From positions 1 through 25,331 of the IMG/VR virus record IMGVR_UViG_3300010331_000039: a stretch of 25,331 nt of DNA; one strand, given 5' to 3'. The stretch is from a virus. Position 1 is the first letter of the stretch. Each line of letters starts with the position of its first letter. A program made the position numbers and the translations under genes. Below, one piece after another: positions 1-25,331 of the stretch. A model generated the notes under the pieces. That model saw only the letters and a list, made by a program, of their open reading frames with translations, made no database searches and was not told the DNA's origin.

Positions 1-105
1 AGAATATTCTATTTCAGAACTATCTATTTCAAAGTATTCAGCAAATATAAGAACCTGATCAAAGTTATTAAGTATAGTATCACGTAGTGTTTGTGTTACA
101 TTCAT
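1..105 (-). CDS. Partial N-terminus of an unidentified replication-side protein
   Basis: The first 35 codons of a leftward gene run off the left edge. It begins MNVTQTLRDTILNNF and is followed by DQVLIFAEYFEIDSSEIEYS. The coding frame is open to the edge and its codons match the neighbours. The pattern of a short amphipathic helix followed by a 'D/E-x-x-I/L-F-x-x-Y' segment recalls the start of some phage primases or replication proteins, but 35 residues are not enough to assign a function. It lies downstream of the RecT-like/SSB-like group and is separated from it by a hairpin at 180-216, so it may belong to a separate transcript. The CDS itself is well supported; the function is only a guess. 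Confidence 0.7.
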   Translation of the reverse strand, partial: MNVTQTLRDTILNNFDQVLIFAEYFEIDSSEIEYS

Positions 106-118
106 ACGTATTGAATAT

Positions 119-160
119 GCTACTGTACTTCCCGGTAGAGAATGGGAATAGCGATTACGG
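119..160 (+). repeat. Conserved element, copy 1 (inverted relative to copy 2 at 19831-19872)
   Basis: GCTACTGTACTTCCC followed by one variable base and GTAG (119-138), then GATTACGG at 153-160. The same blocks with identical spacing (34 nt from the first G of one to the first G of the other) occur on the minus strand at 19872-19831. Nineteen of the first 20 bases match. The region lies outside any convincing gene. Read as codons, both copies give LLYFPV...DYG, and most differences inside the blocks fall at third positions, so it may be a coding remnant rather than a pure DNA or RNA signal. Confidence 0.7.
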
Positions 161-179
161 TACTATCTTAAATAAACAA

Positions 180-216
180 TGGAGTAGCAATAGAATTATA
201 TCTATCAACTACTCCA
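180..216 (-). terminator. Hairpin downstream of the 241-714 gene, likely terminator
   Basis: TGGAGTAG (180-187) and CTACTCCA (209-216) form a perfect 8-bp stem. Inside the loop ATAGA/TCTAT can add a second 5-bp helix. On the minus strand it lies just after the stop of the 241-714 gene and is followed by a moderately U-rich stretch (ATTGTTTATTT), not a clean U-run. It probably terminates or stabilises the 3' end of the leftward transcript. Confidence 0.5.
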
Positions 217-240
217 CGTTTTATCATATTAATAGATGTA

Positions 241-714
241 TTACTTGTTGTACTTTGCAACTAAATCATCTACTTCACCATCTTCGGATGCAATTGCACC
301 TGCAGCAGCACCTTTAGCACCTGCTTTACCTTTACTCTTACCAGCTACTAATTCAACTGATTCATTAGGTTTAATTTCAATAGAAGGATTCTGTTTAGCG
401 ATAAGACGTTCAACAAAACCTTCGCCTACAAATGAAGGGAAAGCTAAGAATTTAGCAGTACGATAATCAGCAACTAACTTAATCCAAAGTTCAATAGTAG
501 TATAAACACCTTTACCATCCTTACCACCAAGTAGAGCTACAAAATATTCAAGGAATACTTTAAAATTAACAATACGTTTTTCTACACTTGCAGTAGGATC
601 AATCTGTACTTTACTGAAATCAGCAACTGCTTCTGAATAATTAGCAGTACCTTTGAAAGCATTACAAATATGTTTGATATGAGCATACATATCAGTATAG
701 AATTTAATAACCAT
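241..714 (-). CDS. Hypothetical protein with Ala/Gly/Lys-rich linker and acidic C-terminus
   Basis: 157 aa. I do not recognise the family. Residues 1-115 look like a compact alpha-helical domain (an aromatic-rich stretch near KVFLEYFVALLGG, then ELWIKLVADYRTAKFLAFPS). Residues about 122-143 are a flexible linker (GKSKGKAGAKGAAAGAIAS), followed by a short acidic end. Codon use is richer in GC and 'preferred' codons than most of the block, which suggests high expression, as for the next two genes upstream (729-1073, 1173-1799). It starts 15 nt after the stop of the 729-1073 gene, so it is almost certainly co-transcribed with it. Its position beside the RecT-like and SSB-like genes suggests a DNA recombination or replication accessory role, but that is inference only. 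Confidence 0.75.
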   Translation of the reverse strand: MVIKFYTDMYAHIKHICNAFKGTANYSEAVADFSKVQIDPTASVEKRIVNFKVFLEYFVALLGGKDGKGVYTTIELWIKLVADYRTAKFLAFPSFVGEGFVERLIAKQNPSIEIKPNESVELVAGKSKGKAGAKGAAAGAIASEDGEVDDLVAKYNK

Positions 715-728
715 TTTAGGATCTAAAT

Positions 729-1073
729 CTACACCTTGTTATCAACACTTGTGATAACTTTGTATTCATGTTTGTAAATACGTTCTTTAGGATCAGCAGT
801 AGTAGAAGTCTGTTTGAATGTCAATTCCAATGCAGGAACTGTAAATCCAGCATATTCCCAAGTACTTTCAATACCTTCTTCACTAAACTTAGGGATAAGA
901 TGTTCAACGATCTCAACCTTAATCAACTTACCTGTACAAAGATTACCTAATTCAGGACGTGGTTTAAATTTCAAAGTATTCTCAACTCTTACTTCACCAA
1001 AATTAATTGCATTTGGATTAGCAACAACTACTTCTGAAACAACACCTTCTGTACCTTTTTCAACTTTTGACAT
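729..1073 (-). CDS. Hypothetical protein of the recombination/ssDNA-binding cluster
   Basis: 114 aa, unrecognised. The sequence alternates charged and hydrophobic residues in a beta-rich pattern (KLIKVEIVEHLIPKFSEEG, then YAGFTVPALELTFKQTST), compatible with an OB-like or beta-barrel fold, but no diagnostic motif is visible. The stop is TAG, followed within two codons by a second TAG, which argues against amber reassignment in this block. The gene sits between the SSB-like acidic-tail gene (1173-1799) and the 241-714 gene. Between it and 1173-1799 lie a 22-bp repeat (1129-1150) and a hairpin (1090-1126), so it may have its own regulated transcript. Confidence 0.75.
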   Translation of the reverse strand: MSKVEKGTEGVVSEVVVANPNAINFGEVRVENTLKFKPRPELGNLCTGKLIKVEIVEHLIPKFSEEGIESTWEYAGFTVPALELTFKQTSTTADPKERIYKHEYKVITSVDNKV

Positions 1074-1089
1074 AATTTATTTTTTATTA

Positions 1090-1126
1090 GAGATAATAAA
1101 AGGAGAAATACTAGGTACTCCTCCTT
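1090..1126 (-). terminator. Candidate intrinsic terminator between 1173-1799 and 729-1073
   Basis: On the minus strand AAGGAG (1126-1121) and CTCCTT (1105-1100) form a 6-bp stem with a 15-nt loop, followed by the U-rich stretch UUUAUUAUCU. It lies 47 nt after the stop of the 1173-1799 gene and before the start of 729-1073. The stem is modest, so partial termination or an mRNA-stability element is also possible. Confidence 0.45.
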
Positions 1127-1128
1127 CT

Positions 1129-1150
1129 ATAAATGATTGATATAAATGTT
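1129..1150 (-). promoter_or_regulatory. 22-bp intergenic repeat, copy A (candidate phage promoter/leader motif)
   Basis: The plus-strand text ATAAATGATTGATATAAATG plus TT is identical to 1840-1861. Both copies lie in gaps just upstream of leftward genes (56 nt before the ATG at 1073, and about 41 nt before the ATG at 1799). A shorter related copy precedes the first leftward gene (19786-19803). Identity in non-coding gaps next to starts suggests a regulatory site, perhaps for a phage RNA polymerase; function unproven. Confidence 0.5.
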
Positions 1151-1172
1151 TGAAATGAGCAACACCTACTAA

Positions 1173-1799
1173 TTAATCTTCGTCAGGTTCATTGTTTTCG
1201 TCATCATTAACAGCATCTTCGGTTACTTCTTCAGTTGCCATATTAGTTAAAGCAAACAAACGATACACTTTACCTTCAATTTCCATATCTTGTTCGGTAT
1301 CTACAATTTCGCAGAAAGTCTTAGACTTAGCAGCATATACAATTTTAGGTTCACCAATAATACCATTAGCATCAGCCATAGGTTTAGTTTGACGTTCAAC
1401 AACAAGATCCATACGTTCTAGAGCAGGAGCTGAAAGTTCAGTAGCAGCAACATTATTCTGAATCATTTTACTCCAAACACCACTAAAATTAAATACAAGT
1501 GATTTACCAATACCAGCTTTCTTACCAACAGACGCCAACAAAGCACCTGATTTATCCTGTTTAGGAGCAACTACTAAATAGAACATTTCATTAACATTAG
1601 CAGCAGCATCATCAACGATCATCTTAACACGATCTCCTGTCTGCAATTTCAGAAGTGAACTACCAAGACGGTTAATCTGAAATTTATTAGGTGCTGTCGT
1701 AGCAATAAGTTCAGGACGAGTTTCATCTGATGTTTTAGCACCAAGTTTAGCAAATCCGAATGTCTTACCTGCAAGTCCCGCAAATTTTGAAGTTTCCAT
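1173..1799 (-). CDS. Putative ssDNA-binding protein (acidic C-terminal tail)
   Basis: 208 aa. The body is beta-strand rich with small residues, and the C-terminus is strongly acidic (EEVTEDAVNDDENNEPDED). Such a tail is typical of single-stranded DNA-binding proteins of the bacterial SSB and T7 gp2.5 types, which use it to contact polymerase and helicase. No classical OB motif is certain from reading alone. The gene lies directly downstream of the RecT-like annealing protein and uses preferred codons, consistent with an abundant ssDNA-coating protein made early in infection. A 22-bp repeat shared with copy A lies just upstream of its start. The alternative is an unrelated abundant acidic protein. 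Confidence 0.5.
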   Translation of the reverse strand: METSKFAGLAGKTFGFAKLGAKTSDETRPELIATTAPNKFQINRLGSSLLKLQTGDRVKMIVDDAAANVNEMFYLVVAPKQDKSGALLASVGKKAGIGKSLVFNFSGVWSKMIQNNVAATELSAPALERMDLVVERQTKPMADANGIIGEPKIVYAAKSKTFCEIVDTEQDMEIEGKVYRLFALTNMATEEVTEDAVNDDENNEPDED

Positions 1800-1839
1800 A
1801 ATTGTAATTGTTTTATTATTAACTTATAAAGTGATAGAA

Positions 1840-1861
1840 ATAAATGATTGATATAAATGTT
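1840..1861 (-). promoter_or_regulatory. 22-bp intergenic repeat, copy B
   Basis: Exact second copy of the 1129-1150 repeat. It overlaps the last bases of the RecT-like gene's stop codon and precedes the ATG of the SSB-like gene by about 41 nt on the minus strand. Same inferred role as copy A. Confidence 0.5.
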
Positions 1862-2747
1862 ATTCTTCTACAAATTCTGCATCTTCAAAATGATCATTAT
1901 TACTAGGTGTCTTAACAAATTCATCAGCTTCATACATACCATTAATACGATCTGAAGCAATGATTCGAGCACCTAATGTAATTGATTGTTTTATAAGATG
2001 TGTTTCAGGATGACAATTCCAATTAGCTTTACCTTTAACTTCTTCACCTGTAATACTATTAGTGCCTTGATATAATCCAGCATCAGTAGCTTGTATTAAA
2101 GTGTATGGTATTGCAATAACTTCATCACCTCTAGTTAATTGAACTAGTGCACGTTTTGTAGTAGTTCTTACAACAGGTATCTTACCTGCTTCTAATCCAG
2201 CTTGTAATTGTGATTTAGGTATAGCACCTGTATTTGCTATAACATGAATGTCAGGATCATAATCTACAGGTTCTTTAGTACTATGATATTTGTAAACATA
2301 AAATGGTTTACTACCATCATCTAAAATAACACGTTTAATCTTAGCATCAGTTAAAACTTTATTGATAACATGAATATCAGTAACAATAAGTTCTCTACCA
2401 CCACTACTAAAGATATGAATATGCTGCATAGCTTGAATACTACTAAGACCAAATTCAGTACCTAAATGAACTTTCATTACAGCTTCTTGATTCAAACGTC
2501 TACCCATCATTACTGATTCAATAGGTTTAAAACCTAATTCAGCACCCAGCATTAAACATGTGACAATAGCAGATTTATTAGGTATCGGTGTTTTATCTTC
2601 GCCTTCAGGAACTTCTAAGAAAGCCTTATTATATGTAGTACTCTTTGCAATATATTCTGCTATTGCTTCTGCTTTTTCAAAACTGTCAATAATTATAGAT
2701 ATACCTTCATTAGTGTTACTATCTACAACCTTTAATTTATCTGTCAT
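1860..2747 (-). CDS. recT: RecT-like single-strand annealing protein
   Basis: 295 aa, close to the usual length of RecT/RedB-type recombinases (about 260-310). RecT-like signatures: residues 66-79 LMLGAELGFKPIES, and 95-112 LGTEFGLSSIQAMQHIHI, in the style of the family's 'ELGLxPxQAL..I'. Near the C-terminus comes W-N-C-HPETHLIKQSITLGAR followed by DRINGMYEADEF, matching the 'W..HP..M..K.A....R....D...G.Y...E' block. The protein would anneal complementary ssDNA during phage recombination or recombination-dependent replication, probably with the SSB-like protein downstream and a nuclease such as the PD-(D/E)XK protein at 21282. It has its own host-type promoter upstream (2766-2795). The acidic C-terminus (HFEDAEFVEE) is also common in this class. 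Confidence 0.75.
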   Translation of the reverse strand: MTDKLKVVDSNTNEGISIIIDSFEKAEAIAEYIAKSTTYNKAFLEVPEGEDKTPIPNKSAIVTCLMLGAELGFKPIESVMMGRRLNQEAVMKVHLGTEFGLSSIQAMQHIHIFSSGGRELIVTDIHVINKVLTDAKIKRVILDDGSKPFYVYKYHSTKEPVDYDPDIHVIANTGAIPKSQLQAGLEAGKIPVVRTTTKRALVQLTRGDEVIAIPYTLIQATDAGLYQGTNSITGEEVKGKANWNCHPETHLIKQSITLGARIIASDRINGMYEADEFVKTPSNNDHFEDAEFVEE

Positions 2748-2765
2748 TTGTTCGTTTTGATGTTA

Positions 2766-2795
2766 CAAAGATAAGTAATTTATTTATACTACCAA
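2766..2795 (-). promoter_or_regulatory. Bacteroidota-type promoter for the recT-like gene
   Basis: On the minus strand TTGG (2795-2792) is followed after 18 nt by TATCTTTG (2773-2766), which fits the Bacteroidota primary-sigma pattern TTTG-N19-21-TAnnTTTG. The start codon lies 19 nt downstream of the -7 box. The -33 box is imperfect and the spacer one base short, but the -7 box is exact and lies in a true intergenic gap. Confidence 0.6.
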
Positions 2796-2814
2796 CTATT
2801 TAATGCGAAAACTA

Positions 2815-4290
2815 TCATTTATCTTTGACAATCTGTGATATATTATCAATCCATACAATGTCGTTTTCACTTTTACTTTGACGTTCAATAAGTTTCTGTT
2901 TATCTCTACTCTTAATCATATTACCATCACCTAATAGAAAATCATCTATATAAATGTTAATAATAGTAGTAATCTTATCAGGATTATAAACATCTACTGT
3001 TTTACCTCTAGCATTACGTTGAGCATATTGAGTAGGACTTGTTGAACCAGCTGTAGTAATCACTTGTTCAATACCAGCTATATCCAAGCCTTCATCAAGA
3101 GCTTTAGCAGTAATTAGATACTTAAACTTACCTGTTTTAATACCTTCTATTGCTAACTTCTTTAATGACGTCTTACCAAACTTCTTAGGATTACCTTTAC
3201 TATCACGTATTAAATCTCCATCTTCATCTATGATATGTCGCGTTTCAATATTGCTATGATAAGCTACTGCTTTACCTGATAACATATCTGTAATATCATC
3301 TACCATTTCAGTAGATTCGTTAAAACATATAGTTGTAACAGGATTAGCATTAATAATATTTAATACAGCATTCATCTTAACTCTATTGTGTACAAGTATA
3401 AGATTACGTTTAGCTACGTATGCCTTAAATTGTTTAACACGTTCATAAATGTTATTAGGATTCCAACAACGATCACGTTCAGCATTAAATTCTATAGTAA
3501 GATCTAAATCTTTATTCCAACCCATAGTACCAGCAATGATATTACGTATTAGATCAGGTTTTAGAAATGTTGGAATACCTTTACGACTATGATAATTAGT
3601 ACCTACAAAAGCAGACATAATAAGATTGAAATCATCCTTAAATATAGGCATAGATTCACGTCTATTAATCATACCCGCCATACCTTTAAACATAGCTAAT
3701 GTTTCACTGATAGGTTGACTAAAACCAGCATATTTTTCTTTATCATGCTCTTCTAATTCTACAGCTAAATTATATTCTCTAAAATTAGATATCCAATGAT
3801 TAGCTAAAGCTTCTTCTTCAGTAATAGTATCTATAATAGGAAAGCCATGTTTAGCTAAAGTTTTAATATCTTTATCATCCATAGTTGTACCTGTAAGACC
3901 TAACTTAAAATGAGCTTCACAATACATTAATACTTTAAGACCACTAGGATTAAGAAACTTATGTATTTCATCAATGATAAGTAAGTCACATTTAACAACT
4001 TTCTCTTCACATGTTTGAATTCGATTACTCATAGTATACATAGTCATAACACTTTCTTTACCTGTAAGTTTATCTAACCAAGTATATAAATTCTTATTAG
4101 TAATTTCATTAGGAGTAATAGCATAAATGATAGCAGTAGGATTATTAACTAGAAATCTTTCTACTACCATCTGTGCTATTTTAGATTTACCAAATCTCAT
4201 AGTATATCTAAGTATACCTAAACCTTTATTCTTACGCCATGTCTGAATACCTTCTTCTTGACGTCTAGATTTAGATTCATCTTCAATCAT
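2815..4290 (-). CDS. SF2 (SNF2/DEAD-like) DNA helicase
   Basis: 491 aa. Superfamily 2 motifs occur in order: Walker A variant TMRFGKSKIA (30-39), Walker B/DEAH variant LLIIDEIHKF (103-112), motif III GLTGTTMDD (131-139), and in the C-terminal RecA domain a motif V-like LDEGLDIAGIEQVITT and motif VI QYAQRNARGKT. The start of the gene shares one base with the stop of the HTH gene 4290-4616, so the two are translationally coupled. crAss-like phages commonly carry an SF2/SNF2-type helicase in the replication block, and this fits. Likely roles are ATP-driven strand separation, fork remodelling or branch migration in the cytoplasm. The walker loop GKSK rather than GKT is a normal variant. Confidence 0.85.
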   Translation of the reverse strand: MIEDESKSRRQEEGIQTWRKNKGLGILRYTMRFGKSKIAQMVVERFLVNNPTAIIYAITPNEITNKNLYTWLDKLTGKESVMTMYTMSNRIQTCEEKVVKCDLLIIDEIHKFLNPSGLKVLMYCEAHFKLGLTGTTMDDKDIKTLAKHGFPIIDTITEEEALANHWISNFREYNLAVELEEHDKEKYAGFSQPISETLAMFKGMAGMINRRESMPIFKDDFNLIMSAFVGTNYHSRKGIPTFLKPDLIRNIIAGTMGWNKDLDLTIEFNAERDRCWNPNNIYERVKQFKAYVAKRNLILVHNRVKMNAVLNIINANPVTTICFNESTEMVDDITDMLSGKAVAYHSNIETRHIIDEDGDLIRDSKGNPKKFGKTSLKKLAIEGIKTGKFKYLITAKALDEGLDIAGIEQVITTAGSTSPTQYAQRNARGKTVDVYNPDKITTIINIYIDDFLLGDGNMIKSRDKQKLIERQSKSENDIVWIDNISQIVKDK

Positions 4291-4616
4291 TATAAACTAT
4301 CCAACTCTATATTTAGATAACTATATACTTTTAGTATAATACTAAATAAAGATTTACTAGGATCTTTAATTAATGTATCAATTGTAGATTCTTTACAACC
4401 TATAGCTTCAGCAATACTAGCAGGAGTTAAATCTTTGTCTAACATAGCATTGTATATAGCTAATTGCAATTGTTCTGTATATTGACAATTTTCATGTAAT
4501 GTTCTTGTTTGAGTACCTTTAAGACCATATAAATGATCTTCTTCTGTTGGTACATAAACAGCTACTTTAGGTTCAGTAGTTATATAAACTCTATTACCTA
4601 TCTTTTTTTTTGTCAT
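4290..4616 (-). CDS. Small HTH (XRE-like) DNA-binding protein
   Basis: 108 aa. The N-terminal half is unassigned. Residues about 50-105 read as a helix-turn-helix of the lambda repressor/Cro type: LQLAIYNAMLDKDLTPASIA, then EAIGCKESTIDTLIKDPSKS and a trailing helix ending YLNIELDSL. The layout (helix, 'T.A.IA..IGC..STI..L', helix) matches the 69-aa HTH protein at 5142-5351, so the two are probably distant paralogues. The start lies in a run of nine A bases (ATG ACA then A-tract), a site prone to slippage. It may act as a transcription regulator of the leftward block. Confidence 0.7.
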   Translation of the reverse strand: MTKKKIGNRVYITTEPKVAVYVPTEEDHLYGLKGTQTRTLHENCQYTEQLQLAIYNAMLDKDLTPASIAEAIGCKESTIDTLIKDPSKSLFSIILKVYSYLNIELDSL

Positions 4617-4619
4617 TTT

Positions 4620-4850
4620 TTATAGTTTATTTAAAATTTGTAAATTACTAACTATTTCATTAAATATATGAATATGTGTATCCTCTGTAATAGTATGAGC
4701 AAAATTAGTATCTGTTGAAACTAAATTGTCAACTACAGAATTAACTGTTTGCATAAATTCTAATATATACACATCTTTAGGTAATCCGCATTTAATTACC
4801 AGTAATCTTATATTACATTTAAGAGCTTTTATAACTAATACATCATTCAT
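4620..4850 (-). CDS. Hypothetical small protein
   Basis: 76 aa, unrecognised. It is predicted to be helical with an N-terminal hydrophobic stretch (VLVIKALKCNIRLLVIKCG) that is too charged for a certain membrane segment. It fits snugly between 4290-4616 (3-nt gap) and 4852-5145 (1-nt gap) in the leftward operon, which is the main evidence that it is real. Confidence 0.65.
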   Translation of the reverse strand: MNDVLVIKALKCNIRLLVIKCGLPKDVYILEFMQTVNSVVDNLVSTDTNFAHTITEDTHIHIFNEIVSNLQILNKL

Positions 4851-4851
4851 C

Positions 4852-5145
4852 TCAATATTCTATATTATTTTTAAGTGAATTTATATATAACATTCTATCT
4901 ATCTCAGCAGCTATTAAAGCACCTGCTATGACTAATCTATCTTCATATGATTTATTAATCATTTTATTCCAGATAGTTTCATCCCAATTATCAGGTGCAT
5001 ATGGAGTACCATATATAAGATGACCTGCTGCAATAGATAATTGACATTCTTTATTAAATATAACATCTTGATTTAATGAAATACCATGTTTTTCAATTTG
5101 TTCTTCACGTTCTATTCTAATAAGTTCTATACCCGTTGATTTCAT
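4852..5145 (-). CDS. Phage protein resembling small nucleotide pyrophosphohydrolases
   Basis: 97 aa, wholly helical in appearance. It follows a pattern known from many phage proteins: ERxEQIxKHG (residues 13-22), a later ExQLSIAAGHLIYG block, a Trp/Asn-rich middle (DNWDETIWNKM) and the C-terminal VIAGALIAAEIDRML. This 'ER..QI..hG ... A-A ... AGALIAAEIDR' layout resembles the dATP/dGTP diphosphohydrolase N-terminal type family of phages, related to all-alpha NTP pyrophosphatases. If so it would trim the nucleotide pool beside the polymerase. Substrate and activity are inference. The ATG overlaps the stop of 5142-5351 (ATGA). Confidence 0.5.
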   Translation of the reverse strand: MKSTGIELIRIEREEQIEKHGISLNQDVIFNKECQLSIAAGHLIYGTPYAPDNWDETIWNKMINKSYEDRLVIAGALIAAEIDRMLYINSLKNNIEY

Positions 5146-5351
5146 AATTCTATTTCTAATGCGTTACAAATTCTAATAATTGTGCCTATCGTAGTATGAT
5201 CAATACTATCTAATGTTCTAATTAAAGTATTACGATTAATGCCAGATAGTTGCTCAAATGAATATCTAGTATGATGTGATTTTCTAAAAGCATCACTTAT
5301 TTCTTTTTGAAGTTCTAACAGATATTGTGCATTTTTATCTTTAGTTGTCAT
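5142..5351 (-). CDS. Minimal HTH (Cro-like) DNA-binding protein
   Basis: 69 aa. Almost the whole protein is a five-helix HTH: helix 1 QYLLELQKEISDAFRKSHHT, helix 2-3 YSFEQLSGINRNTLIRTLDS, and a final helix TIGTIIRICNALEIEL. It overlaps the next gene by ATGA and starts 1 nt after the PolB stop. It is likely a Cro/repressor-type regulator or a DNA-binding replication accessory; a weak paralogue lies at 4290-4616. Confidence 0.75.
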   Translation of the reverse strand: MTTKDKNAQYLLELQKEISDAFRKSHHTRYSFEQLSGINRNTLIRTLDSIDHTTIGTIIRICNALEIEL

Positions 5352-7526
5352 TTAATAATCTGTATTACTACTTGTAAATAAATTATTACTATTACCAATA
5401 ATACCTTTAGGTTTACCTTTCTTTTTAATATTACCTGAAAGTATTAAATCACATTGTTTAATATAGTATCCATAATTAATACCATATTCTTCTGGTTTAG
5501 CATGTAAATAAGTATTAAATATATTTACACTGTGATTAGCTAGTATATTAGCTAGTTTATCACCTTTACGTTTCATTATTACACCACCTGTATTACGTTC
5601 AGTTACATAAAACCTATTGTATTGCTGTAAAGGTTCTACATGTTTCTCTTTATTAACAATAGTATGAAATTCACATTTAAATGATTTATCTACTTTCTGT
5701 GCCATACAATAATCATATATAGCTGTATCATCTTCTTTAATGTGATTCTCAATATAAGTTTCAATAGGAACATCATATAACAAATAAGCATTCAATGCTT
5801 GTGGTACAACAGGATGTATAAAACCTTTATTAAACTCTACCTTAGGTATAAACAAACCTTTACGTTTAACAAATACATCTTCAATAGCTTCTATAGACTT
5901 TAGTTCTTTTTCATTGTATGTAACTGTATTATTAAGTTTAAATTCATCAATACATTTTTTAAATCCTTTTTTAATAGCTATATAATTATTAACATCATTT
6001 CTAAGATAACGTTCATAATCAGTGAATTCTAGACCTAGATTAGTAGTATCTTGCCAACGTTGACAACAATCATAATATATAGATTCTAATTCAGGTTTAA
6101 ACTTACATACAATGCCATCAGTATTAGCAGATATACAATGAATACCGTGAAGTTCTAAATCTTCTGCTAACATGAGTAAACGAAGTTGCCCATTAAATGT
6201 GACTGTATATGTACATTCAGGATCATATAGAAAATCTTTAGTATCTTTCAATGCGCCATACATACGATTAATAGCAATCTTAAGACCATCTGCTTTAACC
6301 TTTTGTTTATTAGCTTTCGCTTTAAGTCTACTACGAGTAACATGTTCAACCATTACAAGAAATGCTACACGATCTAAATGTTTAGGATATACTTGATCAT
6401 TAATAATAAGTGATGGATAATATGAATTTACATCACAATCACGTATAATATCAGTACCCGCATTATATATTCTAGGATCATCTTTGCTATGAATACCGCC
6501 TTTAGCTACTACATATTTGGTACCATTATGTAGTATATCACGTTCCCATTTAGATTTCTTTTTATCTTCTGTAATATATAATTTAGATGTTTTAATTTCA
6601 GTTAGAAAATCTTGAAATTTCTTAAGTTGAAATTTAATATCACTTTTAATAATATCCTTTAATGGTATAGTATATCTAAGTGTACGTAAATCTTTAAAAC
6701 TATAATATTCTTGTCCACTAATTTCACTATAGTATTTAATAGCTAATGCTTTACCTATACTACTTCTAGACATATTACGAAAATCAACTATACGACTAGT
6801 AGTACCATTACCACCAAATTCTTTATTAAGTTCTACACGTAAATTAAGTTCTGACTTCTGATCTAGTATAAGTGTTAATGTAATAAGTACATCATTAACA
6901 TTATAATCTAATATCGGTTCAACTTGATTATCTTGTATCTGTTCATAGACACTATACGGTAGTTGTTGAATACGATACCATTTAAGACATATAGCAACTT
7001 GTTTCAGACCTGTAAATGATTTATCTAAGTACAGTATCTTTTGTATGTCATAATCTGTGAATGGTCTCTTATAATACTTTAGGAAGTTTAACATTCTCCA
7101 ATAACCATTACCAAAGGATACACAAGCATCACTATGTTTAAACATGTATTCACATATATGTTGTCCATGTTTATTTAGACCAGTCCATTCATGAAAGCCT
7201 TTAATATTATATAGAAATATATCTAGCATTACAGCATCATAGTTACTACTATTGTAACCATATATAACTTTGTAAGTACTAAAGAAATCTACTATAAGAC
7301 TACTTTCATTGATAGGATTAATACCATTATAAATAGTAAATTGTTTAGCTTTCATAGCACGTAATAGAGCCTTTTTATCAGCTATATTACCTGCTAAATC
7401 TGCACGTTTATATGCAGTAACTAAACGTATATCTACATCTAATGGTATGAATGTAATACAGAAGAAATTCTTGTAACATTCAATATCATATACCCAAGTG
7501 ATCATTAATTGTTTTGATGTATCCAT
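5352..7526 (-). CDS. polB: Family B DNA polymerase with 3'-5' exonuclease
   Basis: 724 aa. Exonuclease motifs: ExoI YDIECYKNF (D14, E16), ExoII YNSSNYDAV (N95, D97), ExoIII DYNVNDVL (Y208, D212). Polymerase motifs: a YxGG-like KGGIHS (342-347), motif A CDVNSYYPSLI (D365), motif B KIAINRMYGALKD (K416, N420, Y423, G424), motif C ISANTDGIV (N468-T-D470). The second aspartate of motif C, matching the essential one in RB69-type enzymes, is kept while the first is Asn, a change seen in other phage PolB relatives. The protein is compact compared with RB69 (about 900 aa) and longer than phi29 (575 aa). It is the replicative polymerase of this phage. The start overlaps the 3' end of 7505-7774 by 22 nt. 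crAss-like phages encode either PolA or PolB; this is a PolB type. Confidence 0.93.
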   Translation of the reverse strand: MDTSKQLMITWVYDIECYKNFFCITFIPLDVDIRLVTAYKRADLAGNIADKKALLRAMKAKQFTIYNGINPINESSLIVDFFSTYKVIYGYNSSNYDAVMLDIFLYNIKGFHEWTGLNKHGQHICEYMFKHSDACVSFGNGYWRMLNFLKYYKRPFTDYDIQKILYLDKSFTGLKQVAICLKWYRIQQLPYSVYEQIQDNQVEPILDYNVNDVLITLTLILDQKSELNLRVELNKEFGGNGTTSRIVDFRNMSRSSIGKALAIKYYSEISGQEYYSFKDLRTLRYTIPLKDIIKSDIKFQLKKFQDFLTEIKTSKLYITEDKKKSKWERDILHNGTKYVVAKGGIHSKDDPRIYNAGTDIIRDCDVNSYYPSLIINDQVYPKHLDRVAFLVMVEHVTRSRLKAKANKQKVKADGLKIAINRMYGALKDTKDFLYDPECTYTVTFNGQLRLLMLAEDLELHGIHCISANTDGIVCKFKPELESIYYDCCQRWQDTTNLGLEFTDYERYLRNDVNNYIAIKKGFKKCIDEFKLNNTVTYNEKELKSIEAIEDVFVKRKGLFIPKVEFNKGFIHPVVPQALNAYLLYDVPIETYIENHIKEDDTAIYDYCMAQKVDKSFKCEFHTIVNKEKHVEPLQQYNRFYVTERNTGGVIMKRKGDKLANILANHSVNIFNTYLHAKPEEYGINYGYYIKQCDLILSGNIKKKGKPKGIIGNSNNLFTSSNTDY

Positions 7527-7774
7527 TTATACATAGCTTCAATATAAAGTATTTCTCCTTCTGGTTTATTAAGCCATCCATTAGAATAATATTCATATTC
7601 AGTACCATTCCAACCAAAATCATCTATATCAGGTTTAGGTTCAGGCTTAACTTCTACATCTATAATTTCAAGTTCTTTGAATTTACGTAAAGCTTCTTTA
7701 TACGCATTTTCTTTACTTACATCGCTTTCTTGTTCAATAACGATACCTCCGTTAAATCTAAAATAGTATTTCAT
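7505..7774 (-). CDS. DFG/YxxA...W repeat protein, one unit
   Basis: 89 aa. The first 45 residues (KYYFRFNGGIVIEQESDVSK) are a small beta-like segment with a Y-K-E-A-L pattern. A repeat unit follows: PKPDIDDFGWNG, then YSNGW..., then YIEAMYKWIHQN. The unit (P-x3-D-F/Y-G-F/Y/W ... Y-x2-A-x3-W) recurs in the next three genes upstream (7781-8814), seven units in all. Function unknown; aromatic and acidic residues dominate. The 3' end overlaps the PolB start by 22 nt, so the two are translationally coupled, suggesting a link to replication. Confidence 0.75.
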   Translation of the reverse strand: MKYYFRFNGGIVIEQESDVSKENAYKEALRKFKELEIIDVEVKPEPKPDIDDFGWNGTEYEYYSNGWLNKPEGEILYIEAMYKWIHQNN

Positions 7775-7780
7775 ATCTTT

Positions 7781-8044
7781 TTATGTATTATACGTTTTTA
7801 ATAAATTATTAATAGTTTCTGTATCTGGCGTAGTTATATTATATAGCCATTCTCCTATAGCTTTATAATAATCTTTTTTATTATTAAAAGTTGTAGGATC
7901 TGGTTCTGGTATATGTGTATCGGGGCCATATAAATTAACATCCTCCCATAAACCATATAATGTATAGTATCCTTCTATATCCCATTCGTACTTATCACCA
8001 GTTATACCCGGATATCCAAATTCTTCTTTCGTAGGTTCTTTCAT
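7781..8044 (-). CDS. DFG/YxxA...W repeat protein, two units
   Basis: 87 aa. Unit 1 starts at the initiator: MKEPTKEEFGYPG with a later YYTLYGLWEDV. Unit 2: IPEPDPTTFNNKKDYYKAIG, then EWLYN. The start MK-x-P followed by the D/E-F-G-Y block is the same as in 8076-8495 and 8479-8814, which makes these genes clear tandem paralogues. Rich in Tyr, Trp, Asp and Pro; no membrane segment, no catalytic motif. Role unknown. Confidence 0.75.
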   Translation of the reverse strand: MKEPTKEEFGYPGITGDKYEWDIEGYYTLYGLWEDVNLYGPDTHIPEPDPTTFNNKKDYYKAIGEWLYNITTPDTETINNLLKTYNT

Positions 8045-8069
8045 TGTAATATGTATATATTGATAATTT

Positions 8070-8117
8070 AATCTTTTATAAAATATTGTCTGTTAAATCT
8101 TTTATAAAATATTGTCT
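8070..8117. repeat. 26-bp-period tandem duplication at a gene 3' end
   Basis: AATCTTTTATAAAATATTGT plus CT occurs at 8070-8091 and again at 8096-8117. On the minus strand the second copy (read first) encodes RQYFIKDL and the first copy, in another frame, encodes DNIL and the stop. The period of 26 bp is not a multiple of three, so the duplication replaced the original C-terminus of the 8076-8495 protein. Confidence 0.85.
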
Positions 8118-8495
8118 ATAAAATATACGTAAGGCTTCTACATATTCATGTATTTTAATATCTACTTTATCATCAATCTCATATTCATAATCATGTGGAT
8201 CAGGTCTAGGAATACGTTGTTTAGCTTCTAAAGCAACTATATTAGGCTCTCGAAAGGCTCTCCATTTACTTAAAGCTTCAATATAAGCTTTTCGATCAAT
8301 GTCTGCCCAACCTGAATCTTTATATCCATAATCTTTACGATTAGGCCTAATAATAATATCTTTACTTCCTTCAATCACCCAATCAGCAACTGCATTATGA
8401 TATTCTTTAGCTAATTGTTCTTTAGGAAAATAACCACCTGATTCAAATGTAACATCTTCAATAAATCCATAATCTAATCTATTTGGCTTTTTCAT
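8076..8495 (-). CDS. DFG/YxxA...W repeat protein, three units
   Basis: 139 aa, the largest of the four paralogues. Three units are evident: MKKPNRLDYGFIE ... YHNAVADWVIEG; RPNRKDYGYKDSGW ... AYIEALSKWRAF; RPDPHDYEYEIDD ... EYVEALRIFYRQ. Each unit is about 32-42 residues: a Pro-anchored turn with D-Y-G-F/Y and a helix ending in W or Y. The final 13 residues derive from a 26-bp tandem duplication (8070-8117) that shifted the frame. The 5' end overlaps the stop of 8479-8814 by 17 nt. Function unknown; the repeated modular design suggests binding to a partner protein or nucleic acid. Confidence 0.75.
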   Translation of the reverse strand: MKKPNRLDYGFIEDVTFESGGYFPKEQLAKEYHNAVADWVIEGSKDIIIRPNRKDYGYKDSGWADIDRKAYIEALSKWRAFREPNIVALEAKQRIPRPDPHDYEYEIDDKVDIKIHEYVEALRIFYRQYFIKDLTDNIL

Positions 8496-8814
8496 CTTCT
8501 ATATAATTACGTTTAATAATATCAGGTTTAATCCTACCTTCTTGTTGATCAATAACTTCTTTAGTAATAATAGATAATACCCCTAGTAATTCATAAGCAT
8601 TAAATCCATCATTACATCTAATCATAGCAGAACTACCATCTTCATATTTTTCAATACTAAATGTATAAGTCTGTTTAGATTTAAGAACTCTATTTTGTAA
8701 TGAATCCCATGATTTATAAGCTTCTCTATATGCTTCTTGACCACCTAATTCATTCCATTTTTCAGTAGTTAAACCATTGTTAAATCCAAAATCATTTTTA
8801 TCAGGTTGTTTCAT
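8479..8814 (-). CDS. DFG/YxxA...W repeat protein with extra C-terminal domain
   Basis: 111 aa. The N-terminus is one repeat unit: MKQPDKNDFGFNNG ... EAYREAYKSWDSLQ. Residues 45-100 (SKQTYTFSIEKYEDGSSAMI ... AYELLGVLSIITKEVIDQQ) form a different, alpha/beta-looking part without a known motif; the pattern 'S..I.RC.DGFNAYELLGVL' resembles small phage proteins of unknown role that pair a beta hairpin with a helix. The stop is TAG, inside the overlap with 8076-8495. Confidence 0.7.
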   Translation of the reverse strand: MKQPDKNDFGFNNGLTTEKWNELGGQEAYREAYKSWDSLQNRVLKSKQTYTFSIEKYEDGSSAMIRCNDGFNAYELLGVLSIITKEVIDQQEGRIKPDIIKRNYIEDEKAK

Positions 8815-8820
8815 TATATT

Positions 8821-9465
8821 TTATATATGAAATTTATTAATTAAAACTCTATAGAAATCATTAATAACTTTAAAACTTTCATCATATTCTTCATACTTAC
8901 CTGACTTAATAATATAAGAAGGCGAATGAATTAGTATAATAATAGTTTTATTACCAGCTACATGATCTATATTCATTGGTGTTATATACCTATCTATTGC
9001 AATAGGCTTATTAACTACATGTGAAATGTATTCTTTATTATCACCTACAATATGATTGTAAACAGTTAAACCAAGAGTTACAATAATCAATGGTTTATAA
9101 TGTTGTAATTCACGTATAAGATGACCTTTACAGACTTCTATTTCACCATCAGTAGGTTTAGGACTAAGGAATGGTCTACATCGAACTAGTTGTGTAAAAT
9201 AACTATCTTCTAGTAAATTATTCTTATCTATTAAACCTTTAAGAAACATATTAGGTCTACTAACAAATGCAGTCTTACGTTTATCTTCAGTTGTAGTAGG
9301 AGCTTCGGCTATAAAGAATACCGTAATCCCCAAACCTTCACTTCTACAGGGAGTAAATAAGCTACCCATAGCTAGATTACAAGCATCACATCTATTAATG
9401 TTACCAACATGTTTATGATCACCTTTAAGAAATTGAAGTTTGTTCATCTTCTTCATCTTCTTCAT
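8821..9465 (-). CDS. Family-4-like uracil-DNA glycosylase (Fe-S)
   Basis: 214 aa (or 208 if the third ATG at 9447 is used). UDG-superfamily features: four candidate [4Fe-4S] cysteines C26-x2-C29, C96 and C112; motif FFIAEAPTTTED (50-61) in the place of the family GEAPG..ED; RCRPFLSPKPTDGEIEVCKG (95-114); a central strand KPLIIVTLG; and the C-terminal IHSPSY (179-184) equal to the HPS loop. The enzyme would remove uracil from DNA or act as a replication accessory, and crAss-like phages often carry it in this block. The first residues MKKMKKMNK come from a microsatellite-like overlap with 9425-9724, and the start is therefore uncertain. The motif-A Gly-to-Ala change and TTT in place of G may alter activity. 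Confidence 0.8.
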   Translation of the reverse strand: MKKMKKMNKLQFLKGDHKHVGNINRCDACNLAMGSLFTPCRSEGLGITVFFIAEAPTTTEDKRKTAFVSRPNMFLKGLIDKNNLLEDSYFTQLVRCRPFLSPKPTDGEIEVCKGHLIRELQHYKPLIIVTLGLTVYNHIVGDNKEYISHVVNKPIAIDRYITPMNIDHVAGNKTIIILIHSPSYIIKSGKYEEYDESFKVINDFYRVLINKFHI

Positions 9466-9724
9466 CTAGATCATCTAGATCATCAATAGCATCCCGATCT
9501 AATGTACCATCTAATGATAATATACTTTGTGCTATAAGTTCATTAATAGTTCTACCAAACCATCCTTGTAGACTAAATCCAATACGAGTACCACAAAGAT
9601 AAGACCATGCTCTAAATTGATCTTCTGTAGAAACACCTTCCCCTTCACAAAAACCTTCAGCATAAGCCGCAGCTAAATAATGTGTAATAACTGAACCATC
9701 TTTAAATGTAGTTTCATATGCCAT
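9425..9724 (-). CDS. Conserved phage small protein with 'LQGWFGRT' motif and acidic tail
   Basis: 99 aa. The core AWSYLCGTRIGFSLQGWFGR followed by TINELIAQSIL matches a pattern seen in many phage hypothetical proteins ('AW.YL..TG....LQGW.GR....LI..G.I'); its function is unknown. Residues 80-96 are nearly all Asp/Glu (DDLDDLDEEDEEDEQ), encoded by a 9-bp microsatellite that also encodes the Met/Lys-rich start of the UDG in another frame (41-nt overlap). Confidence 0.7.
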   Translation of the reverse strand: MAYETTFKDGSVITHYLAAAYAEGFCEGEGVSTEDQFRAWSYLCGTRIGFSLQGWFGRTINELIAQSILSLDGTLDRDAIDDLDDLDEEDEEDEQTSIS

Positions 9725-9727
9725 ATC

Positions 9728-11146
9728 TTAATATTTTAAAAGTACTTTATTAGTAGCTCTACTTAAAGCTACATAAATAAGTTTATTACGAAGTATAGGA
9801 TCATTATTCATAGACCATCCACTAGCAGTCATAGGTTTAACTATATCTACTAGATCAACTACTATATTACCAAAGGTTGAACCTTGTAGTTTATGAGTAG
9901 TAAGATTATATCCATGATCAATATCCTTTTTAACAGTTTTATGACCATTAGCTTCATTAAGTTTAAATGAAACCATAGTAAGAAGTTTATTCTTAAGATT
10001 ATAATAGTTTCTCCAAGCATTAGTTTTTTTATGTACATATGCTTGTGCATGTAGATAATTAAGAACTTTATAATACTTAGCAAATCCTACTTTATCTGTA
10101 TGATCTACAATAAGAAATGGAGTAGTAATACGTCCATCAAATACAGATTGTAAATTAACACAAAATGTTTTAATACCAAATTCATCTACATAATCAACAA
10201 TATTCTTAATGATATAATCTTCACTATTAATAATAGTAGGATTGTTAAAATCATCAAGTATAGTATTATATGATGTTATGATATCATGTATACTAAGAAT
10301 ATTTTTAGGATTCTCAAGTAATGAATTACGTATAATAGTATTCCATTTAGTAACACAATCATTAGTAAACGCTGTACCTCTAACCCAATCTATATCAGCA
10401 ATAAATTGAGGACTATCAAACAGTTCAAGACTACGTTCTTTAAACTTAACTTCATTCATAAGTTCATAACCTTGTGTTTCATTTATATTAATACGATGTT
10501 TGATAATATGTTGTAAGAATGTACTTTTCTTATTAGTAATATCATATCGTAATAAACTAAATAGTTCTAGTAAAGGATTACCTTCTTCTTGTCTAACGAT
10601 TTCAGTCAATGTGTAGCCATTTTGCACCTTTGCAAACGTATCACTTATCACCTCGTTCACCGGTGGGAGCTGCATGTCATCTCCGAGATAGAGTATCTTG
10701 GTATTGAACTCCTTCGCTCTGTCATGGTTCATCTTAAATAGCCCTTTTGGTATCATTGAACATTCATCTATAATAACAAGTGAATAGTTTTGCATATAAG
10801 CATGACCACTAGGATCAAATGATACATTGTCAATACTAAATGTAGCTAAATCAGTATTAGGTCTAAGACCATGTAATGATTGTAAAGTCTTACCCTTATG
10901 TCCTACCTGATTCTCAATAACTCTTAGAGCTTTATGAGTTGGAGCAGTAACACAAAATGATCTATCTACAATATTCTTAATAAAGTATTTAATAATATAC
11001 GTCTTACCAGTACCCGCAAAACCTTTTAATACAAATTCTAAACTGTTAGGATTATGATACCAATCATATAGTGCATTAAGAGCTTGTATTTGTTGAGGAT
11101 AAAAGCCTTTAGCATTAATAGTTTGTTTGGGTATATTAAGTGCCAT
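9728..11146 (-). CDS. SF1 DNA helicase (Dda/RecD-like)
   Basis: 472 aa, similar in size to T4 Dda (439 aa). Motif I GFAGTGKT (42-49), motif Ia TAPTHKALR (68-76), motif II IIDECSM (125-131), motif III LYLGDDMQLPPV (152-163), motif IV-like LTEIVRQ, motif V THKLQGSTFGNIVVD near residue 420, motif VI YVALSRATNKV near the C-terminus. It would unwind DNA 5'-3' at the fork or in repair. Oddity: residues about 138-178, holding motif III (nucleotides about 10600-10735), are encoded by DNA of roughly 45% GC with G/C-ending codons while the flanks are near 20-30%, suggesting replacement by recombination with a different relative. Downstream neighbours are the acidic-tail protein and UDG. Confidence 0.9.
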   Translation of the reverse strand: MALNIPKQTINAKGFYPQQIQALNALYDWYHNPNSLEFVLKGFAGTGKTYIIKYFIKNIVDRSFCVTAPTHKALRVIENQVGHKGKTLQSLHGLRPNTDLATFSIDNVSFDPSGHAYMQNYSLVIIDECSMIPKGLFKMNHDRAKEFNTKILYLGDDMQLPPVNEVISDTFAKVQNGYTLTEIVRQEEGNPLLELFSLLRYDITNKKSTFLQHIIKHRININETQGYELMNEVKFKERSLELFDSPQFIADIDWVRGTAFTNDCVTKWNTIIRNSLLENPKNILSIHDIITSYNTILDDFNNPTIINSEDYIIKNIVDYVDEFGIKTFCVNLQSVFDGRITTPFLIVDHTDKVGFAKYYKVLNYLHAQAYVHKKTNAWRNYYNLKNKLLTMVSFKLNEANGHKTVKKDIDHGYNLTTHKLQGSTFGNIVVDLVDIVKPMTASGWSMNNDPILRNKLIYVALSRATNKVLLKY

Positions 11147-11467
11147 TTAAAAAGGTTTATTTATATATTTAATAGCATCACATATAGCATCCATATAAGT
11201 ATCAGTGATATTAACATTAACATTGTCTTTATCTACAACAAATTTAACATTATCACCAATCTTAACAAATACTATATATAGTTTTTCATTTACAAATATA
11301 GTAGTTTTATATCTACTATATAGGAAATCTAGTAAGTAACCAATTTGCCATTCCAACTTGAACTTTAAAAGAAAGTCTTTCATATCAACTTGTTTCTTTG
11401 CCATATGTTGTTGTAACTCCTTGTTTACCATACTAGATTCACGTAGTGTATCAATCAGTTTTGACAT
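11147..11467 (-). CDS. Hypothetical protein
   Basis: 106 aa, unrecognised. The N-terminal 35 residues are helical and charged (LRESSMVNKELQQHMAKKQV); the rest alternates strands (KTTIFVNEKLYIVFVKIGDN, VKFVVDKDNVNVNITD). No cysteine or catalytic motif. It ends 1 nt before the SF1 helicase start and overlaps 11451-11774 by 17 nt, so it belongs to the same operon and could be a helicase partner. Confidence 0.7.
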   Translation of the reverse strand: MSKLIDTLRESSMVNKELQQHMAKKQVDMKDFLLKFKLEWQIGYLLDFLYSRYKTTIFVNEKLYIVFVKIGDNVKFVVDKDNVNVNITDTYMDAICDAIKYINKPF

Positions 11468-11774
11468 CTTTTAAATCTTCTAATAGACGTTCCATAAATG
11501 TTTCTTCACCATCATCACCAGATAGAAACCAATCAATACGTGTAGCATATATTTCAGCTATTTTAAATATAGCAATAGCTTCTCTAAAACGTTTTTGAAT
11601 ATCTTCTGAATATGTAGGATATTGCAAATCTTGTGGATAAGCTTTATAATAATCATCGCTACCCCATAAAGATTCAATATCTTTATCTCTACCTTGTTTA
11701 GCAAGTTCACGTTCTACTTCATCAGCAAATTCTCTGAATACATATTGTTTATAATCGAAGTGTCCACCACTCAT
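11451..11774 (-). CDS. 'MSGGHFDY' conserved protein of unknown function
   Basis: 107 aa. It begins MSGGHFDYKQYVFREFADEV and continues to a C-terminal helix RIDWFLSGDDGEETFMERLL. The opening 'MSGGHFDY' and the closing 'IDW..SGDDGEE.F..RL..EL' are highly characteristic of a widespread phage and bacterial family with no assigned role. The start is fixed by that conserved N-terminus. It is the first gene after the structured intergenic segment 11821-11890. Confidence 0.8.
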   Translation of the reverse strand: MSGGHFDYKQYVFREFADEVERELAKQGRDKDIESLWGSDDYYKAYPQDLQYPTYSEDIQKRFREAIAIFKIAEIYATRIDWFLSGDDGEETFMERLLEDLKDVKTD

Positions 11775-11820
11775 AGCATATGTTTTTAATGATTAATAAT
11801 TATTAATTGAACTAGTTATC

Positions 11821-11890
11821 AACTTTTGATTTATTCTTTAAATTACAGGTATCGTTGCCGTACACGATTAACGAATTTCGATCAAAAGTC
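11821..11890 (-). ncRNA. Candidate structured RNA / leader in an intergenic gap
   Basis: On the minus strand GACUUUUGAU (11890-11881) pairs with AUCAAAAGUU (11830-11821), 10 bp with one G-U. Inside it AAAUU (11878-11874) pairs with AAUUU (11844-11840), and AUCGU/ACGAU (11867-11863 with 11855-11851) closes an 8-base loop. The three nested helices lie between two genes. GC content of the inner part is above the surroundings. It could be a 5' leader of the 11451-11774 gene, a processed end, or a small RNA. The same stretch is also open in the frame of 11890-12282 after its TAG stop (about 25 codons), so readthrough is the competing explanation. Confidence 0.35.
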
Positions 11891-12282
11891 TATAACTTAT
11901 CAGATTTACGTGATTTAGTCAAATACGCATCAAGTTCACCTATATTAGTAATATTTTGACGTTTCCAATCAATAACAAAATAAGGTTTAACTCTATCATC
12001 AAATAGAATATTACCATGTAGTGTCATACCATGTCTAATAGGAGCCCAATATTTGTTACTAATCTCTCGTCTTGTACCAACTCTAGAATGTCGTTGAGGT
12101 GTCCACATAGGATGCTGATCATTATCTGGCAAACTATATATTACATCTACTTCTTGTAGATCTGTTTCTCTTATATTAATAGGAAACAGTTTACCTTTCT
12201 TAGTAAACCATTTCCCAGTAATATATAAAGCTTTCCATTCAGGTTCTTTACCTGTTGCACGATGTTTAGCAAATACTAGCAT
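11890..12282 (-). CDS. Hypothetical protein
   Basis: 130 aa, unrecognised. Basic and rich in aromatic residues: WKALYITGKWFTKKGKLF, then WTPQRHSRVGTRREISNKYW and FVIDWKRQNI. The pattern of repeated Trp and Arg hints at a nucleic-acid-binding or small beta-barrel protein, but there is no named motif. The stop is TAG with an open frame of about 25 codons beyond it. The 5' end overlaps the stop of 12282-12848 by one base. Confidence 0.7.
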   Translation of the reverse strand: MLVFAKHRATGKEPEWKALYITGKWFTKKGKLFPINIRETDLQEVDVIYSLPDNDQHPMWTPQRHSRVGTRREISNKYWAPIRHGMTLHGNILFDDRVKPYFVIDWKRQNITNIGELDAYLTKSRKSDKL

Positions 12283-12848
12283 TATCTTAAACAGTGTTTA
12301 CATTGTATTTGAAAGAAACTACGTGTATTCTCACCTTCAATAATAGTGAAATCTTCACGTTTACATTTAATAATACTATTACCATTTTTAAGTTGATAAT
12401 AATAATCTTTGTAATTAACTAATTCACAATTACGACTAGGATAATCATATAGATGATACTTATCAATATGACGTATATTAGTTAATCTAACAGTAGAACC
12501 CATTTCAACTGAAATAGTCTTATGAAGTATAGTACCTGTTAAATCAATACGTTCCCCATCTAGGTAAGCTTGCAATCCATTATCATATCCTGGATAAGAA
12601 TCTAATAGAATATCAATAACTTTATCGTAATCTCTATTAAATATAGAGTATGGTGTACTACCAGATACAATAGCTAAAAGTTTAACTACAGCACCTTCTA
12701 ATTCAGATTCAAGACAATCTGTTTTATCTGGAAAGAATATATATCCATTATCAACTGAATCAACTATCTTAAATGTATCATTTATCTTAACCAAGAAACC
12801 TTCTTTAATCTTAGTCTTAACTAGAGCATGATGTAAAAATGCTTTCAT
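12282..12848 (-). CDS. Hypothetical protein
   Basis: 188 aa, unrecognised. Beta-rich N-terminal part (EGFLVKINDTFKIVDSVDNG), a central helix region (YDKVIDILLDSYPGYDNGL), and a C-terminus with CKHC (residues 184-187) that, together with earlier Cys residues, might bind a metal. It is coupled to the 12845-13105 gene by an ATGA-type overlap of 4 nt. Confidence 0.7.
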   Translation of the reverse strand: MKAFLHHALVKTKIKEGFLVKINDTFKIVDSVDNGYIFFPDKTDCLESELEGAVVKLLAIVSGSTPYSIFNRDYDKVIDILLDSYPGYDNGLQAYLDGERIDLTGTILHKTISVEMGSTVRLTNIRHIDKYHLYDYPSRNCELVNYKDYYYQLKNGNSIIKCKREDFTIIEGENTRSFFQIQCKHCLR

Positions 12849-13105
12849 ACATTAATTAATTTAAGTAACTCATCTTTAGTAACACGCCAATAACCAAGTA
12901 CTGGACGTCCAAGATCTGCTATAATATAATCTTTTACAATAGCCCATCTATGTTCACCTCTATCAAATGTATATAATATAACTCCTATTATTATATGATA
13001 CTCACTATAGCCAGCAACATAACCTTTAAAATTATGTCCGAAATCAGGTATATCCTTATTGGTTAATATTTCTTTACCTCTATGTTCTTTATATAATTCT
13101 TTCAT
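12845..13105 (-). CDS. Hypothetical small protein
   Basis: 86 aa, unrecognised. A central strand-rich part (FKGYVAGYSEYHIIIGVILY) with a later EHRWAIVKDYIIADL and a C-terminal helix suggests an SH3-like fold, as in its neighbour 13105-13437. It shares one base with that gene's stop and overlaps 12282-12848 by 4 nt. No motif gives a function. Confidence 0.65.
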   Translation of the reverse strand: MKELYKEHRGKEILTNKDIPDFGHNFKGYVAGYSEYHIIIGVILYTFDRGEHRWAIVKDYIIADLGRPVLGYWRVTKDELLKLINV

Positions 13106-13437
13106 TAGCTTATTTCTATTTTAATTATACGACAATCTTTATTAATAACTTTAATTAGTAAATGTTTAATGACTTCATACAAATCTGCTGTACGATCAGT
13201 AATATCAAACAATTTAGTATTACGCTTTACAAACAGTTGTTGTACTTGTTCATCATAACCATTAGTGTTATAAGTAACTTTAAACAAACAACCATCTTTA
13301 CTAGGTATAAGTTGATCTAATGAAATCCAATGAAGTGCTTCACCAATCTTAACTTGTGCAGCCATTGTAGATATATCAACTTCTATAATCTTACCATATC
13401 TACCTTTAGATGTTATAATCCAATCTCCAGCAATCAT
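13105..13437 (-). CDS. Small protein with KOW/SH3-like N-terminus
   Basis: 110 aa. Residues 4-45 (GDWIITSKGRYGKIIEVDIS, then QVKIGEALHWISLDQLIPS) follow the 'GD.V..kG..G.V..I......V.......W......L' layout of small KOW/SH3-like barrels. The second half (FVKRNTKLFDITDRTADLYE) is helical. It overlaps 13434-13817 by ATGA. Role unknown; a regulator or translation-associated factor is possible. Confidence 0.6.
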   Translation of the reverse strand: MIAGDWIITSKGRYGKIIEVDISTMAAQVKIGEALHWISLDQLIPSKDGCLFKVTYNTNGYDEQVQQLFVKRNTKLFDITDRTADLYEVIKHLLIKVINKDCRIIKIEIS

Positions 13438-13817
13438 ATCAATAACATTAAGTCTGTTTCACTAAATACTTCATCTTTAAAACTACTTAACTTACAGTAT
13501 TCAATAGTATCTTTATTCTCTGTAAGATATTCTAGAAATGCTTCATACATTTCATATTGAGGTATTGATATAATAGATTCACCATCAGCATCAAGATATT
13601 TTAATGTAGCACAACCAATAGGCTGTTTAGCATCCATCTTAACAATGATCGCTTTATCATTATCATCTAATCCACCATAACCTTTATATACTGCATAACC
13701 ACATTTAATACATTGTTTATGTATTGTTACAGGCATATCAGTAACTATTAAAGATTGCTCTTTACAATTAGGACATTTATCTATCCTAATTCCACTATTG
13801 TACTCTTTTACTTTCAT
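13434..13817 (-). CDS. Zinc-ribbon protein of unknown function
   Basis: 127 aa. A zinc ribbon is visible at residues 15-39: C-P-N-C (KCPNCKEQSLIV) and then C-I-K-C (KQCIKCGYAVYKGYGG). The remainder is alpha/beta with no further motif. It is the first gene after a 284-bp gap (13818-14100) that has folding potential and a possible small ORF. The CPNC/CIKC pair makes DNA, RNA or protein binding likely. It heads a group of four overlapping genes (11890-13817). Confidence 0.7.
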   Translation of the reverse strand: MKVKEYNSGIRIDKCPNCKEQSLIVTDMPVTIHKQCIKCGYAVYKGYGGLDDNDKAIIVKMDAKQPIGCATLKYLDADGESIISIPQYEMYEAFLEYLTENKDTIEYCKLSSFKDEVFSETDLMLLI

Positions 13818-13873
13818 CTCATAAGTGTATTATTAATTAGTTATAACTACATATTCACAAACATTTAAACCTA

Positions 13874-13987
13874 TTAAATTTCAAGGTACATTACGCTGTT
13901 TGCCAACCTTACCATTGTCATGATAAGGTATTTGTTAATCAATAGATTTAGTACATATTGTCTTAATGCTTTACTAAAACATTTCAT
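13874..13987 (-). CDS. Possible 37-codon small ORF in the 13818-14100 gap
   Basis: Starts ATG AAA TGT and reads MKCFSKALRQYVLNLLINKY followed by LIMTMVRLANSVMYLEI. The first half uses normal phage codons; the second half uses rare ones (AGG, AGC, GTA-ATG-TAC) and overlaps the hairpins at 13883-13928, so it may not be translated throughout. The rest of the gap shows no better ORF. Confidence 0.25.
   Translation of the reverse strand: MKCFSKALRQYVLNLLINKYLIMTMVRLANSVMYLEI
13883..13928 (-). promoter_or_regulatory. Candidate switching leader: two mutually exclusive hairpins
   Basis: On the minus strand CCUUA (13928-13924) can pair with UAAGG (13911-13907), extended by AUG/CAU to an 8-bp stem with a 4-base loop. 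The segment AAGGU (13910-13906) can instead pair with ACCUU (13887-13883). The two helices share the middle strand and so exclude each other, the layout of an attenuator or riboswitch. It lies 66 nt upstream of the zinc-ribbon gene start. There is no U-run, so a translational mechanism would be needed. Weak but specific. Confidence 0.3.
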
Positions 13988-14100
13988 TAGTAATAAGCAG
14001 ATAGTAAGATTCTAACCACGCTATTATCTATCATTAATAGTACGACTTCGGTTGCGAAAGCTGAATTTATAAACTGATTCTCAGCATCTATATGATTACA

Positions 14101-14331
14101 TTATTTATTACTAAAAGATATAATTTCAAAATCTTCTATATAATGTTCTTTTAAATATAGCAAGTCATTACCTACACAATAGCTATATTTATAACCTAAT
14201 GTATCATAACAACGTGCTCCATTTAAAGTATCTTGACATAGAAATACTCTATCACCTTCTACATAGATTCTACCTTTAATAGAAACATTATTGTATGTCG
14301 CAATAAAGTATTTCATATGACCGTTTAGCAT
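14101..14331 (-). CDS. Conserved phage small protein
   Basis: 76 aa as the longest frame; the start is more likely the second ATG at 14316 (MKYFIATYNNVSIKGRIYVE), giving 71 aa. The core GDRVFLCQDTLNGARCYDTL then GYKYSYCVG is typical of a small phage family: a beta-barrel with 'GD.V.LCQ..LNGA.C..KLGYKYS'. Function unknown. The first ATG overlaps the 14325-14570 stop by 7 nt. Confidence 0.7.
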   Translation of the reverse strand: MLNGHMKYFIATYNNVSIKGRIYVEGDRVFLCQDTLNGARCYDTLGYKYSYCVGNDLLYLKEHYIEDFEIISFSNK

Positions 14332-14570
14332 ACCGCTACTAATTTAGTATCAATTAACATACAAGGAGCATCATATTTTAATGCTGTCATAATCTCTTTT
14401 AACAAAGGTTTATATTCTTTAGGATGTCTAACACTATTAGTAGCTATATATGTAACATAGCCATATAGTTTATTATCTTGTAATAGTTCAATAGCTACAG
14501 CATGTTTACGTTTGTTACATTTGGCTGATTGATGAAAAGCAATAATTGAGGTAATAGTTGATTGTTGCAT
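14325..14570 (-). CDS. Hypothetical small protein
   Basis: 81 aa, unrecognised. An N-terminal helix with a basic CNKRKHAVAIELLQ, then a strand YGYVTYIATNSVRHP and a C-terminal CMLIDTKLVAVC. It lies in a small operon with 14101-14331 and is separated from the glucosaminidase by 27 nt. Confidence 0.6.
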   Translation of the reverse strand: MQQSTITSIIAFHQSAKCNKRKHAVAIELLQDNKLYGYVTYIATNSVRHPKEYKPLLKEIMTALKYDAPCMLIDTKLVAVC

Positions 14571-14597
14571 AATTGTATCTGTATTAAGTTTATAATA

Positions 14598-15152
14598 TTA
14601 ATTAAATAATTCTTTTAAATGATTTGTTTTGATAATAGTTTTAATCTTACTAATATACATACTATCTTCTGCATAATATTGACTTAGATAACTAAAATAA
14701 TCATCTTCAGTTTGAAGTTTAGATAAATATGTAGCTTGATAATAACCATAGTCATACACAGAATGTAACCAATTACTATAAGTAGCATGATTATTTTGTG
14801 TACCTTTAGTAATACTAATTCGTATAGTAGCTTCTTTCATTCCAAATAGATTATTATTCTCTTTGAATATAGAAGATGTAAAAGAATTAGTTTCAAGTAG
14901 TGCTTGAGCATATACAATATGCGGAAACATAAAGTGCATTGCTTTAAGTTCATTAATCAATTTATCTTTACTAAATTGATCTTGTTGACTAAGTATTACT
15001 AAAACTCTAGATTCTATTGCTCTAGCATCAAGTCTTTCTATAGTAACACTAGTACTTATAAGAAATACACTAACAACAATACTAACAATAGCTAGTGTTT
15101 TATACCAACTAATCTTAGTAAATTGTAATGTATCTTTATTATATCTATACAT
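14598..15152 (-). CDS. Membrane-anchored glucosaminidase (GH73/FlgJ-like)
   Basis: 184 aa. Residues 18-37 form a transmembrane anchor (KTLAIVSIVVSVFLISTSVT), so the enzyme probably faces the periplasm. The catalytic part carries VYAQALLETNSFTSSIFKEN followed by NNLFGMKEA, the GH73 signature 'QA.LETG.....F...NNLFG.K'; E87 is the probable catalytic acid. Downstream residues (NHATYSNWLHSVYDYGYYQA) match the 'Y.sw..Si.dy' block, ending in the helix around AEDSMYISKIKTII. It would cleave peptidoglycan between N-acetylglucosamine and N-acetylmuramate, in lysis or entry. Two small double-TM proteins (15253-15596) sit directly upstream, a plausible holin partner set. Confidence 0.78.
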   Translation of the reverse strand: MYRYNKDTLQFTKISWYKTLAIVSIVVSVFLISTSVTIERLDARAIESRVLVILSQQDQFSKDKLINELKAMHFMFPHIVYAQALLETNSFTSSIFKENNNLFGMKEATIRISITKGTQNNHATYSNWLHSVYDYGYYQATYLSKLQTEDDYFSYLSQYYAEDSMYISKIKTIIKTNHLKELFN

Positions 15153-15182
15153 ATGTTTATTATTAAATAAATTAAAACCTGG

Positions 15183-15290
15183 CTATACAGGTATATCAAC
15201 ACGTTTATACTGATGTGAAGATAGAGCTTGGTTTACACATTGATCAATATTATTAGAACTTTGAGTTTGCTTTATAGAACCAACTTGCAT
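15183..15290 (-). CDS. Possible 35-aa small ORF
   Basis: MQVGSIKQTQSSNNIDQCVN followed by QALSSHQYKRVDIPV, ending in TAG. It overlaps the 15253-15429 ORF by 38 nt in another frame. Gln/Ser-rich, without hydrophobic segment. Included because it lies exactly in the gap before the glucosaminidase and has normal codons; it may be noise. Confidence 0.3.
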   Translation of the reverse strand: MQVGSIKQTQSSNNIDQCVNQALSSHQYKRVDIPV

Positions 15291-15429
15291 ATTGTAATAG
15301 ACAAGCTGATAATATTAAACATACTATACCCCATACATATGATGTAAATACTAATATCATACCTGCTATAAATAGTAGTAATGCTATTATACCAATTATA
15401 GTATGGATAGCTATAGTTGTAAGTTTCAT
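15253..15429 (-). CDS. Small double-TM protein, holin candidate
   Basis: 58 aa: MKLTTIAIHTIIGIIALLLF then IAGMILVFTSYVWGIVCLIL, with a C-terminal KANSKF. Two membrane segments (residues about 5-28 and 30-48) and a short polar tail. The start overlaps the stop of 15426-15596 as ATGA, so the two are co-translated. With the GH73 glucosaminidase immediately downstream, a holin or antiholin role is a reasonable guess; not proven. Confidence 0.65.
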   Translation of the reverse strand: MKLTTIAIHTIIGIIALLLFIAGMILVFTSYVWGIVCLILSACLLQYASWFYKANSKF

Positions 15430-15596
15430 TTAAATGATCCTCCTATATATCTAAATGCAATTGCAAAGATACTTAATACACATCCAATTGCAATAAGAGA
15501 TATCCAATAGAATATTGGTAATACTGTTAATAGCATAAATACTATTAATGCTAAAGTAGCAAATAAATACGATAATACATAAGCTGATTGTTTCAT
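15426..15596 (-). CDS. Small double-TM protein, holin candidate
   Basis: 56 aa: KQSAYVLSYLFATLALIVFM then LLTVLPIFYWISLIAIGCVL and a tail AFRYIGGSFK. Two membrane helices, positively charged tail. The sequence before the next ATG contains AGGAGG (within ATA GGA GGA TCA), a good Shine-Dalgarno match for the 15253-15429 gene, unusual in this AT-rich Bacteroidota-type genome. Confidence 0.65.
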   Translation of the reverse strand: MKQSAYVLSYLFATLALIVFMLLTVLPIFYWISLIAIGCVLSIFAIAFRYIGGSFK

Positions 15597-15701
15597 AATT
15601 TTATCTGATTTTAAATATAAATAACTAATTCATACATTTATAACAATAACTACTTGTTGTATAACAAAAAAAGGTGTTAACCCAATTCATTTATCAATAG
15701 A

Positions 15702-15920
15702 TTATGGTATTACATAACAATATCCTTGTTCATGATCTAAACAAGTTACTATTACATCATCTTTACTTATTTGTGTCCAACCTTTAGATACATTAGATTC
15801 ATCTAAAGCTACAATTAAATCAATGTCATCATATCCACAGATTACACCTGATTCACCACATACTTCAACAGTTTTACCTGCTTGTTTCTCATACAATAAT
15901 TGAATAGCTGACTTGCTCAT
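15702..15920 (-). CDS. Hypothetical small protein, SH3-like
   Basis: 72 aa. AGKTVEVCGESGVICGYDDI then DLIVALDESNVSKGWTQIS: a beta-barrel-like pattern 'G..V.V.G..G.I.GYD....I.......GW......D.I', seen in small phage proteins of unknown role. The gap on its 3' side (15597-15701) contains an A-tract (T-run on the minus strand) but only a very weak stem. Confidence 0.6.
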   Translation of the reverse strand: MSKSAIQLLYEKQAGKTVEVCGESGVICGYDDIDLIVALDESNVSKGWTQISKDDVIVTCLDHEQGYCYVIP

Positions 15921-15931
15921 AATGATATATA

Positions 15932-16144
15932 TTAATGTTTATGTTTACGTTTAGATTTACGTGCTGCTCTAGCTTTTGATCTAGCTATTACTTGTTTAGC
16001 TTATTTAGTCTTTGCTTTATAATCTTTATGCACTGATTTAGGTATTAATGTACGTTCAGATGATATATCTAAATCAAACATATATTTTCTATCTAATGCT
16101 TCTGCGAATGAAGCCCATCCTAATAAATGTTCATATGCGTTCAT
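15932..16144 (-). pseudogene. Small basic-tail protein interrupted by in-frame TAA
   Basis: From the ATG at 16144 the frame reads MNAYEHLLGWASFAEALDRK ... KSVHKDYKAKTK, then a TAA at 16001-16003, and then stays open for 22 more codons (AKQVIARSKARAARKSKRKH, KH) to a second TAA at 15932. The tail is highly basic and has natural codons, so the TAA probably replaced AAA or CAA. Options are a recent nonsense mutation, a sequencing or assembly error, or true readthrough. The truncated product would be 47 aa. A neighbouring ORF (16310-16477) has the same kind of in-frame stop. Confidence 0.55.
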
Positions 16145-16177
16145 AAGTTTATCTGTATTTGTTAATAATAAATTAGA

Positions 16178-16300
16178 TCATCATATAGGACTCGAACCTA
16201 TATCTCACTCCAATCACTATCTGTACGCATATTTGCTAAAGTCTTTAGTACTACAGATAAGTCTTACAATGAATGGCTCTACCAATTGAGCTAATGATGA
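16178..16300 (-). tRNA. tRNA gene with a 53-nt insertion in the anticodon loop (Thr-UGU-like)
   Basis: Minus strand. The acceptor stem TCATCAT (16300-16294) pairs perfectly with ATGATGA (16184-16178). T8-A9 and the D arm GCTC-AATTGGTA-GAGC follow (16291-16276). The T arm is ATAGG-TTCGAGT-CCTAT (16201-16185), a perfect 5-bp stem with consensus loop. Between them CATTC (16275-16271) can pair with GAGTG (16210-16206, one G-T pair) as the anticodon stem, but it closes a 60-nt loop instead of 7. The loop begins ATTGTAA (TGT in the anticodon position). The extra 53 nt folds: TATCTGTA/TACAGATA (8 bp) with an inner CTAA/TTAG hairpin. Too short for a group I intron. No encoded CCA; discriminator T. 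It could be a spliced tRNA, a relic with an insertion, or a tRNA-like RNA. Confidence 0.65.
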
Positions 16301-16309
16301 TTGTAAATG

Positions 16310-16477
16310 TCAATCTATTCCCATAAGTATATTTATTTTATTGAATATATCAGTAGCTAATGCTAAATATGATTTATCTCATAATAATAAAGCTGTAATT
16401 GATATTGTAATATAAGCTATTGCTAAGAATGGAAATACTATTAAGTATTTAAATAAATATGTAATTATGTGTATCAT
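16310..16477 (-). pseudogene. Small membrane protein interrupted by in-frame TGA
   Basis: The ATG at 16477 opens MIHIITYLFKYLIVFPFLAI then AYITISITALLL, a membrane segment, up to a TGA at 16379-16381. The frame then remains open for 22 codons (DKSYLALATDIFNKINILMG, ID) to a second TGA at 16310. TGG to TGA would explain it (ALLL-W-DKSY). The 32-aa product alone could be a functional mini membrane protein. It lies immediately upstream of the tRNA, mirroring the broken ORF on the other side. Confidence 0.45.
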
Positions 16478-16500
16478 TATAATAAATGTATTTGTAAAGA

Positions 16501-16680
16501 TTACCAATATGTACAAGCTATACATTGTCGTGTTATACATAACTTACAAGCATTGTATATGTTTTCAGATGTATGTAAAGATCTTATAGATAGTATTGAT
16601 TTATCTAATTGAATAGCTTTTAGTGAATGTTTATTGTAAATACTTGTTGAAACTGTTGAAACTGTTATAGATGATTGCAT
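16501..16680 (-). CDS. Small protein with C-terminal CxxCxxxxCxxC tail
   Basis: 59 aa from the ATG at 16680, ending NACKLCITRQCIACTYW. The frame is open for about 32 further codons upstream without an ATG (to a TAA just inside the neighbouring gene's end). The tail C-K-L-C-I-T-R-Q-C-I-A-C has exactly the same spacing (C-x2-C-x4-C-x2-C) as the C-terminus of the next gene upstream (16779-17270). Ser/Thr-rich body, no other motif. Possibly a metal-binding tail. Confidence 0.45.
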   Translation of the reverse strand: MQSSITVSTVSTSIYNKHSLKAIQLDKSILSIRSLHTSENIYNACKLCITRQCIACTYW

Positions 16681-16778
16681 AACTTCGGGATAGTTAATTA
16701 GAGAAGGATTTAGATGTTGTGGTAATATGGTTGTAAATGGTGATTGCGGAGCTGGTACTATTACTCCAACACTTACTA

Positions 16779-17270
16779 TTACTCTAAATTACAACTGTCA
16801 CAATTATCTGCTAAACATGTATTACAATCTTTAACAATAGTAAATTCATTAGTAGGTCGATCATTATCATCAAAATGTTCAATTACACCTGCCCAAACAT
16901 CTATTACATGACTAGCAGGATCATATTCTCTACCATATTCAACAATATCCTCATTTATAGTAATAATACTAGTATTTACATAACCTTTAGCAAGATCTGC
17001 AATTGCACTTGGCCAAGGACCTGCATCATCATTTAATTTAATATCTTTACCAATACCGACATTTGTACTAACAGTAGTAGGTAATTCTTTCCATGTAGCA
17101 ATAGCTTTATAATGATCTTTACCATTACCTTTAGTATCTTCATCAAATGGTGTACCAATAATAGTTTTACCTTCACCTGTACTTTTACCATTATCTTCTT
17201 GAGGGTTATTAATAAACTCATTAAGAGCTTCTCTAGCACTATCTAATGCTTCTTGTAGTGTGCCTTTCAT
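16779..17270 (-). CDS. Hypothetical acidic protein with C-terminal four-Cys tail
   Basis: 163 aa, unrecognised. It has a helical N-terminus (LQEALDSAREALNEFINNP), a Gly/Lys/Asp-rich disordered linker (residues 24-52), a central domain (KAIATWKELPTTVSTNVGIG ... EDIVEYGREYDPASHVIDVW) and the tail CNTCLADNCDSCNLE. The four Cys (C-x2-C-x4-C-x2-C) look like a minimal zinc knuckle placed at the very end, shared with 16501-16680. Confidence 0.65.
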   Translation of the reverse strand: MKGTLQEALDSAREALNEFINNPQEDNGKSTGEGKTIIGTPFDEDTKGNGKDHYKAIATWKELPTTVSTNVGIGKDIKLNDDAGPWPSAIADLAKGYVNTSIITINEDIVEYGREYDPASHVIDVWAGVIEHFDDNDRPTNEFTIVKDCNTCLADNCDSCNLE

Positions 17271-17273
17271 AGC

Positions 17274-17387
17274 TTAAATAGAATTAAGTAATAAAGAGCA
17301 ATTAAGTATCCAATTAGCAACTGTAATTATAGCAATAAATATAAGAACTTTATAGATCTTATTTAAAATATTAATTATATCTCTCAT
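17274..17387 (-). CDS. Small single-TM protein
   Basis: 37 aa: MRDIINILNKIYKVLIFIAI then ITVANWILNCSLLLNSI. One hydrophobic segment (about residues 13-30) preceded by basic residues, giving an N-in orientation. The stop lies 3 nt from the 16779-17270 start. Normal codons; role unknown. Confidence 0.5.
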   Translation of the reverse strand: MRDIINILNKIYKVLIFIAIITVANWILNCSLLLNSI

Positions 17388-17404
17388 AACTTATTTATTT
17401 TTAC

Positions 17405-17436
17405 GTGTATATATTATAAGTGTGTATATTATAAGT
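17405..17436. repeat. Short imperfect tandem repeat
   Basis: GTGTATATATTATAAGT (17405-17421) is followed directly by GTGTATATTATAAGT (17422-17436), the second copy lacking one TA step. It lies just downstream (minus strand) of the terminator 17461-17498 and upstream of the 37-aa ORF. AT-rich; it could be a promoter duplication, but no recognisable -7 box is present. Confidence 0.7.
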
Positions 17437-17460
17437 GTTCGCAATATTACAAGTGCATCT

Positions 17461-17498
17461 TAAAAAAATACTAATAGGATTGTTAGTCCCATTAGTAT
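17461..17498 (-). terminator. Intrinsic terminator of the 17506-18057 gene
   Basis: On the minus strand ATACTAAT (17498-17491), an A-C mismatch and GGA pair back with TCC and ATTAGTAT (17475-17468): 8 bp plus 3 bp around a 7-base loop, followed at once by a run of U (A-tract 17462-17468 on the plus strand). It lies 8 nt after the stop. The cleanest terminator in the window. Confidence 0.85.
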
Positions 17499-17505
17499 AA
17501 TATTA

Positions 17506-18057
17506 TTATTTACTTGCACATTTCAATTCAAGAAAAGCTGCTCTGTCTTCCTCATTCATTGGATTATATTCACGTCCAAACATTTCAGCGAAATCAAAAG
17601 TAGTTTGTTTACTATCAATTTTCATGTTACGTACCTTTTCAGCATCCTTACCGCTAACTACACTAATTGTATCAAGTACATTAAAGCCTACTTTAGTGAA
17701 TGCCTTAGGTAATTTAGTCTCAGGATTAATAAAGCCAAAAGTTTCATCTACAAAACTACCTTTAAACAAAACATTCAAATTAGTATAACTACCAACCGGA
17801 ATAATTTTATTCAAACGTTCGTAGAATAGTGAACTATTAACAAAACAATCACATTTAGCACCTGTAACGTTATCACGTGCATTGATAACAAAGTAATCAT
17901 TACTTAAGATATGTGTACCTTTGTCAATACCTTGTTCAACTTTTAATACTTCCAACTCTTTGTAAACTATTTCAGCTACTTTAAGTTGAGCATTAGTAAT
18001 TAAAGTATTTAAAGCTGTTTGATTTGCAATAGGTGCAATACTTTCTAATTTCGGCAT
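17506..18057 (-). CDS. Hypothetical, probably highly expressed protein
   Basis: 183 aa, unrecognised. Starts MPKLESIAPIANQTALNTLI with a helical N-terminus, then a beta-rich middle (DYFVINARDNVTGAKCDCFV ... VGSYTNLNVLFKGSFVDETF) and a helical, charged end. Codons such as AAC, TTC, ATC and GGT are commoner than in its neighbours, and it has its own strong terminator, both signs of high expression from a dedicated transcript. The 72-bp gap upstream (18058-18128) should hold a promoter, but I see no exact host -7 box. The codon style matches the three genes at 241-1799. Confidence 0.75.
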   Translation of the reverse strand: MPKLESIAPIANQTALNTLITNAQLKVAEIVYKELEVLKVEQGIDKGTHILSNDYFVINARDNVTGAKCDCFVNSSLFYERLNKIIPVGSYTNLNVLFKGSFVDETFGFINPETKLPKAFTKVGFNVLDTISVVSGKDAEKVRNMKIDSKQTTFDFAEMFGREYNPMNEEDRAAFLELKCASK

Positions 18058-18128
18058 TGTATTAAGTATTTGTATTCGTTTCAGATTAATAGACTTTTAC
18101 ATTTAGTAATACAATTAATTAAACTGTA

Positions 18129-18356
18129 CTATGTAGTAAATTTATCTATCTCTCCAAAATCAAGTGGGGGGTCTTCTACCCCGATAAGTGATGGGTCTGT
18201 TTCACTAGATGGTACTAGACTACTACCATTCATATGATCAGCTACTTCCATATTAACATACACATCTATACTAGCAATATTAACTTTACAAACTATAGTT
18301 TTACGATATATAGCAGAAGAATCAATAACTATATCAAAATTATCAGAAAAATTCAT
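18129..18356 (-). CDS. Hypothetical small acidic protein
   Basis: 75 aa, unrecognised. Strand-rich first half (NFDIVIDSSAIYRKTIVCKV, then ASIDVYVNMEVA), then a disordered acidic tail rich in Pro, Asp and Ser (SSETDPSLIGVEDPPLDFGE). The stop is TAG. It lies 9 nt from 18366-18713 in the early leftward operon. Confidence 0.6.
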   Translation of the reverse strand: MNFSDNFDIVIDSSAIYRKTIVCKVNIASIDVYVNMEVADHMNGSSLVPSSETDPSLIGVEDPPLDFGEIDKFTT

Positions 18357-18365
18357 ATACTTATT

Positions 18366-18713
18366 TTACTTAGATACTCCATATACATATTCATCATTAA
18401 CTAAATTAGCGGTAATAATTTTAGAAGAATCTGTAGAGTTATAAGGATCAACTCCTATAATAAATTTAGGAAATTTACCAGCTTCTTCATATATAGGTTC
18501 ACCAAATAAAGTATCTTTACTATATAGTTGATCTATAGTAAGATTCATTAATGATTTATTACATATTGTACATATATATTTACCGTTAATAATATTAACT
18601 TCTCTACTTGTTCCACAATCACAATAATTATTACCTATTGTTTCCATATTTTTAAATGTATAAATTACTTCTTTAAGAGCTTCACAAATTTGATCAATCC
18701 AATCTAGTGTCAT
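18366..18713 (-). CDS. Small zinc-ribbon protein
   Basis: 115 aa. A helix at the N-terminus (DWIDQICEALKEVIYTFKNM), then a zinc ribbon: CDCGTSREVNIINGKYICTI followed by CNKS, i.e. C-x-C ... C-x2-C. The second half ends FIIGVDPYNSTDSSKIITAN. One of two zinc-ribbon proteins in the leftward block (the other is 13434-13817). Likely binds DNA, RNA or a host protein; function unknown. Confidence 0.65.
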   Translation of the reverse strand: MTLDWIDQICEALKEVIYTFKNMETIGNNYCDCGTSREVNIINGKYICTICNKSLMNLTIDQLYSKDTLFGEPIYEEAGKFPKFIIGVDPYNSTDSSKIITANLVNDEYVYGVSK

Positions 18714-18724
18714 TAGGTATAATA

Positions 18725-18991
18725 TTATATAGTTATATAGACATCTTTAATATCATTTACATTAGGTAGATTCTTATAATTAATATGAGCATCTTCTAGA
18801 CGTTTAAGAGCAGCTTCAAAATCTTCTTTAGTAACTACTCTAATAGGTGTATCTATTAATTTATGATATTCAATATTTATAGGATTAACAGTAGGATAAT
18901 ACCAATACATATTACCATTAATCATAGTAAATTTAATATCTTCCTTATCAGATTCATTAAGTTCTTCAAATGTATTACGTTCAGCTTCCAT
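18725..18991 (-). CDS. Hypothetical early protein, 'MEAER' start
   Basis: 88 aa, unrecognised. It starts MEAERNTFEELNESDKEDIK and has a helix DFEAALKRLEDAHINYK. The start region shares 17 bp with the start of the next gene (MEAER in both), the only similarity between them. It is separated from 18995 by 3 nt. Confidence 0.65.
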   Translation of the reverse strand: MEAERNTFEELNESDKEDIKFTMINGNMYWYYPTVNPINIEYHKLIDTPIRVVTKEDFEAALKRLEDAHINYKNLPNVNDIKDVYITI

Positions 18992-18994
18992 AAT

Positions 18995-19237
18995 TTATTG
19001 TTTTATAATACCCATATTAAGTAACATAGTAAGTTTAGCGGATACTTCTTCAATTGTATGAGGTTCTTGATCAATAGGTTTACCAAAATTACCAAAAGTT
19101 TTACATTTATAAGATGCCGTTATTTGTTTAAGTTCAGATTCACTAACACCTTCTAATGCTTTATTCATACTATCTGTATAAACTATATAAGCATCTGATA
19201 GTTTATTAACTATTATTTGTATACGTTCAGCTTCCAT
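18995..19237 (-). CDS. Hypothetical early protein, 'MEAER' start
   Basis: 80 aa from the ATG at 19237 (MEAERIQIIVNKLSDAYIVY); a longer frame from 19258 adds seven residues. I prefer 19237 because the bases around it (TACGTTCAGCTTCCATA on the plus strand) are identical to those at the start of 18725-18991. Helical protein with a conserved-looking CKTFGNFGKPIDQEPHTIEE. No function recognised. Confidence 0.6.
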   Translation of the reverse strand: MEAERIQIIVNKLSDAYIVYTDSMNKALEGVSESELKQITASYKCKTFGNFGKPIDQEPHTIEEVSAKLTMLLNMGIIKQ

Positions 19238-19269
19238 ATTAAGATATTTATAAGTCAATGATTTAGAAC

Positions 19270-19761
19270 CTATACTAACTTTTTAATAGTAAGAGATTTA
19301 AGTAACAACTGAAGTTCACCAGGTCTATCTGTATAATAAGTTTCATTAAGTATAATATTATCTATTGCATCTTTAACTCTAAGTTTGTAATCTTCAATAG
19401 ATTCTTCTATAGGTACATCTTCTATTTTAATATCTTTATGACCAAGTGGAGTATTAACAACTACATTAGATTTAGGTAATAACTTATTAGTATCTATAAT
19501 TTCTTGAACAGATTCATTATGTGTAAGTATAGGTACATCTGTTAAACGACCCCATAAATTAATAGTATGATTAGTAACTAGCAGTTCATGTGTATCAGAT
19601 CTTTCTATAAAATGTTTTAATTCTAAATAAGCTTCTTTAGTAATAGATAACCATACAAAATAAGGATTACCTTTATCAAAAGGACTTCTATCAAATTTAA
19701 GATAATAATTCATAGGAACTTCAACAACTTCTTCTTTAATAATAGATTCTGAATTGTTCAT
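19270..19761 (-). CDS. Hypothetical first gene of the leftward block
   Basis: 163 aa, unrecognised. It reads NYYLKFDRSPFDKGNPYFVW, then LSITKEAYLELKHFIERSDT, then a strand-rich and acidic remainder. It is the first gene transcribed leftward from the divergent region, so it is probably an immediate-early product. A degenerate copy of the 22-bp repeat lies at 19786-19803, 25 nt upstream of the ATG, and the inverted conserved element lies 70 nt further up. Confidence 0.65.
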   Translation of the reverse strand: MNNSESIIKEEVVEVPMNYYLKFDRSPFDKGNPYFVWLSITKEAYLELKHFIERSDTHELLVTNHTINLWGRLTDVPILTHNESVQEIIDTNKLLPKSNVVVNTPLGHKDIKIEDVPIEESIEDYKLRVKDAIDNIILNETYYTDRPGELQLLLKSLTIKKLV

Positions 19762-19785
19762 AACGTGTAATTTAAAATGTTTAAT

Positions 19786-19803
19786 TAAATGATTGAAATA
19801 TGT
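19786..19803 (-). promoter_or_regulatory. Degenerate copy C of the 22-bp intergenic repeat
   Basis: TAAATGATTGAAATATGT (plus strand) against TAAATGATTGATATAAATGT in copies A and B: the first 11 bases are identical. It lies 25 nt upstream of the first leftward gene's ATG. Supports a recurring motif upstream of leftward genes. Confidence 0.35.
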
Positions 19804-19830
19804 AATACCAAGTGTAATGCGACAATCGAG

Positions 19831-19872
19831 CCGTAATCTTCAACCTCCTTACCTACAGGGAAGTACAGTAGC
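19831..19872 (-). repeat. Conserved element, copy 2
   Basis: Minus-strand GCTACTGTACTTCCC-T-GTAG (19872-19853) and GATTACGG (19838-19831), identical spacing to copy 1 (119-160). In RNA form CUUCC can pair with GGAGG, and GAGC (from 19874) with GCUC (19832-19829), so a hairpin is possible. It lies about 70 nt upstream of the first leftward start. Confidence 0.7.
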
Positions 19873-20092
19873 TCAATAAGAATATCTATAAGTATCGTAG
19901 TAGGTGTAGGAGTAGGTATAAAATCTATTATATTTGTAGGTATATTATCAGGTATATCAAAATCTATACTATGAGTTGTAGTTACGAGTATAGTATCTAT
20001 ATGTTAATAAATGTTAAATTTAATTTATTTTAACTATAATTATTTGGAGATTAAAAAAGAATTTCTATATTTTAGATTACGATGATAGACCC

Positions 20093-20347
20093 TTAAAAGT
20101 AATAATTTGTTAAAATTATTATACATATATCTTCAATTATATCTTCAAATATACATAAAATTATAGTAAAAATATAATACGATTTTACAACAAATATAAA
20201 ATATTTTGCAGATAAATTTATAGGTAATTTATTATATTTTACAATGCCTTCCGCAAAACATTTATAGGTACGTTTAGGAGTATCTTTATTAATACCTTTA
20301 CATCTATGTGTAGTATTTTTATAATTTGTATCTATATAATAAAGCAA
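20093..20347 (-). CDS. Doubtful ORF in the divergent region
   Basis: 84 aa with a TTG start: HRCKGINKDTPKRTYKCFAE then GIVKYNKLPINLSAKYFIFV, followed by a hydrophobic end (YYIFTIILCIF). Part of it looks protein-like (basic, Cys-containing), but the AT content is extreme and the 3' end lies in an inverted repeat (20100-20121). It is either a small real early gene or chance. Confidence 0.3.
   Translation of the reverse strand: MLYYIDTNYKNTTHRCKGINKDTPKRTYKCFAEGIVKYNKLPINLSAKYFIFVVKSYYIFTIILCIFEDIIEDICIIILTNYYF
20100..20121. repeat. 9-bp perfect inverted repeat, AT-only
   Basis: TAATAATTT (20100-20108), GTTA, AAATTATTA (20113-20121). It lies in the divergent region, which from 19762 to 20435 has no confident gene. 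On the minus strand it is followed by CUUUUAA, so it could be a weak terminator; alternatively it could be part of an AT-rich origin or operator. Confidence 0.5.
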
Positions 20348-20364
20348 TAAAGATACTCATTATA

Positions 20365-20396
20365 TTTGGTATATACAATACTATATGATATATTTG
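20365..20396 (+). promoter_or_regulatory. Bacteroidota-type promoter of the rightward operon
   Basis: TTTG at 20365-20368, 20 nt spacer, TATATTTG at 20389-20396: an exact match to the Bacteroidota consensus TTTG-N19-21-TAnnTTTG. The -33 box is itself the end of another TATATTTG (20361-20368), so two tandem promoters are possible. Expected start near 20403, about 33 nt before the first ATG at 20436. Confidence 0.8.
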
Positions 20397-20435
20397 TACC
20401 CATAAGTAATTACTAATACATATATAAATACTATT

Positions 20436-20882
20436 ATGGAATCACAAGTTATTAGAGAAGCTAAGAGTTTACATCATGTTAAACCTGTACTTAATAATCT
20501 ATTAGTTAGATATAAGTATGAAGCCAAAGGAATGATTATTACTAATAAAGATGCACTCGGTAATGTTCAAGCTATTGAAAAAGTTATTGTAGGTTATGGT
20601 GAAACTACATTACCTAGATATGATATCGGAATAGCTATTATAACTAAAGCTAATTGTTTTAGTTTACAACCTATTGTTATTACAGGTAATGATAAATCAG
20701 TTGCAAGTATTGCTAAATCTTTAAATCCTGCTAATAAAAATGTTAGAGTATTAGTACTTAATGAAAGTGATAAAGCAGATCGGAAAATAGATTTAGCTAA
20801 AGTATATACAATGTACGAATATTATCTTATTAACGAAGGTGATATTATGGCTACAGATACAGATGTAATTGTAGAACTTTAA
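20436..20882 (+). CDS. Putative GroES-like co-chaperonin
   Basis: 148 aa. The layout resembles Cpn10/GroES: a beta start HVKPVLNNLLVRYKYEAKGM followed by IITNK (cf. 'kPLgDRVLVk.....GiiiP'), then EKVIVGYGE (cf. 'geViAvG.G'), YDIGIAIITKA, and a C-terminal YYLINEGDIMA (cf. 'y.....dIlA'). It is longer than GroES (about 97 aa), as is T4 gp31 (111 aa). It could help fold phage structural proteins with the host GroEL. First gene after the strong promoter. Similarity is by pattern only; it may be a phage protein of an unrelated beta-barrel fold. Confidence 0.4.
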   Translation: MESQVIREAKSLHHVKPVLNNLLVRYKYEAKGMIITNKDALGNVQAIEKVIVGYGETTLPRYDIGIAIITKANCFSLQPIVITGNDKSVASIAKSLNPANKNVRVLVLNESDKADRKIDLAKVYTMYEYYLINEGDIMATDTDVIVEL

Positions 20883-20896
20883 TACCTATATCTTTA

Positions 20897-21316
20897 ATGA
20901 CACCTCAACAAGAAAATAAAGTTATTAAAGATATTCCTCAAGCATTTGAAGAACTTAATAATTTGAGCTTAGAAGAACGTAATTGGTTAGCTGAGTTTGA
21001 AGGATTAAGTTCTTCTGATTTAAAGACTTTAGTTAAAGTATTTGAGAGAAGTCAATCTTTAAGTATAACTAAAGGTTTCCATTCATTAGATGAAAAGATA
21101 TTTGTACCTAAACTTGGTGTCTTTTATATTAAAGAAGCTAAGATGGATTTAGCTAGACTTACAGGAATGGAACCTTGTAAACTTGATCCTAAAACACATG
21201 CTGAAGTTATAGCAGAAATTAAACGTTTATATTTAGAACGTGCTACAAGTGGAGCTAATAATAATCGTAATAAAACACTTCATGTCAATCTTAACCGAAC
21301 TAGTACCGAAAGGTAG
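20897..21316 (+). CDS. Hypothetical protein
   Basis: 139 aa, unrecognised. Helical, with the charged LEERNWLAEFEGLSSSDLKT and a short beta segment DEKIFVPKLGVFYIKEAKMD. The TAG stop lies inside the next gene (35-nt overlap). The C-terminal 20 residues (TSGANNNRNKTLHVNLNRTS) look disordered. The position between the GroES-like gene and the nuclease says only that it is expressed with the late operon. Confidence 0.7.
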   Translation: MTPQQENKVIKDIPQAFEELNNLSLEERNWLAEFEGLSSSDLKTLVKVFERSQSLSITKGFHSLDEKIFVPKLGVFYIKEAKMDLARLTGMEPCKLDPKTHAEVIAEIKRLYLERATSGANNNRNKTLHVNLNRTSTER

Positions 21317-22253
21317 AATACTATATTTTAATGAAGAAGCACATAAGTATAAAGATGATCTCGATCAACACTATACTAGTACTACTACAGTTGTAGGTAA
21401 ATATACAGAAGAATTTAAGACTAAGGAAATAGCTAAAGCATGTGAACGTATAGGTCGTATGTCTCAACATCCTAAATATCTTTTATATCGTGGTAAATCT
21501 GCTAAACAACTTATATTTGAATGGGCTACTGAAACAGAACGAGCATGTGCTAAAGGTACAGTTAAACACAATACACTTGAAGATGCAGTTAAGAGTTCTA
21601 ATAACTATAAGAAAAATGCTAATGGATTTGTTAATGATCGTATCTATACTATAGATGATATTATTAAGAAACATAAATACGGTAAACTTACTTTAAAGTA
21701 CTTTAGTAAAACAGGTATTGATATTAAGTATCCTACTATTTATGGTATTATTAAAGATCTTGTTGGTAAAGGTTTTAAGATATATGCAGAGATAGGTGTA
21801 TATCATACAGGATTTCTTATTAGTGGTTTGATAGATATATTACTTGTTAATGATGCAGGTGAATTTTATATATTAGATTGGAAAACTAATAAAGCACCAT
21901 TACATTTTGATTGTGGTTATTATGAGAAGAATTTAGATGCTACTCTTAATCTAGATAAATGGATTAATAAAGATAATTACTTTGCATATCCACTTAATAA
22001 ATTAGTAGATAGTGTAGGTAATCATTATGCTATGCAACTATCTACTTATGCTTATCTTGTAGAAACATTTGGTTTGAAACTTATAGGTCTTATACTTTGT
22101 CATATACGTACACTTGAAAAGACATATGATGCTAATGGTAATGAAGTAGAAGAAGTTAAGTTTTATAAAATACCTTATCTTAAACAAGATGTTGAGAATA
22201 TGCTTACAGATCATTCACGTTCTATACAATCAACTAAAACATTATTTTCATGA
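21282..22253 (+). CDS. PD-(D/E)XK nuclease (RecB/Cas4-like)
   Basis: 323 aa; I take the ATG at 21282 (MSILTELVPKGRILYFNEEA) because the upstream part overlaps the previous gene and is unlike the family start. Motifs: GTVKHNTLE (residues 92-100), the 'GT..H..LE' block of this nuclease clan; GLIDILL with D185; and EFYILDWKTNK with D199 and K201, the PD-(D/E)XK core 'D...(I)DWK'. It should be a Mg-dependent exonuclease or processing nuclease. The gene lies in the packaging/late operon of crAss-like phages; it may also be the partner of the RecT-like annealing protein. Confidence 0.8.
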   Translation: MSILTELVPKGRILYFNEEAHKYKDDLDQHYTSTTTVVGKYTEEFKTKEIAKACERIGRMSQHPKYLLYRGKSAKQLIFEWATETERACAKGTVKHNTLEDAVKSSNNYKKNANGFVNDRIYTIDDIIKKHKYGKLTLKYFSKTGIDIKYPTIYGIIKDLVGKGFKIYAEIGVYHTGFLISGLIDILLVNDAGEFYILDWKTNKAPLHFDCGYYEKNLDATLNLDKWINKDNYFAYPLNKLVDSVGNHYAMQLSTYAYLVETFGLKLIGLILCHIRTLEKTYDANGNEVEEVKFYKIPYLKQDVENMLTDHSRSIQSTKTLFS

Positions 22254-22852
22254 AAGCTACAATTGATGTTGGCAAATGTCTAGCTATTGCTAGTAGAGAG
22301 AAGTATCAAATATTTAGTAAACCTTATCAACTTAACATTTGGGGTGTTAGATCAGAAGATAAGAATACTAGAGAATTTAATGATACTTGTTTTATATTTT
22401 ATAAGAATGATAAAGGTACTTGGGTATATAATCAATTTGTTATTACTACAGATCCTAGTGACTTTTATTTACTTAAACCTATTAATCCTAAAGGTACAGC
22501 TATAGTTAAATCAGGACAATATATAGATGTATGGAATTTTGGATATCACAAGAATAGAGATAATCATAAAGCATTAGTACAAGTGCAACCTATTAAAGTT
22601 TATAGAGATGCTACATTAGATGAATTTAAAACATTTAAAGAAGATTCAGTAGATGAAGGTTTATTTGGTATTAATATGCATCATGCCGCTAAAGGTATTA
22701 TAAGTAAATGGATAGGTGTTTATGGAGCAGGTTGTCAAGTACATACTGATTGTAATAAATATGATAATGAGTTTATACCATTAGTAGAACGTTCTGTACT
22801 ATATGGTAATAGACATTTTAGTTACACACTTTTAACAGAAAATATGCTATGA
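22250..22852 (+). CDS. Putative cell-wall enzyme with H...GAGC signature (YkuD-like)
   Basis: 200 aa. The protein belongs by pattern to a phage family with LNIWGVRSED at the start, a middle FVITTDPSDFYLLKPINPKG followed by TAIVKSGQYIDVWNFGYHKN, and the C-terminal LFGINMHHAAKG then VYGAGCQVHTDC. A His (H144/H145) followed 15-20 residues later by G-A-G-C162 resembles the catalytic His/Cys of L,D-transpeptidase-fold (YkuD) proteins, in which the consensus is HG...(S/G)xGC. It would act on peptidoglycan cross-links. The overlap ATGA with the nuclease and the membrane genes that follow support a lysis module. Assignment is by short motif; not certain. Confidence 0.5.
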   Translation: MKATIDVGKCLAIASREKYQIFSKPYQLNIWGVRSEDKNTREFNDTCFIFYKNDKGTWVYNQFVITTDPSDFYLLKPINPKGTAIVKSGQYIDVWNFGYHKNRDNHKALVQVQPIKVYRDATLDEFKTFKEDSVDEGLFGINMHHAAKGIISKWIGVYGAGCQVHTDCNKYDNEFIPLVERSVLYGNRHFSYTLLTENML

Positions 22853-23187
22853 AAGAACTTTGGACTAAATATAAATTATATGTTTATGGAGTAGGTGTAC
22901 TACTAGTTGTACTGTTCCTATTATTTTACTTTATAGATAAGCGAGATAAAACATATCAGATTGAAGCAGATCAATGGCGTGATAAGTTTATAGTATATCA
23001 ACATGATTATAATGCTGCTATTGAGAAGATAAGTAAACAACAACTTACTATAGATTCATTAATTAAAGTTAAACAAATTAAAGATATTAAATATGTACAC
23101 GATGTTAAAGAATTTGGCAATCCTTATATTATTTCTAATGATTCCATTACTAAGTATATCACAAGTAAAATTCATAATAAAGAATGA
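22849..23187 (+). CDS. Single-TM coiled-coil protein, inner-membrane spanin-like
   Basis: 112 aa. The N-terminal membrane segment YVYGVGVLLVVLFLLFYFID (about residues 11-30) is followed by a charged coiled coil (QIEADQWRDKFIVYQHDYNA ... IEKISKQQLTIDSLIK). This N-anchor plus periplasmic coiled coil is the i-spanin (Rz) design. The next gene starts inside its 3' end in another frame (95-nt overlap) and begins with a signal-like hydrophobic segment, as Rz1 often does. Start ATGA-coupled to the YkuD-like gene. Confidence 0.6.
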   Translation: MKELWTKYKLYVYGVGVLLVVLFLLFYFIDKRDKTYQIEADQWRDKFIVYQHDYNAAIEKISKQQLTIDSLIKVKQIKDIKYVHDVKEFGNPYIISNDSITKYITSKIHNKE

Positions 23188-23503
23188 CACACTTGTTGGT
23201 TATACATTTAATGAAAATAGACAGATAGCTTTAATATTTAAAGAAGGTGAATATTATAAAGAACTTAATAGTATTAATAATGGTTTAGTTAAATCTAAAG
23301 ACAATATTATAGATGCTTATAAGATGCAATTAGCAACTTCAAACAGTCTTAACAGTGATCAACAGAAGCGATTACAGGAACTATTAACTTTAGCTAATAA
23401 GAACGTTAATGCGACTAATAAACTAAGGAAATCACGTAACTTCTGGTTTACTACGACAGGTACACTTACATTAGTAGTAACAGGTTTAATATTCATCAAA
23501 TGA
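23093..23503 (+). CDS. Membrane protein embedded in the spanin-like gene
   Basis: 136 aa (the start may be the second ATG at 23102). Hydrophobic N-terminus LAILILFLMIPLLSISQ, resembling a signal peptide; a charged, helical middle; and a C-terminal membrane segment WFTTTGTLTLVVTGLIFIK. There is no lipobox Cys, so it is not a classical o-spanin; a two-anchor protein bridging or tethering within the inner membrane is as likely. The last bases overlap the HExxH gene (ATGA). Confidence 0.6.
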   Translation: MYTMLKNLAILILFLMIPLLSISQVKFIIKNDTLVGYTFNENRQIALIFKEGEYYKELNSINNGLVKSKDNIIDAYKMQLATSNSLNSDQQKRLQELLTLANKNVNATNKLRKSRNFWFTTTGTLTLVVTGLIFIK

Positions 23504-23880
23504 AAGGTACATACTTTATTATACCTTTAATAATATATCCTTTTGATGTTATGGTATCTATAGATGAAACTGATAAAGTACTTTTAGATAGATTTGTTAG
23601 ATATGGTAATACTAAAGCAGAATGTCAACCTTTATTTCCTATGAGTAATACATGTAGAGGTAGATATTTTTTATTACCATCTAATCAAAGTGTAATACGA
23701 TTAACCCATCAAGAAGATAAATATAGTATGCTTGGAACTATATCGCATGAGATATTTCATACAGTTACATATATAATGAATACACTTGGTGGTAAATTAA
23801 AATTAGCTGTTAGTGATGAACCATATGCTTATTTAACTGGATATTTAACTAAAGAGATTTGTAAAAGACTTAAAATATAA
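23500..23880 (+). CDS. HExxH zinc metallopeptidase-like protein
   Basis: 126 aa. The zincin motif is H83-E84-I-F-H87 in LGTISHEIFHTVTYIM; about 20 residues later DEPYAYLTGYLT gives a possible third ligand (E107). Upstream a strand FLLPSNQSVIRLTHQEDKY matches the edge strand of minimal metalloproteases. Small, single-domain zincins of this kind with a 'SDE.YAYL.GYLT' end occur in many phages. Role unknown: a protein-processing or cell-surface peptidase is possible. It sits between the lysis-like genes and the Tad2-like gene. Confidence 0.75.
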   Translation: MKGTYFIIPLIIYPFDVMVSIDETDKVLLDRFVRYGNTKAECQPLFPMSNTCRGRYFLLPSNQSVIRLTHQEDKYSMLGTISHEIFHTVTYIMNTLGGKLKLAVSDEPYAYLTGYLTKEICKRLKI

Positions 23881-23901
23881 ATTAATTTAATACTTAATAT
23901 T

Positions 23902-24243
23902 ATGAATTTTGGAGAAGCAATTGAAGCAATTAAAAAAGGTAGTTTAGTTATTCGTGAAAAATGGAATAATGAATGTACATTTATTTTCATGAGACCAGAA
24001 GATAATTTGTCTTTTAATTTTGTTATAAATAATATTGAATCATTACCTAAATCACTTAAAGATTATTATAAACAACTTGTAGATTTAAGTATAAGTGATG
24101 ATAATAGAGTATTTACAAATAATAGACAAATTACATTTGCACCATGTATATGTATGAAAATAACAGATGAGTATATTATTAATGGTTGGATAGCAAGTCA
24201 AGAAGATATACTTGCTACTGATTGGGAAGTTATTTGGCCATGA
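23902..24243 (+). CDS. DUF2829 / Tad2-like protein (Thoeris anti-defence family)
   Basis: 113 aa. The start MNFGEAIEAIKKGSLVIREK followed by WNN, and the end YIINGWIASQEDILATDWEV, match the DUF2829 consensus ('M.FgeAl..lk.Gk.v.R..Wn' and 'GWlaSq.DmlA.DW.iv') over both conserved blocks. The SPO1 member Tad2 is known to bind and sequester the cyclic-ADPR-type signal of Thoeris defence. This copy is longer than many members because of an insert (residues 32-75, NLSFNFVINNIESLPKSLKD). Not all DUF2829 proteins are proven sponges, so anti-Thoeris activity is inference. Linked by ATGA to the next gene. Confidence 0.88.
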   Translation: MNFGEAIEAIKKGSLVIREKWNNECTFIFMRPEDNLSFNFVINNIESLPKSLKDYYKQLVDLSISDDNRVFTNNRQITFAPCICMKITDEYIINGWIASQEDILATDWEVIWP

Positions 24244-24878
24244 TTCACTTATGGCAAACAACGGGTAATACACTTACTCTTAATGTTAGCGAGATACTTA
24301 AATATAAAGAACTTGCTATTATTTATAAACGTGATGAAACAGATAATAAAGCATTTGCTCATAAAGAATTTAGGTATATAGACTTCTTATCTAATCGTGA
24401 AGGTTACTGTATTATGAATGGTCTATCTAAGAAAGAAGCTCATTCACATGCTGTTAAGAATAGTAATCTACATCCCGATTATAAACCTGATACATTTATT
24501 AAGATAGCTATATCTAAAGTATATGATGAACTTAATGGTGGTGTAATAGAGAAACTTATAGATAGTAGTATTAGATCACTTCAAATTGCTGCAAGTGGTA
24601 TAGTACAAATGACAGATAAAGCAGAAGATATAATTGATAAAGCTTCTGGTACAGATGAAGATATTGCTAAACTAATAGGATTACTTACACAGATTACTAC
24701 TATGTCTGCAAGTATACCTACTAAAGTACGTACATTATTAGATCTAAGAAAAGAATATGATATCTCAAGTAAAGGAACCGTTATCGAACGTGGAGGTAAA
24801 GCCTATACAGACAGCCTTGACGGAAATGGCGATGTTGAATCTGAAGGCTCTGACGAAGACGATAGAATGGAGGACTGA
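24240..24878 (+). CDS. Gene in the small-terminase position
   Basis: 212 aa from the ATG at 24240 (MIHLWQTTGNTLTLNVSEIL), which overlaps the preceding stop as ATGA. The longer frame from 24222 is less likely. The protein is helical: a DNA-binding-like first half (EFRYIDFLSNREGYCIMNGL, then SKKEAHSHAVKNSNLHPDYK), a coiled middle, and an acidic Gly/Asp tail (GDVESEGSDEDDRMED). This arrangement (HTH-like N-terminus, oligomerising centre, position just before terL) suits a small terminase. No direct family match, so inferred by location and shape. The last 53 nt overlap the TerL start. Confidence 0.55.
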   Translation: MIHLWQTTGNTLTLNVSEILKYKELAIIYKRDETDNKAFAHKEFRYIDFLSNREGYCIMNGLSKKEAHSHAVKNSNLHPDYKPDTFIKIAISKVYDELNGGVIEKLIDSSIRSLQIAASGIVQMTDKAEDIIDKASGTDEDIAKLIGLLTQITTMSASIPTKVRTLLDLRKEYDISSKGTVIERGGKAYTDSLDGNGDVESEGSDEDDRMED

Positions 24879-25331
24879 AACATTTGATTATAGACCTGGA
24901 GATAATACTTTTATAGATTATATCCTAGAAGATAAATCAAAATATATTAAGATGGTTGATGTGTTCAATGATAGAACAGGTCGTAATCATCGTGATGTAG
25001 ATAATGATTTTCTTCTAGGAAATAGTGGTGGTATTCTAATGAATATTAATTTTGTATTTATTAATACAGATATATTTAGTAGAACTGCTGATCACTTTAT
25101 GAAGTTTGGTACTTATTGTGAAGCACAAGTAGGTAGTCCTGAATATAATAAGTTTTGGAAACGTGAGACTACTAGACGTAAACGTGGTGCAGTAGCTAAA
25201 TGTAAACTATATTATAAAGATATAGATGAATACTTTGATGCTAGAACTACTGATGAACGTCAAAAAGAATTACTGCATGATCTACGTATAACAGGTGATC
25301 ATTATAATTATCTTAACTATGGTCGTATTGA
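24826..25331 (+). CDS. terL: Large terminase subunit, N-terminal fragment
   Basis: 168 codons visible, open to the right edge. I chose the ATG at 24826 (MAMLNLKALTKTIEWRTETF); 24832 is an alternative. The N-terminal part FIDYILEDKSKYIKMVDVFN ... NDFLLGNSGGILMNINFVFI and the block LRITGDHYNYLNYGRI are characteristic of the crAss-like large terminase N-terminal domain, which precedes the packaging ATPase. The Walker A/B and nuclease motifs would lie beyond the window. This gene is the main evidence for the crAss-like assignment. Confidence 0.85.
   Translation, partial: MAMLNLKALTKTIEWRTETFDYRPGDNTFIDYILEDKSKYIKMVDVFNDRTGRNHRDVDNDFLLGNSGGILMNINFVFINTDIFSRTADHFMKFGTYCEAQVGSPEYNKFWKRETTRRKRGAVAKCKLYYKDIDEYFDARTTDERQKELLHDLRITGDHYNYLNYGRI

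Follow-up and report, generated by a model that had tools for sequence, protein, structure and literature searches.

Four small genes beside a crAss-like phage DNA polymerase gene very probably carry copies of a phage protein module that appears undescribed

Four consecutive small genes, lying between a uracil-DNA glycosylase (UDG) gene and a family B DNA polymerase (PolB) gene of a crAss-like gut virus, encode repeated units that very probably belong to a wider family of phage modules. About 20 unrelated phages share this module, which takes the form of a single protein, a fusion or an array and has no name in the libraries that we searched. We tentatively explain the four products, G1 to G4, as small accessory proteins of one mobile, non-catalytic, protein-binding mini-domain, which would be multivalent here.

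The window, i.e. the whole stretch of DNA analysed, is a 25-kb IMG/VR virus record (25,331 nt). Its PolB gene (5352..7526, minus strand; PHROG 1252, E 1.5e-116) is crAss-like, and the closest PolB among named records is that of cr127_1 (Crevaviridae), with 42% identity. The UDG gene (8821..9465, minus strand; PF03167, E 1.4e-15) is the upstream neighbour of the array. The array sits within a helicase-UDG-PolB operon on the minus strand, and the order of transcription is UDG, G4, G3, G2, G1 and PolB. The coordinates (7505-8814, minus strand) and N-termini given for the four genes in an earlier note on this DNA agreed with our analysis.

The module is located at the start of G4, G3 and G2 and at the end of G1, all on the minus strand. 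G4 (8479..8814; 111 aa) begins with unit g4 (8701..8814), which matched the module profiles and is followed by a predicted beta-beta-alpha domain. G3 (8076..8495; 139 aa) contains three tandem modules: g3_1 (8373..8495), g3_2 (8256..8354) and g3_3 (8112..8213). The first two matched the profiles, and the top match of g3_1 beyond the window was L082; g3_3 is degenerate, with DYEY replacing DYGF, and was recognized chiefly by its likeness to g3_2. G2 (7781..8044; 87 aa) has a divergent module, g2_1 (7940..8044), with a profile match, and a doubtful 25-residue unit, g2_2 (7838..7912), matched only by the profile that contained g2_2 itself. G1 (7505..7774; 89 aa) has a small N-terminal domain of about 42 residues and a C-terminal module, g1 (7514..7642), which matched the profiles. 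The characteristic start, P-x3-[DEK]-[FY]-G, is present in g4, g3_1, g3_2, g2_1 and g1 and incomplete in g3_3 (DYEY) and g2_2 (TTFN). The Trp-bearing middle and the Gly-rich/Glu loop can be seen clearly in g4 and g1 and in part in g3_1 and g3_2, and are missing in g3_3 and g2_2. Since the window units are divergent and these last two have lost key positions, some copies may be decaying.

The family is not confined to this locus. We scanned IMG/VR and GTDB with DNA patterns, followed by profile searches, and found about 20 distinct outside proteins that carry the module. The module spans 35-42 residues with the consensus P-x3-[DEK]-[FY]-G-[WYF]...G-W-x2-E-G-G-E-x2-Y-x2-A-[LMF]-x2-[WY]; its invariant positions (P, G, W, Y and A) do not form a catalytic-type set. 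A first degenerate DNA pattern matched 44 stretches in IMG/VR, four of which held a clear in-frame relative (L048, L049, L057 and L027), and refined patterns gave further members in IMG/VR and in GTDB genomes. A second, independent pattern, representing the latter half of the module alone (W...EGGE...Y...A), yielded about 10 additional members, nearly all of which also have the P-x3-[DEK]-[FY]-G half that was absent from that pattern. Pattern matches in genome contigs were mostly non-members, the only exceptions being L099 and L107, which are Ignavibacteria and Kapaibacterium MAG contigs. A profile search of 395 genomes from the phylum of L099 and 294 from the class of L107 (overlapping samples) recovered just these two, indicating that the module is mainly phage-borne. 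A further weak match in the L107 genome (E 0.45) was left uncounted.

To judge the repeats we used several profiles. The profile built from all seven proposed units gave seven matches in the window, its own targets being part of it, and none in 10 related records. Leave-one-gene-out profiles scored G3 at 27.3 bits and G4 at 22.1 bits, both above all 80,000 shuffles, and G1 at 14.5 bits, a score reached by 2 of 20,000 of its own shuffles; the profile of its neighbours missed G2 (-2.1 bits). With an outside-only profile, made of 19 sequences from outside phages and none from the window, G3 scored 30.0, G4 28.6, G1 20.6 and G2 13.1 bits. None of 20,000 own shuffles reached the score of any of the four genes, and the best other ORF of the window scored 2.9 bits. 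A stricter profile, containing only those members that the second DNA pattern had brought in, gave 23.6 bits for G4, 18.8 for G3, 14.0 for G2 and 10.7 for G1, and these scores were reached by 0, 0, 0 and 3 of 20,000 own shuffles, respectively. Judged by the held-out, outside-only and stricter scores against shuffles, we regard five or six units as secure, g2_2 as doubtful and g3_3 as degenerate. Of the seven repeat units in four genes that had been proposed, five or six are thus well supported, and the seventh, the second one in 7781-8044, is weak. Chance, or the compositional bias of an AT-rich genome, is an exceedingly improbable source of the resemblance: the units are short and the leave-one-out profile misses G2, but the outside-only score of every gene exceeded all of its shuffles, no other window ORF came near these scores, and 26 control loci, whose sole match was to the GAC form of the DNA pattern, yielded neither a profile match nor a new member.

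The module family appears undescribed, and the earlier proposal of a repeat family without a named counterpart was borne out in the libraries searched. Pfam, PHROGs, NCBIfam and PADLOC gave no significant family over the module in the window genes and outside members tested, and a sequence search of the PDB gave no significant relative. The weak Pfam matches lay under the gathering cut-offs: MORN_2 (PF07661) matched G1 with 10.7 bits (cut-off 29.6), and G4 matched VraX with 14.5 bits (cut-off 25) and Sushi with 13.4 bits (cut-off 20.7). With a limit of E 0.1, PADLOC matched none of the four window genes and none of four outside members. Searches with tblastn against named phages (50,697 records) and plasmids gave nothing credible for the window genes or outside members; single-sequence searches with PolB and G3 in viral contigs and with G1 in genome contigs found no relative, and the motif was not found in a text search of the literature. 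One profile match, in cr10_1, falls in a dATP/dGTP pyrophosphohydrolase gene and was taken as chance. As a class, small phage domains without a name are common.

We predicted the structures of L087 and G4 with AlphaFold2. The L087 model (23 alignment rows; mean pLDDT 87, pTM 0.65) has a short helix formed by PEDY, followed by a small bridge and a helix running from Gly-Gly to the C-terminus. In the G4 model (21 rows), the module (pLDDT 90-96) precedes the less certain beta-beta-alpha domain. Both models have the short helix after the Pro (PxxDF in G4) and the C-terminal helix started by Gly-Gly; the middle segment is a bridge in L087 and a helix in G4. The fold was compared for these two only, and their agreement is not independent because the predictions share most alignment rows. 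Neither Foldseek, run against the PDB and BFVD, nor VIA-align found a significant structural match; for a model of just 49 residues, this is weak evidence of a new fold. The predicted mini-domain would thus consist of a short helical turn at P-x3-D-[FY]-G, a loop or hairpin with a Trp, and a C-terminal helix, started by Gly-Gly, that would carry Y-x2-A-[LMF]-x2-[WY].

The outside members show how the module is used elsewhere. Stand-alone module proteins have 45-76 residues, and the module makes up nearly the entire protein in L099 (45 aa), L087 (49 aa), L138 (49 aa), L048 (54 aa), L082 (55 aa) and L131 (60 aa). It is N-terminal in L057, L070, L125 and L126; in L049 (a DUF3560 protein), L027, L132 and L133 it lies at the C-terminus or close to it. 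Every outside record searched whole has one module copy, and the tandem array is so far known from the window alone. The occurrence at either end of unrelated proteins would suit a tag that addresses phage proteins to a compartment or the virion; many members are the module alone, hence without cargo, and we regard this explanation as very improbable. A mini-domain that folds autonomously and is used alone, fused at either end or in tandem would account for these architectures.

The neighbours of the outside members, some of which were named by eye, include tail genes (L048), C5 methyltransferases (L127, L130), terminase (L129, L131), glycosyltransferases (L138), DnaA-C (L087), UvrD (L070), a GHKL ATPase (L132), and a reverse transcriptase and HNH (L049). 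An SSB gene also lies near an outside member, and GmrSD and Abi genes lie near some. A Pfam tally of these neighbours, made without a matched control, showed no common partner.

We then compared the UDG-PolB junction in relatives. The gap between the two genes is 6 nt in L008 and 133 nt in L009, and in cr127_1 it holds one small gene, gp71. The predicted C-terminal domain of G4 fills the slot held by gp71, to which its similarity is weak. Neither array nor module was found in 18 reference phages, most of them crAss-like, that carry related PolB genes, and the array was not found in six IMG/VR contigs. Because the relatives' junctions are without the array and gp71 is only weakly like G4, the array seems to have been added in this lineage. 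Spacing and order had been read as signs of local duplication. A recent duplication fits poorly, since units g4, g3_1, g3_2, g2_1 and g1 had higher mean alignment scores against outside members than against one another, and the DNA repeats inside the array are short and degenerate. An old expansion or repeated acquisition would fit better, two possibilities that 35-residue sequences cannot separate.

The junction of G1 with PolB had been taken as a sign that their translation is tied. An overlap exists, and its size depends on the PolB start: it is 22 nt with the ATG at 7526 and 1 nt with the ATG at 7505, where the G1 stop and the ATG have one base in common (TAATG). Of the two, the start at 7505 agrees better with the N-termini of the PolB proteins of cr127_1 and L008, so the true start is likely 7505. 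Overlaps of 1 nt are ordinary in packed phage operons and by themselves indicate no functional tie; a special translational link to PolB was therefore not upheld.

A role in replication had also been proposed, in which the four proteins would be accessory factors that bind PolB, UDG or helicase; the location within the helicase-UDG-PolB operon and a few outside members near DnaA-C, SSB or UvrD genes point this way. However, in the relatives UDG and PolB are adjacent, or else just a short gap or one small module-free gene lies between them; the module is missing from the 18 reference phages that carry related PolB genes, and outside members occur among tail genes (L048), among glycosyltransferase genes (L138) and in other clusters. 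The diversity of outside neighbours disfavours a replication-specific job, and we consider this role improbable.

We therefore return to the protein-binding mini-domain. Because the module is small, modular, tandem in the window and without a catalytic-type conserved set, we infer that it may bind proteins, possibly host proteins; that it binds protein at all, judged from its size, modularity and repeat number, is possible, though somewhat doubtful. The module would then be a non-catalytic binder expressed with the replication operon, the three copies in G3 would permit multivalent binding, and in G1 and G4 it would be joined to other small domains. Binding, multivalency and any partner are what we infer only, and the lack of a common function among the outside neighbours counts against the explanation. 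A more specific version, unlikely in our judgement, is that a promiscuous plug-in binding mini-domain of phages forms the replication-operon array, with each copy adapted to a host protein of its own.

Host takeover or counter-defence, in which each module would block a specific bacterial protein early in infection and the diverged copies would serve several targets or target variants, is likewise rather unlikely. It overlaps the binding explanation, because inhibition also acts through protein binding. Small accessory phage genes that are mobile between phages, the strong divergence of the window copies, the mostly acidic character of the outside modules (a net charge of roughly -6 to -8 in most), and the methyltransferase, GmrSD and Abi genes beside some outside members speak for it. 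PADLOC, however, gave no match, methyltransferases are found at a few loci only, and the acidity is lost in some window units (g3_2 is +3). A review describes the small proteins of phages as a large and still unexplored source of functions aimed at the host (PMC11323111).

The recurrence of the module supplies natural sets of single-module proteins for testing, and a module profile would allow annotators to label family members. If the module does bind a conserved bacterial protein, a shared phage target would be revealed.

Among known systems, cr127_1 (Kahucivirus intestinalis, Crevaviridae) has the same gene order of helicase, UDG, small gene and PolB, with 50% helicase identity besides the PolB identity of 42%, and its gp71 is weakly similar to the C-terminal part of G4. 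Unlike the window, it has a single small gene at this position, and the module is nowhere in its record. The stand-alone proteins L087, L048, L138 and L131 (IMG/VR) and L099 and L107 (MAG) contain the same P-x3-[DEK]-[FY]-G...W...Y-x2-A-x3-[WY] module and are unannotated; they differ from the window proteins in being single copies (in records searched whole), nearer the consensus, without an array and in other neighbourhoods. L049 is of the DUF3560 protein/phrog_17519 type and bears a C-terminal module; the DUF3560 and PHROG models stop ahead of this module, and the window gave no match to DUF3560. TPR-type helical repeats resemble the array in their tandem 34-42-residue units with conserved aromatics and Ala. 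The module, in contrast, has no Pfam TPR match, is predicted to form a single long helix in each unit, where TPRs have a hairpin of two antiparallel helices, and has a loop with conserved Pro, Gly and Trp.

Two adjoining 26-nt direct copies, imperfect and 81% identical, were found at window 8057-8108, at the 3' end of the three-module gene G3. Directly downstream of the window gene for the family B DNA polymerase (PolB) lie two small regulator-like genes (4290-4616 and 5142-5351), with matches to PHROG 1373 and 4268. Elsewhere in the window, the MSGGHFDY... protein (11451-11774) matched phrog_6724, an unnamed phage family; the coding strand switched from minus to plus at 20347-20436, and an exonuclease-like gene (PHROG 298) was located at 21240-22253.

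On an outside phage contig (L049:525-2730), a DUF3560 protein carries the module at its C-terminus, and its gene adjoins HNH-like and reverse transcriptase genes.

In three relatives, an insert divides the PolB gene into two ORFs (L008:2245-5866, L002:11986-14920 and L004:6783-9480); the L008 insert encodes a GIY-YIG-like endonuclease (3676-4353), as identified by eye. The window PolB is uninterrupted. A similar break occurs in the helicase gene of the crAss-like phage ctcc615 (L003:6534-9063), which contains an annotated gene for a GIY-YIG endonuclease.
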